The position numbers and the translations under genes are program-made. The notes beneath the pieces were generated by a model that was not told the origin of the DNA, made no database searches, and was given only the letters and a program-made list of their open reading frames with translations. Below are positions 1-64,000 of a stretch of DNA of 64,000 nt, piece by piece. This DNA is from Acidobacteriota bacterium (GTDB lineage Bacteria; Acidobacteriota; Holophagae; Acanthopleuribacterales; Acanthopleuribacteraceae). How positions within the stretch are numbered: position 1 is the stretch's first letter; each line of letters opens with the position of its first letter. Location of the stretch: assembly GCA_020439745.1 (NCBI GenBank), contig JAGQSC010000027.1, positions 124,001 through 188,000 on the forward strand. Reading direction: 5' to 3'.

Positions 1-330
1 TTCTGGTGGTTGGAAAGGTTTGTTGATGAAGTCACAAAACCGGGAGCGAATGCCCCTCACCTTTTGAGAGATGTCGGTGGTCCCTGAAACAAACAAAACG
101 GGCAATTCCATGGTGTCGGGTCGTCTGCGCAGGAACTCATACACCTCCCACCCGGACATATCGGGCATAATGAGATCGCACAAAACCGCGTCGACCTCAT
201 GGCGCTCAAGGAAGTGTTCGATATCACTGGGATTCGTGATTCCGAAGACTTCATGACCGGACTGCTCAAGCAACGCTCGAATCAGCGTGATGATGGTTAT
301 GTCGTCGTCTACGATTAGAATGCGCGCCAT
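1..330 (-). CDS. Response regulator receiver domain protein (partial)
   Basis: The first 110 residues are visible; the 3' end runs off the left edge of the window. It opens with the receiver signature ILIVDDD (acidic pocket residues 8-10), has the phospho-acceptor Asp at residue 52 in LCDLIMPDMSG, the switch Ser/Thr in LFVSGTTD and the conserved Lys in FINKPF near residue 105. These are all the elements of a CheY-like fold that takes phosphate from a histidine kinase. Whether an output domain follows cannot be seen. The ATG at 330 is followed directly by the receiver motif. No kinase gene is adjacent within the window; the nearest ones are far away (about 48 kb). Confidence 0.9.
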   Translation of the reverse strand, partial: MARILIVDDDITIITLIRALLEQSGHEVFGITNPSDIEHFLERHEVDAVLCDLIMPDMSGWEVYEFLRRRPDTMELPVLFVSGTTDISQKVRGIRSRFCDFINKPFQPPE

Positions 331-449
331 TTTTTTCCTTCAGTCGAATGTGAAAACCATTGTAGCCAATTGGTTACGATGCGTCATTAGCGATCCGTTA
401 TTCTAGTACGGGATTCAGGGTAGGACGTTCATGGATGTCAAAAAGGTAA

Positions 450-875
450 CTAATGGCACGAACGGATACAGCTGATTCTGTTCATACTGAAGGTCAAAAC
501 TCTGCTTCCTGGATCGCCTTCCACGCGAACTTCCAATTCGTCATTCGATAGAAACCTGTAAACGATGCGTTTTGGAAAATCGTGGTCGGGATTCTCGAAC
601 ACGAAGGTGTCATGATCTTGGGATGTTAGCCTGAATTCCGTTCGTTCCTGATTGGATGGCATAGCCACGTAAATCGGTGGCCCTTCTTGCCGTTCAATCA
701 TAAGGAATTCGTGTTCGCGCCTTTGTCCGTCCTTTGTGGTGTAGCTGAACCCCATCATGGAATAGTCGTTCATAGCCACCCAGCACTCAGTTCCAGTAAG
801 CGTTCCATTCCGCCATTGCCAACATCCTTCGAGCGATGATAAGTCGCCCAACCACAAAGACACCAGTAATACCAT
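450..875 (-). CDS. DUF6265 family protein
   Basis: 141 aa. Family signatures are visible: the opening LEGCWQW, the MMGFSYTTKDG segment, EFLMIERQEGPPIYVAMP and FENPDHDFPKRIVYR. DUF6265 proteins are small, probably secreted lipocalin-like beta proteins of unknown role. The start ATG at 875 has a strong AGGAGG five bases upstream, 15 nt after the acyltransferase gene ends, so it is the last gene of a three-gene minus-strand operon (protease, acyltransferase, this). The N-terminal hydrophobic stretch (MVLLVSLWLG) is short for a signal peptide, so export is uncertain. Confidence 0.75.
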   Translation of the reverse strand: MVLLVSLWLGDLSSLEGCWQWRNGTLTGTECWVAMNDYSMMGFSYTTKDGQRREHEFLMIERQEGPPIYVAMPSNQERTEFRLTSQDHDTFVFENPDHDFPKRIVYRFLSNDELEVRVEGDPGSRVLTFSMNRISCIRSCH

Positions 876-890
876 CAGGACCTCCTCATT

Positions 891-1955
891 TCACAATCGA
901 ACAAACAGGGCGTTACGGCTCATGTACCTCGCCATCAACCAAAACACCGCCACGTGGGTCAGAGCGAACACCAGCGAGGCTAGTTGCGGCGCACATAACG
1001 GTTCAAACACGGTTTCGAAAAGATAGGCATATCCGTTGATGGGTTGCCCCTCTAGGACATAACTGGTTTTCAGAAGTATCTTAATCCACATGATGGATAC
1101 GACATATAAAAACAGAGGGTTCTGACCAAATGGCGTAAAAACCGCCCGTAATCCCCGCGACTCTGTCCACTCCAGAAAAGCCAAAACGAGACATCCCAAT
1201 CCCGCGGACAAAAGCACATACGACGACGTCCAAAGTTGCTTATTGATGGGGAACCATGGATGCCAGAGCAAGCCTAAGATAGCCAGAAAACACCCTGCCA
1301 ACGCCAATTTTTGGGGCGTTTTTCGCAGACTGTCTGATTCGTAACCCAGAAGAACGGTAACCATGGCGGGCCATGTGGATAACAGACCCTCTGGGTCGAA
1401 GGGAATGCCTCGACCCATCCATAGATGGTCTGAACCCAAAACCAGCAAGTCAAGCTGTCGTACCGCGTTGTGCGCCTGGTCATAGGGTTGTTCGCCACCA
1501 AAAACAATCAGGCATGTCCAATAAAGCAGCAAGGTGGCCGTGCAAAATCCCAAACGCCACGTTCTCCGCACCAGGCAGAATGGGGTACAAAGCAGATAAC
1601 ACAGTGCAATTCTTTGAAGCACACCCATGATGCGGATTGAGCTCCAATTCCAATCTTGAACCACGAAAGGGAAAATGTTCAGCCCTATACCGACCAGGAA
1701 CAGTGCCATGGAACGCTTGAAAATCTGCCATTGCCATTTTGGCTGCGTAATTTTTCGGGGCAGCACTTGCGCCATGGTTGTCCCCATGACGAAAAGAAAG
1801 AATGGGAACACGAGATCCGTGGGCGTAAAACCATGCCAAGTTGCGTGCGCCAAAGGTGCATAGACTGCCTCCCAACTTCCTGGCGTGTTGACCAAGATCA
1901 TCAGCGCAACGGTGGCACCCCTGAAACAGTCAATCGAGGTGATGCGATTGGTCAA
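891..1955 (-). CDS. NagX/HGSNAT-like membrane acyltransferase (DUF5009-type)
   Basis: 354 aa polytopic membrane protein. The N-terminus RITSIDCFRGATVALMILVN and the PTDLVFPFFLFVMG segment are hallmarks of the COG4299 group, related to human heparan-alpha-glucosaminide N-acetyltransferase and bacterial NagX. About ten hydrophobic segments are spread over the whole length. Family members are thought to move acetyl groups across the membrane to sugar amino groups; the substrate here is unknown. The start is a TTG whose TTGA overlaps the stop codon of the upstream protease by 4 nt, which implies translational coupling. Confidence 0.85.
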   Translation of the reverse strand: MTNRITSIDCFRGATVALMILVNTPGSWEAVYAPLAHATWHGFTPTDLVFPFFLFVMGTTMAQVLPRKITQPKWQWQIFKRSMALFLVGIGLNIFPFVVQDWNWSSIRIMGVLQRIALCYLLCTPFCLVRRTWRLGFCTATLLLYWTCLIVFGGEQPYDQAHNAVRQLDLLVLGSDHLWMGRGIPFDPEGLLSTWPAMVTVLLGYESDSLRKTPQKLALAGCFLAILGLLWHPWFPINKQLWTSSYVLLSAGLGCLVLAFLEWTESRGLRAVFTPFGQNPLFLYVVSIMWIKILLKTSYVLEGQPINGYAYLFETVFEPLCAPQLASLVFALTHVAVFWLMARYMSRNALFVRL

Positions 1956-4609
1956 CGTGTGAGATCATGCGCTTCGAGTCCCATCATGGTCTGACGCAGG
2001 GGCAAGTCACCGCGAAGGACAAACCCATTGACCGGTAAAGGCGACATGACGTCAATCCACGAGATTAGAGGCGCATTTCCTCCTTGAAACAGTTGTTCCA
2101 CAAGGGAGACCAGTTTCCCTTTTTCTGGAAGCTCGACACTTGCTTCTCCCACCAGCTGTCCGCTGATGCTGTAGGCCGAAAACGCCAATCGGATGCGGGC
2201 TTGGTGCGGGTTGACAATGGCAATTCCGGTCCACGACTGGTCATTGACCAAAACACCTGTCAAAGCAATGTGAGAACTGGGTGGGACCACTTGCAGCCCG
2301 GCGAGTGATCGGCCGTTCTGTGTACCGAACAACTCGTAGGCGGTAATGGGGGCTGTTCCGGACAGTGCGATATGACTGCCACCTTGCGGTAGGTTGTTGT
2401 CGAACAGTTGCTCCGCAAGTCCAAGCCACTTCGAATTTGGCGCTAGCTCCACGGTTTTGCTGGCCAGAGACCTGCCCGACTGATCGAACAGAGTGGCCTC
2501 AACCGAGTTGCTTACATCATTTGCGTTCACGAATGCGATGCCTGTCCAGAAGTTGGCCGTATCGGAGGCGACATGAGCAATTTGAATGTCGGCCGCGGCA
2601 TAAGGCGTAAGAGGTAAAGCTGCCATTTGATCCGCGCCATCTACGCGTTGAAACCACTCGAATGCACAGTGCGGCGCGTCTTCAATGGACGTGTGTGTGA
2701 CACCCAATGATGCAACCGAGTCGAGGTTCAGATCTTCCCAATGCCCATAACCATCGAATTGAAATGTTTCGTTGCCAATGACCACCGCTCTGGCTTGTGA
2801 GAGATTGAGCATGCTGGTGTGGGTCGACCACGATTGAGTGTTTTGCGCAACGTGGGGGATATACGCCGATGTTTGCCGCTCGAGTAACGGGACCGCAGCC
2901 ATATTGAGCCCATCGGAAGACTGATAAACCGTATGGCCGATAAATAATTGATCGGCGCTGAATCTGAGGCTGGACACTGCCTGAGGGAACAGCGAAGCAG
3001 GGTCAAGCTCAGTGGCTGATTTGGCCTCGAGAGAGGCATGAACCATCCCGCGCACGGTTCCCGATTCGTCGAGACCGTGGATCGCAACGGTGATGTCCGT
3101 TTCGTTGGGGTTGACGAGGGTAACCGCAACCGAATCGCCGAGATTGCGACTAATGCTGTAGGCCACGCTGGGCTGTGCCAGTCCGTGCGCAACAATCGCA
3201 TTTTCTATGGGTGCTTGATGGCTGCCTTGGAAGAGGAAATAATCTGCTTCCAACAAGGCGCGGGCAAAATCACGGAACAATGCTTGCGGCGGGAGAATAG
3301 CCAACGACGCAAACAAAAGACTATCTATGACCTGTGCACCTAGTTGGGCTCTTAGATCAGCCATCAGTGAGGCAATGATCTGACCATCCAAGTGACGTGA
3401 ACCGGTAAGTGCCTGAGGGTATGCACCCGCGAAATCGGTACGTCGTTGATAAAATGGCGGGCCGTTTTCGGGCTGAATGCCAGCGGCATTCCACTGCATG
3501 AGCGCATGCACATCTGTGCCGTGATTCGACTTAAGATCAAAAGTCATCGTGTGTGCAAAATAGTCGGCGCAACCTTCGACAAGCGCGCCTGACTCGTCAG
3601 TTCGTTGGCTGGGTGGTAGGTCCGGGTTGATCGCCGGATCGAAAATGCGTTCGCCGACCATCGCAAAGTGAAGCGCATGAAAGTATTCATGATAGATGAG
3701 ATCCGCGTCTTCCGCATCGTCGACAGATCCGTCGCCGAACTCGAGCGTCCCCATTGGGTCCCCATTCCATATTGAGAACTGTGACGCATCTGCGCCATTC
3801 AACGCATGGGGATCGAATGGAATAGGTCTCTGTTGTAGTCCTTCGATTGAAAGACTCGCAAGGTAGGCTTGAGCACGTTCGATGTGGGCGTACACCTGTA
3901 CTGCTTCAAATCGATCATCTGATCGCGTATAGCGAAAATCAGTTTCTGAAGTAGCCATTTCTGTTTCCGGGGGCGATATTTCTTGCTGAATGGCGTACCG
4001 ACCACTGATGGTGAGCGGCGAGACTGAATCCAAGCCTTCAAGCACAACATCTGTATAGAAATTGGCAGCGATACCGCTGTCCGAGTCTTCGTTATCGCGC
4101 AAATCCTGACCGCTAGATGTGACGATGGGGTTGGGCATGAAAACGCGACCCACAACCGCGTTCCGCAGTTGAAGTGGAGCCACATGCACCACTGCACCTG
4201 CTGCAGACCAGACCATCCACCGTGTATGTTCGTCGGTCTGAACAACACCGCCTACGACGTCCAGCAGACCATCGGTGTGGGGCCAGAAGGCCCTAACGGA
4301 GGGCTGGTTACCGACCGGTCTTACAGGACCCGTGATGCCATATGATTGCTCTAGCCAATCTTCCAATGACCTCGTCTTGGGGTGTACCGAGATGGGGTCG
4401 AGTTTGATGGGATAGGCTTCTGTCAAGTTCATACCGTCCCAAGAGATGACATGACAAAACAAGACGCGTTTGCCTGAAACCCAAACCTCTTTCCTTGCGA
4501 GTTCATGGCCGGCGATCGTCATGGAATGTGCCGTGTGCAACACCACACCTTGGGGCGCATGTTTCGATGTTGAGATAGGAACCGTTAAGGCAAGAACCAA
4601 CCAGAGCAC
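1952..4609 (-). CDS. Secreted zinc metalloprotease with C-terminal beta repeats
   Basis: 885 aa. The GTG start at 4609 follows a G-rich ribosome site (CAGGGGGG) and a short hydrophobic leader. Around residue 305 it has HEYFHALHF, a gluzincin-type zinc motif (two His plus catalytic Glu), and about 35 residues later ESGALVEGCADYF, which supplies the third ligand and an Asp as in M4/M36-type peptidases. The last ~250 residues hold at least two copies of a ~115-residue unit with a pattern like W-T-G-I-A-hydrophobic-V-N and ending in V-E-Q-L-F. A related unit occurs in the secreted protein at 62182-63579. It heads an operon with the acyltransferase and DUF6265 genes. Substrate unknown; M36-like assignment is by motif only. 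Confidence 0.75.
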   Translation of the reverse strand: MLWLVLALTVPISTSKHAPQGVVLHTAHSMTIAGHELARKEVWVSGKRVLFCHVISWDGMNLTEAYPIKLDPISVHPKTRSLEDWLEQSYGITGPVRPVGNQPSVRAFWPHTDGLLDVVGGVVQTDEHTRWMVWSAAGAVVHVAPLQLRNAVVGRVFMPNPIVTSSGQDLRDNEDSDSGIAANFYTDVVLEGLDSVSPLTISGRYAIQQEISPPETEMATSETDFRYTRSDDRFEAVQVYAHIERAQAYLASLSIEGLQQRPIPFDPHALNGADASQFSIWNGDPMGTLEFGDGSVDDAEDADLIYHEYFHALHFAMVGERIFDPAINPDLPPSQRTDESGALVEGCADYFAHTMTFDLKSNHGTDVHALMQWNAAGIQPENGPPFYQRRTDFAGAYPQALTGSRHLDGQIIASLMADLRAQLGAQVIDSLLFASLAILPPQALFRDFARALLEADYFLFQGSHQAPIENAIVAHGLAQPSVAYSISRNLGDSVAVTLVNPNETDITVAIHGLDESGTVRGMVHASLEAKSATELDPASLFPQAVSSLRFSADQLFIGHTVYQSSDGLNMAAVPLLERQTSAYIPHVAQNTQSWSTHTSMLNLSQARAVVIGNETFQFDGYGHWEDLNLDSVASLGVTHTSIEDAPHCAFEWFQRVDGADQMAALPLTPYAAADIQIAHVASDTANFWTGIAFVNANDVSNSVEATLFDQSGRSLASKTVELAPNSKWLGLAEQLFDNNLPQGGSHIALSGTAPITAYELFGTQNGRSLAGLQVVPPSSHIALTGVLVNDQSWTGIAIVNPHQARIRLAFSAYSISGQLVGEASVELPEKGKLVSLVEQLFQGGNAPLISWIDVMSPLPVNGFVLRGDLPLRQTMMGLEAHDLTR

Positions 4610-4676
4610 GAGGGACCCCCCTGAGTCACGTACACTATCTTAGCTTGAATCTCGTGATCGCAGGCGATCCGGCTGT

Positions 4677-5435
4677 TTAGTCGGATAATTCATCGGCCAG
4701 CTGTTGAAATAATGATGTCAGCTTGTGGTTGGGCGCACAGTGAATCAGCGGCTGGCAGCGTTCATGTGATTCCTGCATGACGACCGAACTAGAAAGGCAA
4801 GTCTTAAATATGGGGACACCTTCTTCCTTCAGTTCGCGGATCATCTGTTTGGGTAGATTGGCACGAGCTCGATACTGATTGACGGCAACACCTTCAAGCC
4901 GAAGTTTGGGGTTATGGTCTGCATTGATTTCTTGGATCGCTTGGATCAAATTGTAAAGTGCCTGTCGCGAAAACCGATCGCAATCAAAGGGTACCAAACA
5001 CGTGTCCGCCGCGATCAATGCTGAAAGAGTAAAGAAATTGAAGGCAGGTGGGGTGTCTATGAACACATCCTCATATTCATCGAGTTCCTTGAGCGCGTCG
5101 CGAAGCTTGTAGATCTTGTGTTTGACTTCTAGGCGGTGGTGTTGGTCCGCCAGAACGGGATGTGAAGCCATCAAGTTGAGGTGTGGAAAGTGGGTTGAAA
5201 CCACAAATCTTTTGGCCGGCCAAGGCAGCAGATTGAATCCAAGGAATTGTTCGAAGAACTCGCCCAAGTGATGGTCCGCCTGCAGGTCGCCCAACAAGTA
5301 GTGGCTGGCATTGGCTTGGGGGTCCAGGTCGACCACAAGGACACGGCGCCCTTGGGCTGCGCGTATGGCCGCAAGATTCACAGCGATGCTGGATTTCCCG
5401 ACCCCGCCTTTCTGATTAAATATCACGCGTTTCAT
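4677..5435 (-). CDS. ParA family ATPase
   Basis: 252 aa. Deviant Walker A KGGVGKSS at residues 9-16, Walker A' VDLDPQAN at 35-42 and Walker B-like FIDTPPAFN near 120 are typical of ParA/Soj/MinD-type ATPases that position DNA or protein cargo on the nucleoid or membrane. The start is ATG 5435: GGGAGG lies just upstream, whereas a GTG four codons earlier would include that ribosome site inside the gene. No parB lies next to it, and the gene is not near a recognisable origin, so it may be an orphan ParA that positions something other than the chromosome origin. Confidence 0.88.
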   Translation of the reverse strand: MKRVIFNQKGGVGKSSIAVNLAAIRAAQGRRVLVVDLDPQANASHYLLGDLQADHHLGEFFEQFLGFNLLPWPAKRFVVSTHFPHLNLMASHPVLADQHHRLEVKHKIYKLRDALKELDEYEDVFIDTPPAFNFFTLSALIAADTCLVPFDCDRFSRQALYNLIQAIQEINADHNPKLRLEGVAVNQYRARANLPKQMIRELKEEGVPIFKTCLSSSVVMQESHERCQPLIHCAPNHKLTSLFQQLADELSD

Positions 5436-5558
5436 AAACCCTCCCACAAAAATGAACGACTATTCATTATATGCCCCGAACACTGGTTTCGGAAGGGCTG
5501 GAGTGACATGCCCATCCACGTTATGATGACGGAACATCTCTGGTCGAGGATCAAGTCC

Positions 5559-7352
5559 ATGCAGTACCTGAACGGGAAGCGTTTGCAGCGTGCCGTCGTT
5601 GCGGCCGCGCAACATGTACTGGAATGCCAAGAACGATTGAACCGGATTAACGTGTTTCCGGTTCCAGACGGGGACACAGGTACCAATATGGCAATGACCA
5701 TGAAAGCCATTGCCGAAGGTGCCATCAATGCCGGGAATTTGTCATTGGGCGGAATGAGTCGTCAATTGGCCCGTAGTGCGTTGATGGGTGCACGCGGAAA
5801 TTCCGGCGCAATTCTTGCCCAGTTTTTTCACGGGCTTGCGCAAAGTTTCCAGGGTGTCAAACGCGTGGGATTGACCGGAATCTCGAATTCGTTTCAAAAG
5901 GCTGTGGAACACGCCGAACAGGCGGTTGTGAATCCGGTGGAAGGGACCATTCTGACCGTGATGCGAGATTGGGCCAACCATTTGTTGTCAACCCAGAAAA
6001 GTGACCTTCAGGGTTGGCTGACTAGCGGTTTGAAAGCTGCCGTGAGATCTCTAAAGCAGACGCCGGAAAAGCTTCCGGTGCTTGCGCAAGCCAAGGTTGT
6101 GGATGCAGGTGCACAAGGGTTCGTGAACATGCTCGAAGGTGTGGTGAGATTGGTCGAACACGGGCCCGACGAATGGGGGTCAGGACCTGAAGATGCCGTG
6201 AAGTCGGCAGAAGATGTGGTTAAACCAGACGCGAACGAGCAATACCGCTATTGCACCGAATGTCTGATCGAGGGGGCGTCTCTGGATTTGCCGTCCATTC
6301 GAGAGGCCGTAGCACCCATGGGCGACTCGTTGATTGTCGCGGGCGGTGATAACTTGGTGCGCGTGCACATTCATGTAGATGAACCAGCAGCCGTGTTTGA
6401 TGTCCTTTCTGCGTTTGGCGATGTTTCACGAGAAAAATACGAAGATATGTTTGCCCAACATCAAACCCAATTCACTGGCGCAAAACATGGCTTGGCTTTG
6501 ATCACCGATTCATCCTGTGATGTGCCTACTGATTATCTGATCCGCCACCAGATACATGTGGTACCTGTACGTGTTTCTTTTGGCCCTCGTGATTATTTGG
6601 ATCGAATCAATATTACCGGGAACGAGGTGTACCGCTTGATGGGCTCGAGTCCCTATCACCCAAAGACCTCGCAGCCGTCGCCCGAGGACTTCGCCAAGGC
6701 ATATCGGCTTGCAGGAGAACATGCCGAACAGGGATTGGCGCTGATGATTTCTGCGGCTTTGAGCGGGACCTATCAGGCTGCGAACCTTGCGCGGAAACTG
6801 ATGGATCAATTTGATGTGGAAGTGTTTGACACGAAAAACGCTGCGGGAGCCCATGGGTTATTGTTAATGTTGGCTGCGGAGGCCATTGAAGCGGGTTGTT
6901 CGCGTGAAGATGTACTCGGTCGACTCGAATATGCTCGTCCACACGTGAAGTTATTTGCGTCGCTTGAAACCCTTAAGTTCGCAATTCGAGGCGGGAGAGT
7001 GGGTCGCATTCAAGGTTTTGTGGCCAAGCTGTTGGGTCTGGTTCCGGTATTGAGTATCAAACCCGACGGACGAATTGCGAAAGTAGCCGTCTGCCGCCCA
7101 AAAACGGATAATGGCCAGACGTTGCTTCGATTGGTGGCTGATTTCGTCGACGGGCGAGAGGACCTTCGATTTGTGGTGTGTCATGCCGACGCCTGGACAC
7201 GCGCTGAGGCTGTGCGAAAAGAACTTGAACATAGGTATGGCGTTACGGAGGTACCGGTACTCCCCGTATCGCCTACCTTGGGCGCACACGTCGGCCCAGG
7301 TACCGTCGCTGTTTGTGTGATGGCCTTTCCGGTGGGGACACGACCGTGGTGA
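5559..7352 (+). CDS. Fatty-acid kinase fusion: FakA-like DhaL kinase + FakB-like DegV domain
   Basis: 597 aa. Residues 1-~200 are a DhaL/DAK2 ATPase domain; NVFPVPDGDTGTNM at 31-44 holds the Asp residues that bind Mg-ATP. Residues ~225-310 match the FakA middle domain (YRYCTECLIEG with its conserved Cys, then VRVHIHVDEP). Residues ~315-590 are a full DegV/FakB fatty-acid-binding domain (LITDSSCD, TSQPSPEDF, SGTYQAA, GRVGRIQGF). In Firmicutes FakA and FakB are separate proteins that convert a fatty acid to acyl-phosphate; here one chain carries both. The start at 5559 is chosen for the GAGGA site eight bases upstream and because family members begin MQYLNGKRL; ATG 5508 is an alternative. Its stop overlaps plsY, the acyl-phosphate user. 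Confidence 0.88.
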   Translation: MQYLNGKRLQRAVVAAAQHVLECQERLNRINVFPVPDGDTGTNMAMTMKAIAEGAINAGNLSLGGMSRQLARSALMGARGNSGAILAQFFHGLAQSFQGVKRVGLTGISNSFQKAVEHAEQAVVNPVEGTILTVMRDWANHLLSTQKSDLQGWLTSGLKAAVRSLKQTPEKLPVLAQAKVVDAGAQGFVNMLEGVVRLVEHGPDEWGSGPEDAVKSAEDVVKPDANEQYRYCTECLIEGASLDLPSIREAVAPMGDSLIVAGGDNLVRVHIHVDEPAAVFDVLSAFGDVSREKYEDMFAQHQTQFTGAKHGLALITDSSCDVPTDYLIRHQIHVVPVRVSFGPRDYLDRINITGNEVYRLMGSSPYHPKTSQPSPEDFAKAYRLAGEHAEQGLALMISAALSGTYQAANLARKLMDQFDVEVFDTKNAAGAHGLLLMLAAEAIEAGCSREDVLGRLEYARPHVKLFASLETLKFAIRGGRVGRIQGFVAKLLGLVPVLSIKPDGRIAKVAVCRPKTDNGQTLLRLVADFVDGREDLRFVVCHADAWTRAEAVRKELEHRYGVTEVPVLPVSPTLGAHVGPGTVAVCVMAFPVGTRPW

Positions 7353-7960
7353 TAGGCTCCTTAATCGTAGCCTACTTGTGCGGCTCTATTCCCACGGCCA
7401 TTTGGGTCGGCCGAATAGCTCGCGGTATCGACATCCGCGAACATGGGAGCGGTAATGCTGGGGCTACCAATGCTTATCGTGTATTGGGTTGGAAGCTGGC
7501 GCTTATCGTCGTTTTTGTGGATGTTTTGAAAGGGTTCCTACCTACTTGGGCTGTGTCCCAGTGGTTCATGCCCAATCCACCGCTACTTCAGATCGGTGTG
7601 GGGATGGCTGCCATTTCTGGACATGTTTGGACCATTTTTGCGGGCTTTAGAGGTGGCAAGGGTGTTGGAACGGCAGCGGGTGTCCTTTTGGCTCTGTACC
7701 CAGTTGCTGTGCCTATATGTTTGGCAGTTTTTGCGTGTGTGGTTTGGCGCTCCGGCATGGTGTCCTTGGCGTCCATGTGTGCGGTGGCGACGCTCCCTGC
7801 GAGTTTATGGGTGTTGCAGCAATTTTTTGGGTATCGCATTCAAACCGAACTGTGGGTTCTGGCCATCGGAATTGTCCCGTTTGTGGTCTTTACGCATCGA
7901 AGCAACATAGGTCGCATTTTACGCGGCGAGGAACACCGATTCGGTCGATCAAAGTCCTAG
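7346..7960 (+). CDS. plsY: Acyl-phosphate:glycerol-3-phosphate acyltransferase PlsY
   Basis: 204 aa inner-membrane enzyme that transfers an acyl group from acyl-phosphate to glycerol-3-phosphate, the first step of phospholipid synthesis. Diagnostic motifs: GSIPTAIWVGR near the N-terminus, EHGSGNAGATNAYRVLGW (motif 1), and GFRGGKGVGTAAGV (motif 2). Five or so membrane segments. The start is a GTG (7346 or 7349), and the gene overlaps the end of the Fak fusion by a few bases, so the producer and consumer of acyl-phosphate are translationally coupled. The 3' end overlaps the convergent O-antigen ligase by 12 nt. Confidence 0.94.
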   Translation: MVIGSLIVAYLCGSIPTAIWVGRIARGIDIREHGSGNAGATNAYRVLGWKLALIVVFVDVLKGFLPTWAVSQWFMPNPPLLQIGVGMAAISGHVWTIFAGFRGGKGVGTAAGVLLALYPVAVPICLAVFACVVWRSGMVSLASMCAVATLPASLWVLQQFFGYRIQTELWVLAIGIVPFVVFTHRSNIGRILRGEEHRFGRSKS

Positions 7961-9847
7961 ATTGCGCTGCGTTTGCCCTATGCGAGCGGCAAATGTCTCA
8001 CGGAGCTTCCCCAACTCCGATCTTTCGGATTCATCCAGTTCGTCCTCGAAGGACGACAGCAAAAACATGGTTGATGTCTTGTTTTGAGCGTTGTCTTTGT
8101 GACCAAGTTGCTGGATTTTCATTGCTTTTTCTTTGAGGTGGCGCCAGGGAGCAGCGTTCATTCGCGCTTCAATTACGTCGATGGTGAAAATTGTGTTGCA
8201 GGCGGCCAAAGAAAATGTGCAGTGGTCTAAGTATTGAATTGCCAATGCCCTTGCTTCTGCGAGCCTTGCATGAGCTGTTTCCTCATCCACGTCAACCGTC
8301 CATATCGAGTCGATGAGTTGGTTGGCTTCCAAAAGCGGTAGTTCAAAACTTCGTCCGTACTTGCTGGCATAGTGCGATTCGGGGTATTGCTGTTCTATTG
8401 GGACTGAAGCCTGTGAAATTGTGTATGCGAGGGCCAGCAGAAACAATGGCAAGGCAGCCAGCAAATGTCTCGAAAAGACATGCCGTGGCTTGTTGTTGCC
8501 TGCGTGCCGAGCAGCCACAGCCATGATCAAGATGACAAAGATACGAATCGCAGGAACGCGAAGCGGGAACGAAACCATGCAGTGTAACGCGACAACCAAC
8601 GCGATGGATCGCGCTGCCAGGACGAAATAGTTCTGATCTTTGGTTTCCTTGTTGGCAGTAAGAAGATAGATCAACAACCAAATCATCAAACCGCAACTGG
8701 CAAGGCCAATCACGCCCATTTCCACGCCTATTTGAATGTAATCATTATGGAATTCAGTCCAGTCAGCGCCCCCAGCGGGGCCGACCGACATTTGGGCTGG
8801 GAGTATTTGATAAGTGGCGCCAAGTCCCGTCCCCAGGATCGGCCATTGCTCTAAGAAATGGAGTCCCACTTTCATGGCCTCCACTCTTTGGCCGAAGGCT
8901 AATCCGTCCCGTTGGAACTTGGTGAAATGTCTCCCCAATGGGATTGTGGACAAGAAAATAAGCGAAAAGACCAATCCGGCCAATGCGAATTTGGGTGCAA
9001 TTCCTGCCTTTTTGCGGAGGATCGCTTTGATTGCTGTCTGTCCAAAGAAAGCAGCGATGCCAAGCACCATTAAAGCCACGCCGCTGCGGGAATGTGCGTA
9101 ACGGAAGGCCAGGAAACACAAGTTCAAAAGCACTAAGTCGATCAAGGGTTGCATCGCCGTTGTCAACACACGCGATTTGTGACCTGCAGCGCTGCGCCAC
9201 TCACGGTAGGTCTGTTGTGCCCCATAGGTGAATGATTGTAGGCAAAGCAACACGAGAATGACGGCAACCAAAGCAAAGTGATTTGTATTGACAAGTCCAC
9301 CGTAGGTGTCTCGATATGATTCCAGCCAGTTTACATGGCGCAACAGCCCTCGACCCGTGATGATCATGAGTATGCTCAAAAAACCTGCAATCAGACGAAT
9401 CCAAAAACGAAACACCTCTCGGGTTGGACGGGGCCCTACCAAAACCAACAGAGTTAGGTAGGCATCCAGTGCTAACTTACTCAGAAGCATTAAGTGATAG
9501 CTTGGAAGGATGGCCAACTGTGTTTGCGTTGTAACTTCTGGAACGATCTGGCGAATGGCATCCGACTGGGCCGTTTTGATGGGCGCGAGTAGTTCAAACA
9601 AAGCTGGTGGAAGGGGCATCAGTTGCAGCAAACCCAAAGTGAATACGGGCGCCCATATCCAGACGAGTAGTCTCGGCGGATCGTATGATGTTTTTCTCGT
9701 AAAAACCACGCAGGTTGCGGCCAGGAGGAAACACCCGTGAACCGCAAAATCGACCACGGCCAAACCACCATACCTGGCAAACTGGTACACCGTGTCGAGG
9801 AGCAGGATGCTCCAAAAGATTCCTGCCCGCCATGATTGAGGTATCAA
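7949..9847 (-). CDS. O-antigen ligase/polymerase family membrane protein (Wzy_C)
   Basis: 632 aa with about twelve hydrophobic segments and a large loop between the later ones, the architecture of the WaaL/Wzy superfamily. The segment around GTGLGATYQILPAQM followed by EFHNDYIQIGVEMGVIGL (His in the NDYIQ motif) is the family signature. The C-terminal ~150 residues are soluble and charged. Such proteins join or polymerise O-antigen or exopolysaccharide in the periplasm. The start appears to be TTG 9847 with GGGA upstream. A terminator-like hairpin separates it from the upstream TonB receptor gene, so it probably has its own promoter. Confidence 0.85.
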   Translation of the reverse strand: MIPQSWRAGIFWSILLLDTVYQFARYGGLAVVDFAVHGCFLLAATCVVFTRKTSYDPPRLLVWIWAPVFTLGLLQLMPLPPALFELLAPIKTAQSDAIRQIVPEVTTQTQLAILPSYHLMLLSKLALDAYLTLLVLVGPRPTREVFRFWIRLIAGFLSILMIITGRGLLRHVNWLESYRDTYGGLVNTNHFALVAVILVLLCLQSFTYGAQQTYREWRSAAGHKSRVLTTAMQPLIDLVLLNLCFLAFRYAHSRSGVALMVLGIAAFFGQTAIKAILRKKAGIAPKFALAGLVFSLIFLSTIPLGRHFTKFQRDGLAFGQRVEAMKVGLHFLEQWPILGTGLGATYQILPAQMSVGPAGGADWTEFHNDYIQIGVEMGVIGLASCGLMIWLLIYLLTANKETKDQNYFVLAARSIALVVALHCMVSFPLRVPAIRIFVILIMAVAARHAGNNKPRHVFSRHLLAALPLFLLALAYTISQASVPIEQQYPESHYASKYGRSFELPLLEANQLIDSIWTVDVDEETAHARLAEARALAIQYLDHCTFSLAACNTIFTIDVIEARMNAAPWRHLKEKAMKIQQLGHKDNAQNKTSTMFLLSSFEDELDESERSELGKLRETFAARIGQTQRNLGL

Positions 9848-9858
9848 TTGAGTCCCAG

Positions 9859-9896
9859 AAACGGGGTCCGGACTTTATGAGTCCGAACCCGTTTTT
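9859..9896 (-). terminator. Hairpin terminator after the TonB-dependent receptor gene
   Basis: Near-perfect inverted repeat: arms AAACGGGGTCCGGACT and AGTCCGAACCCGTTT around a 5-nt loop TTATG, 15-16 bp with one bulge or mismatch. It lies just after the stop of the receptor gene on the minus strand and before the O-antigen ligase start. The T-run is better on the plus strand side (five Ts) than on the minus side (three Ts), so it may act in both directions or as a weak minus-strand terminator. Confidence 0.6.
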
Positions 9897-9902
9897 ACCG
9901 TT

Positions 9903-12323
9903 TTAGAAAGAAAAGTGGAGAGAGCCCGAAGCTTGACGGCCGTTCACCGATCCACCAAACAACTCGTAGTGCTCATCGTCCAATGCGTTAATCACGTTTA
10001 CGGTAGCGCGAATGTGATCTGTGAAGCGGTAGTCAAAGTTGAGGTTCAACGTTTCGTAGGAAGGTATGTGCCCTACGAAGATACCTGCGGCCCAAGGAAA
10101 ATCATCGGTTACCTTGTACTTCATGCTACCTGTGAATTTGCTGGAGTTATAGGTGAGTCCCAAGTTGTATTTGGTCTCGGGAGAGTTAGGCACGATGTCA
10201 CCTTCGATGCCCGGGTCGATGACGTCGAAATCAAACCAACTATAGTTACCATCCACAGTCCAGTTCTCGTTGACGTACCAGTTGAAGGTGAATTCGAAGC
10301 CGTCCATATCCACTTCACCGGCATTGGTGTAGGAAAGCGTGACGATGGGATTACCCGCTGGACTGGAAGGGTCCATGATGCCGTCATTAATGGCCAAACC
10401 GTTATACAGGCCACCTAACTGTGATTGCAAGGTACTCAAGATGATGGCTTGTAGTGCTGCCGGAATGCCTTCCGGCAAGGTGTAATTCGGAATGTTGGGA
10501 TTGACACCGGGCAGAAGGTCCGTCACAAAGTTTGTTGCAGTTGACGTGTAGTAGTCCGCGGTTACGAAGAAGCTGGTGCCCACAATGCCCTTGTAGCCTA
10601 ATTCGTAGGTTTCAATCTGTTCCACCGAGAGGTCAGGGTTACCCAATGCCATAACCTGCGAGGTTTGCCAGTTTAACGGTAGGTTGACGCCAAAGGCATT
10701 CTCGAGCGCGGCTTCAATGGCGCCGAAAGGCACGACGCCTGCTGCTGCGCGGAGGAAGAATTCTGAGAAGTTGGGTGTTTGGAACGCCTGGTTATAGGTG
10801 GCGCGTAAGCTGTGGTTCTCATTGATTTTCCAGACGAGGGCTCCCTTGGGGGATTCCTGAGAGTCATGCAGAGAGGACTCGTCGTAGCGACCGGCAACAA
10901 TTACATCCAGCTTATCGCCCAGGTGGATGGTTGCCTGTCCAAAGGCGGCCTGTTGGTCTTCCTTCTTTTCACCAATCATCAAGGTATGGAATCCGGCCGG
11001 GTTGGTGGTGTCCAGTTCCTGCTCATGGTATGAGACGCCGCCTACCAGATTCACCTTACCGTCAAATAAGTCGAAGTTCACTTGAACTTCAGCGTGTTGT
11101 TGATAGGAATCCTCGTACAACTTGGCACCTGTATTCAGGGATCGTTGTCCCTGAGGCGTATTGCGTTCTGAACGCCAAACCATGGCGTTAATGTGATCGG
11201 TGTTGTAGTTGATGCGGAACCAGGGTCGTTCGGATTCGGTAATCTGAACACGACCAATTCCGGTAACGGCCAGTGCGTTTTCAACCGTGGATGTTCCTGC
11301 TTCAAATGTAAGCACGTGACCATTTTCGAACTCTTTGTCAATTCGGCCACCAAAGTAAACGGATTCAATATCCTCATCGCCCAGTGCGAAGTTCTCAAAA
11401 GCCAGGCCGTCGTATTCCAAAGGCGCATCCGCAGCCGTACGAGATTCGGACCAAGAGCCCGTGGAATAAGTACCGCCATTGACGCGATAGGACCAACCGC
11501 TGCCAAAAGTACCGGCGTAGCGGGCGTCAATGCGGTATGAACTCAGCTCACCACCTGAAAGCGTCACATAGCCTCCCGGGGTGTCAACGGGTCGTTTGGT
11601 GCGGATATTCAGCACGCCGTTAAATGCGTTGGCCCCGTACAAGGCGGAACCAGGTCCCCGAACCAATTCCATATTGGAGAATTCCTCCAAAGGCACGGAG
11701 AGAGTGCTCCATTCCTGATTACCCAGGAAAGCAACTGCGGGATCGCGACCGTCAATGAGGACCAGGATACGGCGGTTCAAAGAGCTGTTAAATCCACGGG
11801 CATTCAGGTTGAAATCGTAGGCACCGGATTGCGTAATTTCCACCCCCGGCTGGTTTTCAAGCAAACGTGGTAATTGCCCGTGAGATGTGGCGCGTTCCAG
11901 TTCGGCGCCTGTAATGACAGAAACCGCGGCAGGCGCTTCAACGATGCGTTCAACCCGTCGAGAAGCAGAGGTGACTGTGAGCACTTCCATCACGTTGAGA
12001 GGCGCGACCATCACGGCGTCTAGCACAGTTGCGGAACCCGCGTTAATCGTCACGTCAGATTCGACAAAGGTTTCGAGACCTGTTGCGGAAAACTCCACGC
12101 TGTATGTACCTGCGGGCACCCTACTTATGAAGTAGTCACCATTATCATCGGTCACCACAAACTCCATGTAGGATCCGCTACCTGCAGCGTCGTTGATGGT
12201 TACCAGCACACCGGGTGCGGCCCCGTTATTGGTGGTGACGTTACCTTTCAATGTCCCTGTGTTTTGGGTAAACCCAGGCAACAAAATAATGCTCAAAAAT
12301 ACGTTGACGATCCACGCCTTCAT
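9903..12323 (-). CDS. TonB-dependent outer-membrane receptor with CarboxypepD_reg domain
   Basis: 806 aa. Signal peptide MKAWIVNVFLSIILLPGFTQ, then a carboxypeptidase-regulatory-like beta domain (GTLKGNVTTNNGAAPGVLVTI, residues ~22-110), a plug domain (APAAVSVITGAELE, LVLIDGRDPAV, LVRGPGSALYGANAFNGVLNI) and a 22-strand-type barrel ending in HFSF with the terminal Phe used by the BAM machinery. Such receptors take up siderophores, cobalamin or glycans using TonB energy; the substrate cannot be told. ATG 12323 is chosen over an upstream in-frame start because GAGGAGGG precedes it by five bases and the signal peptide starts there. No TonB/ExbBD genes or periplasmic binding protein are adjacent. 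Confidence 0.92.
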   Translation of the reverse strand: MKAWIVNVFLSIILLPGFTQNTGTLKGNVTTNNGAAPGVLVTINDAAGSGSYMEFVVTDDNGDYFISRVPAGTYSVEFSATGLETFVESDVTINAGSATVLDAVMVAPLNVMEVLTVTSASRRVERIVEAPAAVSVITGAELERATSHGQLPRLLENQPGVEITQSGAYDFNLNARGFNSSLNRRILVLIDGRDPAVAFLGNQEWSTLSVPLEEFSNMELVRGPGSALYGANAFNGVLNIRTKRPVDTPGGYVTLSGGELSSYRIDARYAGTFGSGWSYRVNGGTYSTGSWSESRTAADAPLEYDGLAFENFALGDEDIESVYFGGRIDKEFENGHVLTFEAGTSTVENALAVTGIGRVQITESERPWFRINYNTDHINAMVWRSERNTPQGQRSLNTGAKLYEDSYQQHAEVQVNFDLFDGKVNLVGGVSYHEQELDTTNPAGFHTLMIGEKKEDQQAAFGQATIHLGDKLDVIVAGRYDESSLHDSQESPKGALVWKINENHSLRATYNQAFQTPNFSEFFLRAAAGVVPFGAIEAALENAFGVNLPLNWQTSQVMALGNPDLSVEQIETYELGYKGIVGTSFFVTADYYTSTATNFVTDLLPGVNPNIPNYTLPEGIPAALQAIILSTLQSQLGGLYNGLAINDGIMDPSSPAGNPIVTLSYTNAGEVDMDGFEFTFNWYVNENWTVDGNYSWFDFDVIDPGIEGDIVPNSPETKYNLGLTYNSSKFTGSMKYKVTDDFPWAAGIFVGHIPSYETLNLNFDYRFTDHIRATVNVINALDDEHYELFGGSVNGRQASGSLHFSF

Positions 12324-12609
12324 AACGGCCCTCCTCAGAGCTGAATCAGTTCGCTCTAATTCTGACAAATGAAATTAAACCAGGATGTTGAATGCCTAAC
12401 AGCAAGATAGCACCTTAGAGTATGTCTGGTAAAGAGAATCTGGCGACTCCCCTGTTGAAAATGGCTGTTGAATGAATCACTCACGAACATTATCGGCTCG
12501 CGGACCAACACGCTTAAGTGACAGACAGCTTGGCGCTTTCGGTTTTTGGATGTGTGTTTGGGAGAGTCGCACCTTTACCTGATTGAGATTCGCGCTTATT
12601 CTCTGGGTC

Positions 12610-13986
12610 ATGCGAACTTACCCAGTGATCATGGCTGGTGGATCTGGCGTACGTCTTTGGCCCTGGTCCCGTACCCATTTGCCCAAGCAATTTCTGAACT
12701 TCTCAGGCCCTGAAAGCTTGTTCACGCAAACTCTGAGACGGGCCTCACGATTGGCAGGAGCGCGGGAAACCTGGGTCGTGTTGGGCGAGGCTCAACGACA
12801 CCATGCCCGACGCATTGTGGATCAATATCATATCGATCAGGTCCGAATAGAAGTGGAGCCAGCATCCCGAAACACGGCGCCGGCCATTTTGTTGGCAGCT
12901 TTTCGAATTGCTTCTGAGGATCCTGACGCCATGCTGGCGATCCTTCCGGCCGATCATCTCGTCAGACCGCTTGATGCATTTTTGGACTGTGCCAATCAGG
13001 CTTTGTCGTTCGCGTTAAATACATCCGTGGTCACGATAGGTATCACCCCTGCACATGCCGAAACGGGCTACGGTTACTTGGAAACAGAGCCATCAAAAAA
13101 CGGTTACCGAAAAGTCCTAAGGTTTGTGGAAAAGCCGACCCTTGAAAAGGCCCGTGACTATTTGATCAGCGGTTGCCATTTCTGGAATTCAGGAATGTTC
13201 TTCGTTCGGGCCGAGCAGGTTATTTCGCTGATGGCCAAACATGATCGGGACAACTACCAGCGCGTGGCCCGCTACGTTCACACCAATCTTGGGGCTGATT
13301 ATGAGCGGTGTTCGTCGATCTCATTCGATTATGCGGTCATGGAGAAGCACCATGACACTCAGATGGTCGAATCTAAATTCCAGTGGAGTGACCTTGGGAG
13401 CTGGCAAGGTGTGCATCAGGTCAGTGATCGTGATCCGTCTAATAATGCAATCGCGGGAGATGCGGTACTGGCAGACTGTGAAGACAGCTTGGTGTTCGCG
13501 CGAAGTCGATTGGTCTTGGGGGTGGGGCTGAAGGGGATGGTTGTCGCGGAAACGAAAGACGCTTTGATGGTCGCATCGATGGAAGCGAGCCAACAAATAC
13601 GCGCGGCTGTGGACATGTTGAAGGATCGTGACGAGGTGGACCACCACACGACGGACGTGCGGCCATGGGGCAGTTTTACCGTGCTCGAAAATGACTCGAA
13701 TTTCAAAGTGAAGCGATTGGATGTATTGCCTGGTTGTCGTTTGTCGTTACAGCGTCACAAGTTCCGCACCGAGTTTTGGACCGTTGTGTGTGGAAAGGCC
13801 CGTGTTGTCGTGGGTGATCAGACCATTGAATTGAATTGCCATGAACAGGTGACGATTCCGCAGGGTACCCTTCATCGGATCGAGAACCCCGGACCACAAC
13901 CCTTGTGTATCGTTGAAGTTCAGGTGGGAAGTTATTTGGGAGAAGACGACATCGAGCGTTTTGAAGACGATTTTGGGAGATGCTGA
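12610..13986 (+). CDS. manC: Mannose-1-phosphate guanylyltransferase / mannose-6-phosphate isomerase (type II)
   Basis: 458 aa. N-terminal nucleotidyltransferase with VIMAGGSGVRLWPWSR (residues 7-22) and FVEKP near residue 175; C-terminal cupin-type isomerase domain (RPWGSF, LQRHKFRTEFWTVV, IPQGTLHRIEN). The enzyme makes GDP-mannose for polysaccharide and, together with the O-antigen ligase and the nucleotide-sugar dehydrogenase elsewhere in the window, supports a surface glycan pathway. ATG 12610 gives the family-typical N-terminus RTYPVIMAGG; a TTG nine codons earlier is possible. It is divergent from the receptor gene across a 286-nt gap in which no further gene is seen. Confidence 0.93.
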   Translation: MRTYPVIMAGGSGVRLWPWSRTHLPKQFLNFSGPESLFTQTLRRASRLAGARETWVVLGEAQRHHARRIVDQYHIDQVRIEVEPASRNTAPAILLAAFRIASEDPDAMLAILPADHLVRPLDAFLDCANQALSFALNTSVVTIGITPAHAETGYGYLETEPSKNGYRKVLRFVEKPTLEKARDYLISGCHFWNSGMFFVRAEQVISLMAKHDRDNYQRVARYVHTNLGADYERCSSISFDYAVMEKHHDTQMVESKFQWSDLGSWQGVHQVSDRDPSNNAIAGDAVLADCEDSLVFARSRLVLGVGLKGMVVAETKDALMVASMEASQQIRAAVDMLKDRDEVDHHTTDVRPWGSFTVLENDSNFKVKRLDVLPGCRLSLQRHKFRTEFWTVVCGKARVVVGDQTIELNCHEQVTIPQGTLHRIENPGPQPLCIVEVQVGSYLGEDDIERFEDDFGRC

Positions 13987-14004
13987 ATCGGCTCTTGCTA
14001 CAAT
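13975..14004 (+). promoter_or_regulatory. Possible sigma-70 promoter for the polyketide operon
   Basis: TTGGGA (-35, 4 of 6) and TACAAT (-10, 5 of 6) separated by 18 bp, overlapping the last codons of manC and 35 nt ahead of the first gene of the following operon. Pattern match only. Confidence 0.35.
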
Positions 14005-14038
14005 ACCTGTTCTTGAATTGAAACACGGAGAACCAACC

Positions 14039-15862
14039 ATGTCGCTTCTTTTTCTAATCGTCTTGGGTCAATCATCCAGTGCAACGATACTTGACCAACT
14101 CGAAACCGCGGGGGTTTCGCGCTATCAACCCGCTGAAATGGCCATGATCTTGGCTGGAGTTGACGAGTCTGAACTTCCCGCCAAGATGGCCGACTTTGAA
14201 AACTTGATTCAGGCATTGGTTGACAGCGTGGATAGTTCCAAGCCGATCAAGAAAATGGCGAAACAGTTACATGCGGAGCTTTTCAAACAGTTGAAGTCTC
14301 ATGACGAGAACAGCTATAAGCTCACTGAGTTACTGGGTTCGAAGACTTACAGTACCATCACGGCAGCATTTCTCTTTTATGAGGTCGCGCAGAGACTGGG
14401 GATGGAAGTTCAATTAGTCGAAACTCCGATCCATGTCTTCGGAATCGTGAAAGTCGATAAAAAGGATATCTTCATCGAGTTCTTCGACAAGACCGGGTAT
14501 GACAAACGATACACCGAATATCAAGCTTTTGCCCGAGACCTGCTCAATGCTGGTGTCACGGACGAACAGGCTCTGGCCAACATTCTGATTCAAGACAAAT
14601 TCGAGGAAATCAGAAGTAAGCGGCGAGGCATTGCAGCGCGCGATCTGGTCGCAATCATGGCGGCAAAGGCAGGTGTGAAGCGCATTACCAATGGCGACTA
14701 TTCAGGCGTAGCCGATGTGAATTTGGCCAGTGAATTGGCAGCTGCCAGCTGGTTTGGTTGGGGCAACTACGACCGCGAACTCCATATGGCCATCAATCAG
14801 CTGTATCAGGCCAAAAATATTGAATCCGGCTTGAATGTTTCCGCGTGTGCAGCGCGCAGGTTTCCAGATTATCGAGATTACGAGCCGTTCCTGTTCAATT
14901 TCGCAGTACTGCGCATTGAGCAGCTGGACAAAGCGAAGGATTACTCAGCTGCTTTTGATTTGGCAAATCGTGTTCAGGGTCTTTTGTCGGCGGAGACCAA
15001 AGGGCAGTTTCGCGAGGTCTTTCCCACGCTCCATCACAATTATGCCGTAAGTTTGTTCAATCTAAAATCATTCAAGGATTCCGCCCATCACGGTGAGTTG
15101 GCTTTGACGGGATATCAGGAGCTGGTCGCCAAGTACCAAAAACTCGCCGACGGGGCTGCCAAAGCCGATGATTTTAACAAATCGGTCGACGCCATTAATG
15201 AACTGATTCCCAAGGCAAAATCAAATTGGATCGATCAGCTGCTCAAAGAGGGCGACCAAGTCATGGCAAACCAGGTGTTGCAGGATCTTTCGAAAACCTA
15301 TCCGTCCTATGCTGATCAAATCAAGACTCGCATGGACCAACAAGCTCTGGAGTCCCTTTACAATTCGGGCAATTACGAAGATGCGTTGGCGATTGCTCTA
15401 AAGCGTATAGACGATGAGAATGGACCGCAAAACTACCTTGCAACCGTCAATCGGTACGCCAGCTCACTGATCGAGAATGGCCGTTTTGATGAGGCATTGA
15501 AGGCGCTGGACCAGGTGCACCCTTCTGCCAAAGACCATCAGGTGGTCAAAGACCTTCGTTACAACTGTTACATAGCCATGCTGACGAAACTCAAAGACGC
15601 AGCCTCGGAAAAGCAGCTTGTCGTTTATGCGCGTCTGTTTGCGGATCATCAACTCGTGATGACGGATGAAGAAAGGGAAGGGCTGACCACTAATCACGTG
15701 GCGGTTTTTGCCCAGCAAGTGGAAAAGGACATTGCAGACGGCAAATACAGCAAAGCTTCAGACCATCTGGCTGTCGGTGAGAAGATCTATCCATCAAATA
15801 CCGTCCTTTTGAACTTGCGTAAAAAGATCCGCCTCATTCAGGAGCGTTTGGCGGACCAATAA
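14039..15862 (+). CDS. TPR protein with inactive-looking transglutaminase-like N-terminus
   Basis: 607 aa. Start ATG 14039 with CGGAGA nine bases upstream and a hydrophobic leader (MSLLFLIVLGQSSS). Residues ~85-160 resemble the SirB1/transglutaminase-like fold: a helix TYSTITAAFLFYEVAQRLGM, then VETPIHVFGIV with the usual His and FIEFFDKTG with the usual Asp/Glu. The position where active members carry Cys is Ser/Thr here, so catalysis is doubtful. The rest is alpha-helical with tetratricopeptide-like repeats (e.g. SLYNSGNYEDALAIALKRI, LIENGRFDEALKALDQV). It is followed after 1 nt by a PP2C phosphatase and leads the operon that runs into the polyketide genes. Likely a periplasmic or membrane-associated scaffold; function unknown. 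Confidence 0.6.
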   Translation: MSLLFLIVLGQSSSATILDQLETAGVSRYQPAEMAMILAGVDESELPAKMADFENLIQALVDSVDSSKPIKKMAKQLHAELFKQLKSHDENSYKLTELLGSKTYSTITAAFLFYEVAQRLGMEVQLVETPIHVFGIVKVDKKDIFIEFFDKTGYDKRYTEYQAFARDLLNAGVTDEQALANILIQDKFEEIRSKRRGIAARDLVAIMAAKAGVKRITNGDYSGVADVNLASELAAASWFGWGNYDRELHMAINQLYQAKNIESGLNVSACAARRFPDYRDYEPFLFNFAVLRIEQLDKAKDYSAAFDLANRVQGLLSAETKGQFREVFPTLHHNYAVSLFNLKSFKDSAHHGELALTGYQELVAKYQKLADGAAKADDFNKSVDAINELIPKAKSNWIDQLLKEGDQVMANQVLQDLSKTYPSYADQIKTRMDQQALESLYNSGNYEDALAIALKRIDDENGPQNYLATVNRYASSLIENGRFDEALKALDQVHPSAKDHQVVKDLRYNCYIAMLTKLKDAASEKQLVVYARLFADHQLVMTDEEREGLTTNHVAVFAQQVEKDIADGKYSKASDHLAVGEKIYPSNTVLLNLRKKIRLIQERLADQ

Positions 15863-15863
15863 C

Positions 15864-16847
15864 ATGGATGCTCAAGTCCTTCTCGGACCTCAAGTCGTTC
15901 GGCCTGATGAGGTGCAATATGTCTCGTTGAACGATGATCTCGTCGGGGCACTGACTCCAGGTCACAAACGCACGATCAAGACCAAGTCCGATGGGAATGA
16001 GGACTGTCTTGCCCTGATTCGCTTTGGAACAGCGGGCGAGTTGATGCTGGTGGCCGATGCCCATTTTGGCGCTGCGACCAGCGTACAAGCCATTAGGGAA
16101 TTCCCCACCTTGTTTTCGCGTTTTCAAGGTAGTCCCGAATCCCGTCTGTTCTTTACCCATCTCGAGCTCGACAGACAGTTGGCTGAGATGAAATCAAAGC
16201 ATTCAAGTGTCAGTGAGGGGTGTTCAACCACCTTACTCAGCGTTTGGTTTGATGGATCTTTTTTGACATGGGCTAGCAGCGGTGACTCCATTCTCGTTCT
16301 TTTCCGTGAAGGTAAGATGCAGCAGATCAACCAAACCCACCACGCCATGTATTTGGGTGATGCCTACAATGCGCCACACCGATGCAATGAGCAGCTCCAA
16401 GCCTATTTACCTGAGGTGGTCCTTGCCGACAGTCATAAACGGGATCAAGCCCTCCTGGGGCTTGTCCAAACATCCATGAACCGAGATTTGTTCAAGGACA
16501 ACGAGGGCCGAGCCAAAGATATGATTCATGCGCTTGAGAATATGTTAGGCACAGAACTATCGGTTGCACCTAAAGACATCATGACTCCTTGGAGCCCCTT
16601 GAACATATGTCTGGCCCAGTTTATCCCTGAGTTTGGTCGATTTGCGCCCCAGCCAGGCGATACACTCTTGATGGCGACAGACGGGATCGATCCGTCGGTT
16701 AGCGGTGTCCCGTTCGAGAAACTAAAGGAGCTGATTGAACAGCGGGACAAATCGGTTCGTGAACGACTGGGCGATGTGATGGACCGCGTTTTGAGTCGCG
16801 AAGGTGGGATGGACAATTGTGCGTTGATACTGAAACAATGGAACTAA
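15864..16847 (+). CDS. PP2C-family Ser/Thr protein phosphatase
   Basis: 327 aa. The metal-binding blocks of PPM phosphatases are visible in order: GNEDCLALI then MLVADAHFG (the usual DGMGG replaced by DAHFG), GCSTTLLSVWFDG, TWASSGDS, GDTLLMATDGID, and GGMDNCALIL at the C-terminus. These Asp residues bind two metal ions for phosphoserine/threonine hydrolysis. There is no signal peptide, so it should be cytoplasmic. It starts one base after the TPR gene ends and is ten bases before the DUF1684 gene. A cognate kinase is not present in the window. A regulatory role for this operon is an inference. Confidence 0.82.
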   Translation: MDAQVLLGPQVVRPDEVQYVSLNDDLVGALTPGHKRTIKTKSDGNEDCLALIRFGTAGELMLVADAHFGAATSVQAIREFPTLFSRFQGSPESRLFFTHLELDRQLAEMKSKHSSVSEGCSTTLLSVWFDGSFLTWASSGDSILVLFREGKMQQINQTHHAMYLGDAYNAPHRCNEQLQAYLPEVVLADSHKRDQALLGLVQTSMNRDLFKDNEGRAKDMIHALENMLGTELSVAPKDIMTPWSPLNICLAQFIPEFGRFAPQPGDTLLMATDGIDPSVSGVPFEKLKELIEQRDKSVRERLGDVMDRVLSREGGMDNCALILKQWN

Positions 16848-16857
16848 GGAGCATGAC

Positions 16858-17718
16858 ATGATTTTGCTGTGTGCGTTACTGGTGATGGGCGGTGAGTCCG
16901 ATCAGGAACAACAATGGCGAGACGAGCGGTTGAAGGCACTGACCTCGGAAACGGGTTGGCTAAACGTGATTGGTCTCTATTGGCTGACCGAAGGTGAGAA
17001 CAAGTTTGGAACAGACCAGGATTTACCTATCACATTGCCGAAATTTTCGACGGTGCCCCATGCGGGGACATTGACCGTGAATGGCAATACCGCGTCGTTC
17101 ACCATGGAACGCGCTCAATTGGCCAAAGTGAATGGGCAAGAAACGCAAGCGGGTGTAATCGGATTGGGTCCGCCACCTGATGTATTGGCCCACAACCACC
17201 TACGTATGTTTTTGATCGTTCGAGATGACAAACTGGCGCTCCGCGTGAGGGATTTGCGTGCCAAGGCGGTGACTGAGTTCAAGGGTATTGAATATTACAA
17301 AGCAAAGAAGTCCATGATTGTGGAGGCCGAATTTACACCTTTTGAGCGCGTAGAAGAAACCTGGGTGTCCACGGTAATTGGTACTCATGAGCTGATGCAA
17401 GTTCCTGGTAAACTCACCTTTGAACTGGATGAACAAACACTGGAACTCACGCCTTTCATCGAAGAGGATGAAGAGGGCAAGCGACTTTTCATCATGTTCA
17501 AGGATCTAACTTCCGGCCATGAAACATATCCCTCCGGTCGTTACCTTAAGGCAGCAATGCCTGAGGAAGGGGCACCGGTGATCCTCAATTTCAACCGGGC
17601 ATATAACCCCCCCTGTGCATTTACTGATTTTGCGACTTGTCCCTTGCCACCGGCGGACAATTGGCTGGACGTCGCCATTGAGGCGGGTGAAAAATACATG
17701 TCCGATAGTCATGAATGA
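16858..17718 (+). CDS. DUF1684 domain protein
   Basis: 286 aa. Family blocks: GWLNVIGLYWLTEGENKFGTD, ILNFNRAYNPPCAFTDFATCPLPP and NWLDVAIEAGEK at the C-terminus. DUF1684 proteins are found widely in Bacteroidota, Actinobacteriota and Acidobacteriota; their biochemical role is not established. The N-terminus MILLCALLVMGG may be a short signal peptide. The ATGA at the end overlaps the start of the acyl carrier protein gene, so it belongs to the polyketide operon, although there is no other evidence that it acts in the pathway. Confidence 0.85.
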   Translation: MILLCALLVMGGESDQEQQWRDERLKALTSETGWLNVIGLYWLTEGENKFGTDQDLPITLPKFSTVPHAGTLTVNGNTASFTMERAQLAKVNGQETQAGVIGLGPPPDVLAHNHLRMFLIVRDDKLALRVRDLRAKAVTEFKGIEYYKAKKSMIVEAEFTPFERVEETWVSTVIGTHELMQVPGKLTFELDEQTLELTPFIEEDEEGKRLFIMFKDLTSGHETYPSGRYLKAAMPEEGAPVILNFNRAYNPPCAFTDFATCPLPPADNWLDVAIEAGEKYMSDSHE

Positions 17719-18254
17719 AACAACCACCTACTCTCGATGAACTGTCGCTGCGCATTGCGCAGATACTGTCTGAAGCCACCGGTCGTTCCGTAACTCGGTT
17801 TGATCAGCCATTGATGCGCGAACTCGGTTTTGACTCGTTGGACATGATTGAGGCCGCATTTTCCATGGAGGAACATTTTGGCTTTCAATTTGCCGAACAC
17901 CATCCTTTGGAGGTGCTTCAACAGCATTTAGGTGATGATCGTCTGATTCAAGACGGGGTGCTGACCGACTTAGGCAAGTCGGTTGCTTTGAAGAGAATGC
18001 CGGAATTAGCGGCATTTGAATGGACGAAAACCTCGGTTGCCGGTCTGCAACAGCTTTACACGGTTGAAACCTATGCCCGTATGATGAGCGAGTTCTATCA
18101 GGCCCTGCCCGAACTTGAAGCAACAACGGGTGAACCGATCGTCTTAGACGATTTGAAGCCCATTACTGCAACCACGCGCACACCAGTGAAGCCACCCAGC
18201 GGCGATGAGTTGGTAACGCGTTGGGCCGAGTCTATGGTTCAAGAACTGGCGTGA
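17715..18254 (+). CDS. Acyl carrier protein with C-terminal extension
   Basis: 179 aa. Residues 1-~78 form an ACP; the phosphopantetheine attachment site is Ser41 in ELGFDSLDMIE, followed by the acidic helix II. Free-standing ACPs are about 80 aa, so this one carries about 100 extra residues (rich in Thr/Pro/Glu near its end) of no recognised family. The start overlaps DUF1684 by 4 nt and the end overlaps the ketosynthase by 4 nt. Position directly before two ketosynthase-type genes and a type III polyketide synthase suggests it holds the acyl chain that primes the type III enzyme. Confidence 0.85.
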   Translation: MKQPPTLDELSLRIAQILSEATGRSVTRFDQPLMRELGFDSLDMIEAAFSMEEHFGFQFAEHHPLEVLQQHLGDDRLIQDGVLTDLGKSVALKRMPELAAFEWTKTSVAGLQQLYTVETYARMMSEFYQALPELEATTGEPIVLDDLKPITATTRTPVKPPSGDELVTRWAESMVQELA

Positions 18255-19372
18255 TTGGCGTTCAAGCTTATGGTTTGTGCCTACCCGGTGGATTATCCAT
18301 AGACGACCTGTTTATGGGCCAATCGGCGCTGGTGCGGCTGCCTGATGACTACCCCGTTGTGATTGGTGCTCCGGTCACAGAATCATTGCCAACACTTGAT
18401 AAATGCTTCGGTATTCAGCCCAGGGCAGCGCAGTTGGCACTGAGTGCGGTTGAACGACTAGGCGATGTTCCCGCGGACTGCGGACTGGTTTTGGGTATGT
18501 CGTCGTTGTTTAGCGAGCCCGAATACTTGGCACATGCCATGGTTCACCGTAACGACTGTCAGCGCATGAGTGAGGTGCTTGGGTTTGGAGGCGATCATGT
18601 ACTGCACGAGCTTGCAGACACTTGGCGAATCACCGGGCCCAGGCTGCGTGTAGATTCTGCCTGCGCCAGTGGCGCGGACGCGTTGATCGTTGCTTGCGAG
18701 TGGATACGCCATGATTACGTGGATCGGTGCTTGGTTGTGGCTTCGGCCGCTATGTTGAATCCTATTGGCTTGGCGGTATTCAAGAATCTAAAAGCACTTT
18801 CCACGGATGATGACCTGGGAGCCAGTCGACCCTTTGATCGGAGGCGCAAGGGTTTTGTGATGGGCGAAGGCGCGGCAGCCGTCTTGCTCGAACGAGGTCA
18901 AGGCGCTTGTTTTTCAGTGCAAGGCTGGGGACAGTCGATGAATGGATACAAATTTACCGATATGCCTGAAGACCTTTCGGCGATGTCAGATGCTGTCCGC
19001 CAGGCGATGGGTATGGGTTTGGATCAAGTGACTTATGTCTCGGCGCATGGAACGGGCACGCCCAGCAACGATCGAGCAGAAACAATGCTCCATCGACTTG
19101 TTTTTGGCAAACGCGCCATCCATGTGCCGATTTCGGCAATAAAGTCCATGACAGGACACTGTTTGGGTGCTTCTTCGCTGATTGAAATCGTCGTGGCTGG
19201 CGAATCGGTCAAACGACAAATGGCGCCCCCCACGATCAACCTGGATGTGCCCGATCCGGCATGTGATCTGAACTATGTAGCACGGCATGCTATCCCCTTG
19301 AACCCAGGGTTTGCTCTCAGCCAATCGTTTGCTTTCGGCGGACATAACGTTGCAGTTATGGTGTCTCCATGA
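18251..19372 (+). CDS. Beta-ketoacyl-ACP synthase (type II PKS/FAS ketosynthase)
   Basis: 373 aa from the GTG at 18251 (GTGA overlap with the ACP stop). Thiolase-fold condensing enzyme with the nucleophile Cys138 in DSACASGADAL, the first catalytic His in SAHGTGTPSND and the second His in KSMTGHCLGASS; the C-terminus FALSQSFAFGGHNVAVMV is also typical. It should extend an ACP-bound acyl chain with a malonyl unit. It is a little shorter than FabF (about 410 aa) at the N-terminus. The next gene is a ketosynthase-like protein without the Cys, so the two may form a KS-alpha/chain-length-factor-like heterodimer. Confidence 0.88.
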   Translation: MIGVQAYGLCLPGGLSIDDLFMGQSALVRLPDDYPVVIGAPVTESLPTLDKCFGIQPRAAQLALSAVERLGDVPADCGLVLGMSSLFSEPEYLAHAMVHRNDCQRMSEVLGFGGDHVLHELADTWRITGPRLRVDSACASGADALIVACEWIRHDYVDRCLVVASAAMLNPIGLAVFKNLKALSTDDDLGASRPFDRRRKGFVMGEGAAAVLLERGQGACFSVQGWGQSMNGYKFTDMPEDLSAMSDAVRQAMGMGLDQVTYVSAHGTGTPSNDRAETMLHRLVFGKRAIHVPISAIKSMTGHCLGASSLIEIVVAGESVKRQMAPPTINLDVPDPACDLNYVARHAIPLNPGFALSQSFAFGGHNVAVMVSP

Positions 19373-20109
19373 GATTAGCCGTTAGGGCGGTTCACGGTGT
19401 ATTCAATCGCGAATTATCCTGCGCAACCGAATATTGGACACACCGGCCCTTGGAATCAGAGTCCCGTGACCGGTCATTGGCTGCCCAATACGCCCATTTG
19501 GCTGTGAGTCGACTGACGCTACCCTCGAAAGACGTCGCTTTGCTTTGCCTTTCTGGGGCAAGCGGCGCGTTTTTGAAACGTTTTGATGCCGCGTGTGGGC
19601 CCGGTGGCGGGTTGTTCGAGCAAGGGTTTTCAGAAAGAGCGCGACGAATCCATCCTTTTACTTTGTTGTGGGCGCTACAAAACCAGGTACCTGCAGCACT
19701 TTCGATTGATTTTGCGCTTAAAGGTCCCTGCCTGAATCTATTTGAGTCGAGCACGGGCCTCGCCCACACCTACCCTTGGATTCAGTCTCAGTTTGGTTCG
19801 GGTCGCACGGTTCTTTTGGTGTTATGCGCCGCTGGGGACCGCGACGAGGAACGCACCAAGGTTGCGCGCATGCGTGCGTCGGAAGAGGGCCTCGAAGGCG
19901 CGGTTGCCATACATCTTAGCCCCGAACCCGGGTTAGGCTGGCTTTCAACAGGTCATCACCCTGTTCTGAGTCCCAGACCGTTTCGGGAACCGGTTTTGGC
20001 GGCAGGCGAAGCATTGATCGAGTTCGTCACGAGTGGGATCAGTCATGCGAGTTGCACCTTTGCTGATGATGTTGGCCGATGTTTGACCTTGAATTGGGAG
20101 GCTGCTTGA
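19369..20109 (+). CDS. Ketosynthase-like protein lacking the catalytic Cys
   Basis: 246 aa, overlapping the ketosynthase gene by ATGA. It aligns by eye with the N-terminal half of ketosynthases: CLSGASGAFLKRFD, FTLLWALQNQVPAALSIDFALKGPCLNLFESSTGLAH, where the nucleophile Cys of the usual T-A-C-A-S-G is replaced by Ser and no later catalytic His motif is found. The length corresponds to the beta-ketoacyl synthase N-terminal-like domain (DUF-type, seen in aryl-polyene clusters). Probably a non-catalytic partner that sets chain length or stabilises the upstream ketosynthase; this is inference. Confidence 0.68.
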   Translation: MRLAVRAVHGVFNRELSCATEYWTHRPLESESRDRSLAAQYAHLAVSRLTLPSKDVALLCLSGASGAFLKRFDAACGPGGGLFEQGFSERARRIHPFTLLWALQNQVPAALSIDFALKGPCLNLFESSTGLAHTYPWIQSQFGSGRTVLLVLCAAGDRDEERTKVARMRASEEGLEGAVAIHLSPEPGLGWLSTGHHPVLSPRPFREPVLAAGEALIEFVTSGISHASCTFADDVGRCLTLNWEAA

Positions 20110-21149
20110 TGTTCGTACAAGGTATTTCATTGACCACACCAGATGTGCCGCTACCGCAGTCGAAAGTCGTTGAAGAAGCGCGAAAGCGACTAAGAGGCAA
20201 AGTGCCCTTTGTCGAACAAGCCTTGGAACTGTTTCGGAACGCGGGCGTGGAAGACCGCTATCTATGTCGCGAATTGGACGAGATTTTCGAGCACCCCGAC
20301 CTGGCTTGGCGTAATGCTACGTACATTACCTACTGTGAACAGATGGCTGAGAAACTGTTCGACCAACTCATGAGTCAGACCGGTTTGGCACCAGAAGATG
20401 TGGACGTGCTCATCACAACTTCCTGTACCGGATTCATGATTCCTGCTGTGGATGCACATCTCATCAATACATTTCACTTGCGACGTGACGTGGTACGGAT
20501 GCCTTTCACTGAGTTAGGATGTGCAGCCGGTGCGATGGCTGTGTCACGCGCCATGGACTATTTGACGGCCTATCCGAATGCCAATGTAGTCGTCATGGCG
20601 ATTGAGTTGCCTTCATTGACCTACCAAAAGGATGACTATCGCGTCGCTAACCTGGTATCTGCTGCATTGTTTGGCGATGGAGGTGCAGCGGCTTTGCTTT
20701 CCGGGAAACCAGGGTGCTGCCGGCTCAAAAAAAGAGCGACGCACTTTTTCTACGATACGGAGCACCTGATGGGTTTTGATCTCAATGCCCAAGGTTTCAA
20801 GATCATCCTGGATAAAGGAATACCCGATTTGATTCGGTCTGGATTTCATGAGGTTGTTTCTCAGTTTCTGGCCTCGGCTGATTTGGATATTCCTGCCATC
20901 CGTCACTGGGTATTCCACCCCGGTGGACGCAAAATCATGGATACGCTGGGCGAGGTCCTCGGGATTGACGACAGTGCTCTGTCTCATTCACGTCACGTGT
21001 TGAGACGGGTCGGCAATCTCTCTTCGGCCTCCATTTTGTGGGTGCTGAACGATGTCTTGGCTGGAAGCCCGGAATCAGGTCCGGCCGTGCTGGGTGCATT
21101 TGGGCCCGGCTTCAACGCTGAACTCATCTTGGCAGAGATAACCACGTGA
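20109..21149 (+). CDS. Type III polyketide synthase (chalcone/stilbene synthase family)
   Basis: 346 aa. The start is ATG 20109, sharing one base with the preceding stop (TGATG) and preceded by GGGAGG at seven bases. The catalytic triad is visible: Cys138 in FTELGCAAGAMAV, His270 in HWVFHPGGRKIMDTL, Asn303 in RRVGNLSSAS. TSCTGFMIPAVDAHL near 105-118 is a further family block. Type III enzymes extend an acyl starter with malonyl-CoA and cyclise it to resorcinols, pyrones or phloroglucinols. Upstream ACP and ketosynthases and the downstream methyltransferase and flavoprotein suggest a long-chain alkyl-resorcinol or pyrone lipid that is then methylated and oxidised. Confidence 0.93.
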   Translation: MFVQGISLTTPDVPLPQSKVVEEARKRLRGKVPFVEQALELFRNAGVEDRYLCRELDEIFEHPDLAWRNATYITYCEQMAEKLFDQLMSQTGLAPEDVDVLITTSCTGFMIPAVDAHLINTFHLRRDVVRMPFTELGCAAGAMAVSRAMDYLTAYPNANVVVMAIELPSLTYQKDDYRVANLVSAALFGDGGAAALLSGKPGCCRLKKRATHFFYDTEHLMGFDLNAQGFKIILDKGIPDLIRSGFHEVVSQFLASADLDIPAIRHWVFHPGGRKIMDTLGEVLGIDDSALSHSRHVLRRVGNLSSASILWVLNDVLAGSPESGPAVLGAFGPGFNAELILAEITT

Positions 21150-21715
21150 TCCCATGGACCACAGTCTATTTGGCTGGAATCGTTGCAGTAGCGTTGCTAA
21201 GGCTGGGCGAGCTGTGGCTGGCCCGAAGCCACCTATTGAGCCTGGGTGACCAAGCAAAAGTTGTGGAGGAACCCCTATTCACGGCAATGGTCGTGCTTCA
21301 CGTTTCCTTTTTTGTGGTCATCCCCTTAGAACTTTGGGTGGGCGGTGCCTCCATAGGTGGCGCTGTGTCTCTCATTTCGCTAATCATGCTGTTACTTGCA
21401 CTGTGCCTGCGATTTTGGACACTGAAGACGTTGGGGGCATCCTGGCATGTTCGGGTTGTGATCGGTGGGCCCATCGTCAGTCACGGGCCCTATCGTTTCA
21501 TCAAGCATCCCAATTACCTGGTGGTCATCTTGGAGATGCTTTCGATTCCGCTAATACATCATTTGTACGTGTCTGCGGTGGTTCTGTCGCTGGGCAATGC
21601 GTGGGTACTTTCGCGACGAATGAAGAATGAGGAGCAGGCTCTGAGCCAGAACCCGGAGTGGGTCAAATCAATGAGCCACAAGCCGCGCTTGATTCCACGT
21701 TGGCCACATGACTGA
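21146..21715 (+). CDS. Isoprenylcysteine carboxyl methyltransferase-family protein
   Basis: 189 aa integral membrane methyltransferase with five or so hydrophobic segments and the C-terminal SAM-binding signature HGPYRFIKHPNYLVVILEML, then NAWVLSRRMKNEEQAL. The GTG start overlaps the type III PKS stop (GTGA). In Streptomyces phenolic-lipid clusters an ICMT-like enzyme (SrsB) sits directly after the type III PKS and O-methylates the alkylresorcinol; the same order here supports the same role. Exact substrate not provable from sequence. Confidence 0.85.
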   Translation: MIPWTTVYLAGIVAVALLRLGELWLARSHLLSLGDQAKVVEEPLFTAMVVLHVSFFVVIPLELWVGGASIGGAVSLISLIMLLLALCLRFWTLKTLGASWHVRVVIGGPIVSHGPYRFIKHPNYLVVILEMLSIPLIHHLYVSAVVLSLGNAWVLSRRMKNEEQALSQNPEWVKSMSHKPRLIPRWPHD

Positions 21716-22730
21716 GATTCCGGTAGTTGGAGGTGGCATCGCGGGCATGGCGGCTGCCCTGTTCCTGAAAAAACAGGGCTTGGCATCCGTGATTCACGAA
21801 GCCGTGGCGGGTCCTTTGGACCGGGTATGCGGGGAGGGCATTCTGCCTGTGGGCGTATCGATTCTTGACGAGCTGGGTCTCAAAGGCAAGGTCATTGAAG
21901 CGGGTAGGCCGTTTTCCGGGATCCGCTATCTATGCGGAAAATACCATGCTGAAGGCAGATTTGATTTCGGACAAGGCATCGGGATCTCCAGGCACCGGTT
22001 GCACCATGTGTTGCGCGAAGCATGTCTTTTGACAGGAGTTGAAGTCATTGAAGGGACGCCATGGCGGTTGGATGATTCGTCGGCTTGGATCGATGCTCGA
22101 GGATTGCGACCAAGAGGTGGACATGATCGGAGTCTAAGGTCATCTAGGGTCGGTATCCGCATGCGTGTCTCGGGTCCCATTAAGGACGTCGTCCAAGTGG
22201 CGTTTATGTCTTTTGGCGAGATATACGTAACACCAACTGGCAATGACACCTCTTCGGTGGCGTTTCTGGTAAATCCGAGTAAAATGCCGGCGCCTACCGC
22301 CTGGCGATCATGGCTCACCGACCATTTTCGACAGCGGTTTCCCGGGTACCGTGACGCCCGGGAATATGCGGTTCGGGCCCCGATTGCCGGCTATGGTTGG
22401 CCAGCCAGTACGAATGCTGTTGGTGATGCGCTGTGTGCATTTGACCCTATCTCCGGTGCAGGCATGAGTTTCGCCCTCATGTCCGCCAAGCTTGTGGCTT
22501 CAAAATGGGGCTCGTACCAGAAAAAGCAACTGACCCGCGCTATGTCGAGTTTCGGCTCCTACACCCAAACATTGTTGGCCTTTTCCGGGGGAGGATGGCG
22601 CAGCAAATTATTGGTGCGACAACTTGGAAAAAATCCGTCCATGTTCGACAAAATGCTGTCACAGTATGACGGTGAACATGGTCTTTCTGACCTGGGCCTG
22701 ATGAATTGGCTGAAACTGGCGTTGCCTTGA
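21708..22730 (+). CDS. FAD-dependent oxidoreductase / flavin monooxygenase-like
   Basis: 340 aa. N-terminal Rossmann motif VVGGGIAGMAAALFLKKQG (residues 6-24) binds the ADP part of FAD, CGEGILP follows near 41, and VGDALCAFDPISGAGMSFAL near 240 is the second FAD motif (GD...DP...G.G) of the geranylgeranyl-reductase/PHBH superfamily. It overlaps the methyltransferase by 8 nt and is the last gene of the operon. The third position after a type III PKS and an ICMT enzyme matches srsC, a flavoprotein that hydroxylates the phenolic lipid ring. The alternative is a reductase of unsaturated chains. Confidence 0.85.
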   Translation: MTEIPVVGGGIAGMAAALFLKKQGLASVIHEAVAGPLDRVCGEGILPVGVSILDELGLKGKVIEAGRPFSGIRYLCGKYHAEGRFDFGQGIGISRHRLHHVLREACLLTGVEVIEGTPWRLDDSSAWIDARGLRPRGGHDRSLRSSRVGIRMRVSGPIKDVVQVAFMSFGEIYVTPTGNDTSSVAFLVNPSKMPAPTAWRSWLTDHFRQRFPGYRDAREYAVRAPIAGYGWPASTNAVGDALCAFDPISGAGMSFALMSAKLVASKWGSYQKKQLTRAMSSFGSYTQTLLAFSGGGWRSKLLVRQLGKNPSMFDKMLSQYDGEHGLSDLGLMNWLKLALP

Positions 22731-22764
22731 ACACTTGCCGATCAGGTGTATGTGGGCTTAATTG

Positions 22765-25443
22765 ATGGGTATGTTTCTTGTGTTTTTTTGCTGGCAGGAC
22801 GTGTGGTCAAATCTGCTTGATGTGGCTCGCTTGGACCAAACACGAAGTAGTCTGACAAGTAGCGCTTGTGAATCAGGATGTCGATACGACCGGACATCAA
22901 AGGGCGATATTCGATTCGTGCGTGTGATTGATGACGAATCTGTGATCTATGAGTCCCATCGACCCGGTATCATCACGCGTATTTGGTTGACGCAGGGCAG
23001 CGGCGTTTCGGCGCCTCTGGATGCCGACTTACTGATGCGTATCACCATCGATGGTTTTGTAGTCATGGAGCTGCCATTGGCAGACCTTTTTAGTGGGTCG
23101 GTCACGCCGTTTCTGTCACCCATGGTGGGTCATCGCCTCAACTCGGCAGGCGGCTATTTTTCCTATGTCCCCTTGGCCTACCAAAGAAGTTGCCGAATAG
23201 GTCTGGTGCATGCCTTGGACCGCAAGATCTGGTATCAGGTCAATGCCAAACATGGCGCGCATGCGATGCCTAACTTTCAGCCAGGATCCACATTCTCACA
23301 ATGGCAAACGAGCATGGCCGACCCTCCCTCTGATCCATTTCAGGGGCCCAATTGGCAAGACCATTTGTTGAACCTCGCACCTGGCGGCTCGATCGCAGTG
23401 CAAATCGATCAATCAGACGTTTTGTCGGGTCTGCGTTTGACCGATTCGCCAGAGATACGGCGATGTTGGATCATAGGTTCAACTGAATCTGGCAAGGCAT
23501 TCGAGATGCGGGTTGCCGACTTTTTCGGACAGGATTCGCTTTCAAAGAGAGGCGTCCAATCACTGATGGTTGGATTGGATGGAAACGAACAGCTTTACAG
23601 CTATTGGCCCATGCCTTTCAGACGACTCTTCGTTTTGAACGTTGACGACCGAGACCATCAATTGCAACAGCCACACAACTTCCATCTGGGAATCCGTCTG
23701 ACCGGAAGTCCACCACATCCTGAAGCCGGATATTTTTCGGCAGATCTTCTGGAGGGAATCGCGATGGGCTCCTGCAATATCTTGCAATACGAAGGTCGTG
23801 GACTATGGGCAGGCCTGTTTCTCGAGCTTCACCGTGCAGGGACCAGTTGGGAGATCTTGGAAGGCGATGAAACCGTCTGGGTGGATGGCCAAACACTGCC
23901 TGCCTTTTCGGGAACCGGTGTGGAGGATATCTTTAACGGTGGGTTTTACTTTAGAACCGTTCCAGGATTGCCCCAGGTTTTTGCACGGGCATTGCACGGA
24001 GTCGGTTACGTGGACCCATTTCCGGAAGCTCGAATCGGCATGATCCGATTAATGCTCTCCGATGCAGTCGCTTTCTCTGATTCGCTGGATGTGACCTTAG
24101 AGGCGGGCCCCACCGGCAATTTGTCGATGGAATATCGCGCCGTGAACTATCTCTACAAGCAGTCTTTAGATGCAAATCCCGTCGTTTTAGGTGGTCCGTG
24201 TATGACCGCGGTTTCTTGGTGGGACCCATGGTCAGGAAACAGCGTGCCCGTTGATTCCAATGGCAATGGGGTCATCGAAATCACCGAGGCGGATCAAGTA
24301 ACTGGATGGATGGAGGTCTCAAATCCGGAAGAACAGGACGGTGTTTCCTGCTATTCACAGCTGGAAACCCTGGTTGTAAATGGCTTCCGTGGGTCGAGCT
24401 TTGATCTTTCCTCGTTGACGCTACTCAAGGCGCTACGACTGTACGAGGCGCCCAACTTGACATCAATCATTCTGCCTCATGCAATCGAGTCGTTGACAGT
24501 GTATGGGGCACCCATGCTGGACATGCTGAATCTGCCAAGTGACGTTCGTGTGATCCGTCTCCATGATCTACCATCGCTTACCACGCTCGATCTGACCAAC
24601 AAGAGCTTATTGGAACAACTAGATATATCATCGCTGAACCTGGTGGATCTCTCTCTGAAAAGCCAGCCGAACCTTGTGGATTTGAGTGTGAGCAACTGCC
24701 CCGCCTTGGTGTCGCTGAGCCTCGCTAATGTACCTGAATTGGAAACCTTGTCGTTGCGTGATCTGGATAGCTTGGCGACGCTTTCGATGACAGCTGCCTC
24801 TGCGCTCAACGACGTTGAACTGCTAACGCTTCCTTCTTGTGTGGATATTGTTTTGACTGGGCCTATTCAAGCACGGAGGATTTATGCAGACGGTGTCAAT
24901 CCGAATGTTCAAGCACAATGGGATCAGGTAATCGTTGAGAACCTTGAATGGCATGGTTCATTGAATCAGCTTCCAGTGCTGGACAATCTTCGGGCCCTAA
25001 CCTTAGGGGGCGGACCTTCGTGGCTGGATCTCTCAGGATCTGAACAGTTGCGTTACATAGAAGTGGCTGATGCCGGTCTAAATGGAATGATGTTGCCTGT
25101 TCCAACCCAGGTGCTTTTGGCTTCGGGAAATCCGTTTACAGGCAGCCCTGACCTGACCGAGCTCAGCCAATTGAATTTGCTTGACCTCAGAAGTTGTGAC
25201 CTGACTGAATTGGCAGGTTTGATAGGCAACACATTCGTGGGTACGCGCCAAATAGACGCACTCAAGGTTTCGGATAACCGGCTTCTGACCCAATGTGACG
25301 CACTGGACGAACTGTCCTTGCGATGTTCAACATCAGGTGCATTCCTGGACCTGACGCCTCAAAGATGGGACTGGTCATTCTGGCCCAATATTAATGTTGC
25401 GGTACTTATTGAGGATCCTAGTGTGACAATGATTTGTCCGTGA
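22765..25443 (+). CDS. GH172 (DUF2961) family protein with leucine-rich repeats
   Basis: 892 aa. Residues ~60-480 match DUF2961/GH172: SHRPGIITRIWLT near 70, YEGRGLWAGLFLELH, and FSGTGVEDIFNGGFYF with the conserved Glu. GH172 enzymes act on D-arabinofuranosides and difructose dianhydrides and usually form trimers. A calcium-loop-like segment DSNGNGVIEITEAD near residue 495 follows, then ~20 leucine-rich units (e.g. LETLSLRDLDSLATLSM) to the C-terminus. The start is ATG 22765 or 22771; a short hydrophobic stretch (MFLVFFCW) suggests export. It follows the polyketide operon by 34 nt but has its own theme. A GH172-LRR arrangement is unusual as far as I know. Confidence 0.78.
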   Translation: MGMFLVFFCWQDVWSNLLDVARLDQTRSSLTSSACESGCRYDRTSKGDIRFVRVIDDESVIYESHRPGIITRIWLTQGSGVSAPLDADLLMRITIDGFVVMELPLADLFSGSVTPFLSPMVGHRLNSAGGYFSYVPLAYQRSCRIGLVHALDRKIWYQVNAKHGAHAMPNFQPGSTFSQWQTSMADPPSDPFQGPNWQDHLLNLAPGGSIAVQIDQSDVLSGLRLTDSPEIRRCWIIGSTESGKAFEMRVADFFGQDSLSKRGVQSLMVGLDGNEQLYSYWPMPFRRLFVLNVDDRDHQLQQPHNFHLGIRLTGSPPHPEAGYFSADLLEGIAMGSCNILQYEGRGLWAGLFLELHRAGTSWEILEGDETVWVDGQTLPAFSGTGVEDIFNGGFYFRTVPGLPQVFARALHGVGYVDPFPEARIGMIRLMLSDAVAFSDSLDVTLEAGPTGNLSMEYRAVNYLYKQSLDANPVVLGGPCMTAVSWWDPWSGNSVPVDSNGNGVIEITEADQVTGWMEVSNPEEQDGVSCYSQLETLVVNGFRGSSFDLSSLTLLKALRLYEAPNLTSIILPHAIESLTVYGAPMLDMLNLPSDVRVIRLHDLPSLTTLDLTNKSLLEQLDISSLNLVDLSLKSQPNLVDLSVSNCPALVSLSLANVPELETLSLRDLDSLATLSMTAASALNDVELLTLPSCVDIVLTGPIQARRIYADGVNPNVQAQWDQVIVENLEWHGSLNQLPVLDNLRALTLGGGPSWLDLSGSEQLRYIEVADAGLNGMMLPVPTQVLLASGNPFTGSPDLTELSQLNLLDLRSCDLTELAGLIGNTFVGTRQIDALKVSDNRLLTQCDALDELSLRCSTSGAFLDLTPQRWDWSFWPNINVAVLIEDPSVTMICP

Positions 25444-25473
25444 ATGCGCGGGCGCATTGGCCCGCACATACGC

Positions 25474-25947
25474 TCACTTTTTACGGGGCTTGATCGCATG
25501 CATGATCTTGCCTAAGCCGACATTGATCATGTTGTCTCGGTGCAAAAATCCGACCACAGGTCGTTTTCGCACACCCATGCCAACCAGTGCTTGTACCAAT
25601 GGCCGATATGAAGGATCTACTCTTAGACCGCTTTGAAAGGTTTCGTACGCCAGTTTTCGGCTTGAAGCTTCCAAATATACGCGGCCCAGAAGGAAGTAGA
25701 GGCGGGGGTTGAGCCGGTCCAGGTCAACTGCCTGGCGACACAAATCCACGGCATCTTTTCGTTTCCTTTGCACCATACACATCGTGAACCCAAACATGGA
25801 AAGCATGTCGGCGTATCCACGGGGTTTCGGTTCTTGGTTCTGGATGTCTGAGACAGGTCCGGTCAACAGGTGTAATGCCTGGTCATGTCTACCGGATTTG
25901 ATCAGACTCCATGCCCGCTCGTTGAGCTGAGGTAGGGGCTCATTCAC
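25474..25947 (-). CDS. Small tetratricopeptide-repeat protein
   Basis: 157 aa. The start GTG 25947 is fixed by AGGAGGT five bases upstream; the in-frame ATG further upstream lies ahead of that site. TPR units are visible: AWSLIKSGRHDQALHLLTG, KDAVDLCRQAVDLDRLNPRLYFLLGRVYLEA, AYETFQSGLRVDPSYRPLVQAL. The basic C-terminus RDNMINVGLGKIMHAIKPRKK is typical of a group of short TPR proteins fused elsewhere to regulators. Cytoplasmic; partner unknown. Single gene between a convergent and a co-directional neighbour. Confidence 0.75.
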   Translation of the reverse strand: MNEPLPQLNERAWSLIKSGRHDQALHLLTGPVSDIQNQEPKPRGYADMLSMFGFTMCMVQRKRKDAVDLCRQAVDLDRLNPRLYFLLGRVYLEASSRKLAYETFQSGLRVDPSYRPLVQALVGMGVRKRPVVGFLHRDNMINVGLGKIMHAIKPRKK

Positions 25948-26034
25948 GAGTAACCTCCTGACATTGTGACGGGGAACGATTGTCAGCAATATCGCGGGAA
26001 TGTAGCAAGCATCATATCAAGAAATACGATGTGT

Positions 26035-27342
26035 TCATAGGCGCCAATATGAGAGGTTTTGCGCAGCAGCAGCCGCTGGACTGAATGCGCCCTTAACGTC
26101 CACAAAAAGGCCGTCTTGCGACGCGCAAGATGCAATCCAGGCCATGCCTCGATCGCAGGTTAGTTTATGGGGCACCGCCAATACCACCGCCGCAGCATTT
26201 CGACCTGTTGGATCGTCGACGAGTTCTACTTGACAGTACTTTTGTGCCTCGTCCGGCCTGGCTAACGGATCATGCACAATGGTCTCGATACCGTAAGACT
26301 GAAATTCCTGAATGATGTCGACAACACGCGTGTTTCGTAGATCGGAAACGTTTTCCTTAAAGGTCAATCCAAGCACCACCACCCGACTCGTGGAAAGGTC
26401 TTTTCCATTCTTAATAAGGCGCTTGACGGTTTGTTCTGCGACATACTTGCCCATACCATCGTTGATTCTTCGTCCCGCCAAAATCACGTGCGGAATGTAA
26501 CCGGACTTCTCGGCTGCATACGTCAAATAATAGGGATCGACACCAATACAATGACCGCCCACCAGCCCGGGCGTAAAGCGCAAGAAGTTCCACTTGGTGG
26601 CTGCTGCATCCAACACATCCAGCGTATCGATGCCCATGCGCCCAAAAATAATCGCCAGTTCGTTCATAAGCGCAATATTCAGGTCGCGTTGGGTGTTTTC
26701 GATCACCTTGGCCGCTTCTGCTGTTTTGATGTCGCGTGCTTTGTGAATACCCGCGGTGACGATGGTCCCATACACATCGGCGAGTAAATCAAGCACATCA
26801 CTGTTCTGACCGGACACGACTTTTACGATATGCTCGATCGTGTGCTGCTTGTCGCCGGGGTTGATTCGTTCGGGACTATATCCAATCCAGAAATCGCGAC
26901 CACATGTGAGCGTGGAAGCCTTTTCCAGAACTGGTGCACAGACATGCTCACTGGTGCCTGGGTAAACGGTCGACTCAAAAACCACGATGGTGCCCGGCGA
27001 CATGTGCGTGCCTACAGTGTGGCTTGCAGCAATCAGAGGCGTCAGATCAGGGTTCTTGTGGTCGTCCACCGGCGTGGGGACGGCCACAATAATAAGTCCG
27101 CACAATGCCAGGGTTGTGGGGTCGTCTGTATACTCCAGATTCGGGCTCGAAAGCTCGTCTCCTTCCATTTCCCGCGTATCGTCATATCCTGCCTGAAGCT
27201 GCCGAACCCTTTGGCTGTTAATGTCAAAGCCGATGGTCTTAAAGTGCCGACCTAAGTGTATTGCGAGCGGCAAACCCACATAACCCAGTCCTACGACGGC
27301 AACTGGAACCCGTCGACTAATGAAATCTTCGAATGTATGCAA
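26035..27342 (-). CDS. UDP-N-acetyl-hexosamine / nucleotide-sugar dehydrogenase (TviB/WbpA-like)
   Basis: 435 aa. Oxidises a UDP-HexNAc at C6 to the uronic acid using NAD+. N-terminal Rossmann motif VVGLGYVGLP (G18-G23), middle-domain FESTVYPGTSEHV and EAAKVIENTQRDLNIALMNELA, catalytic Cys near residue 265 in GGHCIGVDPYYL, and C-terminal VVVLGLTFKENVSDLRNTRV. The start TTG 27342 is chosen because AGGGG lies seven bases upstream and the resulting MHTFEDFISRRVPVAVVGLGYVG matches the family start. No other sugar genes are adjacent; it would supply an acidic sugar for the surface glycan. Confidence 0.92.
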   Translation of the reverse strand: MHTFEDFISRRVPVAVVGLGYVGLPLAIHLGRHFKTIGFDINSQRVRQLQAGYDDTREMEGDELSSPNLEYTDDPTTLALCGLIIVAVPTPVDDHKNPDLTPLIAASHTVGTHMSPGTIVVFESTVYPGTSEHVCAPVLEKASTLTCGRDFWIGYSPERINPGDKQHTIEHIVKVVSGQNSDVLDLLADVYGTIVTAGIHKARDIKTAEAAKVIENTQRDLNIALMNELAIIFGRMGIDTLDVLDAAATKWNFLRFTPGLVGGHCIGVDPYYLTYAAEKSGYIPHVILAGRRINDGMGKYVAEQTVKRLIKNGKDLSTSRVVVLGLTFKENVSDLRNTRVVDIIQEFQSYGIETIVHDPLARPDEAQKYCQVELVDDPTGRNAAAVVLAVPHKLTCDRGMAWIASCASQDGLFVDVKGAFSPAAAAAQNLSYWRL

Positions 27343-27412
27343 GAAGAAACCCCTATGATGCAAACGTGAACCGCCTGCATCATAAAGGCTTTATTTCTCT
27401 TGTCAAGCACGA

Positions 27413-27850
27413 CTAGGGCACTTCGACCGGTGTTCTCAAACCGGCAAGCTCCATGAGTTCGGCGATGGTCGTTGTTTTTAGTGACTCCGCTATTTGTTCG
27501 TTAAAGCGACCGTAGACTTCCTGCACGGTTTGGTTGACGGCCGTTCCGATGAATGAATGTGGATTGGGATCATGGGGTGAAAGCGCGAAGAAGTGTAGGT
27601 CTCCCAAGCAGCTGCTGAGATCGTAGAGACTCACTTTTTCTGGCGGTCGTGTAGCTCTAATGCCTCCGCGTGCTCCTTTATACGATTTGAGAATACCCCC
27701 CTGAACTAACAAACTGCATATTTGACGCAGTCTTGACGGGTGAACACCCGCGTTTTCAGCGATATCGTCAATTCGCACGCGCGCCTGGCCCACCTGCTCC
27801 AGGTAAATCAAAATGTGTGCCGCCGTGGATAGGCGAGTTGATCTGCTCAT
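27413..27850 (-). CDS. Rrf2-family transcriptional regulator
   Basis: 145 aa. Winged-helix fold with IDDIAENAGVHPSRLRQICSLLVQGGILKSYKGARGGIRATRPPEKVSLYDL. Of the three Cys that hold the Fe-S cluster in IscR/NsrR only one is present (SSCLGD), so it is more like the cluster-free YwnA type. ATG 27850 is preceded by AGGAGG at six bases. It lies between the MutS-like gene (78 nt upstream) and the nucleotide-sugar dehydrogenase (70 nt downstream) on the same strand; its target is not evident. Confidence 0.88.
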   Translation of the reverse strand: MSRSTRLSTAAHILIYLEQVGQARVRIDDIAENAGVHPSRLRQICSLLVQGGILKSYKGARGGIRATRPPEKVSLYDLSSCLGDLHFFALSPHDPNPHSFIGTAVNQTVQEVYGRFNEQIAESLKTTTIAELMELAGLRTPVEVP

Positions 27851-27928
27851 GTGCAACCTCCTGACGAATGTTATCGGTGAAGCGCAAATTTACTTGAGCG
27901 GAAAATCAAATTGTTCGACAGTTATTGA

Positions 27929-29734
27929 CTAATCAAAGACTAAAGGCAGTCCCGCTGCTTGCATGACTCGAAGGGCGTTGGTAGAAGTGAGTTCGTCGGG
28001 GTGTAACTGGTAGTCAAAAAACATCGATTCACCCTGAATCGTCTCTTGAAAGTGAAACATGGCAATCTGATCTGGAAACTGGTCGGCTAGATCAAGCAGT
28101 TCCAGGTCATGGGTGGTGATGATTCCCGAAGTGTTTCGTTCGGTGAGGTAACGAACGGCCGCTTTGCAGGCAATCAAGCGCTCTCTGCTATTCGTACCGC
28201 GAAGAATCTCGTCCAGCAAAAAGAAGACGGGTGGATGATCGATTTTCGTTGCTTCAAGGATGGCCTTCAATCGCAAGACTTCCGCGTAAAAAAAGGAAAC
28301 GCCTTGATCCAAGGAATCTTGGATGCGGATGCTTGTCCATATCCGCGTGGTGCTGCAAGTGAGAGATTGCGCACAAACTGGGGCTCCCATGCGGGCCAAT
28401 ACCCAATTCGTACCGACCGTGCGCAAAAATGTACTTTTCCCCGACATATTAGAGCCTGTCAACAAATGGATCTTGCCCGCACCAGAGATCTCATAGTCGT
28501 TCACGACACGTTTGCTCGGAGGTATGAGTGGATGTCCCAGCCCAGTCGCACTGAACGTGATCTCTGGGTCGTCTGTAACGTCTGGTCGAACGTAATCTGG
28601 ATGAAGCCATTGAAAGTGAGAAAGACTGGCGTGGGCTTCGAAAGATGTGAGTGCGTCAAACCATTTGCCCAGGTCCCCGCCGCTTCGCTCACGCCACGCA
28701 TCGAGCCGCTTTAGATGCCATGCATCCCATTGAACGGAAAAATTAATCAGAAAATGTGCCAGGGCATTGGCTCTGTAGGAGAGTCCATCTGCCACCTTCT
28801 CGATTTCAGCCAATTGCTGCAATGCGTTTGTTTGGCGTAAGGACTCTTGGATGTCCTCCAGAGGTTTACTGTGGAACGGTGCTGCTTTTAGGACTGCGGC
28901 CAAATCTTTGGCTGCGCGTAAGGGCGCTTGATGAGCCAGAAAAGACTCACACCAGCTTCGCTGTCGGAAACCGAACCAAGCATAAGCCACCAGGGCAACG
29001 AGCGAGACAAGGGGCCAAGGCAGTCCTTCAACCCCAAATAGAAAACGCATACCGATGAGGACAGTGGCCGTTGTTCCCAGTATCGTCGCGGGCCAAAGCA
29101 GGACAGGATTAATCGTGGAGGGCGCTGGCACATTCAGCCATGGCGTTTCGTTAAAGGCCACATTGCGGTGCTGATAGGTAGCTGTTCTTAACTTCATGCG
29201 CAGGCCGGTCTGGGGGGCAAGTTCACGGGCTGCAAATTGACGCTGTCTGAGCGACTCATTGTCGGGGGCACCCTCGATCCATCTTGCCAACAGGTCGACC
29301 GACGTGGATAGATGGGCGCAATTCAATAGCTTGAATAGACCTCTTGAGCCGGTTAGGTCCAGATCGTGAGCAAATGAATGGTTGGGATCACAATGCCACT
29401 CGTGTGCCTGTGGCACTTTGTCCAGTTCAAGGTAGATCCGATGTCGGTCGTCATTCAAAAAGCCGATGCGCGCGCGACAAGTATTGAGTGCTCGATAAAC
29501 GCGGTCATGCCTGAAAATAAGAGCCAAGAAGATCGCGAGCATCAATAGGGTCAACGAGCTACCCGCGATCTGGTAATGGCCACTTACCGCGAACGAGAAT
29601 GAGGCTAGAAGGGTGAAGAAAACGCAAACCCTAAGGACGGCCAGTCGATCAATACGTCTTTTTAGGTTACCGGCGAGACGCTCATAGCGACGTGCCCCAT
29701 TTGAGATCAAAGATTCGATTGACAGCGTATCCAA
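27929..29734 (-). CDS. Membrane-anchored MutS-like ATPase
   Basis: 601 aa. The C-terminal ~200 residues are MutS domain V: Walker A GSNMSGKST near residue 424, the signature DSLDQGVSFFYAEVLRL, Walker B FFLLDEILRGTNSRER and the H-loop IITTHDLELLDLA. The N-terminus lacks mismatch-recognition and connector domains and instead has two pairs of hydrophobic helices (~residues 30-70 and ~220-250). Such membrane-linked MutS paralogues are known in Bacteroidota and Acidobacteriota; they cannot do standard mismatch recognition. The TTG start follows GAGGTAAG and is 8 nt after the lipoprotein gene, so both are probably one operon. Confidence 0.83.
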   Translation of the reverse strand: MDTLSIESLISNGARRYERLAGNLKRRIDRLAVLRVCVFFTLLASFSFAVSGHYQIAGSSLTLLMLAIFLALIFRHDRVYRALNTCRARIGFLNDDRHRIYLELDKVPQAHEWHCDPNHSFAHDLDLTGSRGLFKLLNCAHLSTSVDLLARWIEGAPDNESLRQRQFAARELAPQTGLRMKLRTATYQHRNVAFNETPWLNVPAPSTINPVLLWPATILGTTATVLIGMRFLFGVEGLPWPLVSLVALVAYAWFGFRQRSWCESFLAHQAPLRAAKDLAAVLKAAPFHSKPLEDIQESLRQTNALQQLAEIEKVADGLSYRANALAHFLINFSVQWDAWHLKRLDAWRERSGGDLGKWFDALTSFEAHASLSHFQWLHPDYVRPDVTDDPEITFSATGLGHPLIPPSKRVVNDYEISGAGKIHLLTGSNMSGKSTFLRTVGTNWVLARMGAPVCAQSLTCSTTRIWTSIRIQDSLDQGVSFFYAEVLRLKAILEATKIDHPPVFFLLDEILRGTNSRERLIACKAAVRYLTERNTSGIITTHDLELLDLADQFPDQIAMFHFQETIQGESMFFDYQLHPDELTSTNALRVMQAAGLPLVFD

Positions 29735-29742
29735 CGCTTACC

Positions 29743-32676
29743 TCAGTTTCCTGAAACCTCAACGAAAATGGGGTTTGTGAACGCCACAGGCACGTGACCC
29801 GGGTAAACCTTGCCAAAAGTACCTACGTCTGTCGAGGCTGTCCCTGCAAGCACGTCCAATGAGGCTCCTGCCTCCACCGATATCCAATGGGATCCAGGCT
29901 CAAGTGCCAGCCCAAACGACTGATTAAGCCACGTCAACTCATCCCCTTCTCGGGTGAGCGTTTGCGCTAGGTATGTGTCACCGTCCACAATGATCCGCAT
30001 CTCATCCACAGGGATCCAGGGTGCAGATTGAATGACAACGTTAAGGTTAGGCGTGTTTGTGGTGATTCGTTCACCAGGACCAGCGTTCCCTATCGAAATC
30101 TCGATCAGGGGTCCGTTGGTGATAAATGAAGCACCGGCTGCAGCCTGGCGCCAAAACTCATTTAGGTCGTTGTCGCGCAGCTGGGTGTTGGCCACTTCAA
30201 CGAATGTTCGAACCACGCCCAAGAGGTCACGGGTTTGCGTGTTGCCCGTTCCGCCGATGGCCGGCTTGAATACACCTGCATTCAGCAAGTTGAACCAATC
30301 AGCACGCGAGAGTAGGTACTCAGCATACCGATTGCCAGACAAGACCTGAATCATGTCGAAATCGAGCCAAGTCGTGCCTGACCCTGTGACTGATTCCCGG
30401 TTAAGTAGGGCATTATCGGCAGTGAGAGGTGTGGATTGATCCAATCCCGAGTCAGCGGCTATGGCTGAGAACAGGCCTTTGCCCGTGGTTAATGGTGCTC
30501 GTGGACGGACCACAGTGATCAGCACATCGTCGCTGATTGCCCGCACTCGGTCGTAAAAACCAGCCACATCGTTGGCCACAAGGGGAATATCAATGAATTC
30601 GACCAGCTCGCGATCGGGCAAGTTGAGCACACCAAAGACACCGCGACCGTGCGGAGCGGCTTCGTTGGCAGGCCCGGATACAGCCGTACAACGGCTGGGC
30701 GCCAATTCATCAAACAAACTGTCAACGTTATTCTCTTCGTCTGTGTCGTCGAAGGCACCCTGAACGAGAGCGAGCGAAATAAAGCGATCGACGATTTCGG
30801 GTTGAATGTCTCGGTCCATAAAGAAGACGAGGTCCAAGTCCTCGGCAAAGGGGACGATCATGGAACGATTGATGTCCAGCAGACCTTCACGGTCGTAGTT
30901 GGAGTACATTTCAAAGTCGGCTGATAGATAGCCGGGAAGCTGAATGACCTGACCCAGCTCTGCGTCAAAGGAAGATGGCGTCACAGTCGTGGTGGTTACG
31001 GCATCGTCAGACACCGTGTCTTGAATATTGAGGTCCAGACTATTGACATTAAAGAGCGGACCCCTGCTCATGTAGAGGCGATATTGGCCTCTCACCAGCC
31101 TGTGCGAGTTCAACTCACCTGACAGGTAAAGGGTATGCCCCTGTTCAAGCCCTGGAAAGTCGCCTGCCGAGAATTCAAGTCCATTGAGGGGCTCCACTTG
31201 TATTTTGCTCAAGAGCATTCTTTTCCCGCCAAGCGCTTTGGCCGAGTACCGAAACGAAAAATGGGCTTGGCCAATAGGAATAATCCTTAGGTCGAAGGTT
31301 TCACCTGCGACGACCTCAATGGGCAAAGACTGTTCTTCGCGCTCACCTTCATCGTTAGTGATGGATTGGGTTCGTTCCGTGATGGTTTCAGATTCGGCAT
31401 TGATGGGAGTTGCGTTGACCTGAATCTTTCCGGGTGCGCAGGGCAAAGACAAGCTGGGATCGTTGTTCTTGCGTGTTCCGAACCAGGGCAATGTTTCACC
31501 TGGAGGGAGGGGCACCCAGTTGCTGCCGTTGTAGTAGTCCACACTCTGGGAGTGGTATTCCAGAACGAGTGAGGCATCCGGCGCGTTGATGTAGTTGAAC
31601 GTGCCTCTGAACGCACCAATTTCGGCAAACGAGCTGTAAGGATAATCGTTTCGTGATTTCTCAATCAATTTGGAAACGCCGGTCTCATACATGGTTTCAT
31701 CGGTTTGACTGGCGTCAAGGACGTAGTATTCACGAATAAAAGTTAACTCCCCGCCTGCGGGTAAATACTGACCAGGGCGACCTACTTTTCCGATGAGCGT
31801 GTGTTGCGTATTCTTCGAAGGATCATCAAACGAGGCGACTGCAACCATGGCGTCTGTTTCTGAGATGGCGGCATAGTGTGCGGCGTTGGTTTGGAAAGGC
31901 TGAAAAAGGACAAAAGGAACGTAGGCGATCTTAAACGCTGACGATTGGTCAGGTCGTTCGAAGCCCCAACGAGGGTAGGGTACAAAAATCGATGTCCCTG
32001 GTGCCGGGGTAATGGCATGGTCGTTTGCCGTGAAAATGGGCAGGTCCGACGTGGACTCGTTGCGAATAATTGTCGTCAACTTCAGAGAAAGAACCGGTAC
32101 TTGAACGTCATTCTCGGTGGTCGATGTATCCTGAGCGTCGATTCTTGTCGTAACGATACAATTTGTGAGAGCGCGACTGGCGGGATCAACGGAAGCACCA
32201 GCTGCCTGTAACGATCCGTCCACGTCAATCACGCGACCCGTTAACGTCAAAGCGCTGGTGACGAAATCTGGGTTGGAAATGTCAATCGCATCGTATCGGA
32301 TCGGATTATCGGGGTTTAGGTTTACACCTTGCGCCAGCATGTGGAGCCCGTCGTCATCACGAGTCTGGTAATTCGCAAAAAGATCAACGAATCGAGTGGT
32401 GAAATCCAAAATCGCACCGCCTGAGTAGCGCCGAAAATGATCTCGATGGGCGGAACTCAGGTCACCGTTGATCACAGCAAGGAGATAGTTGGTTTGGATG
32501 ACAATGTCGCCAATTCGACCGTTAGCTTCGACGCCCGAAGGTAAGACTGACGCATTTTCCTTGGTCACCCTGTAACTGCTAACGGCGCTCGTGGGTACGT
32601 TTGTCGATCTATAACAACTTGCCAAGCTGAAAATAGTGATGCAGGTACACAGAATTCGACCTGCTTTGCTCTGCAT
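29743..32676 (-). CDS. Large lipoprotein with degenerate PHP/CehA-McbA-like domain
   Basis: 977 aa. ATG 32676 follows GGGGAGGG by eight bases and opens a lipoprotein signal ending in the lipobox LASC. The first ~560 residues are beta-rich with no recognised family. From about 580 on it resembles CehA/McbA-type PHP metallohydrolases: a start with the spacing of the PHP HxH segment (DFEMYSNYDREGL), a D-R-D in place of T-D-H, and a late WFNLLNAGVFKPAIGG, GVVRTFVEV and FWRQAAAGASFITNGPLIEIS. The His metal ligands of the family are missing at each place, so it is probably not a hydrolase. It is 8 nt upstream of the MutS-like gene. Confidence 0.7.
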   Translation of the reverse strand: MQSKAGRILCTCITIFSLASCYRSTNVPTSAVSSYRVTKENASVLPSGVEANGRIGDIVIQTNYLLAVINGDLSSAHRDHFRRYSGGAILDFTTRFVDLFANYQTRDDDGLHMLAQGVNLNPDNPIRYDAIDISNPDFVTSALTLTGRVIDVDGSLQAAGASVDPASRALTNCIVTTRIDAQDTSTTENDVQVPVLSLKLTTIIRNESTSDLPIFTANDHAITPAPGTSIFVPYPRWGFERPDQSSAFKIAYVPFVLFQPFQTNAAHYAAISETDAMVAVASFDDPSKNTQHTLIGKVGRPGQYLPAGGELTFIREYYVLDASQTDETMYETGVSKLIEKSRNDYPYSSFAEIGAFRGTFNYINAPDASLVLEYHSQSVDYYNGSNWVPLPPGETLPWFGTRKNNDPSLSLPCAPGKIQVNATPINAESETITERTQSITNDEGEREEQSLPIEVVAGETFDLRIIPIGQAHFSFRYSAKALGGKRMLLSKIQVEPLNGLEFSAGDFPGLEQGHTLYLSGELNSHRLVRGQYRLYMSRGPLFNVNSLDLNIQDTVSDDAVTTTTVTPSSFDAELGQVIQLPGYLSADFEMYSNYDREGLLDINRSMIVPFAEDLDLVFFMDRDIQPEIVDRFISLALVQGAFDDTDEENNVDSLFDELAPSRCTAVSGPANEAAPHGRGVFGVLNLPDRELVEFIDIPLVANDVAGFYDRVRAISDDVLITVVRPRAPLTTGKGLFSAIAADSGLDQSTPLTADNALLNRESVTGSGTTWLDFDMIQVLSGNRYAEYLLSRADWFNLLNAGVFKPAIGGTGNTQTRDLLGVVRTFVEVANTQLRDNDLNEFWRQAAAGASFITNGPLIEISIGNAGPGERITTNTPNLNVVIQSAPWIPVDEMRIIVDGDTYLAQTLTREGDELTWLNQSFGLALEPGSHWISVEAGASLDVLAGTASTDVGTFGKVYPGHVPVAFTNPIFVEVSGN

Positions 32677-32833
32677 GAGGTGACCCTCCCCGGTGGATTT
32701 GACCGGTCGGCGGCCAAACTGAGGAACCAATCATAGATATGGAGTCCATTGGTGTCAATCTGACGACCACCCAAGACGGTTGACATTTATCCCGCATCAC
32801 CGTTTAGTAGAGATACTTGGACACGGAGAGGCC

Positions 32834-33664
32834 ATGGCTGATGATCTGATTGTTCATATCGTTTCCGACTCGACGGGCGACACCGCGATGACTATGGTGA
32901 ATGCCGTAGGTGTGCAGTTCAAACGCGACCAAATCTACATTCGGCGTCATTACAACATTCGCACCAATCCCCAGGTGGACATGGTTTTGCGCCACGTCGC
33001 TCGTGAACCGGGACTAGTGATTTTCACCATGGCCAACGCTCAAATTGGCAGTTACCTATCCAAGCTCTGCCGCGATTTGGATATCACTTGTGTGGATTTG
33101 TTGGCACCGCTGTTTGAGTTATTCTCGAAACATTTCGGGGAACGCGATGAGCGCGTAGGCGCATTTCATGCGGTTAACGACGCCTATTTTCGGCGAATTG
33201 AAGCCATCGAATTTACGCTGGGACACGATGACAATCAAAGTGTACCCACCTTGGATCACGCCGATGTGGTTTTGGTTGGGGTGTCGCGCACCTCGAAGAC
33301 ACCCGTGAGTATGTACCTTGCGATTCAACATGGTCTAAAAGTCGCGAATATCGCGTTGGCTGTGGGCTTAGATCCCCCGGCTGAACTCACCAGAGTCTCG
33401 CCCAACAAAGTGGTTGGTTTGACCATTCAACCAGGTCGACTCGTCGAAATCAGGCGGTCAAGGCTTGGCAAATTGGACGCGCGAGGCAACTCCAGCTATG
33501 CTGATGAATCACATGTTTTTCAAGAAATCGAAATGGCCGAACGCATGTTCAAAAAGAATCCTATTTGGCCTGTGATTGACGTTTCTGATCGAAGTATTGA
33601 GGAAACTGCCACTTTGATATTAGATAAAATCTACGGTCGTGTGCGTCCGATTAAGAGTAACTGA
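32834..33664 (+). CDS. ppsR: Pyruvate,phosphate dikinase / PEP synthase regulatory protein (DUF299)
   Basis: 276 aa bifunctional kinase/phosphorylase that switches PPDK or PEP synthase off and on by phosphorylating a Thr. Family blocks: IVSDSTGDTAMTMVNAV at the N-terminus, P-loop GVSRTSKTP in the middle, and IQPGRLVEIRRSRLG, YADESHVFQEIEMAERMF and IDVSDRSIEETATLIL near the end. ATG 32834 with GGAGAGG just upstream gives the usual N-terminus. The target enzyme gene is not in the window, so it cannot be decided whether PPDK or PEPS is regulated. Confidence 0.92.
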   Translation: MADDLIVHIVSDSTGDTAMTMVNAVGVQFKRDQIYIRRHYNIRTNPQVDMVLRHVAREPGLVIFTMANAQIGSYLSKLCRDLDITCVDLLAPLFELFSKHFGERDERVGAFHAVNDAYFRRIEAIEFTLGHDDNQSVPTLDHADVVLVGVSRTSKTPVSMYLAIQHGLKVANIALAVGLDPPAELTRVSPNKVVGLTIQPGRLVEIRRSRLGKLDARGNSSYADESHVFQEIEMAERMFKKNPIWPVIDVSDRSIEETATLILDKIYGRVRPIKSN

Positions 33665-33673
33665 GAGGTGACT

Positions 33674-34462
33674 ATGAAGAGGTGGAACATCACTATTTTG
33701 TTGGCAATACCTGTTTTTGCCCAGGTTGAGCCACTCGATGATGCCCTTTGGAAAGGTACCGCCACGATTACCGTTGCCGGCGACATTCAAAACCAGTTTC
33801 TGGCCAACTCAGTGAATGCGGCAGGATCGCCAGTGGGCTTCAAAAAGGAAAAGGCTTCGCTGTTGGTGGACGTTAAGATCGAACTCGAATTCCAGGTCAA
33901 CGCACTAGGTGAAATGACTTTTGTGTTGAAAGAGCAAGGGAAGCTGGTTGAAGACCGACGCCTTGAACACAAGTACATCGAGATTGAAGAGCAAACCTTA
34001 GAAGGCGGAATCAAGGCACCCCTACAGGTGCAATACCTGGAAACGGGAACCAGTCATATTGATTACGAGGGCGAAAGCGAACACGACCATCATCAATTCT
34101 CACTTGGGTTGATACGGATCACGCCGACTGGCAATATGAAGAAAAAGGGCAAAATGCAGTTAGAAGGCGACATTACCTTGCGTTATGCCGGAACAGGCGA
34201 GTATCAACGTGAGTCTGAGCGTCACCCTCCTTCAGACGAATACGCACGCCTTTTCGAGGATGCCAAGCTCAATCGAACTTTGGTCGTACCCATCAAATTC
34301 AGTGCAAACCTAACGCATAAAAAAGAGCCGGTTCAAGCAGCCATCAGCGTCCGCGTGGTCTTTGATAACCCATTCGATCACGATCCAGAAGAAAGAGGAC
34401 GAGATATTCTGACCGACAATCTCAAGACGTCGGGAAGTGTGACCCTAGACCCACTGTTCTAG
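33674..34462 (+). CDS. Secreted protein of unknown function
   Basis: 262 aa. ATG 33674, preceded by GAGAGG; signal peptide MKRWNITILLAIPVFAQ. The mature part is beta-rich and highly charged (KKEKASLLVDVKIELEF, HKYIEIEEQTLEGG, YEGESEHDHHQF). No family recognised. It follows ppsR by 9 nt and may be cotranscribed; it converges on the FAH gene with a 1-nt gap. Confidence 0.7.
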   Translation: MKRWNITILLAIPVFAQVEPLDDALWKGTATITVAGDIQNQFLANSVNAAGSPVGFKKEKASLLVDVKIELEFQVNALGEMTFVLKEQGKLVEDRRLEHKYIEIEEQTLEGGIKAPLQVQYLETGTSHIDYEGESEHDHHQFSLGLIRITPTGNMKKKGKMQLEGDITLRYAGTGEYQRESERHPPSDEYARLFEDAKLNRTLVVPIKFSANLTHKKEPVQAAISVRVVFDNPFDHDPEERGRDILTDNLKTSGSVTLDPLF

Positions 34463-34463
34463 G

Positions 34464-35444
34464 TCAGTATTGAACCACTTCTTGGTCAATGACACCGAAA
34501 ATCGATTGGCCATTCACATCCTTCATTTCCATCCGAATGCGGTCGCCTACCTTCATGAAGGGGGTCGAAGCCGAACCTTCGTGTATGATCTCGAGCATGC
34601 GCTTCTCGGCAAGGCAACTGCTACCTCGCGACGTGTCTTCGTTGGAAACGGTTCCTGAGCCAATAATCGTGCCAGCACACAAGCGCCGTGTCTTGGCCGC
34701 ATGGGCAATGAGTTCAGCAAACGAAAAATGCATGTGCCCCGCATCAGCATTTCCGAAGAATGCCTGATTGTAATCGACCAGAAGGGGCAAATGGATACGT
34801 CCATCTCGCCAGGCGTCACCCAGTTCATCGGGCGTAACTGCGAAGGGCGCAAATGCCGACGAGGGCTTCGACTGCAAAAAACCAAAGCCTTGAGCCAATT
34901 CTTCGGGTATCAATCCCCGTAACGACACGTCGTTGATAATCACGATTAAGCGTACATAATCCAAAGCTTGTTCGGCAGAGACACCCAGCGGGACATCATC
35001 GACAATCACACCGACTTCACCTTCAAAGTCGGTTCCGTGACTGAAGTCCACCTGGGGTATGTCCTCGTCGGGTGCCAAAAACACGTCGCTGCCTCCTTGA
35101 TACATGAGCGGCAACGTCAAAAGTTTTTCCGGGAGGGGTGCCTTACGTGCCTGGCGAACCAGCTTGACATGCTGAATAAAGGCGGACCCGTCCATCCAAC
35201 CATAGGCACGGGGGAGTGGGGCATGAAAGTCCTTTTGATTGACTTGAAATGCCTCCTCGCATTGGTCGGAGTTAAGCGAATCATAAAGAGCTTCTAATTG
35301 GGGTGCCAACTCGGACCAGTTGTCCATGACCGAGCGGAGATTGGGCGCGATATGGGTTGCGCGTACTGCTTGGCGGTTATCGCGGGATACCACAACCAAT
35401 TCACCATCGCGAAGACTTGGGTGTTTCAGCGTTCCGAGTTTCAT
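34464..35444 (-). CDS. Fumarylacetoacetate hydrolase family protein
   Basis: 326 aa. C-terminal FAH fold with the Glu/Asp metal ligands in DFEGEVGVIVDD, IIVNDVSLRG-type segment, and GTIIGSGTVSNEDTSRGSSC. The N-terminal ~80 residues (MKLGTLKHPSLRDGELVVVSRD) are a FAH-family N-terminal domain. Fumarylacetoacetase cleaves the last intermediate of tyrosine/homogentisate degradation. A divergently placed maleylacetoacetate isomerase gene (35571) supports this role over the many other FAH reactions. GGAGAG precedes the ATG. The homogentisate dioxygenase and HPD genes are not in the window. Confidence 0.88.
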   Translation of the reverse strand: MKLGTLKHPSLRDGELVVVSRDNRQAVRATHIAPNLRSVMDNWSELAPQLEALYDSLNSDQCEEAFQVNQKDFHAPLPRAYGWMDGSAFIQHVKLVRQARKAPLPEKLLTLPLMYQGGSDVFLAPDEDIPQVDFSHGTDFEGEVGVIVDDVPLGVSAEQALDYVRLIVIINDVSLRGLIPEELAQGFGFLQSKPSSAFAPFAVTPDELGDAWRDGRIHLPLLVDYNQAFFGNADAGHMHFSFAELIAHAAKTRRLCAGTIIGSGTVSNEDTSRGSSCLAEKRMLEIIHEGSASTPFMKVGDRIRMEMKDVNGQSIFGVIDQEVVQY

Positions 35445-35570
35445 GTCTGTTTCTCTCCGTCATTCGTGATCGCGGGGATCATAACAAGGGAGAACGCTTC
35501 AGGCTACCCTTTTGGCGGATGGCGAAGTCTAGTAAGGTAGAGCCACACCACGCTCATTTGGAGTTCAAAT

Positions 35571-36224
35571 ATGGCTCTCGTGCTTTACAGCTACTTTCGC
35601 AGTTCGTGCTCTTATCGTGTGCGAATCGCCTTAAACATCAAGGGTTGCAGCTACACCCAGCGGCCTGTTCATTTGGTAGATAGGCAGCAACACGGGCCCG
35701 AATATGCAAGCATCAACCCCATGAACCAGGTACCAGCATTAATCGATGGGGAACGCGTCATTGGCGAGTCGGTGGCGATCATCGAGTATTTGGACGCCCT
35801 CTTCCCGCAACCAAGGTTGATCCCGGAGGATCCTTTTGCAGCCGCGAAGGCACGACAACTCGTGGAAATCGTGAACAGTGGCATTCAACCTTTGCAAAAC
35901 TTGAAAGTGCTCCAACATGTCTCTGAATCGTTGAAGGGCGACAGGTCCGATTGGGCCCGGCTTTGGATTGGGCGCGGGCTAGAAGCACTTGAAGCGATGG
36001 CGGGCCTGTTCTCGGGTACCTATTTGGTGGGTGATTCAATCTCCGCAGCCGATTGTTTTCTCGTACCACAACTGTACAATGCCCGACGATTTGACATGAA
36101 TATGGATCGGTATCCCATACTCACCGCCATCGACCAAAGGCTTCGCGCGATGCAGGCCTTTCAAGAGGCACACCCATCGCGTCAACCCGATACGCCAGAT
36201 GATTTACGTCACGATCCGTTGTGA
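35571..36224 (+). CDS. maiA: Maleylacetoacetate isomerase (zeta-class glutathione transferase)
   Basis: 217 aa. N-terminal thioredoxin-fold with the zeta-class signature SYFRSSCSYRVRIALN (catalytic Ser/Cys), MNQVPALIDGERVIGESVAIIEYLD for glutathione binding, and C-terminal helical domain with VGDSISAADCFLVPQLYNARRF. It isomerises maleylacetoacetate to fumarylacetoacetate using glutathione. ATG 35571 is preceded by GGAG at seven bases. It is divergent from the FAH gene across 126 nt, where a shared promoter region can be expected. Confidence 0.93.
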   Translation: MALVLYSYFRSSCSYRVRIALNIKGCSYTQRPVHLVDRQQHGPEYASINPMNQVPALIDGERVIGESVAIIEYLDALFPQPRLIPEDPFAAAKARQLVEIVNSGIQPLQNLKVLQHVSESLKGDRSDWARLWIGRGLEALEAMAGLFSGTYLVGDSISAADCFLVPQLYNARRFDMNMDRYPILTAIDQRLRAMQAFQEAHPSRQPDTPDDLRHDPL

Positions 36225-36280
36225 GGCGATTGGCATATTCAAACAGACATGGCATGATCGCCTGAAGTTCGGAGGTTTAA

Positions 36281-37009
36281 ATGGTTCGAATTACCGCTTT
36301 TACGCTTTGCGTCGTGGCGTCCTGGTGGTGCGTCGCCCAGACTACTTTTCAGGAACAGGCGGCCCGATTACAGAACATAAATGCCTATCTCCTTGATTTC
36401 AGGCCAGCCGCGGCACCTGAGGTTAGAGAAAAGATATCCCTTGAATTCGTTCTGGATTTGGCGGTCCAGCCGTCGGTTGACACCCGCGTGGGCAACAAGG
36501 ATGAAGACATCGATCCCCCAGGTGTGGTACCCAAGTTGAGGGGGCGCCTTCACTTTCAGCAGGGGTTTATGATTGGTGGGGCTTTTGCCCCCGGCATTGA
36601 ATTCCAGGGCTATGAAGCAGATTTCGTGGCAGCCGAGCTGGGCTGGCGCAAACAGATGAACGATTTCACCATAGGTGTTCGTGGATCTTGGATCGATGGC
36701 GAAATTCTTGGACCGGTTACTGAACCGGAGTTGGACGATCTGTTCGTATTCGAGAACTATGCGGGGGATGTGAGCTTGGCGTGGTCGTGGACACCAACCT
36801 GGACGGTTTATGGATTTGCCGGATTTGTCACCACAGAAACGTCCTTGGATGTGGCATTGGATGGCGTGCATCTGGACAACGACGACGACGCTTTCTATGG
36901 TGGGGCGGGCGTGCAATGGCGCAACAAAAAGTGGCGCGCCGTTCTGGAACAAAACTTCACAGCGAGTTACCTGAACAATGTAATCGCTTCGCTGTCGTAC
37001 AGCTTTTAG
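36281..37009 (+). CDS. Outer-membrane beta-barrel protein
   Basis: 242 aa. Signal peptide MVRITAFTLCVVASWWCVAQ, then alternating hydrophobic/aromatic strands (GRLHFQQGFMIGGAFAPGIEFQ, FTIGVRGSWIDG, VSLAWSWTPTWTVYGFAGFVTTET, WRAVLEQNFTASYLNNVIASLSYSF) ending in Phe as in outer-membrane barrels. GGAGG precedes the ATG. About eight to ten strands are expected. No ligand can be inferred. It is followed after 9 nt by a diheme cytochrome lipoprotein, so the two may work at the cell envelope together. Confidence 0.72.
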   Translation: MVRITAFTLCVVASWWCVAQTTFQEQAARLQNINAYLLDFRPAAAPEVREKISLEFVLDLAVQPSVDTRVGNKDEDIDPPGVVPKLRGRLHFQQGFMIGGAFAPGIEFQGYEADFVAAELGWRKQMNDFTIGVRGSWIDGEILGPVTEPELDDLFVFENYAGDVSLAWSWTPTWTVYGFAGFVTTETSLDVALDGVHLDNDDDAFYGGAGVQWRNKKWRAVLEQNFTASYLNNVIASLSYSF

Positions 37010-37018
37010 GAGGGCGTC

Positions 37019-37717
37019 ATGACTCGTTTACTGATTTTGTTCGGTGTATGTTTGCTGGCCCTGAATTGTTCCAATGCTGACTCCTTGGGCGATGAACCGC
37101 CTGTTGAAATCGCCGTCAGCGGGTCCCCCACTTATTTGAATGGAGTCGGGGAGTTATTGAAGGTGAAATGCGGTTACTGTCACGCGCATCCTTTGACGGA
37201 CCTTTCACCCGACAATATTGTGAATAATCTTGATCTCAATAGCTATGAAACCCGGCTAGATGGTGATTTGGTTGTGCGTGGTGCCGACGCCATAGGACGG
37301 TGGATTGAAGAGGGTATTTTGGAGCATGACGTGGCTATTTTTGTGGACTCGGTGGATCCTCGAAAAATGCCACTGGATTATGGGACACCGCTTACGCAGC
37401 GAGAAATCGCGTCACTCCATCAATGGAGCGATTTAGGAAGTCCTAAGGGCGACGAACCACCTCCCCTCGCTGGCAATGCGGATCACGGAGAGTCGCTATA
37501 TGACTTGAACTGTGGCTACTGTCACGGTGACGACGGAGAAGGTGTTCCTGCGGATAATGGCTACTACTACGGACCACAAATCCGACGCAGCGCCGTCACT
37601 GCCGCCAAAGTCAAGAGTATGTGGCTGCATCGCTCACTTCAGGGGTCACCCTTGAGCGACAGCGACGCAGCCGATATTGTGGCCCACGTCGTGGGGCTTA
37701 GTGACTTGGCGGATTGA
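37019..37717 (+). CDS. Diheme c-type cytochrome lipoprotein
   Basis: 232 aa. Lipoprotein signal with lipobox LALNC; two CGYCH haem c-binding motifs, one at about residue 51 and one at about residue 165 (followed by [16 protein letters not shown]). The spacing suggests two cytochrome c domains, or a planctomycete-type cytochrome domain followed by a class I one. Likely an electron carrier or sensor on the periplasmic side of the membrane. Its last 20 bases overlap the convergent OTC gene. Cytochrome maturation genes are not in the window. Confidence 0.85.
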
Positions 37718-38687
37718 GGGTTGCGACCATCACCGCCTTGATGGTGTGCATTCGGTTCTCAGCTTCGTCGAATACGCGTGAACGCGGACCTTCGAACACC
37801 TCGTCGGTCACCTCACAGATTTCGGGAAACTGCTGCGCCAATACGGTTTCGTGGTTGTGGAACGCAGGCAAACAGTGGAGGAAGATCGCATCAGCCACGC
37901 CCGTCTTCTGGAACATTTGTTCATTGATCTGATAGGGCTTGAGTAAGGCTATGCGCTCCGGGATTTGATCCTCCTCACCCATGCTTGCCCAGACGTCCGT
38001 GTACAGCACGTGCGCGCCTTTGACACCTTCGTCGACATGATCGGTGACCGTGAGCTTCGCACCGGATTCGGCAGCGAAGCCCATGCAACGCTGATGGATC
38101 GTGGGATTCGGCTGCAGGCTTTTGGGCGTCACGATGCGAAAGTCAACGCCGAGCTTGGATGCGATCACCATCAACGAATTGGCCATGTTATTGCGCCCAT
38201 CACCCACGTAGGCGATGGTGATCCCATCCAGGCTGCCAAAAGCCTCTATTACCGTCAGGTAGTCGGCCAGGACCTGTGTGGGATGGAACGTATCGGTTAA
38301 TCCGTTCCATACTGGGACGCCCGCATGTGCTGCTAATCCTTCAACGGTTCGGTGTTCGAAACCCCGGAACTGTATACCATCAAACATTCGGCCCAAGACC
38401 CGTGCCGTATCGGCTACGGTTTCCTTCTTGCCAATCTGAATATCTGACTTACCCAAATATTCGGGGTGTGCGCCTTCGTCGTAACAGGCAACCACAAAGG
38501 CACAGCGTGTGCGGGTGGATGGCTTCTCGAAGATCAGTGCGATGTTCTTGTTTTGTAGGCGTTTGTTAAACCGACCGGCCTTCTTGTCGGCTTTCAGCCG
38601 GGCTGACAAGTCCAGCAAGTAACGTATTTCGGCTGCGGTGAAGTCAGCCAGTGTTAAGAGGCTACGCCCCTTGAGGTTGATGTGCAT
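37698..38687 (-). CDS. argF: Ornithine carbamoyltransferase
   Basis: 329 aa. Carbamoyl-phosphate-binding [23 protein letters not shown] and the ornithine-binding catalytic loop [10 protein letters not shown] are all present, so it is OTC and not aspartate or acetylornithine transcarbamylase. It makes citrulline for arginine synthesis. No other arg genes are nearby, so a catabolic ArcB role cannot be excluded, but no arcA or arcC is seen. It is the last gene of a minus-strand string acyP-apt-fabI-argF and lies 11 nt after fabI. Confidence 0.93.
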
Positions 38688-38698
38688 GAGGTCCCTTT

Positions 38699-39463
38699 CT
38701 ACATTCCCATAACGTGGTATCCGGCATCCACGTGGATGGTTTCACCCGTGATACCTGTAGACCAATCACTTAACAAGAAAGCGCTGGCCTTGCCTACTTC
38801 TTCTTGACTGATGTTGCGCCGTAAAGGTGAGCGCTGGGCGACCACGTCCAACATGCCACCAAATCCGGCTACGCCCGCAGCCGCAAGGGTCTTAATGGGT
38901 CCGGGCGACACAATGTTCACGCGAATTTGGTCTGGACCCAGATCCGCGGCGAGGTATTTGGCCGACATCTCTAGAGCCGACTTTGCCACACCCATCATGT
39001 TGTAGTTCGGCACCACGCGTTCCCCGCCCAGGTAGCTCATGCAAATAATGCTGCCACCGTTCGTTTCCATGAGCGGCTTGGCATGGTGGGCAAGGGTCAC
39101 CAGCGAATAGGCGGAGATGTCGTTGGCCAGTGAATAGCCGGCGCGTGAAGTCTCATGAAAAGCGCCTTTCAGATCTTCTCGATCGGCAAAGGCAATGGAA
39201 TGAACCAGACCGTCCAACTGACCCCATTTTTCCTGCAAAGTGGCAAAAAGAGCCTCGGTCTCGCTTTCCTGGGTCACATCACAAGGCAGCAACAAGACGT
39301 CTTCCAATTCCTTCGTGACCTTTTCTGCATTCGATTTTAGGCGTTCGTTTTGGTAAGTGATGGCAATTTGGGCGCCGGCCTCAGCACAAACCTTGGCGAC
39401 AACCCAGGCAATCGATCGGTGATTGGCCACACCCGTAACCAGAATTCTCTTTCCATCCAACAT
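38699..39463 (-). CDS. fabI: Enoyl-[acyl-carrier-protein] reductase (NADH) FabI
   Basis: 254 aa short-chain dehydrogenase that reduces the enoyl-ACP in fatty acid synthesis. The N-terminal [25 protein letters not shown] and the active-site Y-x6-K in [13 protein letters not shown] (about residues 150-163) identify FabI rather than Fab[12 protein letters not shown]-like and the C-terminal [22 protein letters not shown] also fit. ATG 39463 is preceded by AAGGTGG; an in-frame upstream start would include that site. Relevant to the acyl-chain supply of the polyketide cluster, though it is a separate locus. Confidence 0.94.
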
Positions 39464-39544
39464 TCCCACCTTAACCACCTTTCCGGCACTTGGCACCGAG
39501 CATAATCCCGTGAAAACTAATACAAGGCAGGTGTTTTTTCAACC

Positions 39545-40063
39545 TTAGTAAACAATAGAGGTATGGATTTGCTTGCCGGGGAACTTGTCCCGACCCCGCA
39601 AGAAATCCAGTTCAATCAGGAAACTGAGACCCACGACCTCGGCACCCAGGCGTTCCAATAAGGACACGGTGGCTTGTGCGGTTCCGCCCGTTGCGATTAA
39701 GTCGTCCACAATCAAAACTCTTGTACCGTCCGTCACGGCATCAATGTGTATTTCGAGGTGATCGGTTCCGTATTCGAGTTCGTAGGAGACTTGTTCAGTG
39801 ACAAAGGGCAGTTTCCCTAATTTTCGGACCGGACAGAAACCTGCGTGTAGTTCCATGGCAACGGCAGGCCCGAACATGAATCCGCGTGACTCCATACCCA
39901 CAACCACATCGATCTTTTGGCCCATAAATGGGCGTGACAAATCTTGAATAACTTCTTTGAGAGCTGTGGGATTCAACAGCAAAGGCGTGATGTCCTTGAA
40001 GATGATGCCTTTCTTTGGGAAATCGGGAATATCTCGTATCAGGCTGGCATAGTCCGGATTCAT
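39545..40063 (-). CDS. apt: Adenine phosphoribosyltransferase
   Basis: 172 aa purine-salvage enzyme (adenine + PRPP to AMP). PRPP-binding VLIVDDLIATGGTA, the N-terminal IRDIPDFPKKGIIFKDITPLL, and VVGMESRGFMFGPAVA are all as in APT. ATG 40063 has GGAGG five bases upstream; the longer in-frame reading upstream is unlikely. It sits 62 nt after the acylphosphatase and 81 nt before fabI on the same strand. Confidence 0.95.
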   Translation of the reverse strand: MNPDYASLIRDIPDFPKKGIIFKDITPLLLNPTALKEVIQDLSRPFMGQKIDVVVGMESRGFMFGPAVAMELHAGFCPVRKLGKLPFVTEQVSYELEYGTDHLEIHIDAVTDGTRVLIVDDLIATGGTAQATVSLLERLGAEVVGLSFLIELDFLRGRDKFPGKQIHTSIVY

Positions 40064-40125
40064 GGGGTCCTCCATCTTTAGTGGCCGCCATCTTCGCATG
40101 ACCGTCCAAAATCACAAACTGTCGA

Positions 40126-40398
40126 TCAGTACGTCACATCGAATTCTTCATAGTTGGCAGGCAAGTCGAGCTTTGTTAGCGCGATTTGGTCCACCCTGCC
40201 GAAGCGAGGGCCACGTTTGATTTCAGCAAGGAAGGATGCAAATGTTTCCTCGTCGGCCCATGCTTGAATCTCTACGCTGCCATCCGGTTTGTTTCGGACC
40301 CATCCAACCACGCCCAGCCGTTTCGCAGCAAGACGTGTGAAATATCGGAAACCGACGCCCTGCACTCTGCCGGTAACGATGAGATTCATGTGAACCAT
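40126..40398 (-). CDS. acyP: Acylphosphatase
   Basis: 90 aa. The family signature GRVQGVGFRYF (with the catalytic Arg) and GWVRNKPDGSVEIQAWAD (with the catalytic Asn) are intact. It hydrolyses carboxyl-phosphate bonds such as acetyl- or carbamoyl-phosphate. The start can be ATG 40398 or 40389; neither has a clear ribosome site. Divergent from the glycosyltransferase gene at 40453. Confidence 0.93.
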   Translation of the reverse strand: MVHMNLIVTGRVQGVGFRYFTRLAAKRLGVVGWVRNKPDGSVEIQAWADEETFASFLAEIKRGPRFGRVDQIALTKLDLPANYEEFDVTY

Positions 40399-40452
40399 GT
40401 CCGTATTCTATCAGGCTTGACCCGCTTCGCCGCATCTGTAAGGATGCGCCAG

Positions 40453-41190
40453 ATGGTTAAGTATGCGGTGCTTATCACTTGTTTTAATGAGCGAGACCGA
40501 ATCGCCGATGTGATCGCTCGTGTCCAGCGACACAACCGCCACTTGCTGGTCGTCGATGATGGGTCCCACGACGGTTCCCGAGAGATCATTGTGAAAACGG
40601 GTGCCCCAGCACTGTTTCATGCGCAAAACGGCGGGAAGGGCGCAGCCATTCGAACGGGTCTCACGGCTCTTTTGGCTAGGGACTACGATTATGTGGTGTT
40701 CATGGATGGGGATGGACAACACGATCCAGACGATCTGCCCGCCTTTTTGGCCGAAGCTGAAAAGGGAACGGACTTTATTTGCGGAAACCGAATGGAAAAC
40801 GTTGGCGACATGCCTTATAAACGCTTTTTCACCAACAGGATGGGGAGTTGGGCATTATCTCATATCGTCGGTGCTCGAATTCCGGACACCATGGTGGGGT
40901 ACCGCATGATCGCGACGTCGCTGTTGCGTCGATTTCCGCTCATATCCAAGGGGTTCACCATTGAAACCGAGATGCTCATTCGTTGTTTCAAACACCAAAT
41001 AAGCTATGCGAACGTCCCCGTGCGAACGATTTACCACCAAATGGATGACAACAAATACCGGGGCTTTGTGGATAGCTGGCGCATTTTCTTCTTTTGTGGT
41101 GGCATGGAAGGCATGGAGCGTCAAATCCTGAAGCATCAGCTACCCACCGAGTTGTTACCAGAAAGCCGATGCCACTGGGCTAACAGTTGA
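40453..41190 (+). CDS. Family 2 glycosyltransferase (DPM1/GtrB-like)
   Basis: 245 aa. GT-A fold: LITCFNERDRIADVIARV, VVDDGSHDGSREI, then the metal-binding FMDGDGQHDPDD, and GYRMIATSLLRRFP and FTIETEMLIRCF. The C-terminus is hydrophobic but short (RIFFFCGG), not a full set of membrane helices. Probably transfers a sugar from NDP-sugar to a lipid phosphate. The longer upstream open frame is antisense to acyP and lacks family similarity; TAAGGA eight bases before ATG 40453 fixes the start. Confidence 0.88.
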   Translation: MVKYAVLITCFNERDRIADVIARVQRHNRHLLVVDDGSHDGSREIIVKTGAPALFHAQNGGKGAAIRTGLTALLARDYDYVVFMDGDGQHDPDDLPAFLAEAEKGTDFICGNRMENVGDMPYKRFFTNRMGSWALSHIVGARIPDTMVGYRMIATSLLRRFPLISKGFTIETEMLIRCFKHQISYANVPVRTIYHQMDDNKYRGFVDSWRIFFFCGGMEGMERQILKHQLPTELLPESRCHWANS

Positions 41191-41242
41191 CCCTCGATAG
41201 GCGCGTTGCTAAAGTGATGAACTCTTTTTAGGGTGATTGGTT

Positions 41243-41548
41243 ATGAGCGCGCTTGACAGATCCACGGTCCACCATTACGCCAAACTGGCAAATCTGGCCT
41301 TTAGTCCAGAACAGGCTGATGTGATGGCCCATGAGCTGGCTTCCATTCTCGAATACGTCAACAAGATTTCCGAGCTCGACCTGTCTGATACCGAACCGAC
41401 GTTTTCCACGTTTGGACAAGGCTGTCATACGAGAGAGGATCGAACGGAAGAGGGATTAGGAGCTGAAGAAGCATTGCGAAATGCGCCGGACAAAGAGTCA
41501 CAGCATTTTCTGGTACCCAAAATGATTCATACACGAGAACTCAAGTGA
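41243..41548 (+). CDS. gatC: Asp-tRNA(Asn)/Glu-tRNA(Gln) amidotransferase subunit GatC
   Basis: 101 aa. Typical GatC: HYAKLANLAFSPEQADVMAHELASILEYVNKISELD, then the variable loop and a C-terminal LRNAPDKESQHFLVPK. It wraps around GatA and GatB. The start ATG 41243 has AGGG nine bases upstream. It overlaps gatA by 4 nt (GTGA). gatB is not in the window. Confidence 0.92.
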   Translation: MSALDRSTVHHYAKLANLAFSPEQADVMAHELASILEYVNKISELDLSDTEPTFSTFGQGCHTREDRTEEGLGAEEALRNAPDKESQHFLVPKMIHTRELK

Positions 41549-42978
41549 CACCGTTGTTCGAAAGCCAGGTTTTGGCACAATTAGCGCAAGGAGAAGTGAC
41601 CAGCGATTCCCTAGTTAAGACCTGTTTGCAGAGGATCGCCGATCAACCTGAACTGGGCGCCTTTTTAGAAATCGACGAAGAAGGCGCCTTGGCGCAAGCG
41701 GCGGAAATCGATCGACGCCGCAGTGGGGGCGAGACCTTGAGCCCAATTGCGGGTGTTCCCGTGGCGTTGAAGGACAATATCCATGTCCGCGGTCGCCGCA
41801 CAACCTGCGCATCTCGCATTTTGGCGGATTTTGTGGCGCCCTTTGACGCACATGTAGTCACAAAATTGAAGGAAGCGGGCGCAATCCTCATTGGCAAAAC
41901 CAACATGGATGAATTCGCGATGGGTTCGTCCACGGAATACTCGGCACTCCAAGTCACGCGCAACCCACATCATCCGGAACGAGTACCTGGTGGGAGTAGC
42001 GGGGGTAGCGCAGCTGCTGTGGCTGCGGGTCTTGTCCCTCTTGCACTGGGTTCCTCCACGGGTGGGTCTATTCGTCAGCCTGCAGCGTTTTGTGGCGTGG
42101 TCGGTATGAAGCCCACGTACGGTCGTGTGTCAAGATATGGGCTGGTTGCGTACGGTTCCAGTTTGGATCAAATTGGTCCAATTGCGGCTGATGTGACCGC
42201 TGCTTTTGAACTACTGCATGTGATTGCCGGTCACGATCCAAAAGACAGTACCTCAGCCCAAATGGGCCGCGATGATCTGTCCTTGAGAGTAGCCGATCCC
42301 AAAGGTTTGCGCATTGGGATTCCCAAAGACTGGCTGGGCGATGGACTTCAACCCGAAATCCAGCAAGCTATGTCGAGATTGACCGAGTCATTTGCGGCTG
42401 CCGGAGCCGAGATCGTGGAGGTGGCATTACCCCACAGCGAATACGCCATTCCCGCTTATTACTTGGTTGCGACCGCTGAAGCCAGTTCCAACCTGGCCCG
42501 TTTTGATGGTGTTCGATACGGGTATCGCGCCACCGGTGCTCAGAACCTCAAAGAGATGTTTGTGAAAACACGCAGTGAGGGTTTCGGGCCCGAAGTCAAA
42601 CGTCGTATTCTGTTGGGAACCTATTGTCTTTCCAGTGGCTATTACGAAGGCTATTACTTGAATGCTCAACGAGTTCGCACACGGATTTCCGATGACTACC
42701 GGCAAGCCTTCGGCAAGGTTGATGCCATCTTGGCACCCACCACGCCGACCACTGCTTTTCGGTTCGGTGAGAAGACCGCCGACCCATGGACCATGTACCT
42801 CGATGATATTTATACAGTCACCGCTAATTTGGCTGGGATTCCAGCCATTTCATTTCCTGCCGGTTTGGACAGCCAAGGCCTTCCCATTGGGTTGCAACTG
42901 ATGGCAGCTCCGTTTGACGAATCCAAGCTGTTTCAGGTGGCGTTGAATGCCGAAAACTTCATCAGAACTTGGCGTTGA
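41545..42978 (+). CDS. gatA: Asp-tRNA(Asn)/Glu-tRNA(Gln) amidotransferase subunit GatA
   Basis: 477 aa amidase-signature enzyme that frees ammonia from glutamine for amidating Glu-tRNA or Asp-tRNA. The Ser-cisSer-Lys triad is visible: Lys in VPVALKDNIHVRG (about residue 77), Ser in GSSGGSAAAVAAG (about 153) and Ser in GSSTGGSIRQPAAF (about 177). GTG start overlapping gatC. The 3' end overlaps the convergent Nudix gene by 17 nt. Confidence 0.95.
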   Translation: MTPLFESQVLAQLAQGEVTSDSLVKTCLQRIADQPELGAFLEIDEEGALAQAAEIDRRRSGGETLSPIAGVPVALKDNIHVRGRRTTCASRILADFVAPFDAHVVTKLKEAGAILIGKTNMDEFAMGSSTEYSALQVTRNPHHPERVPGGSSGGSAAAVAAGLVPLALGSSTGGSIRQPAAFCGVVGMKPTYGRVSRYGLVAYGSSLDQIGPIAADVTAAFELLHVIAGHDPKDSTSAQMGRDDLSLRVADPKGLRIGIPKDWLGDGLQPEIQQAMSRLTESFAAAGAEIVEVALPHSEYAIPAYYLVATAEASSNLARFDGVRYGYRATGAQNLKEMFVKTRSEGFGPEVKRRILLGTYCLSSGYYEGYYLNAQRVRTRISDDYRQAFGKVDAILAPTTPTTAFRFGEKTADPWTMYLDDIYTVTANLAGIPAISFPAGLDSQGLPIGLQLMAAPFDESKLFQVALNAENFIRTWR

Positions 42979-43471
42979 TTGACGGCAATATTCGTTTGAG
43001 CTCTTTGAGCACCCGATTGTATACGTCAGCTTTGAACCACACCCCGCTTTCTCCGGCCCTATCTAGTGGTAACCACTTCATTCGCATAAATTCGGGTTCA
43101 CGGACTGCAGATGGATTGTAGTCCTGGCTTGTGGTTGCAATAAAATAGGTCTGTGTTTGACCGATATACGGCACAAAACGAGCGGCGATCGAGACCGGAA
43201 ATCGATAGCGGTAACGCCCTTCGAGTTGTCCTAGGACCGTGAGCCGGTCAATGCCCGTCTCTTCCAGCACCTCGCGATGAAGTGCGGCCAACGCGTCTTC
43301 GCCTTCGTCGATGCCTCCTTGTGGCCATTGCCACGCGCCCGGCATATTGAGGCGCTCACCCATCAAGATTAGGGTTTCAGGGCCATTACGGCGCAAGATC
43401 AACGCGGCCACATTGGGGCGATAGGGCCCATCTCCTGCACAAAGCGCTTCGGTTTCCATCATACGAATCAT
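42962..43471 (-). CDS. rppH: Nudix hydrolase, RppH-like
   Basis: 169 aa from ATG 43471. Nudix box GGIDEGEDALAALHREVLEETG (G-x5-E-x7-REUxEExGU) is complete; PYRPNVAALIL at the N-terminus and WQWPQGGID are RppH/IalA-type. RppH removes pyrophosphate from the 5' end of mRNA to start decay. The C-terminal EFMRMKWLPLD also fits. Start not fixed: no clear ribosome site before 43471, 43462 or 43459. The dinucleoside polyphosphatase role is the alternative. Confidence 0.82.
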   Translation of the reverse strand: MIRMMETEALCAGDGPYRPNVAALILRRNGPETLILMGERLNMPGAWQWPQGGIDEGEDALAALHREVLEETGIDRLTVLGQLEGRYRYRFPVSIAARFVPYIGQTQTYFIATTSQDYNPSAVREPEFMRMKWLPLDRAGESGVWFKADVYNRVLKELKRILPSINAKF

Positions 43472-43509
43472 ATCAGTATTGACGTCGTTGTGTTTTTTTG
43501 GGATGCTCG

Positions 43510-44898
43510 GTGTCAAATATTTGGCAGGGCAACGTGATTCTCATTATCGACGACGATCCCCATGTAGCGGAGGTGCTTGCTAGGCTGATTACCAAAGGTA
43601 TGGGGCACGAATGTCGCACGTGTTTCAACAGTTCCGAAGCCTTGGAAATGGTAAAGAAACAGCCGTTTGAGTTGATCATCACCGATTTGGTGATGCCACG
43701 TGTGAGTGGATTGGATATCGCAAAGACCGCCTTGGCCGCCTACCCCGACACCCTAGTCATCGTGGTTACGGGTCATCGCTCGCTAGAAACAGGAATTTCG
43801 GCTTTACGAATCGGCGTGTACGACTACATTCTCAAGCCGTTTAAGCTGGACGAGGTGAGACATGCCGTGCAACGTGCGTTGGAGCGACGCACCTTGCTGG
43901 AGGAAAACCGTAACCTAAAGTCCCAGCTGGCGCTTCACGAGGGAAAATGGGAAATTGTGGGAAAGAGTCCATCCATGGAACATGTCTATTCCTTGATCCA
44001 GCGTGCAGCGCCCGCACAATCCACGGTTTTGGTCACGGGAGAAAGCGGAACCGGCAAGGAGCTGGTGGCACGAGCCATCCACAAGTTGTCTCAACGTTCT
44101 GAGGCGCCGTTTGTCTCAGTCAATTGCGGCGCCATACCCGATAACTTGTTGGAGAGCGAGCTCTTCGGCCACCGTAAAGGTGCATTCACCGACGCTGATT
44201 CTGACCGAACAGGGCGATTTGTACAGGCGGATCGAGGAACCATTTTCTTGGATGAGATCGGCGTGATGCCACTTAGGCTGCAAGTGAAACTGCTGCGTGT
44301 CATCCAGGAGCGAGAAGTCACGCCTTTGGGCGCCGACAAACCCATTCAGGTAGATGTGCGAATCGTTGCTGCCACAAATGCCGAACTTTCTGAGATGATA
44401 GCGCGCGGTGATTTTCGAGATGATCTGTATTACCGGCTTAAGGTGATCAGTATCAAGCTCCCACCCTTGCGCGACCGATTAGACGATGTACCACGATTGG
44501 TCAATCACTTTATTCGAAAACATGCGGGACGTATGGGTGTGGAACCCAAGCCTTTTTCTCGAGAGGCCATTCATACCTTGCAGCTGTTTCATTGGCCAGG
44601 CAATGTGCGACAACTGGAAAATGTGGTCGAATCTTGTCTTTCGTTGTCTATCGGCGGTGAACCGATCGACGTCAACGAATTGCCCGACGAGGTGGTGCAA
44701 GGTAGATCATCTCGTCACATCCCGCCGGAATGGACCGAGGGCCCTATCGATTTGGCTGCCGCCGTTGCGCAGTTTGAGCGCGAACTCATCGAGCGAGCCA
44801 TGGATCGTTGTGGTAGCGTCAAAACGAAGGCTGCAAAGTTACTGGGTATCAAACGCACCACATTAATCGAGAAACTCAAAAGGATGGAAGAGGCCTAG
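43510..44898 (+). CDS. Sigma-54-dependent response regulator (NtrC family)
   Basis: 462 aa. Receiver domain (LIIDDDPHV; phospho-acceptor Asp near residue 59 in LIITDLVMPRVSG), central AAA+ domain with Walker A GESGTGKE near 177, the sigma-54 contact loop in the variant form GAFTDA (rather than GAFTGA), Walker B IFLDEIG, and a C-terminal Fis-type helix-turn-helix (GSVKTKAAKLLGIKRTTLIEKLKRM). Phosphorylation lets it activate -24/-12 promoters. The start is uncertain: GTG 43510 (GGGA six bases upstream) or GTG 43534. No adjacent kinase, but a hybrid kinase lies 3 kb away. Confidence 0.88.
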   Translation: MSNIWQGNVILIIDDDPHVAEVLARLITKGMGHECRTCFNSSEALEMVKKQPFELIITDLVMPRVSGLDIAKTALAAYPDTLVIVVTGHRSLETGISALRIGVYDYILKPFKLDEVRHAVQRALERRTLLEENRNLKSQLALHEGKWEIVGKSPSMEHVYSLIQRAAPAQSTVLVTGESGTGKELVARAIHKLSQRSEAPFVSVNCGAIPDNLLESELFGHRKGAFTDADSDRTGRFVQADRGTIFLDEIGVMPLRLQVKLLRVIQEREVTPLGADKPIQVDVRIVAATNAELSEMIARGDFRDDLYYRLKVISIKLPPLRDRLDDVPRLVNHFIRKHAGRMGVEPKPFSREAIHTLQLFHWPGNVRQLENVVESCLSLSIGGEPIDVNELPDEVVQGRSSRHIPPEWTEGPIDLAAAVAQFERELIERAMDRCGSVKTKAAKLLGIKRTTLIEKLKRMEEA

Positions 44899-44943
44899 TC
44901 TCCCTTTTTGGGTTCGCGTTAGAATGCGCTGCAGGAGGTATGC

Positions 44944-45369
44944 ATGTTATTAGTTATGTGCCTGTTTTTGGCCGGAGACGTGATTGGACGAGAACCGGCA
45001 GCTGATGGGACGCAAGTCACCATTTCGGCGTTTGAGTCATCGTCCCCGGAGCTGCTCGGCAAAGTGATTCAAGTGACGGGTAAGGTCATAGATGTATGCC
45101 CTGCCAAAGGTTGTTGGATGGTGCTTGCTGATGGGGATCATCAAGTAAAAGTGAAAGTGAAAGACGGGGAGATGGTGTTTGGCAAAGAGTTGATCGGCAA
45201 AAAGGTGCTGGCTGAGGGCACCGTCTATTCATTTGAAATGACGCTGGAAGATGCCCGTGCCTACTACGCTCATTTGGCCGAAGAGAAGGGTGAGGTCTTT
45301 AATCCAGAATCCATAACCAAAGGTGAGACCGTGTATCAAATCGGGGGCATAGGCGCAAAGGTACTTTGA
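44944..45369 (+). CDS. Secreted DUF4920 domain protein
   Basis: 141 aa. Hydrophobic leader MLLVMCLFLAGDVIG, then an OB-fold-like domain with LGKVIQVTGKVIDVCPAKGCWMVL, where the two Cys and CWM are conserved in the DUF4920 family, and VKVKVKDGEMVF. Function unknown; a metal-binding or membrane-edge role has been suggested for similar folds but is not shown. GGAGG lies five bases before the ATG. It precedes the DinG-like helicase by 6 nt. Confidence 0.8.
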   Translation: MLLVMCLFLAGDVIGREPAADGTQVTISAFESSSPELLGKVIQVTGKVIDVCPAKGCWMVLADGDHQVKVKVKDGEMVFGKELIGKKVLAEGTVYSFEMTLEDARAYYAHLAEEKGEVFNPESITKGETVYQIGGIGAKVL

Positions 45370-45375
45370 GCCCTT

Positions 45376-47871
45376 ATGGTCCCCGTTGAACGGGTACTAT
45401 CCCAAGCCGCCACTGAGCAGTTGAGGTCCGAAATTGCGGCGGCTGGGGGTGCTGAGATCTTCGCTGTTCTGTCCCGGGACCCAGAATCGAAGCTGTTCGA
45501 CCAGTTAAAGGTGGTGGCGAGGGGCACCGGAGTCGAGGTGCCTGCGATCATGAGCAGGGCTGCTTGGGGTGAGATGACGGTACACAATCACCCTAACGGC
45601 GTTTTGAGACCGTCACAGGCCGATATGCAAGTGGCGTCGGTATTTGGTGAAGAGGGCATTGGGTCGATGATTGTCGACAATGATGTCACTCATGGTTATG
45701 TGATCGTTGAACCCAGCCTTGAAACTGAGCCGGTTGCCATTGCTACCGAGCAGGTGACCCATGTGTTCACCCCTGAAGGTGCGCTTTCACGAAACCTGGA
45801 TGGCTTTGAAGCACGTGATGGACAGGTGGAAATGGCCGCTGCAGTGGCCAAGGCACTCAATCAAGGTGAGTTACTCACGGTGGAGGCAGGAACGGGGACT
45901 GGAAAGAGCCTGGCCTACTTAGTGCCTTCTATGCTGTGGGCTCAAACCAATCGTAAACGTGTGGTGATCGCAACAAAGACCATTGCGCTTCAGGAGCAAT
46001 TGCTATTCAAGGACATTCCACTTGCTCGAAGCTTGATGTCTGATCCGCCCCATGCTGCACTGATCAAAGGTAGGTCGAACTACGTGTGTTTGCGCAAGTT
46101 GCATGATGTGATGCAGCATCAAATTCAGTTGTTCAACGACCACGAAAAAGACGACAAGAGGGAAATTACAGAGTTGGCTGAATGGGTTTCTTCTCATGGC
46201 GTCGGTGATCGATCTGATTTGCCGTTTTTGCCTTCCCATCGAGCGTGGGAGACCATTCAGTCAGATGCGGATATGTGTTTGGGTGCCAAATGCCCCCATT
46301 TTCAGCAGTCTCCGTTTTATGTCTCGCGTCGCCAGGCGGCAAAAGCGCGCATACTCATCGTGAATCAGGCACTGCTTTTTGCGGATTTGGCGGTGCGTCA
46401 GGCCACTGGAAACCATAAAGCTGCGGCTGTTATTCCGCCGTACGATGCCGTGGTCCTGGACGAAGCGCACAGCGTCGAGGACATTGCTACCGACCATTTC
46501 GCACAAAAAGTATCTTCCTTTGGTTTGCGCATGTCCTTGGGGAAACTGATATCAGCACGAGGCAGCTCAGGGGTTGTGGTACGCCTGCACGAACTGATGA
46601 TGCGCGTGGGAGACCGCGACATGCTTGAGTTTATGGTGTCTGTGGTGCCACAACTGAGGGAACATCAAGAGCACATGCTTCAGGCCATTGAAGCGCTCAG
46701 CGCTGAAATCCACATGGCCCTCAATCCAGATCGTCATGCCCGCTTGGAAGTATGGATCAATGAGCAGATTCTGGCCTCAGAATCCCTGCATGAGGCTCGG
46801 GCGTTGGCTCAAGACCTGATGGTGGCGACGAATCAACTTTTGACCGTGGCGAGGCGGATTCGTGCCAAGGTCAGCCAAATCGATGACGAACGCGTAGAAA
46901 AGACGATTGAGGGGTTGAAAGTCGAGCTGGATGCACGCATAACTCGCATCGAATCAGCCATCCACGCCGTGCGAGATTTTGCCGATCGCTATGATCCCAA
47001 TGTGATTCCTTGGGTCCAATTAAAACGCTTCCGCTCTAATCGGCTGGAGTTTGAGTACAAGGTTTCCCCGTTGGATGTGTCCGGCGCACTTCGGGAAGCA
47101 CTGTTGAAGCCTTATCACAGTGTCGTCATGACATCAGCGACTCTGAACTTGAATGACAATTTCGAATTTATTTCGCAGCGTTTGGGGCTGATGGACTTCG
47201 AAGAGCGAAAGACCAGATTCTTGGCCGTGCCGTCTCCGTTTGACTATGCGAGCCAAGCGGTTTTCGTGGTACCTAAGCTGGATGTGGGTCCCGATCAACA
47301 CGCCTTCCCAAATCGGGTTGCAGATCACGTGATCGAGTTGGCGCAGATGGGCACTGGCGGTACGCTTGTGTTGTTTACATCATATGCGTTACTACATCGT
47401 GTGTCGGGCTTGGTGGACGGGGCGTTACATCGTTTGGGTATCCCCCTTTTGGTCCAGGGTCAAGATCATCGAACGGCATTGATTCAGCGGTTAAAGGACC
47501 ATAGGGGCGTTCTGTTGGGAACGGATTCCTTTTGGGAAGGTGTCGATTTACCAGGTCTTGCCCTGAGTAAGCTGGTCATTACCAAGTTACCGTTTCCACA
47601 GGTGAACGACCCCATTTTTGCAGCGCGCAGCGAGGCTCTCCAGAAACAAGGTCAACGCGCCTTTTCAACCTACGCGTTACCTTTGGCTGTACTCAAGTTC
47701 AAACAAGGCGTTGGTCGGCTCATTCGCAGTAGGCGTGATCGCGGCATCTTGATGGTGATGGATCGTCGCTTGCTTGAGAAATCCTATGGTGGGCGCTTCC
47801 TGCAACAGCTCGCCAATTACCCTATGTCTCGGGACTGGCCATTGCACGCTGACGAATTGCCACCGCTTTAG
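45376..47871 (+). CDS. dinG: JAB-DinG fusion: DinG/XPD-type helicase with N-terminal JAB domain
   Basis: 831 aa. Residues ~1-115 hold a RadC/JAB-like domain (HNHPNGVLRPSQADMQVA near residue 70, i.e. His-x-His-Pro...Ser-x-x-Asp). From ~150 it is a DinG/XPD superfamily 2 helicase: Walker A AGTGTGKS near 172, DEAHSVEDIA near 362, and C-terminal FWEGVDLPG and GVGRLIRSRRDRG. Three of the four Fe-S Cys are present (YVCLRKL, DMCLGAKC); the fourth, normally in CFYxxAR, is replaced (QSPFYVSRRQA). Such 5'-3' helicases unwind R-loops and other replication blocks. Whether the cluster forms is open. It follows the DUF4920 gene by 6 nt. Confidence 0.85.
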   Translation: MVPVERVLSQAATEQLRSEIAAAGGAEIFAVLSRDPESKLFDQLKVVARGTGVEVPAIMSRAAWGEMTVHNHPNGVLRPSQADMQVASVFGEEGIGSMIVDNDVTHGYVIVEPSLETEPVAIATEQVTHVFTPEGALSRNLDGFEARDGQVEMAAAVAKALNQGELLTVEAGTGTGKSLAYLVPSMLWAQTNRKRVVIATKTIALQEQLLFKDIPLARSLMSDPPHAALIKGRSNYVCLRKLHDVMQHQIQLFNDHEKDDKREITELAEWVSSHGVGDRSDLPFLPSHRAWETIQSDADMCLGAKCPHFQQSPFYVSRRQAAKARILIVNQALLFADLAVRQATGNHKAAAVIPPYDAVVLDEAHSVEDIATDHFAQKVSSFGLRMSLGKLISARGSSGVVVRLHELMMRVGDRDMLEFMVSVVPQLREHQEHMLQAIEALSAEIHMALNPDRHARLEVWINEQILASESLHEARALAQDLMVATNQLLTVARRIRAKVSQIDDERVEKTIEGLKVELDARITRIESAIHAVRDFADRYDPNVIPWVQLKRFRSNRLEFEYKVSPLDVSGALREALLKPYHSVVMTSATLNLNDNFEFISQRLGLMDFEERKTRFLAVPSPFDYASQAVFVVPKLDVGPDQHAFPNRVADHVIELAQMGTGGTLVLFTSYALLHRVSGLVDGALHRLGIPLLVQGQDHRTALIQRLKDHRGVLLGTDSFWEGVDLPGLALSKLVITKLPFPQVNDPIFAARSEALQKQGQRAFSTYALPLAVLKFKQGVGRLIRSRRDRGILMVMDRRLLEKSYGGRFLQQLANYPMSRDWPLHADELPPL

Positions 47872-47914
47872 TCATTCGTGAGTGATTTATGGTCTCCTGA
47901 ACGGACAAGATGCG

Positions 47915-50014
47915 TTAACGCACCAGCGAAGCGACCAATTCCTGCGCTCGATAAGGCTTCTGCAGAAACCGATCGGGCTTCACCTTCTGAAATCGCTGGC
48001 TGGCATGTTTTTCAGTGTACCCGCTCGAAAGCACCACAAAGAGATCCGGCTGCAATGCCCGCATGGCAGTCAATGCTTCTTCACCGTCCATTTCTGGCAT
48101 GGTGAAGTCCAAGAGGACCCCGTCGATCTTGCCGATGTGGGTGCGGAACAGATCGACTGCTTGGAGACCATTACTGGCACAAATTACGTGAAAACCGGCC
48201 GAAGACAAGATTTTTGTGGCCATTTCGAGAATCGATGGTTCGTCGTCCACGACCAAGATGGTACCTGAGCCCTGGTTGGGAGTAGTCGAGCTGGTTTCTC
48301 TTGGTGTCACCACAAGTTGGTCGCAAGCTGGAAAGAGTACTTGGATGACGGTGCCCTTACCCCATTCACTGTCCACCAGAATGGCCCCGGCGTGACCCCT
48401 GACCACCCCTAATACCACGGGCAAACCCAGACCCCTCCCCGTAAATTTGGTGGTGAAGAAAGGGTCAAAGATTCGCTGAAGATCGCCCGGCTTAATGCCA
48501 CAGCCCGTATCTGAGACGGTGAGAACCGTATAGTTACCAAAAATAGGGGCGTCGGCAAATGCAACATTTGGACGTTGTATGTCTTCGAAGAACTCGTGGC
48601 GGGTGTTCACCTTGATGATGCCCTTTCCATCTACAAGTGCTTCAGATGCATTGATCACGAGATTCATAACGACCTGATTGATCTGGCCCGCATCGCCCAT
48701 AACAGCTGGCAGGTCTGGTGGGATCTCCAAAATCAACTCGGCTTTCTTCGAGATAGTGCTCTCCAGCAAGAACGTCATATCTCCGGCGATGTAAGACAGA
48801 TTCACGGGTTTGGCTGCGAACGATCCCCTTCCGGCAAAGTCGAGCATTTGCTGCGTCAATTCTGAGGCTCGTAAGGCAGTCACTTCGATTTGGTTGATCA
48901 TGGCTATTGGGGACCGACCCGCCTGTTGTTCAATGCGTGCTAATGCCGCATTTCCCATAATGGTGGTCAGCAAATTATTGAAGTCATGGGCAATGCCTCC
49001 AGCCAAAATGCCGAGACTCTCCAGTTTGTGCATTTGACGCATCTGATCTTCCATTTGTAGACGTGCCTGATCGGCCCTCTTTTGCTCCGTGATGTCACGG
49101 CCAATCGCGTTGACAGAAGCCACACGCCCGTCACGATAATGAACCTTAAGCGTCCATTGGATACAACGCACTTCTTGCTCATGGGTAGTCAGTCGGATTT
49201 CACACGAAACAGCTGACTGGGCTCGTTCAATAGCGCGCTCCATGGTTTGCACAAGTAAGTTGCGATCTTCCTCCAGCACGAAATTGTAAATAAATTGTCC
49301 GATCACGTCGTTACCCAATAATTTTCTCAGTGTCTTATTGGCGAACCTCAATCGACCCAGACCATCTACTTGGACCACCATACTGTCGGTGTCTTCCACG
49401 AAATCTCGGTATCGTTCCAAGAGTTCGTGCAAGGTAGCTTCCGTCTTGGATCGTGCAATCGCGGCGCCGAGACAATCGGCAGCCGTTTGTAGTGCGCCTA
49501 GTTCGGTGGAAAACCATTCGCGGTCTTGCCAGTAATCATTGAGTCCAATGAATCCCCACCAAATATCGTCGGCAAAAACAGGTACGATCGCCATGGATTG
49601 GACCCTTCGAGGCACCAAGAAGGCTTGTTCCGATTCGGGGAAAGACCGCACCGGTCCAAACACGGGATCACCGGAGCTCAGCAGCCGGTACCATCTCGTA
49701 AAACCCAGTTGGCTGTAGCTGAGCTTATCCAGCATCTTTGCCGGAATCTGAGGGTGGACACCCGGCGCCACCCATTCGTAACGCTGGCTGACTCTGTCGT
49801 TATCGCTTGAGCTGTTCTGAAAGACGTATGCACGCGAGGCAGCTGCCGCAGCACCAATTCTCGAAAGCGCCTCCTCAATGACACTTTCCCAATGTTTGGC
49901 GTTAATCAATTCATGGGCAAAATAGTTGACAGCGCGTAAGATGGCCTCGCTACGCGAACGCGCGTCTGGAGCCCCATCTTTGTCCCGGTCAAGCAAAGCG
50001 CTCATGTGATCCAT
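47915..50014 (-). CDS. Hybrid sensor histidine kinase (GAF-PAS-HisKA-HATPase-REC)
   Basis: 699 aa, soluble. Domains in order: GAF-like (~residues 20-195), PAS with DITEQKRADQAR linker (~205-325), HisKA with the phospho-acceptor His in GGIAHDFNNLL near 343, HATPase_c (NLVINASEAL, DTGCGIKPGD, GRGLGLPVVLG), and a C-terminal receiver (ILVVDDEPSI; Asp near 636 in VLLDFTMPEMDG). No membrane segment and no HPt domain. It probably senses a cytoplasmic signal and passes phosphate to a partner regulator; the NtrC-type gene at 43510 is a candidate but separated by two genes on the other strand. Confidence 0.9.
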   Translation of the reverse strand: MDHMSALLDRDKDGAPDARSRSEAILRAVNYFAHELINAKHWESVIEEALSRIGAAAAASRAYVFQNSSSDNDRVSQRYEWVAPGVHPQIPAKMLDKLSYSQLGFTRWYRLLSSGDPVFGPVRSFPESEQAFLVPRRVQSMAIVPVFADDIWWGFIGLNDYWQDREWFSTELGALQTAADCLGAAIARSKTEATLHELLERYRDFVEDTDSMVVQVDGLGRLRFANKTLRKLLGNDVIGQFIYNFVLEEDRNLLVQTMERAIERAQSAVSCEIRLTTHEQEVRCIQWTLKVHYRDGRVASVNAIGRDITEQKRADQARLQMEDQMRQMHKLESLGILAGGIAHDFNNLLTTIMGNAALARIEQQAGRSPIAMINQIEVTALRASELTQQMLDFAGRGSFAAKPVNLSYIAGDMTFLLESTISKKAELILEIPPDLPAVMGDAGQINQVVMNLVINASEALVDGKGIIKVNTRHEFFEDIQRPNVAFADAPIFGNYTVLTVSDTGCGIKPGDLQRIFDPFFTTKFTGRGLGLPVVLGVVRGHAGAILVDSEWGKGTVIQVLFPACDQLVVTPRETSSTTPNQGSGTILVVDDEPSILEMATKILSSAGFHVICASNGLQAVDLFRTHIGKIDGVLLDFTMPEMDGEEALTAMRALQPDLFVVLSSGYTEKHASQRFQKVKPDRFLQKPYRAQELVASLVR

Positions 50015-50231
50015 GACCTGCGGTGATACTAGCGGTGGCCTGAAATAGCATCAATGTTCCATGTATCTTTATAGCACATTACGATTGTCACCTATTGGCT
50101 GAATGGTCGCATCTTTTCAGGTCGGTTTTTGTGGGGATTGCCGCCAATTTTGATCGGAATCCGCTAATCAATGACATTGACAAATAGATCGGATGGCTTG
50201 AAAAACCGCTTCAATCATCGCTGGACCGAAT

Positions 50232-50247
50232 TGGCATTTAACTTGCC
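50232..50247 (+). promoter_or_regulatory. Sigma-54 (-24/-12) promoter before a small membrane protein
   Basis: TGGCATTTAACTTGCC matches the RpoN consensus TGGCAY-N5-TTGCW with exact GG-N10-GC spacing; only the last base differs. Transcription would start near 50258, about 10 nt before the ATG at 50268, leaving just the ribosome site GGAGGG as leader. Confidence 0.72.
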
Positions 50248-50267
50248 TCAGAAACTTCGGAGGGATT

Positions 50268-50465
50268 ATGACGGGATTCCTGGTTTGGTGTGTCTTGTTT
50301 GTGGTGTGTTGGCCTTGTGCGTTGCTTGCTTTGATCGTGTATCCGCTGGTGTGGATATTGCTGATTCCCTTTAGGCTGGTTGGGATTGCCGTGGATGGAC
50401 TCCTGCAGACGATCTACGCGGTCGTGACCTTGCCGGTACGTCTACTGGGAAGTCGTCCCCGTTAA
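50268..50465 (+). CDS. Small hydrophobic membrane protein under sigma-54 control
   Basis: 65 aa. GGAGGGATT precedes the ATG. Almost all hydrophobic: MTGFLVWCVLFVVCWPCALL, then LVYPLVWILLIPFR-type and AVVTLPVRLLG. It resembles a recurring short family of two-helix membrane proteins seen in several phyla, whose function I do not know. Being preceded by a -24/-12 promoter suggests it is induced by an NtrC-type activator, e.g. stress at the envelope. A longer overlapping frame (50171-50374) is a shadow. It converges on the downstream methyltransferase with 4 nt overlap. Confidence 0.75.
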   Translation: MTGFLVWCVLFVVCWPCALLALIVYPLVWILLIPFRLVGIAVDGLLQTIYAVVTLPVRLLGSRPR

Positions 50466-51148
50466 AACAGACCGGGTACGAATCGCTTGGTTTTGGCTGC
50501 ATAGGTCAGGTAGGCGTCGCCAAACTCTTCAATGGCCATTTTTTCTTCAAATCGGGCCAACCACACGTAGGCAATGATGAGCACCGGCCACAGCCCCAGC
50601 GTGAACCACGAGGGCCAGTGGACCAGCCATCCCAGCGTGAAAAGCATGAGACCTGTGTATTGGGGGTGTCTCACAAATCTGTAAATCCCATCCGTAACCA
50701 GGCCGTCTGATTGGTGGATGCTTCGCCACCCAATGGCGACCAGAATAAGACCAAGGATACTGACCGCTGTGCCTACGCTGGCCACCCAGTGACCGACCGC
50801 ATGGATGTAGTTTCTTGCTATGGAGGAAACTTCAAAAAACGGTGCGAGCATAAAAATCAGCAGCGGAAAGCCAAACATTTCAGTCATCAAGGCAATCAGA
50901 AATGCCAAAAACGCACCGCGTGTTTTCCAAACATGTTTGGTGGGTTTCCGGTAGGGCAACAAAAGCAGGAAGGCACCGCACATCAAGATATTGAGAGCGA
51001 TGAGCCCTGCTTTGCCAAAATGGTCTTCGATCCAAGCCAAGGTCACAGGCCTACCATGGTGAGGTAGCAACTCGACTGCATAGATGGCAACGAACAAAAT
51101 CAATGCGACCCAGCCCAACAGGTCCCACCAGCGTGATTGCTTTTTCAT
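50462..51148 (-). CDS. ICMT/PEMT-type membrane methyltransferase
   Basis: 228 aa with about six hydrophobic segments. The C-terminal DGIYRFVRHPQYTGLMLFTLGWL and ARFEEKMAIEEFGDAYLTYAAKTKRFVPG are the SAM-binding signature of isoprenylcysteine carboxyl methyltransferase-like enzymes. It is a distinct paralogue of the one in the polyketide cluster (21146) and has no polyketide neighbour. Substrate unknown. It overlaps the upstream DUF1579-like gene by 4 nt (ATGA). Confidence 0.8.
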   Translation of the reverse strand: MKKQSRWWDLLGWVALILFVAIYAVELLPHHGRPVTLAWIEDHFGKAGLIALNILMCGAFLLLLPYRKPTKHVWKTRGAFLAFLIALMTEMFGFPLLIFMLAPFFEVSSIARNYIHAVGHWVASVGTAVSILGLILVAIGWRSIHQSDGLVTDGIYRFVRHPQYTGLMLFTLGWLVHWPSWFTLGLWPVLIIAYVWLARFEEKMAIEEFGDAYLTYAAKTKRFVPGLF

Positions 51149-51594
51149 GGCTGAGCCGATTGGTACGTGGTGGTCATGACCACCATATGCTCGCCGTCTT
51201 CTAACCGCCAGTTTTCCTGTTTAGCTCCTGTTGCGCTGGGAATATAGTCAATACCCGCTTGGTCCTCTAAATAGGTGAAGCGAATTCTGCCATCGTCCAG
51301 GAGATGCCCGTGCATCACCAATGGGTCATCCGAACTGAAGAAAGCATAAGACTCGAAAGTGCCCTCATCGGTGGCGCGAATCATGCCGTGTGCTTCCCAC
51401 ATCGGCCGCTTGGGATGCTGACCCACAAACGTGAATTTGATCCAACTTCCGCCCAGAACCCATTCGTATTTCAAGTCCCCCGTCGCCAAGGTACCGTCCT
51501 CGTATCGGCTTTCAGTGTGCCAATGACCGATCAAGAAGGACATTTTCTCGAGTGGGTTTTCGCTTTGGATCGTTAGAAGGATCAAAAGAACCAT
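51145..51594 (-). CDS. DUF1579-like lipocalin-type protein
   Basis: 149 aa. Short hydrophobic leader (MVLLILLTIQS), then a single-domain beta protein: MSFLIGHWHTESRYEDGTLATGDLKYEWVLGG, AHGMIRATDEGTFESYAFFSSDD, and WRLEDGEHMVVMTTTYQ. These blocks fit the DUF1579 / heme-binding-like lipocalin group, whose members are little characterised. GGGAG precedes the ATG. Cotranscribed with the membrane methyltransferase. Confidence 0.6.
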   Translation of the reverse strand: MVLLILLTIQSENPLEKMSFLIGHWHTESRYEDGTLATGDLKYEWVLGGSWIKFTFVGQHPKRPMWEAHGMIRATDEGTFESYAFFSSDDPLVMHGHLLDDGRIRFTYLEDQAGIDYIPSATGAKQENWRLEDGEHMVVMTTTYQSAQP

Positions 51595-51729
51595 GTCAAT
51601 CTCCCTGAGTGAATGTGCCCAGCTTAATGCGTGACGTTAAACCAACCAAGCCAAATTGAGACGAATTTCAATTTATTCCTTGCACAGGTACCGGCTTCAA
51701 AGGTACACATGGGGAAAGGGAGTGTGGCT

Positions 51730-54096
51730 ATGAAGTGTTTATGTGTGGTTGTGTGCCTGCTTGGCGGCTGGGCAATGGGACAAGATCGCCAAGTGGTTCG
51801 CGTCTATTTCGAGGATGAGTCGGACTTACGCGATTTCCCCGTGGCTATTGATGATTGTGGGGTCAATGCCAGAGAGCGATACGTGCAGGTGACTGTCGAT
51901 GCGACGGAACTCGCAGCGATCGATCTGGCTGGCTTGGCCTATAAGGTGGACGATCGGGAAACCCGTGCTCTTAACGAGCCATCAGGCATGGAATCAGGAG
52001 CCGGTATTCCCGGATTTCCGTGTTACCGCACCGTTGAAGAAACGTTCGACGCCGCTGTTCAAATGGTCGCCAACTATCCTGGGATGGCCACATGGACCGA
52101 TATCGGTGATTCCTGGGTAAAAACACAAGGGGTGGGTGGTTACGACATCAATATGCTTACCCTCACCAATCAGTCCATTCCGGGGCCTAAACCAGCCTTC
52201 ACGATATCCGGCTCTATTCACGCCCGAGAATATACTAGCCCCGAGTTAGTGACCCGCATGGCAGAGCATCTGTTGGCTAACTACGGAACGGACCCAAATG
52301 TGACTTGGCTGTTGGACCATCATGTGTTTTACCTCATTCTGGTGTTGAACCCTGATGGACGTAAACAGGCGGAAACGGGTCTTTCATGGCGCAAGAATGC
52401 CAACAACAATTTCTGCACCAACACCAATACTAGAGGGATTGACCTCAATCGCAATTGCACGTTTGAATGGGCCTGTTGTGGTGGATCCAGTTCTTCAGCA
52501 TGTAGCGAGACGTTTCATGGTCCAAGTGCCGGGTCCGAGCCAGAAGCCCAAGCGCTGATCAATCACCTTTCCACCACCTATCCGGATCTTCGCCCCCCAG
52601 ACCTCACCACACCGGCTCCCGATGACACCATGGGTCTTTACATTGACGTGCATTCATATGGCGGTTACGTGTTGTCTACTTGGGGATTTACGCCGACACC
52701 GCCCCCCAACGCAGCGGACATCTTGCGGATTGCTCGCAAGATCACCTTTTTCAACGGTTACCACCCACAGCTAGGTTCCTTGAGCACGGTGGACGGGACA
52801 ACCAAGGATTATTCCTATGGGGAGCTTGGTGTTTCTGGGTACACCTTAGAGTTGGGAACGTCGTTTTTTCAGGACTGTGCGACCTTTGAGAACACCATTT
52901 ACCCGCAAAACCTCGAAGCCTTATTGAACATAGCTCGTTATGCCCGGGCTCCCTACTTGCTGACTCGTGGACCTGATCCCATTCAACTTGAGGTAAATCC
53001 ACCTACTGCGACGCCCGCTCAGATGATTACCTTAACCGCCATGCTGGACGATGCTCGCTTTGGCACACAAAACGGCGTGGAACCTGCCCAAACCGTAGCA
53101 GAGGCCGAAGTTTACGTGGATATTCCGCCTTGGCAGGGCGGCGCCACGCCAATAGCCATGACTGCCGATGATGGTACGTTTGATGAAACACAAGAAGCGG
53201 CCACAGCCACTGTAGGTCCGCTTTCTGAGGGTGTGCATTCTCTGTTTGTCCGGGCTCGCGACAGTGCAGGCAATTGGGGCGCTGTAAATGCGATCTTTGC
53301 CATCGTATTGGATCCGGTCACGTCGCCTAAGTTACAGGGTCTTGTGCGCAACGCCAATACATCGGCACCGGTGGAAGCAATGCTAACTGCAGGCATTTAT
53401 GGTACCTCCAGCGATCCCGGAACGGGCGCCTATCAGTTGTTGGTTACACCTGGCACCTACGATATTTTGGTTCAGGCCGATGGGTTTGTGCCTCAGATAC
53501 TGAGTTCCGTCACTTTTGGGGCCGGCCAAACGATTAACCAAGATATTTTCCTCGATCCGATCTGTGTCATCCATGAAGAAGACTTTGAATCGGGTCTCAA
53601 TGGTTGGGCAACCCAGGCGCCGTGGCAGTTATCGAACGAGTTTGCCAACAGTCCGACCATGGCGATGAATGATTCGCCCGGCGTGAGCCACGCAAACAAC
53701 CTGAATATCGCCGCAACGTCAGGTAGCATCGATATTACGGGCGCCAATGGCATAGAACTGAGGTACTGGACACGTTACGAACTAGAAACCAACTTCGACT
53801 ATGGCCATGTCGAATACCGCGTCGATGGAGGTGCCTGGAACGAAATCGACCTGGTAAACGGGGTTCAGACGGTGTTTCAGCAACGGCAGGTGGCGATACC
53901 CGCGACAGGTAGCACGCTGGAACTTCGATTCCGGCTCACGTCCGATACTTCAGTGACCAACGATGGGTGGGTTTTTGATGATGTCCAGATTACGGCCGCT
54001 TCTAGTGCCTGTGGCCAATCGCTTAGTAGCATGATTGCACAATGGCCCGACCCGATTTCAGTGACGCAACTGGTCTTTCAAGTGAATCAACTCTAG
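51730..54096 (+). CDS. Secreted M14 zinc carboxypeptidase
   Basis: 788 aa. ATG 51730 with GGGAG upstream; signal peptide MKCLCVVVCLLGGWAMG. Peptidase M14 domain: zinc ligands H164 and E167 in SGSIHAREYTSPEL, a third His in IDVHSYGGYVLSTWG, substrate LNPDGRKQAETGLSWRKN and GIDLNRN, and the catalytic Glu in GYTLELG. After it comes an Ig-like bacterial domain, a carboxypeptidase-regulatory-like domain (LQGLVRNANTSAPVEAML) and a C-terminal MAM/immune-inhibitor-A-like beta domain (EEDFESGLNGWAT; YWTRYELETNFDYGHVEYRVDGG). The enzyme is likely secreted and trims C-terminal residues from proteins. Convergent with the cupin gene (overlap 4 nt). Confidence 0.9.
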   Translation: MKCLCVVVCLLGGWAMGQDRQVVRVYFEDESDLRDFPVAIDDCGVNARERYVQVTVDATELAAIDLAGLAYKVDDRETRALNEPSGMESGAGIPGFPCYRTVEETFDAAVQMVANYPGMATWTDIGDSWVKTQGVGGYDINMLTLTNQSIPGPKPAFTISGSIHAREYTSPELVTRMAEHLLANYGTDPNVTWLLDHHVFYLILVLNPDGRKQAETGLSWRKNANNNFCTNTNTRGIDLNRNCTFEWACCGGSSSSACSETFHGPSAGSEPEAQALINHLSTTYPDLRPPDLTTPAPDDTMGLYIDVHSYGGYVLSTWGFTPTPPPNAADILRIARKITFFNGYHPQLGSLSTVDGTTKDYSYGELGVSGYTLELGTSFFQDCATFENTIYPQNLEALLNIARYARAPYLLTRGPDPIQLEVNPPTATPAQMITLTAMLDDARFGTQNGVEPAQTVAEAEVYVDIPPWQGGATPIAMTADDGTFDETQEAATATVGPLSEGVHSLFVRARDSAGNWGAVNAIFAIVLDPVTSPKLQGLVRNANTSAPVEAMLTAGIYGTSSDPGTGAYQLLVTPGTYDILVQADGFVPQILSSVTFGAGQTINQDIFLDPICVIHEEDFESGLNGWATQAPWQLSNEFANSPTMAMNDSPGVSHANNLNIAATSGSIDITGANGIELRYWTRYELETNFDYGHVEYRVDGGAWNEIDLVNGVQTVFQQRQVAIPATGSTLELRFRLTSDTSVTNDGWVFDDVQITAASSACGQSLSSMIAQWPDPISVTQLVFQVNQL

Positions 54097-54452
54097 ATCC
54101 AACTATCTGCAGGCGCCGTCAAGGCTCCGCCGACCTCTCCTGTATTTACGGTATCCTTCGGTTCAAGCAGTAACACGTGGCATTCTTCATCAGCTTCGGG
54201 TTTATGTGGTACGCCCTTGGGAACCACGAACAGTTCACCTGTATGCAACACGATGGTGCCGTTTGGTAACAGAATACGCAGTTTCCCCTTGATGACCAGG
54301 AAAAGTTCGTCGGTTTCGATGTGCTCGTGCCAGACAAACTCGCCCTTCACTTTGACCAGCTTTACGTGATAGTCGTTGAGTTGGGCCACGATCTTGGGGG
54401 ACCAATGTTCATGGAACAGATCTAACTTCTCTGCAAGTGAAATAGCCTTCAT
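54093..54452 (-). CDS. Cupin domain protein
   Basis: 119 aa, single cupin_2 barrel: WHEHIETDELFLVIKGKLRILL (the His-x-His...Glu metal-binding half-motif) and GELFVVPKGVPHKPEAD. ATG 54452 follows GGAG directly; a longer frame upstream is not used. Enzyme or sensor activity unknown; family members bind a metal ion. It lies 10 nt after the endonuclease/exonuclease/phosphatase gene on the same strand. Confidence 0.85.
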   Translation of the reverse strand: MKAISLAEKLDLFHEHWSPKIVAQLNDYHVKLVKVKGEFVWHEHIETDELFLVIKGKLRILLPNGTIVLHTGELFVVPKGVPHKPEADEECHVLLLEPKDTVNTGEVGGALTAPADSWI

Positions 54453-54462
54453 AAGGCTCCTT

Positions 54463-55380
54463 TCAGGGTTGGTTTGTAAGACCAATCGATACACTGATTG
54501 GCAAGTGATCCGAGTCTATATTGCGGTGCACGCGAAAATGACTGCCACGCAAAGGTTCGCTCACCAGTACATGGTCGATGGGTATGCCCATAATTCCCAG
54601 GTACGAAGGCCAGGTGGCGTAGGTTCCAGAACCTAGACCTGCGTGCCGGAGTTTCGCGTTCGAGACAAGTCGAGCGTATGAATGGGCAAAGATCGTCGTG
54701 TTGAGATCGCCCGCCACGATGACGGGTGTGTCGATTCCTGCGACGTACTGCGCCAGATCATCCAGTTGTTGATTCCGAAGCCGTGTGGTGTGGTGGCTGA
54801 TGGGTGGAAGTGGGTGCGTGGCAATCAGAGTCAAGGGTTTTTGATCATGTTCTAAGCGCATGATGATGGAGGGAATGTCTGCAGATCCTAACTCAAGATG
54901 GTTTATGTCGCCTGCCAGTCTTGAAAGAACCATCATACCGAAGTTATCCGATCGCGGAATGGCACACTCGAATGGATAGTGTTGGGTCAGAGCTTGATGT
55001 GCCTGCTCGACCCACCAATGATCCGTTTCGATCAGAATAATCACGTCAGGATTGGCCTCCTTTATTGCGGCCATGACCTTGTCTACCGACCTGTTTGGTC
55101 GGTGGACATTGGCACTGAAAAGGGTAAATGGGCTTACAGGTTTGCCTTGGCCCATTGAAAAAGCTACGAAAGGGAAGGCATGTATGCCCGCCGCCAGGAC
55201 TGCAGTCCATGCCCATTTACGTTTGAATACCAACAACCAGATTGATGAAAGCAAGCAAACCAAGCACCAATGCAAGCGGAAATGGGCCAGCATTTCAACT
55301 TCAGGTAGAGGCAGAAGCGTAACCAACGAGCCCATGGCCATAATCAATGCGAAACCTGAAACTGAGCCTTTGAAACGCAT
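54463..55380 (-). CDS. Membrane-anchored endonuclease/exonuclease/phosphatase family protein
   Basis: 305 aa. Three N-terminal hydrophobic segments (MAMGSLVTLLPL, WCLVCLLSSIWLLVF, WTAVLAAGIHAFPFVAF), then an EEP domain with the Mg-binding LFSANVHRPN, VIILIETD, VAGDLNTT, THPLPPISHH and SDHLPISVSI. Active site outside the membrane is expected (periplasm). Related proteins (e.g. the YafD and sphingomyelinase-like group) cleave phosphodiesters; the substrate is unknown. Confidence 0.83.
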   Translation of the reverse strand: MRFKGSVSGFALIMAMGSLVTLLPLPEVEMLAHFRLHWCLVCLLSSIWLLVFKRKWAWTAVLAAGIHAFPFVAFSMGQGKPVSPFTLFSANVHRPNRSVDKVMAAIKEANPDVIILIETDHWWVEQAHQALTQHYPFECAIPRSDNFGMMVLSRLAGDINHLELGSADIPSIIMRLEHDQKPLTLIATHPLPPISHHTTRLRNQQLDDLAQYVAGIDTPVIVAGDLNTTIFAHSYARLVSNAKLRHAGLGSGTYATWPSYLGIMGIPIDHVLVSEPLRGSHFRVHRNIDSDHLPISVSIGLTNQP

Positions 55381-55423
55381 GCAGTTGTAGACGTGCGTGT
55401 GGGCAAAAGGTTGTAGAAATTCC

Positions 55424-55451
55424 TTGACAAATCAGCATGAAAAGATCTATT
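55424..55451 (+). promoter_or_regulatory. Sigma-70 promoter candidate for the cyanophycinase-like gene
   Basis: Perfect -35 TTGACA (55424-55429), 16-bp spacer and -10 TCTATT (55446-55451, 4 of 6), followed by an AT-rich leader to the ATG at 55505. Confidence 0.45.
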
Positions 55452-55504
55452 CAATAATTAACAAAATTGAAATTATAGTTTCAAATTCGTGACGGGAGGG
55501 TGCG

Positions 55505-56488
55505 ATGTTCTGTCGTGCATGGGTATGGATGCTCTGTAGCGTGTGGATTCTGGCGGGTCGTGATTATCGAGTATATCGAGCGGGGAACAGCCGCGACGTG
55601 GTAACCGAGGTAGAGGCTGGTTTCGTGTTTATGGGTGGTGGAGGCGACGTACAAGAAGCTTTCGATTGGCTTATCGATCGCTCAGGAGGAGGTGACTTCG
55701 TCATACTACGAGCCGATCGACCGGACCGCCGTTTTAACTACTACGATTGGATCTATTCGGAACTGGGCGGTGTGGACTCTGCAGAGACCATCCATATCAA
55801 GAATCGCGCAGGCGCGAATGCAAACGAAGTTCGCGACCTCGTGATGCGTGCAGAGGCCATTTTCATTGCGGGTGGCAACCAAAACACCTATTTGGAGGAT
55901 TGGGCTGGAACACAGCTCGCTGCCGCATTGAACGATTGTGTCGCTCGGGGTGTGCCGATTGGCGGTACAAGTGCGGGTATGCATTTGATGTGTGCACGCG
56001 TCTACGATGGCCGCAATAATTCCAGTTATGGCTATGAGGCCCTTGAAGACCCTTATAACTTTCGAATGACGTTCACCCCCGGGTTTCTGAATGTGCCGCA
56101 TGTGGACGGCCTGACGACCGAGACACATTTCTACGAACGCGATCGAATGGGTCGCGCGATGGCGTTTGCCGCTCGGCTGGTTGAGGATGGCTGGTCCGAT
56201 TACGGACGCGTGCTGGCTGTAGATGAAGGTACGGCCTTTGTCATGGACGAGAATGGCTATGGTTATGTGCTAGGCGATGGATATGTCTACTTTTTGGAGA
56301 CCACAAGTCCACCTTCCGTATGCACGCCGGGTCAACCCCTAACCATCGACGATGTTTGGGTTTACCGTATTCGCGATGATTTCAGCCAGTGGTTTGACCT
56401 GAGCAATTTCAGTGGATCTGGGGGACTTGCGTATTGGTTAGACGCTGATGGGGGTACGTTGGTTTCGTCGCGGGGCTCTGTCTATTGA
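55505..56488 (+). CDS. Secreted cyanophycinase-like peptidase (S51)
   Basis: 327 aa. GGAGGG precedes the ATG; signal-like N-terminus MFCRAWVWMLCSVWILAG. S51 motifs: VFMGGGGDVQEAFDWLI, IFIAGGNQNTYL, the nucleophile Ser in GGTSAGMHLM (about residue 158) and THFYERDRMGR (catalytic His region). Cyanophycinases release beta-Asp-Arg dipeptides from cyanophycin; exported relatives act on extracellular polymers or other isoaspartyl-type peptides. No cyanophycin synthetase is present in the window. Transcribed from its own promoter, convergent with rtcA by 7 nt overlap. Confidence 0.85.
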   Translation: MFCRAWVWMLCSVWILAGRDYRVYRAGNSRDVVTEVEAGFVFMGGGGDVQEAFDWLIDRSGGGDFVILRADRPDRRFNYYDWIYSELGGVDSAETIHIKNRAGANANEVRDLVMRAEAIFIAGGNQNTYLEDWAGTQLAAALNDCVARGVPIGGTSAGMHLMCARVYDGRNNSSYGYEALEDPYNFRMTFTPGFLNVPHVDGLTTETHFYERDRMGRAMAFAARLVEDGWSDYGRVLAVDEGTAFVMDENGYGYVLGDGYVYFLETTSPPSVCTPGQPLTIDDVWVYRIRDDFSQWFDLSNFSGSGGLAYWLDADGGTLVSSRGSVY

Positions 56489-57489
56489 AGGACCTCCACC
56501 TGGTACATGCCCCTCAGGTCTTTCGTCCTGATTCGCACGGGCAGGAATTGTTCGATGGTCACGACGTTCGTCGTGAAGTGGGAAGACAGATGGTCGGTTG
56601 TAAATGATCCGCCACCCATCAAGGCCAAGGGCACCATCAACTGATCGGCAAGGTGTTCCTCAACGGCAGCGCCCGAATCTAGGTACCTTTTCACTCGATC
56701 AATCAATTGCAGGGCGAGCATTTCGGCTCGCAAGCCCCGTTTACCGCAGCTCGCGAAAACGGCCACCACGTGCTCGCGCCGAACGGTAATCGTCAGCACA
56801 TTACCTGGCCCTTGCGCATCGACCCGGCGCACCTTCGCGGAAGTCACATGGAGGCCTTCGCGACAGACGTTGATTTCACGCAATCCAATATGCTGAGGAA
56901 GCGTTGAAAGGATCGCTTCTGCATGGATCTCGGTGACCCTGCCCGGTTGGTCGAGGTGGATCGATTCGCGTTTTTGGGTGCCGCGAATTTCGGCTGTCAG
57001 ACGCCCACCGCCAGCTGGGTAGAAGCCGTGCTTGACAAGGTTTACCTGCATGGACGACTGAGTTGGAGCAAGTGCGGGAAGATAGCTGTTAGCCAAGAAG
57101 TCATAAGTCGGAGCCATGGTGTTGTGGGTGCCACCGTCGATTTGTACCGAGCTCGTACCTTCATGCATGATCATGGCTGGGATCAAGGTTTGCAGCACCA
57201 AGGCTGTACTTCCAGCGGTGCCAATGGCGATGTGATACGTGCCATGGCAAAAGGGACCGGGCTCGAATATGAGCGACTGAGCACCCAAATCAGCCCCCGA
57301 CACATACGCGCTGCACACACGGGCGGCCGCCAGCACCGATGTGAGGTGCTGGCGCATGAGGCCCGGATTTGCACGATTGGCGCGTAGGTTCACGAAACGA
57401 ACCGGCTGGCCTGTTGCCATAGAAAGGCTGAGCGACGAGCGCAAGATCTGGCCGCCGCCTTCGCCTTTTGAACCGTCAATGGTGATCAT
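56482..57489 (-). CDS. rtcA: RNA 3'-terminal phosphate cyclase
   Basis: 335 aa. Converts RNA 3'-phosphates to 2',3'-cyclic phosphates through an RNA-adenylate. N-terminal ITIDGSKGEGGGQILRSSL and the C-terminal ADQLMVPLALMGGGSFTTDHLSSHFTTN with the active-site His are characteristic. It follows rtcB by 3 nt on the minus strand and is presumably driven by the same sigma-54 promoter at 58739-58754. Part of the RNA repair locus. Confidence 0.95.
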   Translation of the reverse strand: MITIDGSKGEGGGQILRSSLSLSMATGQPVRFVNLRANRANPGLMRQHLTSVLAAARVCSAYVSGADLGAQSLIFEPGPFCHGTYHIAIGTAGSTALVLQTLIPAMIMHEGTSSVQIDGGTHNTMAPTYDFLANSYLPALAPTQSSMQVNLVKHGFYPAGGGRLTAEIRGTQKRESIHLDQPGRVTEIHAEAILSTLPQHIGLREINVCREGLHVTSAKVRRVDAQGPGNVLTITVRREHVVAVFASCGKRGLRAEMLALQLIDRVKRYLDSGAAVEEHLADQLMVPLALMGGGSFTTDHLSSHFTTNVVTIEQFLPVRIRTKDLRGMYQVEVLQ

Positions 57490-57492
57490 GGT

Positions 57493-58713
57493 TTATCCTT
57501 TGACACACACAACTTGTTTCAAAGTGTGTACGATCTCGACCAAGTCGGCTTGAGCTTCCATGACCTTGTGGATGGGCTTGTATGCCATAGGCGTTTCGTC
57601 AATCACCCCTTCATCCTTGCGGCACTCGACTCCTGCCGTTGCTTTGGCATGGTCCGCAATGGAGAAGCTGCGTTTCGCTTCCGTCCGCGACATCACACGG
57701 CCAGCGCCGTGGCTGCAAGTATGAAAGCTTTCAGGATTGCCTTTGCCACGGACGATGAACGAACACGCGCCCATGGAGCCTGGAATGATACCCATTTCGC
57801 CGAGCCCAGCACGAACCGCGCCTTTTCGGGTGACCCATACTTCTTCTCCGTAATGGGACTCCTTCGCCGCGTAGTTGTGGTGACAGTTGACGGCCTGCAC
57901 ATGGGTCTCGAACGGTGGCAACAGATTTGAGTCTCTGAGTGCCTCGATCATGTGAACCATCATGATCTCTCGGTTATTGCGTGCGAAGTCCTGAGCCCAA
58001 AGTACCGCTTCTACATAGTCGTCGAAATGAGCGCTACCTTCGGAAAAGTACGCAAGATCTCGGTGAGGCAACCGGCCGAGTTGGCGCTCCATGTCTTTCT
58101 TGGCAAGATTGATGAACATGGTGCCAATTCGGTTCCCGATACCTCGTGACCCACTGTGCAGCATGAACCAGACTCGATTCTGCTCGTCCAAGCACACTTC
58201 GACAAAGTGGTTGCCTGTGCCAAGTGTACCCAAGTGCACTCGGTCGTTGGCGTCTTTGATACGGGGGTGCTTTTCGACGATCAGGTCCAGTCGCTTAGCG
58301 AGCGGTTTCCAGACCTTATCCACAGATTTGGGGACTTTGGACCAGGCGCCCTTATCGTTGCGGCGTCCACCGCCCGACCGTCCATGGGGGATGGCACGTT
58401 CAATGACGTCGCGCACGCCCGCCAAGTGGTCCGGTAAGTCCGATGCCGCCAATGACGTTTGCACGGCCATCATGCCGCAACCCAAGTCCACTCCGACCGC
58501 GGCCGGGATGATCGCTGCCTTGGTGGGGATGACGCTTCCAATGGTGGCCCCGATCCCCACGTGCACATCGGGCATAGCGGCAACCCACTTGTGAATAAAC
58601 GGCATTTGCGCTGTTTGTCGCAGTTGCAATTCAGCTTTCGGATCGAACGGTACACCGTTCACCCATGCCTTTACGGGCACGCCGCCATGTACATGTAACG
58701 TTTGATAGCTCAT
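57493..58713 (-). CDS. rtcB: RNA-splicing ligase RtcB
   Basis: 406 aa. Joins 2',3'-cyclic-phosphate or 3'-phosphate and 5'-OH RNA ends with GTP and Mn. Metal ligands and nucleotide-binding blocks: VGVDLGCGM with the ligand Cys, DVHVGIGATIG, GTLGTGNHFVEV, HSGSRGIGN, and the guanylated His in HTCSHGAGR. The ATG is preceded by GGAGG at seven bases and by the -24/-12 promoter about 26 nt upstream. Heads the rtcBA operon controlled by the next gene, rtcR. Confidence 0.96.
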   Translation of the reverse strand: MSYQTLHVHGGVPVKAWVNGVPFDPKAELQLRQTAQMPFIHKWVAAMPDVHVGIGATIGSVIPTKAAIIPAAVGVDLGCGMMAVQTSLAASDLPDHLAGVRDVIERAIPHGRSGGGRRNDKGAWSKVPKSVDKVWKPLAKRLDLIVEKHPRIKDANDRVHLGTLGTGNHFVEVCLDEQNRVWFMLHSGSRGIGNRIGTMFINLAKKDMERQLGRLPHRDLAYFSEGSAHFDDYVEAVLWAQDFARNNREIMMVHMIEALRDSNLLPPFETHVQAVNCHHNYAAKESHYGEEVWVTRKGAVRAGLGEMGIIPGSMGACSFIVRGKGNPESFHTCSHGAGRVMSRTEAKRSFSIADHAKATAGVECRKDEGVIDETPMAYKPIHKVMEAQADLVEIVHTLKQVVCVKG

Positions 58714-58738
58714 GGTCTAACCTCCACTGCTCCAAAAG

Positions 58739-58754
58739 GGCAATCTCGATGCCA
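58739..58754 (-). promoter_or_regulatory. Sigma-54 (-24/-12) promoter of rtcB-rtcA
   Basis: On the minus strand TGGCATCGAGATTGCC, an RpoN site with exact GG-N10-GC spacing. The transcription start is expected near 58728, leaving a leader of about 15 nt that contains the rtcB ribosome site. Confidence 0.85.
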
Positions 58755-58769
58755 ATCACTGGTGTATCG

Positions 58770-58796
58770 CATAAATGTATGAAAAAAAACGAGTTA
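58770..58796. promoter_or_regulatory. 27-bp element shared with the slipin promoter region
   Basis: Pattern CATAAA-N4-TGAAAAAAAAC-N2-GTTA; 22 of 27 bases are identical with 60561-60587, in the same plus-strand orientation. It sits 16 nt upstream of the -24 box of rtcB. The A-tract next to the GTTA resembles an IHF-type bend site; this is inference. Confidence 0.6.
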
Positions 58797-58840
58797 ATGT
58801 TTGTTTCTGATTACTTGACCAAATTGATCCCGACAAAAAC

Positions 58841-58858
58841 ATCGCGCAGGATCGTGTA
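58841..58858. promoter_or_regulatory. Repeat ATCGCGCA / ATCGTGTA, candidate RtcR upstream activating site
   Basis: Two copies of an octamer (58841-58848 and 58851-58858) 10 bp apart, 87-104 nt upstream of the rtcB -24 box. Near-identical octamers ATCGCGTA occur at 60518 and 60537 before the other promoter. Placement fits enhancer binding by RtcR. Confidence 0.45.
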
Positions 58859-58870
58859 TTTTATAATGTC

Positions 58871-60472
58871 CTATAAATCATTGACCGCGTGGCCGAGATC
58901 GAATTGGCTGGGCGAGAGCCCGAATCGTTGTAGGTATTTGCGCAAACGATCGGCATCGTTGGGGTTCTTCTTTTTTAGCCGCGAAGCCTGGAACAAGTGT
59001 CGGCCGGCCTCCGACAGTGTGCGCGATTTTTGACAGACTTGGATGACTTCTGTCAGTTGAATGCGGTCAAAGCGATCGATGGCTTCGATCTCTTCTTCGG
59101 ACAGATAGTTCAGCAGCAGAGGTGGGTCCGGTTCCGGTGCGCGCCAGTTGCGTTTGAGGCGCAGGATTTCGCCAGCTACCACATCCTGGGTGATACGTCC
59201 TGAAGGGGCCAGGGTGGCCATGCGCTGCACAGCCGCGTTGAGGTCGCGAAAGTTGCCGGTCCAGCTGGCTTCGGCGCTAAGCGCGAATTTGAGGAAATCG
59301 CGATAGGCCTCGCTATTGAAACGCACGTTTACACCATGACTTTGCGCGTGTTTGGCCAATTCATACTGTAGGTTGGGTTCCAGGTCTTCAAGGCGGTCCC
59401 GCAATGCGGGTAGCTCAAAGCTCCAGGTGTTGATGCGGGCCAGAAGGTCCTCGCGGAATGCTCCCTGTGCGACACAGTGCCACAGGTCGCGATTGGTCCC
59501 AGCAATGAGCTGGAACCGACTCTCTGTCTCGCGGTCGGAACCCAGCGGCAAGAAGCGGCCATCTTCAAGGGCGCGAAGGAGCATGGCTTGTTCGTCCAAG
59601 CCCAGTTCGCCTATCTCGTCCAAAAACAGCAGGCCCCGGTCCGCCAAACGCAGCAGGCCTGGCCTGTCGCTGAGTGCCCCCGTAAAGGCGCCTCGGGTGT
59701 GACCAAACAGAGCCGACATGGCGCCTTCACCGCGTAGCGTGCTGCAATTGACTTCGACGAACTCGCCTTTGAGTTGGTGCTTGCTGCGTTTGAGCTCGTA
59801 CAAGCGCTTGGCCAACTGCGATTTGCCTGCGCCCGTGGGTCCCATGAGCAGGATGGGCGCCTGCGAACGCATAGCCACCAACTCGATTTCATCGATCATG
59901 TGGTTAAAGTGGGCGTTTCTTGTGGCGATCCCCGATTTCAGGTGAGAACGGTGGGCTTCAGTTTCCTTGCCAAACCGTGTGGCAATAGCATCGTACCGAG
60001 AAAGATCCAAGTCGATGATTTGGTAACTGCCACATGGGTCGCGCCTGCCGTTTCGCGTGGGAGAAGTCTGGATGAGCTGTGCTGGAAAGTATCGTGCCTC
60101 GGTTAGCAGGAACAAGCAGATCTGGGCCACGTGGGTGCCAGTGGTGATGTGGACCAAGTAATGAATCTCGTCGCGATAGTCATAGTCAGTGGCAAAACTG
60201 TGCAATGCCGCAAACACGCCTTCAAAATCCCAAGGGTCTTCCATTTCCAGCTCATGTACGTGGATAGCGGTTCCTGGTGAAACTTGTTGCATGTCCTCGG
60301 TCAGTCTCTGTGCATGACTGGTGTAGGCGGAGGTCACGAGAAGGTCCAAGCGTGTGACCTGCAGATCCGGCTGCTGCAACAGTGAAACGGTGGGTCGCCA
60401 GCGCTCCCAGCGTTTACGTCCTTGTCCCGCATCCAGGGTGGGTCCGTAAAGTCCGATGACGTGTGTCTCCAT
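58871..60472 (-). CDS. rtcR: Sigma-54 activator RtcR with CARF-like sensor domain
   Basis: 533 aa. Residues 1-~165 are the RtcR regulatory domain, a divergent CARF-type Rossmann fold (VIGLYGPTLDAG; HYLVHITTGTHVAQICLFLL), which in known RtcR proteins senses damaged RNA ends and keeps the ATPase off until then. The AAA+ domain follows with Walker A GPTGAGKS at 211-218, the sigma-54 loop GAFTGA at 261-266, Walker B LLFLDEIGELG and R-finger FREDLLARI. The C-terminus is a short helical DNA-binding part. AGAGGG six bases before ATG 60472 fixes the start. It is flanked by rtcBA and the slipin locus, both with -24/-12 promoters, so one activator likely runs both sides. Confidence 0.94.
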   Translation of the reverse strand: METHVIGLYGPTLDAGQGRKRWERWRPTVSLLQQPDLQVTRLDLLVTSAYTSHAQRLTEDMQQVSPGTAIHVHELEMEDPWDFEGVFAALHSFATDYDYRDEIHYLVHITTGTHVAQICLFLLTEARYFPAQLIQTSPTRNGRRDPCGSYQIIDLDLSRYDAIATRFGKETEAHRSHLKSGIATRNAHFNHMIDEIELVAMRSQAPILLMGPTGAGKSQLAKRLYELKRSKHQLKGEFVEVNCSTLRGEGAMSALFGHTRGAFTGALSDRPGLLRLADRGLLFLDEIGELGLDEQAMLLRALEDGRFLPLGSDRETESRFQLIAGTNRDLWHCVAQGAFREDLLARINTWSFELPALRDRLEDLEPNLQYELAKHAQSHGVNVRFNSEAYRDFLKFALSAEASWTGNFRDLNAAVQRMATLAPSGRITQDVVAGEILRLKRNWRAPEPDPPLLLNYLSEEEIEAIDRFDRIQLTEVIQVCQKSRTLSEAGRHLFQASRLKKKNPNDADRLRKYLQRFGLSPSQFDLGHAVNDL

Positions 60473-60517
60473 CTCAATCCCTCTAAGTATTGATAGGACA
60501 GGATAAAAAATGGCTCG

Positions 60518-60544
60518 ATCGCGTACAAGTGAAAAAATCGCGTA
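60518..60544. promoter_or_regulatory. Direct repeat ATCGCGTA, candidate RtcR upstream activating site
   Basis: Two perfect copies of ATCGCGTA (60518-60525 and 60537-60544), 19 bp apart (about two helix turns), 63-89 nt upstream of the -24 box at 60607. Related octamers occur before the rtcB promoter. Confidence 0.5.
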
Positions 60545-60560
60545 GCAGCTCAGTTAATTT

Positions 60561-60587
60561 CATAAACGACTGAAAAAAAACAGGTTA
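60561..60587. promoter_or_regulatory. 27-bp element shared with the rtcB promoter region
   Basis: Same CATAAA-N4-TGAAAAAAAAC-N2-GTTA pattern as 58770-58796 (22/27 identical). Here it lies 20 nt upstream of the -24 box of the plus-strand promoter. Possible IHF bend site between enhancer repeats and promoter. Confidence 0.6.
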
Positions 60588-60606
60588 TATCAGTTGCATG
60601 TGACAA

Positions 60607-60622
60607 TGGCACGCTGATTGCC
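60607..60622 (+). promoter_or_regulatory. Sigma-54 (-24/-12) promoter of the tRNA-like RNA and slipin gene
   Basis: TGGCACGCTGATTGCC, a near-perfect RpoN site (TGGCAC-N5-TTGCC, exact GG-N10-GC). Transcription should start near 60633 and run through the structured RNA region (60640-60950) into the slipin gene at 61031, giving an unusually long leader of about 400 nt. Confidence 0.88.
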
Positions 60623-60643
60623 TTTCTGTGTCTTGTTGACCAC

Positions 60644-60663
60644 GGTTCCGGTGGCACCGAACC
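60644..60663 (+). ncRNA. Hairpin at the 5' end of the leader RNA
   Basis: Arms GGTTCCGGTG and CACCGAACC pair with a single bulged C, just after the predicted transcription start. It could protect the 5' end or be a processing signal. Confidence 0.5.
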
Positions 60664-60693
60664 TGCCCTTACGGTTTGGGTTGCGGTGTTCCA

Positions 60694-60781
60694 TGTACGG
60701 TCTCATCCAACGTCAACGCGCTGAATGGTACAGCACGATGCTTTTAACATCGAGAAGCGGGTTCGATTCCCGCCCTTACGT
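60694..60781 (+). ncRNA. tRNA-Lys(UUU)-like RNA with a defective acceptor stem
   Basis: From 60720 the cloverleaf arms are clear: D-arm GCTG-AATGGTA-CAGC (60720-60734), anticodon arm CGATG-CTTTTAA-CATCG (60736-60752) with the canonical Lys loop and UUU at the anticodon position, a 4-nt variable loop, and a T-arm GCGGG-TTCGATT-CCCGC (60757-60773). The 3' acceptor strand CCTTACG (60774-60780) has no good partner at the normal place: the heptamer at 60711-60717 pairs at only four of seven positions, while TGTACGG at 60694-60700 pairs at six of seven but leaves a 19-nt insertion before the D-arm. No CCA is encoded. So it is a tRNA mimic or decayed tRNA rather than a standard tRNA gene; it lies between an RtcR-type sigma-54 promoter and the slipin gene. 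Confidence 0.72.
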
Positions 60782-60840
60782 AGGTAACGACACTGGGGAA
60801 AGGAGCATGTTTGAAGGGATGACGACACCGGACTGGTGAG

Positions 60841-60950
60841 GGGGCGGTTCGGTTGGAAAATGGCCAGTGGGCCCTGCAGCCTTACGGATACCGCTCGTCT
60901 GCGGCGAGTGCGAATACGCGCATCTAGGTGAGCGTTTTGCACGCCGCCCC
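60841..60950 (+). ncRNA. Second structured RNA element in the slipin leader
   Basis: GGGGCGG (60841-60847) pairs perfectly with CCGCCCC (60944-60950), closing a ~110-nt domain; a further T-G pair extends it. Inside are hairpins, e.g. GCTCG (60893-60897)/CGAGT around TCTGCGG, and a GGGCCC self-complement. The stretch before (60782-60840) and after (60951-61030) shows no gene and no strong fold. Together with the tRNA-like part it makes the leader look like a multi-domain non-coding RNA. Comparison with Y RNAs is tempting but no Ro60 gene is present in the window. Confidence 0.45.
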
Positions 60951-61030
60951 ATATGAGCTCAAGTAAGGCTCCGCGCCACGCACCTTCTAAAGCTCAGACA
61001 TGCTCTGGACCTCGAGAAAGGAGAAAGACA

Positions 61031-62134
61031 TTGATCAAAATAGTAACCATCCAATCCTGCCATCTGGGACTGGTAACGCGCAACGGTGAATTGGTGCGCG
61101 TGCTAGAGCCTGGCCGGCATACCATTCTGGGTTTTCATCGGCTGGACGTAGTGAACTGTTTGGAATCCCAGTGGTCACCTGAGGACTTGGAACGTCAAGT
61201 GCGTTTTGCACCGCTTGCGGCACACCTGCACGTGGTGGACCTTCACGACCACCAAAGGGCTCTGGTTTGGCGTGAAGGCCGATTGCATGCCCTGCTTGGG
61301 CCTGGAATCCATGCGTTTTGGCGCTCGCCTTGTGTGATTCGGTTCGAAGTTCTGGAGATCCAGGACTTGAGATTCGAACACCGAGAAATGGATACCATCC
61401 TATTGCTTCACGACGCGCGATACCACTTGGAAGACATCCATGTTCAGGCACATCAAAACGTACTGATGTTCCGGGACGGCTCCTTGATGGAACGTCTGGA
61501 GGCGGGACGACACGTGTTCTGGAAAACTGGAGCGGATCTGCGTCAAGTGGTCGTGGAACTTCGGGAGCAATATCTGGATATCCAGGGTCAGGAGATTATG
61601 TCGTCCGACAAAGTGAGCCTGCGGGTGAACATGTCGGTGGCGTATCGTGTGGCGGACCCAGTCATGGCACATGCTGAGGCTGAAGATCCTGCGCGTGCGC
61701 TGTATCGCGAAGCACAACTGGTTTTGCGCGCCGCGGTGGGAACCCGAACTCTAGATGAATTGCTGGCGGATAAAGAGTCCATTGCGGGAGAAGTACGTGA
61801 TGGTCTGCAAGTGTCTGCGGCACGTCTTGGTTTGGCGCTGAACACCGTAGGTGTGCGTGACATCATCCTTCCGGGCGATATGAAAGAACTCTTGAACCAG
61901 GTTACCGAAGCCCAAAAAGCATCGGAAGCCAACATCATTCGTCGACGTGAGGAAACGGCAGCAGCCCGTAGCCAAGCCAACACCGCACGTTTATACCAAG
62001 ACAACCCGGCCCTCTTGCGCATGCGCGAGTTGGAGGCCATTCAGGACATCATGAAAAACGCCCAGACCACATTTCATATGGGCCAAGGCGCGTTATTGGA
62101 TCAACTGCGCTCGTTGTTGCGGGTTGACCCCTAA
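61031..62134 (+). CDS. Slipin / band-7 (SPFH) family protein
   Basis: 367 aa from TTG 61031, set by AAAGGAG seven bases upstream; the in-frame codons upstream lie in the structured leader and are not protein-like. N-terminal ~130 residues are an unusual repeat of the start of SPFH proteins (LVTRNGELVRVLEPGRHTIL; ALVWREGRLHALLGPGIHAF; VLMFRDGSLMERLEAGRHVFW). Then the SPFH core (LDIQGQEIMSSDKVSLRVNMSVAYRVADP, ALYREAQLVLRAAVGTRTLDELLADK, LGLALNTVGVRDIILPGDMKELLNQV) and a C-terminal coiled-coil-like EAQKASEANIIRRREETAAARSQANTA. No clear membrane helix. Co-occurrence with RtcR/RtcB suggests a membrane or scaffold role in RNA repair. Confidence 0.85.
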   Translation: MIKIVTIQSCHLGLVTRNGELVRVLEPGRHTILGFHRLDVVNCLESQWSPEDLERQVRFAPLAAHLHVVDLHDHQRALVWREGRLHALLGPGIHAFWRSPCVIRFEVLEIQDLRFEHREMDTILLLHDARYHLEDIHVQAHQNVLMFRDGSLMERLEAGRHVFWKTGADLRQVVVELREQYLDIQGQEIMSSDKVSLRVNMSVAYRVADPVMAHAEAEDPARALYREAQLVLRAAVGTRTLDELLADKESIAGEVRDGLQVSAARLGLALNTVGVRDIILPGDMKELLNQVTEAQKASEANIIRRREETAAARSQANTARLYQDNPALLRMRELEAIQDIMKNAQTTFHMGQGALLDQLRSLLRVDP

Positions 62135-62136
62135 AG

Positions 62137-62166
62137 ACAGAGCTCCCCAATATCGGGGAGCTCTGT
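62137..62166. terminator. Bidirectional hairpin terminator
   Basis: Perfect 12-bp inverted repeat ACAGAGCTCCCC / GGGGAGCTCTGT with a 6-nt loop, between the slipin stop (62134) and the stop of the convergent secreted-protein gene (62182). The T-run is weak, but the position and strength of the stem make it the terminator of both. Confidence 0.7.
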
Positions 62167-62181
62167 GTGTTTGTAGGATGT

Positions 62182-63579
62182 TTAGTTGACGACAATGATG
62201 TCGCCCAGTTCCAGCTTACTGATGCGGGGCTGTTGGGGTGCTACCTCGAACAGGTATCCAGGTGCCACGCCTGGACGTGAACCTCTTAGGAAAACACAGC
62301 CCAAAGGCTGAGTAGATTCTATAACGATGAGTTCGGTGCCTACCGGCGTCATCTCGTCGAGTACCCACAATTTCTTGCTGTTGGAAAAGAACGTTTGGGG
62401 CGCAGCCAATTGGCTTTCGCCCAGCAGTAGACCGCCGCTTCCCAAGAACCTTGCGTGAACTTCAGCCGCTTCTTGGCCCTTGTTGACCGCCGCCAGGCCG
62501 TCAAATACATATTGGCCTTCCCCTGGCGAGATCACAAAACGCGTTGCGTCGGTCGTTGATGCATTGACGTGGGCTGTCGCGCCTTGACCAGTAGCGATTC
62601 GGTATCCAACCTTAATCAAGCAGTTAGGACCTCCACGAAAATGGATGTGCGAGATGTCGCCTCTTTGGAACCAGTCCTGAATAGTTGCCGTCAAGTTGCT
62701 TCCTGTAGGGGCTGTGAGGACCACTTCCTCCAGAAGATGTCCTGACGACGAATAGAGTTCAGCGACGGTTGCGTGCTCAAGATAATCCATGTTGACCATG
62801 GTCAATGTGGTGGTAAATAACGCGTTGCCGGGTGTGATGTGATAGAGCCACTGGCCATCTGCCTGATGCGTGTATTGGGCAATGGCGCCATCGGTCGAGA
62901 TATCTAAGGCCAGTGCATTCCCTACGGCAAAGAAACTGCCGGTGACTACGGTGTTCTCATCGTAAGCAGAGCAGTTAAAGCGATAGAAACCCTCCGTATC
63001 GGGTTGTGCCTGCATGGTGTTTACCCCTAAGAGCGTTGAAACCGGACCCCAAAGGTTCTCATGATTGCGCGCGTTGGCCAGGCCCCGTTCCCAGGCCAGT
63101 TCAGCCTTTGCTCCTTGCTCGGCGGAAATGCCAAGATGCGTGGAGATCACGGCGGATTCGTTTGGGGCTGAAGGCATGCCATTTTGCCTTACCCAGGTGG
63201 AAGAATCACTGGTTACGCGCAACCAGATGGCGTTCTCTCCGCTCATCCAACGCACGATGGAGATTGCGTTGGCAGGCATGTTGATGCTTGCGTCTGGATC
63301 ATCGGTGTCCAGGATCGAGGCCAAGTGGATGACGCTCGCTTCATCGCTGACCCGTGTCTGAGCTAAAGTCAGTCCATGTTCCAGCTGTAGCGCCAAGTAG
63401 ATGGGTTTGGTGGGGCTTGCTCCGACGAAGTCATTGCCCCTGACGACCATGACAAGTTGTCCGGCAACTTCCAAATTGCGTCCTGATTCAACCGGTCTAA
63501 ATGTACCGGTGATGTCAATCCCAGCCAAGGCTTGAAGAGTGCATATGAGGGTTAAGATGGTGAGCTTGAAGCGTTTCAT
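62182..63579 (-). CDS. Secreted protein with repeated C-terminal beta units
   Basis: 465 aa. ATG 63579 has GGAGG five bases upstream and begins a signal peptide MKRFKLTILTLICTLQALAG. The body has no recognised family, but the last ~250 residues contain units of the same style as the end of the protease at 1952-4609 (e.g. LTMVNMDYLEHATVAELYSS, SHIHFRGGPNCLIKVGYRI, FVISPGEGQYVFDGLAAVNKGQ, LWVLDEMTPVGTELIVIES). No catalytic motif is seen. It may be a surface or matrix protein that shares a binding module with the protease. Convergent with the slipin gene across a hairpin terminator. Confidence 0.65.
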   Translation of the reverse strand: MKRFKLTILTLICTLQALAGIDITGTFRPVESGRNLEVAGQLVMVVRGNDFVGASPTKPIYLALQLEHGLTLAQTRVSDEASVIHLASILDTDDPDASINMPANAISIVRWMSGENAIWLRVTSDSSTWVRQNGMPSAPNESAVISTHLGISAEQGAKAELAWERGLANARNHENLWGPVSTLLGVNTMQAQPDTEGFYRFNCSAYDENTVVTGSFFAVGNALALDISTDGAIAQYTHQADGQWLYHITPGNALFTTTLTMVNMDYLEHATVAELYSSSGHLLEEVVLTAPTGSNLTATIQDWFQRGDISHIHFRGGPNCLIKVGYRIATGQGATAHVNASTTDATRFVISPGEGQYVFDGLAAVNKGQEAAEVHARFLGSGGLLLGESQLAAPQTFFSNSKKLWVLDEMTPVGTELIVIESTQPLGCVFLRGSRPGVAPGYLFEVAPQQPRISKLELGDIIVVN

Positions 63580-63748
63580 GGTTTCCTCCAGATGTGTTTT
63601 CGCTTTCACACCAAATCGCGCCACCCATGCGAAGCCGGGGACATGCGATTCCCTTTCTGTGATACCACTCACAAGAATGGCCCATCGAAAAGCTGCAACT
63701 TGACCAAATACCTCGCGTAGATTAACTTCGGCGTCTTGGGGGATGTTC

Positions 63749-64000
63749 ATGATTGCCTTGATCTATTTGTTGATGCAGGAGCCGACGAGCGTTCGCGCGG
63801 TGGCTGTGGAAGAAGTTGCCTTTCATCCACAGTCGGAAGTTGCCGGCGAGGTCATCGCGCATTGGGACAGTGCTTTGGGCGCAGAAGTCTCAGCGGTTAT
63901 CGAATCTGTTCTTGTGGATGTCGCGGACCAAGTGAAAGCTGGAACACCTTTGTTGCGCATGGATGCTCGGGTGTTTGAGTTGGGTGTGTTGCAAGCTAGG
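63749..64000 (+). CDS. RND efflux membrane-fusion protein, HlyD family (partial)
   Basis: First 84 codons; the gene continues past the right edge. Translation: a hydrophobic start MIALIYLLMQEP, then VEEVAFHPQSEVAGEVIAHWDSALGAEVSAVIESVLVDVADQVKAGTPLLRMDAR, the biotinyl-lipoyl-like half of periplasmic adaptor (HlyD/AcrA) proteins (G-x-V...G-x-x-V-x-x-G-x-P-L). GGGGGA five bases upstream supports ATG 63749. It is divergent from the secreted-protein gene across 169 nt. The pump and outer-membrane partner are presumably further right. Confidence 0.72.
   Translation, partial: MIALIYLLMQEPTSVRAVAVEEVAFHPQSEVAGEVIAHWDSALGAEVSAVIESVLVDVADQVKAGTPLLRMDARVFELGVLQAR

Follow-up and report, generated by a model that had tools for sequence, protein, structure and literature searches.

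The 64,000-nt window, by which we mean the whole stretch of DNA that was analyzed, belongs to a 5.1-Mb draft genome of a marine member of the Acanthopleuribacteraceae (Acidobacteriota). Six open reading frames between positions 17715 and 22730, all on the + strand, form one operon-like run in which every gene overlaps the next. The six genes named in a preliminary description of this DNA were all found in place, and its figure of 1-8 nt for the overlaps proved exact, with 4, 4, 1, 4, and 8 nt measured from the acyl carrier protein gene to the flavoprotein gene. The run and the gene upstream of it are as follows.

16858..17718, + strand: DUF1684 protein, upstream of the ACP (PF07920, 3.7e-45)
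17715..18254, + strand: discrete acyl carrier protein (ACP), 179 aa (PP-binding Pfam match, 5.5e-07; GFDSLD motif)
18251..19372, + strand: ketosynthase (KS), GTG start (ketoacyl-synt N and C; Cys-His-His triad)
19369..20109, + strand: half-size, Cys-less KS-like subunit, a putative chain-length factor (CLF) (AlphaFold2 model and Foldseek, ApeC nearest)
20109..21149, + strand: plant-like type III polyketide synthase (T3PKS), Cys-His-Asn triad (Pfam Chal_sti_synt N and C)
21146..21715, + strand: ICMT-type membrane methyltransferase, GTG start (PF04140, 1.6e-21)
21708..22730, + strand: FAD-dependent oxidoreductase/monooxygenase-like flavoprotein (FAD_binding_3, 6.6e-09)

Pfam and NCBIfam assign every gene of the six-gene run except the Cys-less subunit. 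The 3′ end of the DUF1684 gene overlaps the ACP gene by 4 nt and is translationally coupled to it, so the transcription unit probably starts upstream of the ACP. As previously noted, fabI lies elsewhere in the window (38699-39496, - strand).

In an alignment of six species, Cys138, His266, His303, and Lys298 of the KS are invariant, and for this reason the enzyme should be catalytically active. The ketosynthase previously read as active thus has a complete and conserved triad, and Cys138, His266, and His303 supply the Cys-His-His site of the KS of a type II minimal system. The C-terminal two thirds of the protein are FabF-like, and a profile search of the PDB with the KS returned FabF at 230 bits, the actinorhodin KS at 192, and ApeO at 120. 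Against the FabF equivalog profile, the KS scores 223 bits, with a cutoff of 493.75. In a KS tree, the family KSs form a single clade separate from the FabF of the host genome (support 100/100). Given this score and the separate clade, we rejected the possibility that the KS is a housekeeping FabF.

The subunit encoded next matched none of the Pfam and NCBIfam sequence families searched. Its one sequence trace is a FabF-like RRIxPF...N...GL.GP segment, which alone is not significant, and since a profile-profile comparison of KS and CLF also gave no significant match, it is from structure that we derive the kinship of the CLF. The AlphaFold2 model (mean pLDDT 76) has ApeC as its top Foldseek match (6qsp_B; E 7.5e-08; 238 versus 246 residues). 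VIA-align returned KS and CLF folds at Z 15.5-17.9, with the ishigamide CLF at 17.9 and ApeC at 15.9, the latter level with many FabF structures. ApeC itself has a single thiolase domain and is roughly half as large as the KS it pairs with (PMC8358021). On the predicted fold, we assign the second ketosynthase-like protein as a half-size, ApeC-like chain-length factor with a thiolase/KS fold. The column of the catalytic nucleophile holds S, G, P, D, V, or N across the six species. With the Cys replaced in this way, the protein is neither an active KS nor a KSQ decarboxylase; the latter was considered and rejected because no Gln or Ser is conserved at the position. The Cys-less ketosynthase-like protein of the preliminary description is therefore borne out by both fold and residues, and the locus holds the CLF paralogue lacking a catalytic cysteine that is typical of type II minimal systems.

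The ACP domain occupies approximately residues 1-75, with an invariant Ser41 in the six-species alignment, and is followed by a C-terminal extension. The AlphaFold2 model has a mean pLDDT of 90 across the whole chain, and the extension is predicted to be ordered. No Pfam family matched the extension; in Foldseek searches, it was mainly the ACP domain that aligned, and the extension found no significant match among structures. Outside the family, few genomes contain near full-length matches. In a few other acidobacteria, extended ACPs adjoin KSs, and in one other genus they also lie beside a short-chain dehydrogenase/reductase (SDR) and a dehydratase-like protein.

Cys137, His269, and Asn302 of the T3PKS (counted from the second residue of the protein) are invariant in the six species. 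Its nearest solved structures are 1u0m (RppA/THNS), Pks11, and CylI, and the family members form a single, fully supported clade in a T3PKS tree. The ICMT has one homologue in each of five relatives, at 51-54% identity; its gene overlaps that of the T3PKS by 4 nt here and is placed elsewhere in three other genera. Homologues of the flavoprotein occur in the six species that carry the set. Among named profiles, QhpG fits it best, and all of them score far below their cutoffs.

The best relatives are MAG OFTM365 (same genus), MAG MO_135.B14, Sulfidibacter corallicola, MAG 8_bin.70, and Acanthopleuribacter pedis. A same-genus genome (G001) keeps the order TPR/transglutaminase-PP2C-DUF1684-ACP-KS-CLF-T3PKS-ICMT-FAD at 37-65% protein identity. 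As this nine-gene order recurs, the locus is not a chance association. The full set of six genes is present in six of the seven family genomes, spanning four genera. Only one genus has the six genes in a tight cluster: in four species of the three other genera, the set is dispersed over three places, with KS-CLF-T3PKS at one, ACP-ICMT at another, and the flavoprotein gene alone at the third. All six carrier species have KS, CLF, and T3PKS side by side, and at the split loci these genes overlap or stand at most a few tens of bases apart. At its separate locus, the ACP gene directly precedes the ICMT gene in all three of these genera, which links the ACP to the tailoring step.

Because the KS-CLF pair always adjoins the T3PKS and all six genes co-occur, these data support the six genes forming one pathway, and the strongest evidence is that the set persists in four genera though scattered. 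The seventh genome (G002; 3.5 Mb, 94% complete) lacks the whole set. A FabF next to an ACP gene is the sole KS match there; the best match to the ACP does not rise above noise, and no T3PKS, ICMT, or flavoprotein match was obtained. We note that this absence is a single event, so the co-occurrence does not amount to many independent trials and should not be over-weighted.

Two further genes can be compared with this distribution. A YceI-type gene mirrors the set, being present in all six carriers and missing from G002; it is encoded elsewhere in the host genome and adjoins the KS-CLF-T3PKS locus in the three other genera. DUF1684 is found in all seven genomes, including G002, which lacks the set. 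We therefore rejected it as a pathway member despite its coupling to the ACP gene, and it is probably a passenger. The absence of ketoreductase (KR), dehydratase (DH), and enoylreductase (ER) genes from the cluster, already pointed out from the window, extends to the family: no such fatty-acid-type enzyme is encoded beside any locus of the set in the four genera. Separately, the host genome carries a genus-specific FabG-ACP-FabZ-KS cluster (L149). A role for it as a conserved reductive partner is unsupported, as no close orthologue of its dehydratase, at comparable similarity, turned up outside the genus.

Across the phylum, a T3PKS is found at E up to 1e-15 in 126 of 396 sampled genomes. A scan for related T3PKSs gave 64 loci, 59 of them outside the family, and flanks of up to 8 kb around these 59 were searched with family profiles. 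An ICMT homologue lies near 40 of the 59 outside loci and a flavoprotein homologue near 12; a KS or this extended ACP lies near none. None of the five best outside carriers of the extended ACP is in the T3PKS list from the 396-genome sample. For the CLF, a single-sequence scan of the genome contigs found nothing elsewhere. A profile search of the 396 genomes, which scored about six candidates per genome and from whose sample the four other carriers seem to be missing, rose above noise in just two same-genus genomes. A search of 36 genomes with a related T3PKS, run without a positive control, returned no CLF, and the CLF absences beyond the family are accordingly indicative only. The simplest history would be that a KS-CLF-ACP module was added, within the family, to a T3PKS-ICMT unit of older date.

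We propose, at a probability of roughly 0.6, that the set encodes a hybrid pathway in which type II and type III polyketide synthesis together make a phenolic lipid, either a resorcinol or a pyrone. The proposal builds on the observed gene content, active-site residues, gene coupling, and co-occurrence, together with the folds predicted for the CLF and the ACP. The KS and the half-size CLF would pair as a heterodimer, by analogy with ApeO and ApeC, and would condense malonyl units onto an acyl chain held on the dedicated extended ACP. The resulting acyl-ACP, or beta-ketoacyl-ACP, would pass directly to the cysteine of the T3PKS, which would extend the chain with malonyl-CoA units and then close the ring. 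The ICMT-type enzyme may methylate the product, as SrsB does, and the flavoprotein may hydroxylate or oxidize it in the manner of SrsC; the YceI-type lipid-binding protein may carry it. We infer the heterodimer, the acyl transfer, the order of the steps, and the class of the product. With no KR, DH, or ER beside the loci, either the chain is processed by the fatty acid synthase or the beta-ketoacyl-ACP is passed on as such, and reduction, if any, would depend on enzymes encoded elsewhere.

Several observations count in favor of the hybrid pathway. The KS belongs to a clade of its own apart from the FabF of the host genome, and extended ACPs adjoin KSs elsewhere in the phylum. There is also precedent for an ACP-fed type III PKS: ArsB and ArsC take acyl groups directly from ArsA, where they are ACP-bound (PMC6274091), germicidin synthase (GCS) is reported to accept acetoacetyl-CoA and acyl-ACP starters (PMC6274091), and CylI accepts an ACP-bound acyl starter (PMC8086630). 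Since the relatives keep the whole set even where it is scattered, the operon probably makes a phenolic lipid by a starter-feeding route not previously described. A more specific version, which we advance tentatively and at somewhat less than even odds, is that the KS-CLF pair and the two-domain ACP hand a chain, possibly unreduced, to the T3PKS, that this is the first type II/III hybrid, and that the C-terminal domain of the ACP is an adaptor recognizing both the KS-CLF pair and the T3PKS.

The main rival is that the KS-CLF pair condenses once or a few times without reduction and delivers a beta-ketoacyl-ACP, so that a single poly-beta-keto chain is built in part by one synthase and then by the other. 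On this reading, the dedicated ACP would shield the intermediate from FabG. The lack of KR, DH, and ER genes beside all loci in four genera fits this possibility, as do the place of the L149 cluster outside the conserved set, its dehydratase having no orthologue of comparable similarity in the other genera, and the acetoacetyl-CoA starter among those reported for germicidin synthase. However, the other acidobacterial genus in which extended ACPs neighbor an SDR and a dehydratase-like protein points the other way, and the known half-size CLF belongs to an aryl polyene system with its own KR and DH (PMC8358021). On balance, we regard non-reducing transfer as unlikely, though a serious competitor.

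We consider it improbable, and clearly more so than non-reducing transfer, that the genes serve one pathway with two arms, in which the T3PKS uses an ordinary acyl-CoA and the acyl group made by KS, CLF, and ACP is attached later or enters another product. SrsA is reported to use acyl-CoA (PMC6669644), an acyl-CoA starter has been proposed for planctomycete type III enzymes (PMC10896814), and type III PKS loci elsewhere have no neighboring KS and ACP; yet in every one of the six species it is the T3PKS that the KS-CLF pair adjoins, and the set includes no acyltransferase or ligase. That an ordinary srsABC-like operon was joined by chance to a fatty-acid KS pair is very improbable despite the match of the tail to srsABC, because four genera, with 50-60% identity among their KSs, have kept KS, CLF, and T3PKS together, ACP and ICMT remain paired at a second locus, and the cluster KS is not FabF.

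Starters for type III PKSs are known to come from CoA esters, type I synthases, or the general fatty acid ACP. If the hybrid pathway is correct, a dedicated donor made of discrete KS, CLF, and ACP proteins would add to these feeding routes and would illustrate a way of linking type II with type III chemistry. On the predicted structures, the set would also provide a natural example of a half-size CLF that is not part of aryl polyene synthesis, and of an ACP carrying a second ordered domain. The set occurs in two cultured, marine animal-associated species, Acanthopleuribacter pedis and Sulfidibacter corallicola, which makes lipid analysis feasible, and gene deletions too if genetics can be established. 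A search for gene clusters alone would catch just parts of the pathway, since most of the family carries the genes at three separate loci. A comparative-genomics paper on the two cultured species lists arylpolyenes among its antiSMASH classes, and "T3PKS" does not appear in its main text.

Among known systems, the tail of the run is closest to srsABC of Streptomyces griseus, which comprises a stilbene synthase, an ICMT, and a monooxygenase (PMC6669644). The preliminary description had called the tail SrsABC-like, and this stands for the three gene families and their identical order, with the FAD-binding, monooxygenase-like flavoprotein as a candidate SrsC relative whose scores against named profiles all fall far below the cutoffs. 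A T3PKS with a Cys-His-Asn triad and an ICMT next to the PKS are common to both. In contrast to the present set, srsABC lacks KS, CLF, and ACP and starts from acyl-CoA, and in three of the four genera of Acanthopleuribacteraceae the three tail genes are dispersed. Planctomycete and cyanobacterial (hidABC) operons that combine a methyltransferase, an oxidoreductase, and a type III PKS share the tailoring functions, and one related operon also has a gene for a lipid/isoprenoid-binding protein (PMC10896814). Their gene order differs, and no KS, CLF, and ACP have been reported for them.

The ars operon of Azotobacter vinelandii likewise sets a dedicated chain builder beside the type III PKS, with direct transfer of the acyl group from the ACP. 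There, however, type I fatty acid synthases (ArsA/ArsD) feed ArsB and ArsC, whereas discrete type II proteins are found here; no type I synthase genes were found around the host T3PKS. In the cylindrocyclophane cluster, a free-standing ACP (CylB) and an ACP-bound starter for the type III PKS CylI are points of likeness, but type I PKS modules (CylD/CylH) carry out elongation, and a KS-CLF pair is absent. Open-licence papers contained no report of a KS-CLF pair feeding a type III PKS.

We know of no type III PKS in aryl polyene (ape) clusters. ApeO-ApeC resembles the present pair in having a half-size CLF with a single thiolase domain, a feature that our model places in the host CLF as well. 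The host KS is not of the ApeO type, being closer to FabF than to ApeO (230 versus 120 bits), so the likeness to ApeC is one of fold and not of a shared operon type. Furthermore, unlike the ape system, the cluster in the window includes neither a dedicated KR or DH nor a second ACP, and none lies beside the split loci. The type I synthase of ars is lacking, ape is not matched in its KS or in its cluster content, and three genes go beyond srs; full membership in any of these classes can therefore be granted only with reservation. The system resembles the Ars and Cyl hybrids in logic, srsABC in tailoring, and the KS-CLF pair of ape in architecture.

Three genes precede the ACP gene, with only tiny gaps or overlaps along the series from the transglutaminase/TPR gene to the ACP, and another gene begins 31 nt past the flavoprotein gene:

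window 13913-17718, genes for a transglutaminase/TPR protein, a PP2C phosphatase and a DUF1684 protein
window 22762-25443, same strand as the flavoprotein, gene for a large protein that carries DUF2961 and leucine-rich repeats

The sister genome of the same genus keeps the upstream order through to the ACP; after the flavoprotein, its next gene is another one, encoded on the opposite strand. Although coupled to the ACP, DUF1684 is also found where the pathway is absent.

We note a genus-specific mini cluster, FabG-ACP-FabZ-KS-lipoprotein, which constitutes a second fatty-acid-like enzyme set:

L149:8886-12151, own genome (G000:C2)
L150:7911-11194, sister genome (G001:C8)

In the genome bearing this cluster, the family profile detects only three KSs.

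Relatives of the extended ACP occur in other acidobacteria:

L137:7047-7712, extended-ACP relative
L139:6784-7392, extended-ACP relative

Their C-terminal part contains an additional CxxC...CxxC stretch, and KSs adjoin them, accompanied in one genus by an SDR and a dehydratase-like protein. These loci may belong to a previously undescribed type of secondary lipid cluster.

Type III PKS genes were also observed on contigs attributed to Klebsiella pneumoniae and Akkermansia muciniphila (L062 and L087). In the type III PKS tree these genes cluster with other phyla, and the contigs are probably mislabelled or mixed metagenome bins.

A YceI-type gene has a presence pattern across genomes identical to that of the six-gene set. 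It adjoins KS-CLF-T3PKS in three other genera of the family (L020-L023); in the window's genus it lies away from these genes:

G000:C60:370382-370969, YceI-type protein gene

A lipid/isoprenoid-binding protein gene has likewise been reported in a planctomycete type III PKS operon (PMC10896814).

What the first reader, a model, noticed from the sequence alone, without database searches (positions are those of the whole stretch)
60607..62134. RtcR-type sigma-54 locus makes a tRNA-Lys-like RNA and a slipin next to RtcB/RtcA
Seen directly: a near-perfect -24/-12 promoter, then a tRNA-like RNA with Lys anticodon loop CTTTTAA and UUU, then a slipin gene, divergent from rtcR and next to rtcBA, which has its own -24/-12 promoter. 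Established: RtcR activates rtcBA through sigma-54 and, in Salmonella, the operon also carries a Ro60 homologue and tRNA-like Y RNAs. Inference: here a damaged-RNA-responsive locus pairs a tRNA-Lys mimic with a slipin. A Lys mimic could be a decoy or repair substrate for anticodon nucleases of the PrrC kind, which cut tRNA-Lys. I do not know whether this exact arrangement is already described.
Basis: partly seen in the sequence, partly recalled or inferred. Interest (0 to 1): 0.93.

Follow-up and report, generated by a model that had tools for sequence, protein, structure and literature searches.

The report
tRNA-like RNA with a repair-operon slipin
Beside a bacterium's RNA-repair genes sits a switch-controlled gene pair, a degenerate tRNA-shaped RNA and a slipin protein, that recurs across several bacterial phyla; it belongs to a known type of RNA-repair locus, and the idea that it specifically imitates lysine tRNA does not hold up.

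Summary
A sigma-54 promoter (60607), a tRNA-like RNA (about 60710-60782; Rfam tRNA 43 bits) and a slipin (61031-62134) form one unit divergent from rtcR, and rtcBA has its own -24/-12 site. The RNA is not a working tRNA: its acceptor stem pairs poorly and it lacks the CCA that 32 of 32 checked tRNA genes of this genome encode. Related loci show it is maintained: a covarying 5' hairpin plus tRNA-like fold precedes this slipin subfamily in Acidobacteriota and Verrucomicrobiota, with reduced forms in Burkholderia, E. coli and Citrobacter. Neighbours are often rtcR, rtcB, rtcA or RlaP.

The anticodon is not conserved (Lys, Leu, Phe, Met, Asn, Pro and others; some loops shortened), and no PrrC-like gene was found, so the Lys-mimic/PrrC idea is not supported. 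The kind of system is already described (Burroughs & Aravind 2016; known here through a citing paper and memory). Apparently less described: genuine tRNA arrays beside the same slipin, sometimes with RtcB inside, and the 5' hairpin. Best reading: the RNA is a tRNA-mimicking cofactor of an SPFH assembly in an RtcR-controlled RNA-damage response.

The parts
60607..60622 (+). sigma-54 (-24/-12) promoter of the RNA-slipin unit
   Evidence: TGGCACGCTGATTGCC; scores 15.0 of 15.2 on my -24/-12 scale; similar sites precede most relatives that have RtcR and none of 8 that lack it
60648..60700 (+). conserved 5' hairpin of the leader RNA: CCG-GUGG-[variable stem]-UU-CCAU-GUA-CGG
   Evidence: covariation in 10 relatives; model R2 finds only this place in the window (46.8 bits; the window is one of its training rows) and, among other loci, its best matches lie just upstream of the tRNA-like element
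60710..60782 (+). tRNA-like element: D arm 60720-60734, anticodon arm 60736-60752 (loop CTTTTAA), T arm 60757-60773; weak acceptor 60711-60717/60774-60780; no CCA
   Evidence: RF00005 43.1 bits; 4/7 acceptor pairs; covariation in 11 relatives
61020..61023 (+). ribosome binding site GGAG of slipin
   Evidence: read directly from the sequence
61031..62134 (+). slipin / SPFH protein, 367 aa, TTG start: three five-stranded beta repeats, SPFH domain, long C-terminal helices, no evident membrane segment
   Evidence: Band_7 E 3.9e-32; predicted structure pLDDT 85
62137..62166 (+). intrinsic-terminator-like hairpin ending the unit
58871..60472 (-). rtcR, sigma-54 activator with CARF-like sensor domain
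   Evidence: NF038308 764 bits, cut-off 650
58739..58754 (-). sigma-54 promoter of rtcBA
   Evidence: TGGCATCGAGATTGCC
57493..58713 (-). rtcB RNA ligase
   Evidence: PF01139 E 7.8e-125
56482..57489 (-). rtcA RNA 3'-phosphate cyclase
   Evidence: NF003246 389 bits, cut-off 352

Best explanation
This is an RtcR-controlled RNA-damage-response locus of the SPFH plus tRNA-like-RNA type. Damaged tRNA ends activate RtcR (established in Salmonella; inferred here). RtcR then fires two divergent sigma-54 promoters (predicted): one for rtcBA, one for a transcript carrying a structured RNA (5' hairpin plus tRNA-like fold) followed by slipin. The RNA is not decoded; it most likely acts as a tRNA-shaped cofactor or scaffold of the soluble slipin oligomer, presenting a tRNA elbow that brings repair or tRNA-handling enzymes to the assembly, much as Y RNA does for Ro60 (inferred). 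The Lys anticodon is incidental.
For: Same linkage in unrelated lineages: rtcR next to RNA-slipin with rtcB, rtcA or RlaP in Burkholderia, Photobacterium, Citrobacter and Verrucomicrobiota. Structure maintained: 89.7% of cells paired against 73.6% shuffled, 22 of 32 pairs with changes on both sides. Five new slipin loci not used for the model all carry a match upstream, against 1 of 19 loci of other SPFH genes. Elbow arms (D, T) are nearly invariant while anticodon and outer acceptor vary. Promoter-like sites track RtcR. RtcR binds 2',3'-cyclic-phosphate tRNA fragments in Salmonella (PMC7790460). In Anabaena a translational-stress regulon joins a tRNA array, rtcB and a slipin (PMC10272220). 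Bacterial MVP homologues and operon ncRNAs are implicated in RNA repair (PMC13404743 citing Burroughs & Aravind 2016).
Against: No transcript, RNA-protein contact or phenotype is shown. The RNA lies in the slipin 5' leader without a terminator between, so a purely cis role is possible. In E. coli and Citrobacter only the T arm is recognisable. RNA model R1 also matches ordinary tRNAs up to 74.7 bits, so its tRNA half does not separate mimic from tRNA. Many RNA-slipin loci in Acidobacteriota have no RtcR.
Confidence: 0.6

Rival explanations
1. The leader RNA works only in cis: the tRNA-like fold is a processing mark (RNase P or RNase Z cuts there) or a regulatory leader that controls slipin translation or transcript stability.
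For: It lies in the slipin transcript with no terminator in between; elbow and inner acceptor, the features tRNA-processing enzymes read, are best conserved. In RtcR-lacking relatives a terminator-like hairpin stands upstream of the RNA, so leader control of some kind may exist.
Against: The 5' hairpin and the long 3' part are more than a processing mark needs; acceptor stems are often too poor for standard processing; the loss of all but the T arm in E. coli is hard to fit to RNase P marking.
Confidence: 0.25
2. The element is a decayed or reserve tRNA: the locus once carried a tRNA array supplying replacement tRNAs, and the window keeps a remnant.
For: Relatives carry arrays of 8-31 tRNAs, most with normal anticodons and encoded CCA, beside the same slipin; several single elements still end in CCA.
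Against: The single element keeps covarying stems, its own 5' hairpin, and can coexist with a separate array: in L088 the array is on the other strand, and in L113, L051 and L052 the hairpin sits between array and slipin. Decay would not keep compensatory changes.
Confidence: 0.08
3. One reading: a tRNA-Lys mimic acting as decoy or substrate for PrrC-type anticodon nucleases.
For: The loop CTTTTAA is an intact tRNA-Lys(UUU) loop. In Salmonella the YrlA tRNA-like domain was proposed as a competitive inhibitor of an anticodon nuclease (PMC7790460).
Against: Different anticodon in almost every relative; Burkholderia loops shortened; no PrrC-like AAA_13 protein found; no special likeness to own tRNA-Lys.
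Confidence: 0.04

Closest known systems
SPFH/Band-7 RNA-repair systems with a tRNA-like ncRNA (Burroughs & Aravind 2016, Nucleic Acids Res 44:8525; cited in PMC13404743)
   Same: SPFH (MVP-like) protein and an ncRNA in RtcB operons; RlaP nucleotidyltransferase in relatives; RtcR control
   Different: The paper was not held, so detail was not compared. Here rtcBA is a separate divergent unit, RlaP is elsewhere in the genome, and the 5' hairpin and neighbouring tRNA arrays are features I could not find described.
Salmonella rsr-yrlBA-rtcBA operon (Ro60 and Y RNAs)
   Same: RtcR, sigma-54, rtcBA and a tRNA-like ncRNA with a protein partner
   Different: No Ro60/TROVE protein found in this genome, no Rfam Y RNA match; the protein partner is a slipin
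Anabaena trn operon / L-array with TrcR regulon
   Same: Stress regulon containing tRNA genes, rtcB and a slipin
   Different: Repressor TrcR, no RtcR or sigma-54; a full tRNA array rather than one degenerate element; genes not adjacent
Vault particle (MVP, vault RNA)
   Same: Beta repeats, SPFH and long helix predicted in one soluble protein; whole-model Foldseek match to MVP, E 4.8e-10
   Different: The N-terminal repeats alone give no significant MVP match (E 0.21); stomatin is the closer match

Membership tests
RtcR-regulated rtcBA RNA-repair locus | RtcR orthologue with CARF-like and AAA+ domains | tested here: met
   NF038308 764.4 bits over cut-off 650; PF06956 E 5.1e-73
RtcR-regulated rtcBA RNA-repair locus | rtcB and rtcA with a sigma-54 promoter | tested here: met
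RtcR-regulated rtcBA RNA-repair locus | Induction by damaged tRNA ends | not testable with these tools
   needs expression data
SPFH plus tRNA-like-RNA repair system (Burroughs & Aravind 2016) | SPFH/Band-7 gene linked to RtcB/RtcR | tested here: met
   same linkage in relatives
SPFH plus tRNA-like-RNA repair system (Burroughs & Aravind 2016) | Cognate tRNA-like ncRNA upstream of the SPFH gene | tested here: met
   The original definition could not be read
SPFH plus tRNA-like-RNA repair system (Burroughs & Aravind 2016) | RlaP nucleotidyltransferase partner (optional module) | tested here: inconclusive
   absent from this operon; RlaP matches lie elsewhere in the genome; present in Citrobacter, Burkholderia and Subdoligranulum operons
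Ro60 / Y RNA system | TROVE-domain protein | tested here: not met
   no PF05731 match in the genome, 97% complete
Ro60 / Y RNA system | Y RNA family match | tested here: not met
   cmscan at E<=1 gives only tRNA and a weak Tymo tRNA-like match
Functional tRNA-Lys | Seven-pair acceptor stem and 3' CCA | tested here: not met
   4/7 pairs, no CCA; 32 of 32 parsed own tRNA genes encode CCA
Functional tRNA-Lys | Lys anticodon in a seven-base loop | tested here: met
   CTTTTAA at 60741-60747, not conserved in relatives
PrrC-type decoy | PrrC/RloC-type nuclease in the genome and a conserved Lys loop | tested here: not met
   no PF13166 match; anticodons vary
Major vault protein | MVP-type N-terminal repeats before the SPFH domain | tested here: inconclusive
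   whole model E 4.8e-10; N-terminal part alone not significant

The most novel reading that the evidence does not exclude
The leader RNA (5' hairpin plus tRNA-like fold) is the dedicated RNA of a vault-like soluble SPFH cage, and in some lineages the same locus also carries a near-complete reserve set of real tRNAs with RtcB inside the array: one damage response that both repairs and replaces cut tRNAs, with the tRNA mimic free to change its anticodon because only its elbow matters.
Probability: 0.3. Interest if true: 0.75.

Novelty: new member of a known kind. Interest (0 to 1): 0.5.

Why it matters
The role of SPFH proteins and tRNA-like RNAs in bacterial RNA repair is predicted but, as far as I could find, untested. 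The comparison narrows it: the anticodon is dispensable, the elbow and a 5' hairpin are kept, and the RNA goes with this slipin rather than with Ro60. The slipin-RlaP form with an unannotated leader occurs in 1,627 of 5,426 complete E. coli genomes, including the commensal strain HS, so the question can be tested in an ordinary laboratory species. The tRNA arrays with RtcB link this to the Anabaena translational-stress tRNA operon.

Tried and rejected
Lys-specific decoy: rejected on anticodon turnover and lack of a PrrC-like gene. Ro60/Y RNA membership: rejected, no TROVE. Chance tRNA resemblance: rejected. Minimum-free-energy fold of the whole leader: not informative, z -1.0. RNA model R1 as a stand-alone detector: rejected, ordinary tRNAs reach 74.7 bits, so a 5'-hairpin-only model was built. 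MVP membership: left open after the N-terminal-only search failed. Phage search for the slipin: no match. The key 2016 paper is not held. Literature searches for RtcR or RtcB with slipin/SPFH found only the Anabaena papers.

Full report
What is in the window. The unit runs from a -24/-12 site at 60607 to a terminator-like hairpin at 62137-62166 and holds a structured leader and one gene, slipin, starting at TTG 61031. It is divergent from rtcR (58871-60472), and rtcB-rtcA follow rtcR with their own -24/-12 site at 58739-58754. The tRNA-like element at 60710-60782 scores 43.1 bits with Rfam tRNA over model positions 10-63, that is without the acceptor ends. It has clean D, anticodon and T arms, four of seven acceptor pairs and no CCA. 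In 5,000 approximately dinucleotide-preserving randomisations of the leader none reached its score. All 32 tRNA genes of the genome that I parsed encode CCA, so this is not one of the working tRNAs.

Relatives. The same slipin subfamily was found in 12 of 347 sampled Acidobacteriota genomes at E below 1e-100, in four family relatives, in Verrucomicrobiota, and on records of Burkholderia, Photobacterium, Citrobacter, E. coli and Subdoligranulum. The Acidobacteriota and Verrucomicrobiota examples examined carry a tRNA-like element upstream or lie in or beside a tRNA array. Of 19 loci of other SPFH genes only one has a tRNA nearby. Neighbouring genes repeat: rtcR with slipin and rtcB in Burkholderia and Photobacterium, rtcR with slipin and RlaP in Citrobacter, and rtcR, slipin, rtcA and rtcB in three Verrucomicrobiota loci.

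The RNA as a family. An alignment of eleven leaders, with a structure of a 5' hairpin plus cloverleaf, has 89.7% of cells paired, 22 of 32 pairs with changes on both sides, and beats all shuffles and slid versions. The structure was drawn partly from these sequences, so the paired percentage leans in its favour; the both-sided changes are the stronger measure. The 5' hairpin alone also covaries. A model of the hairpin alone finds only this place in the window (the window is one of its training rows), and its best matches among other loci lie just upstream of the tRNA-like element: L115, L113, L057, L116, L114, L051, and more weakly L052. Only the first two of these are significant by E-value; the rest gain weight from position and strand. 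Burkholderia, E. coli and Citrobacter leaders do not match the hairpin model at the right place. Model R1 reaches 74.7 bits on ordinary tRNAs; four of the five new Verrucomicrobiota loci exceed that, and the fifth (68.3) does not.

The anticodon is not the point. Anticodons read UUU (window), UAG, GAA, GUU, CAU, UGG, GAU, ACG, AGG, AUG and AUU across relatives, several of which (AUU, AUG, AGG) bacteria do not normally use (general knowledge). Loop length also varies, and in Burkholderia the loop is cut down to GAAA- or AAA-type ends. What stays is the D arm, the T arm and the inner acceptor pairs, that is the tRNA elbow. The same-genus relative shares D and T arms with the window but has a different anticodon arm. 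With no PrrC-like protein found, a Lys decoy is unlikely.

Regulation. RtcR was found in 9 of 20 genomes checked. Of 15 leaders from RtcR-bearing genomes, 13 have a -24/-12-like score of at least 13.0 and ten of at least 14.0; none of 8 leaders from RtcR-lacking genomes exceeds 12.0. The shuffled background is 13.0 at 90% and 14.0 at 99%, and the three Burkholderia are not independent. In RtcR-lacking Acidobacteriota a terminator-like hairpin stands upstream of the RNA instead (read), which hints at attenuation; I did not test this.

tRNA arrays. Two same-class genomes (L059, L060) have 26-31 predicted tRNAs around slipin with RtcB inside the array. Cerasicoccus (L052, L053), L051, L113 and L088 have 8-17. 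Most encode CCA and have normal anticodons, so these look like real tRNAs. In L113, L051 and L052 the 5' hairpin lies between array and slipin, so array and leader RNA are separate parts. In Anabaena, TrcR represses a 26-tRNA operon, rtcB and a slipin together (PMC10272220), and the same genes shift together in a second data set (PMC9938897). Whether the Anabaena slipin belongs to this subfamily was not tested.

The protein. The predicted model (pLDDT 85) has three five-stranded repeats, an SPFH domain and long helices, with no membrane segment evident. Foldseek gives stomatin first and major vault protein at E 4.8e-10 over the whole length; the N-terminal repeats alone match nothing significantly. 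Vault likeness is therefore plausible but unproven.

What is known. RtcR senses tRNA fragments with cyclic phosphate in Salmonella, where the operon carries Ro60 and Y RNAs (PMC7790460). A 2026 preprint states that bacterial MVP homologues and ncRNAs sharing their operon are implicated in RNA repair, and that RtcB shares operons with them, citing Burroughs & Aravind 2016 (PMC13404743). From memory, that paper's abstract names SPFH/Band-7 modules with a novel tRNA-like molecule and a novel nucleotidyltransferase; I could not read it. On that basis the window is a new member of a known kind. The tRNA arrays, the 5' hairpin and the anticodon turnover may be additions, but I cannot exclude that they are described.

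E. coli. 1,627 of 5,426 complete genomes hold the slipin-RlaP locus. Its 350-nt leader is at least 99% identical to the query in 1,171 of them, against 228 for the 2.2-kb locus, and no feature is annotated in the leader of the records listed. The -24/-12 site, a hairpin region and the T arm are shared with Citrobacter. Strain HS carries it.

Limits.

Noticed in passing
L059:913-9543 and L060:7516-13841: Arrays of 26-31 predicted tRNA genes, most with encoded CCA, around slipin, with rtcB inside the array (same-class genomes without RtcR).
   Followed up: partly
L088:5478-7132 (-) and 7547-7691 (+): A 14-tRNA array divergent from the leader tRNA-like RNA and slipin: array and mimic coexist as separate parts.
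   Followed up: partly
L063:8672-8744, L067:8675-8744, L068:8226-8298: Burkholderia tRNA-like element with the anticodon loop cut to a GAAA/AAA-type end, preceded by an acceptor-plus-T-arm-only element.
   Followed up: partly
L088, L089, L090, L091, L093, L094: upstream of the leader RNA: Terminator-like hairpins upstream of the RNA in RtcR-lacking genomes, with possible short leader ORFs; looks like attenuation control.
   Followed up: no
L124:6001-8276 (E. coli HS) and L061:8650-10925: Slipin-RlaP locus with an unannotated conserved leader in 1,627 of 5,426 complete E. coli genomes; in HS a zeta-toxin family gene lies next to it.
   Followed up: partly
L096:6327-8343 (G000:C63): Two adjacent RlaP-family genes elsewhere in the window's own genome.
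   Followed up: no
L057:8269-9966 and L058:7698-9506: Slipin relatives with longer N-terminal parts, apparently extra copies of the beta repeat.
   Followed up: no

What the first reader, a model, noticed from the sequence alone, without database searches (positions are those of the whole stretch)
60694..60781. tRNA mimic with intact D, anticodon and T arms but broken acceptor stem
The 3' acceptor strand CCTTACG pairs at only four of seven positions with the heptamer at the normal place, while a heptamer 19 nt further upstream pairs at six of seven. No CCA follows. The inner part is nevertheless a clean tRNA-Lys core. This is either a decaying tRNA gene or a purposeful mimic that cannot be charged normally.
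Basis: seen in the sequence. Interest (0 to 1): 0.8.

Follow-up and report, generated by a model that had tools for sequence, protein, structure and literature searches.

The report
tRNA-mimic RNA in RNA-repair locus
Next to a bacterial RNA-repair operon, the leader of a "slipin" gene carries a tRNA-shaped RNA that cannot be a working tRNA but whose shape is conserved in the same place in several bacterial phyla, so it is a dedicated tRNA look-alike of the tRNA-damage response rather than a dying tRNA gene.

Summary
The D, anticodon and T arms are real (Rfam tRNA 43.1 bits, arms only); the acceptor stem and CCA are absent. The element lies on the + strand between divergent rtcR (with rtcB, rtcA behind it) and an SPFH/slipin gene, 113 nt downstream of a strict sigma-54 promoter motif. 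It is not a decaying tRNA-Lys. In 35 homologues (Acidobacteriota, Planctomycetota) a tRNA-like module sits upstream of the same slipin; D-loop GG, T-loop, U8 and A58 are invariant, anticodon- and T-stems covary, but the anticodon differs almost everywhere and the consensus acceptor has only 4 bp. All 40 other tRNAs of this genome have U8 and encoded CCA; this element has neither. The window copy is the most deviant: 1 of 4 inner acceptor pairs, no U8, no Levitt pair. A second element, GGAUACCG (60886-60893), is shared by 25 of 55 loci, so the RNA is longer than the tRNA-like part. From memory, Burroughs and Aravind (2016) reported a tRNA-like RNA with SPFH proteins of RNA-repair operons; this is a divergent member. 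Likely role: an RtcR-induced, non-chargeable decoy or scaffold working with slipin/RtcBA; role inferred, not shown.

The parts
60607..60621 (+). sigma-54 promoter motif TGGCAC-N5-TTGC, predicted RtcR-dependent promoter of the leader RNA and slipin
   Evidence: Strict motif; only 4 strict matches on both strands of the 64 kb window, two of them in front of the two rtc units; the same pair of sites in sister locus L007
60711..60781 (+). tRNA-like module: D arm 60720-60734, anticodon arm 60736-60752, T arm 60757-60773; acceptor strands degenerate
   Evidence: Rfam RF00005 43.1 bits; comparative alignment of 36 modules
60871..60893 (+). second conserved element GCCYUG-N9-GGAUACCG of the same leader
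   Evidence: GGATACCG upstream of slipin in 25 of 55 loci; GGATACC in 28 of 57 against 2.4 expected from shuffles
61031..62134 (+). slipin / SPFH (Band 7) protein, probable TTG start at 61031
   Evidence: Pfam Band_7 5.5e-32; frame and start
58871..60472 (-). RtcR, sigma-54 activator with RtcR (CARF) sensor domain
   Evidence: Pfam RtcR 5.1e-73; NCBIfam NF038308 above cut-off
58740..58754 (-). sigma-54 promoter motif TGGCATCGAGATTGC in front of rtcBA
57493..58713 (-). RtcB RNA ligase
   Evidence: Pfam RtcB 7.8e-125
56482..57489 (-). RtcA RNA 3'-phosphate cyclase
   Evidence: Pfam RTC 2.4e-69; NCBIfam above cut-off

Best explanation
The element is the tRNA-like module of a longer structured RNA transcribed from a sigma-54/RtcR promoter together with the slipin gene of an RNA-repair locus. 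When tRNAs are cut, RtcR (activated by tRNA fragments) switches on rtcBA on one side and this RNA plus slipin on the other. The RNA keeps the tRNA elbow (D-loop/T-loop contact) and an anticodon-arm-sized hairpin but has no complete acceptor end, so it is not charged and does not decode; most likely it works in trans with slipin and RtcBA, as a tRNA decoy for whatever cuts tRNAs and/or as the RNA scaffold on which slipin rings hold repair enzymes or damaged tRNAs. Shown by sequence: identity, conservation, linkage, loss of acceptor. Inferred: transcription from that promoter, binding to slipin, decoy or scaffold role.
For: Position: divergent from rtcR and ahead of slipin, with sigma-54 motifs in front of both units, repeated in the sister genome. 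Conservation: a module upstream of slipin in 35 other loci of Acidobacteriota and Planctomycetota; RNAalifold on a sequence-only MAFFT alignment recovers D, anticodon, T arms and a 4-bp acceptor, with the anticodon-stem pairs, the four acceptor pairs and most T-stem pairs beyond all or all but one of 500 shuffles. U8, D-loop GG, UUC and A58 in 35 of 35, A14 in 34. Anticodon loops of 4 to 8 nt and over 20 different anticodons. Acceptor positions 1-3 paired in only 16-19 of 35; all 7 paired in 2 of 35, against 14 of 20 other tRNA-shaped elements in the same upstream regions. A perfect T arm upstream of slipin in 44 of 55 loci against 0.06 expected. Second shared element GGATACCG. In Phycisphaerae the same locus runs rtcR / tRNA-like - slipin - tRNA genes - rtcB - rtcA. 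Literature: rtcBA is induced by tRNA fragments through RtcR (PMC7790460); in Anabaena one repressor, TrcR, controls a slipin gene, rtcB and a 26-gene tRNA operon (PMC10272220); YrlA, a tRNA mimic in rtc operons, was proposed as a competitive inhibitor of the anticodon nuclease (PMC7790460).
Against: No expression data. The window copy has lost 3 of 4 inner acceptor pairs, U8 and the Levitt pair, so it could be on the way out even if the family is functional. In Clostridia and Enterobacteria only a T arm is recognisable, which does not fit a full tRNA decoy well. Constant placement just upstream of slipin also fits a cis role. Sigma-54 sites were not found in front of most Planctomycetota loci.
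Confidence: 0.5

Rival explanations
1. Cis-acting leader: the tRNA-like fold and the GGAUACCG element form a 5' leader that controls processing (RNase P or RNase Z cutting at a tRNA-shaped signal), stability or translation of slipin mRNA; the RNA has no role of its own in trans.
For: Always upstream of slipin on the same strand at about 250-600 nt; tRNA genes and mimics interleaved with slipin in Planctomycetota; second element close to the start codon.
Against: RNase P wants a full acceptor/T helix, which most copies lack (established knowledge); no conserved pairing with the slipin ribosome-binding site was seen (inspection).
Confidence: 0.27
2. Signal source: the RNA is bait that the same anticodon nucleases cut; its 2',3'-cyclic phosphate fragments feed RtcR and amplify induction.
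For: RtcR responds to tRNA fragments; the anticodon hairpin is kept as a covarying stem while its loop varies.
Against: In Salmonella fragments of the tRNA mimic YrlA were not detected; the RNA lies behind an RtcR-type promoter, so it would exist only after induction; reduced forms lack the anticodon arm.
Confidence: 0.1
3. Decaying tRNA gene (a former tRNA-Lys) that happens to lie here.
For: Acceptor, U8, Levitt pair and CCA are all lost in the window copy.
Against: Same place, same shape and covarying stems in two phyla; anticodon not kept between sister loci; stems differ from the genome's tRNA-Lys; D and T arms intact.
Confidence: 0.05
4. Functional tRNA with an unusual acceptor, charged and used in translation.
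For: Some Planctomycetota homologues have 6-7 acceptor pairs followed by CCA (L053, L062, L063).
Against: No acceptor stem, no CCA, no U8 here while all 40 other tRNAs of the genome have U8 and encoded CCA, including a tRNA-Lys(UUU).
Confidence: 0.03

Closest known systems
tRNA-like RNA linked to SPFH/Band-7 proteins in RNA-repair operons (Burroughs and Aravind 2016, Nucleic Acids Res 44:8525)
   Same: RNA-repair operon with SPFH protein and a tRNA-like RNA (statement of the abstract, recalled from memory)
   Different: Paper not held, so details could not be compared; the acceptor loss here, the GGAUACCG element, sigma-54 motifs and tRNA arrays may or may not be described there
YrlA, bacterial Y RNA with a tRNA-like domain (Rfam RF02553)
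   Same: tRNA elbow mimic, often inside rtc operons, induced through RtcR (PMC7790460, PMC8394870)
   Different: Partner is Rsr/Ro60, absent here; no Rfam YrlA match in the window; here the partner gene is slipin and an anticodon hairpin is kept
Canonical tRNA genes (Rfam RF00005)
   Same: D, anticodon and T arms; scores above the Rfam threshold
   Different: No acceptor stem, no U8, no CCA; anticodon not conserved among homologues
Inducible tRNA operon with rtcB and slipin in Anabaena (TrcR regulon)
   Same: slipin, rtcB and extra tRNAs under one stress regulator (PMC10272220)
   Different: Repressor TrcR instead of RtcR/sigma-54; scattered genes; no tRNA mimic reported in the passages read

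Membership tests
functional tRNA gene | D, anticodon and T arms | tested here: met
   RF00005 43.1 bits, positions 10-63
functional tRNA gene | 7-bp acceptor stem | tested here: not met
   4 of 7 pairs in place, expected by chance in 21%
functional tRNA gene | encoded CCA and U8, as in all 40 other tRNAs of this genome | tested here: not met
functional tRNA gene | aminoacylation | not testable with these tools
   needs tRNA sequencing or acid gel
SPFH/slipin-linked tRNA-like RNA of RNA-repair loci | SPFH gene directly downstream on the same strand | tested here: met
   Band_7 at 61031-62134
SPFH/slipin-linked tRNA-like RNA of RNA-repair loci | RtcR/RtcB/RtcA neighbourhood | tested here: met
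SPFH/slipin-linked tRNA-like RNA of RNA-repair loci | tRNA-like fold with conserved D and T loops | tested here: met
SPFH/slipin-linked tRNA-like RNA of RNA-repair loci | shared GGAUACCG element downstream (seen in about half of the loci) | tested here: met
   60886-60893
SPFH/slipin-linked tRNA-like RNA of RNA-repair loci | 4-bp inner acceptor helix and UA at positions 8-9 (consensus found here, not a published or defining criterion; 25 of 35 homologues have all four pairs) | tested here: not met
   1 of 4 pairs, GC instead of UA
SPFH/slipin-linked tRNA-like RNA of RNA-repair loci | features as published in 2016 | not tested
   paper not held
YrlA bacterial Y RNA | match to Rfam RF02553 | tested here: not met
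   no YrlA match in the window at the Rfam threshold or at E up to 5 in 60560-61060
YrlA bacterial Y RNA | Rsr/Ro60 (TROVE) gene next to it | tested here: not met
   none of the eight neighbouring proteins scanned has a TROVE domain
tmRNA | tmRNA called by ARAGORN | tested here: not met
vault particle (as an analogy for slipin plus RNA) | slipin folds like major vault protein over its whole length | tested here: inconclusive
   MVP aligns over residues 2-345 (Z 10-12), but the N-terminal part alone is not singled out as MVP and looks like three SPFH1-type beta subdomains

The most novel reading that the evidence does not exclude
The slipin leader is a large non-coding RNA with at least two conserved parts (tRNA elbow mimic and GGAUACCG element) that assembles with a ring- or cage-forming SPFH protein into a ribonucleoprotein induced by tRNA damage, a bacterial counterpart in spirit of the vault or Ro/Y RNA particles; the acceptor is dispensable because only the elbow is read, and E. 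coli carries a reduced form.
Probability: 0.25. Interest if true: 0.88.

Novelty: new variant of a known kind. Interest (0 to 1): 0.6.

Why it matters
It separates the parts of tRNA shape that evolution keeps in a mimic (elbow, arms) from those it drops (acceptor end, anticodon identity), in a locus whose regulator senses broken tRNAs. No Rfam 15 family other than tRNA itself matched the window or the Clostridia leader tested above noise, its function is open, and a reduced form lies in front of slipin in 1624 of 5426 complete E. coli genomes, so its role can be tested directly.

Tried and rejected
Alternative acceptor strand 19 nt upstream: present but 25% by chance; flank duplexes across 36 loci not above shuffles except L038. 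Consensus structure around GGAUACCG: sequence conserved, no covariation found. Decaying tRNA-Lys: rejected by homologues and by comparison with the real tRNA-Lys. Rfam at loose thresholds gave only tRNA, a weak tymovirus tRNA-like hit (21.4 bits, gathering 40) and noise in the window. RtcR loci without slipin in four family members (L008-L011) show no tRNA-like element within about 5 kb. A vault-protein origin of the slipin N-terminus was tested and not singled out. Literature: Burroughs and Aravind 2016 not held; no paper held that links slipin, RtcB and a tRNA-like RNA.

Full report
WHAT IS THERE. The + strand at 60720-60773 folds as a clean tRNA core: D arm 60720-60734, anticodon arm 60736-60752 with loop CUUUUAA, T arm 60757-60773. 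Rfam's tRNA model matches exactly these positions (43.1 bits, model 10-63 of 71), the only Rfam match in 64 kb, while ARAGORN calls nothing. In the own genome it is the weakest of 41 tRNA matches and the only one without the acceptor. Acceptor strands CGUCAAC and CCUUACG pair at 4 of 7 in the normal place, which random sequence reaches in 21% of cases; the 6-of-7 heptamer further upstream is reached by some upstream heptamer in 25% of cases. So the observation of a broken acceptor is right, and the proposed substitute strand is not supported; an upstream helix drawn by RNAfold is no stronger than with shuffled flanks.

SURROUNDINGS. To the left, on the - strand, are rtcR (58871-60472), rtcB (57493-58713) and rtcA (56482-57489); to the right, on the + strand, is an SPFH/Band-7 slipin (61031-62134). 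A strict sigma-54 motif, TGGCACGCTGATTGC, lies at 60607-60621 ahead of the tRNA-like module and slipin, and another, TGGCATCGAGATTGC, at 58754-58740 ahead of rtcB; the window has only four such strict matches on both strands. RtcR is a sigma-54 activator, so both units are probably its targets. The nearest relative (G001, a Holophagae MAG) has the same arrangement: both promoters, the tRNA-like module (L007 5797-5867), slipin, rtcR, rtcB, rtcA. Its D arm is identical and its T arm differs only at the first T-stem pair, but its anticodon is UAG, not UUU.

HOMOLOGUES. Searching with the slipin found loci in Acidobacteriota, Planctomycetota and Clostridia. Upstream of slipin almost every Acidobacteriota and Planctomycetota locus has a tRNA-like module. 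Thirty-five of these plus the window were aligned by MAFFT without structural guidance; RNAalifold then gave D, anticodon and T arms plus a 4-bp acceptor, and the anticodon-stem, acceptor and most T-stem pairs show several pair types and exceed all (or all but one) of 500 column shuffles; the D-stem hardly varies. The cores were cut out with a tRNA-shaped parser, so they are selected for D, anticodon and T arms; the acceptor was only weakly weighted. U8, D-loop GG, UUC and A58 are present in 35 of 35 and A14 in 34: the tRNA elbow is what is kept. Acceptor positions 1-3 pair in 16, 16 and 19 of 35, positions 4-7 in 28, 35, 34 and 33; only 2 of 35 have all seven, against 14 of 20 other tRNA-shaped elements in the same upstream regions. 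Anticodon loops range from 4 to 8 nt and the anticodons differ almost everywhere. Seven of 35 are followed by CCA, three of them with 6-7 acceptor pairs (L053, L062, L063): a small group that may be closer to a real tRNA. A perfect T arm upstream of slipin occurs in 44 of 55 loci, against 0.06 expected from shuffled sequence. Clostridia and Enterobacteria keep little more than the T arm.

A LONGER RNA. About 110 nt after the T arm the window reads GCCCTGCAGCCTTACGGATACCG. GGATACC occurs upstream of slipin in 28 of 57 loci (2.4 expected by shuffling) and GGATACCG in 25 of 55, preceded by a similar GCCYTG block, across Acidobacteriota, Planctomycetota and Clostridia. No covarying helix could be shown there. 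So the conserved unit is a leader of roughly 400 nt, not a stand-alone tRNA gene.

THE WINDOW COPY IS DIVERGENT. It keeps only one of the four inner acceptor pairs, has GC instead of UA at positions 8-9 and lacks the Levitt pair. All 40 other tRNAs of the genome carry U8 and an encoded CCA, among them a tRNA-Lys(UUU) whose anticodon loop is identical but whose stems differ. It is therefore neither a working tRNA nor a recent copy of tRNA-Lys; whether this single copy is restructured or starting to decay cannot be decided from one genome.

HOW IT MAY WORK. Established: tRNA fragments activate RtcR-dependent rtcBA expression in Salmonella, and the tRNA mimic YrlA there was suggested as a competitor of the anticodon nuclease (PMC7790460); RtcAB bind RtcR and tmRNA is an RtcB target (PMC9650030); in Anabaena slipin, rtcB and a 26-gene tRNA operon share a repressor (PMC10272220); P. 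aeruginosa PA14 has an SPFH gene inside its rtc locus (PMC13086221). In Phycisphaerae the slipin unit also carries tRNA genes and rtcB/rtcA, and one Planctomycetota contig has 31 tRNA-shaped genes around slipin (L018). From this I infer an RtcR-type response that repairs tRNAs, in some lineages resupplies tRNAs, and makes a tRNA look-alike plus slipin. A trans decoy or scaffold is my preferred role (about 0.5), a cis leader role is the main rival (about 0.27).

SLIPIN. The predicted structure (pLDDT 84) has an SPFH domain and long helix like stomatin, preceded by extra beta subdomains. Major vault protein aligns along the whole model (Z 10-12), but the N-terminal part alone (pLDDT 89) resembles three SPFH1-type subdomains and does not single out vault protein. 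The vault parallel stays an analogy.

COMPARISON. The nearest known thing is the tRNA-like RNA that Burroughs and Aravind (2016) linked to SPFH/Band-7 proteins of RNA-repair systems; I know this from the abstract by memory and could not read the paper. It works like YrlA in being a tRNA-elbow mimic of an rtc locus, but fails the YrlA tests (no RF02553 match, no TROVE gene). I file it as a divergent variant of a known, poorly understood kind.

Noticed in passing
L018 816-8275 (also L014, L016, L017, L019, L031, L032): Arrays of tRNA genes interleaved with or following the slipin gene, up to 31 in one Planctomycetota contig; in L014 and L016 they lie between slipin and rtcB/rtcA with rtcR divergent.
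   Followed up: partly
L069 5400-7922, L071 2960-6913: 1624 of 5426 complete E. coli genomes carry a slipin locus with a leader that keeps a T-arm-like hairpin; in L069 and Citrobacter L071 a nucleotidyltransferase-domain gene follows slipin, and in Citrobacter rtcR is divergent with a sigma-54-like motif.
   Followed up: partly
L013-L017, L019, L036, L038 (about 370-440 nt before slipin): A second, armless tRNA-like mini-domain (hairpin plus GGTTCGA T arm) follows the main module by about 45 nt; in several of these another T-arm element lies about 160 nt upstream.
   Followed up: no
L072 4476-4617: Photobacterium has two tandem tRNA-like modules between a sigma-54 motif and slipin; the pair also gives a weak, sub-threshold YrlA match (27 bits, gathering 69).
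   Followed up: no
window 61031-61558: Slipin N-terminus holds three SPFH1-like beta subdomains before the SPFH domain; the full model aligns end to end with major vault protein.
   Followed up: partly
L008-L011: Four family members of the window's species have RtcR with RtcB and RtcA in another arrangement and no slipin and no tRNA-like element nearby.
   Followed up: partly
window 62182-63750: 522-aa ORF on the - strand next to slipin with no Pfam match.
   Followed up: no
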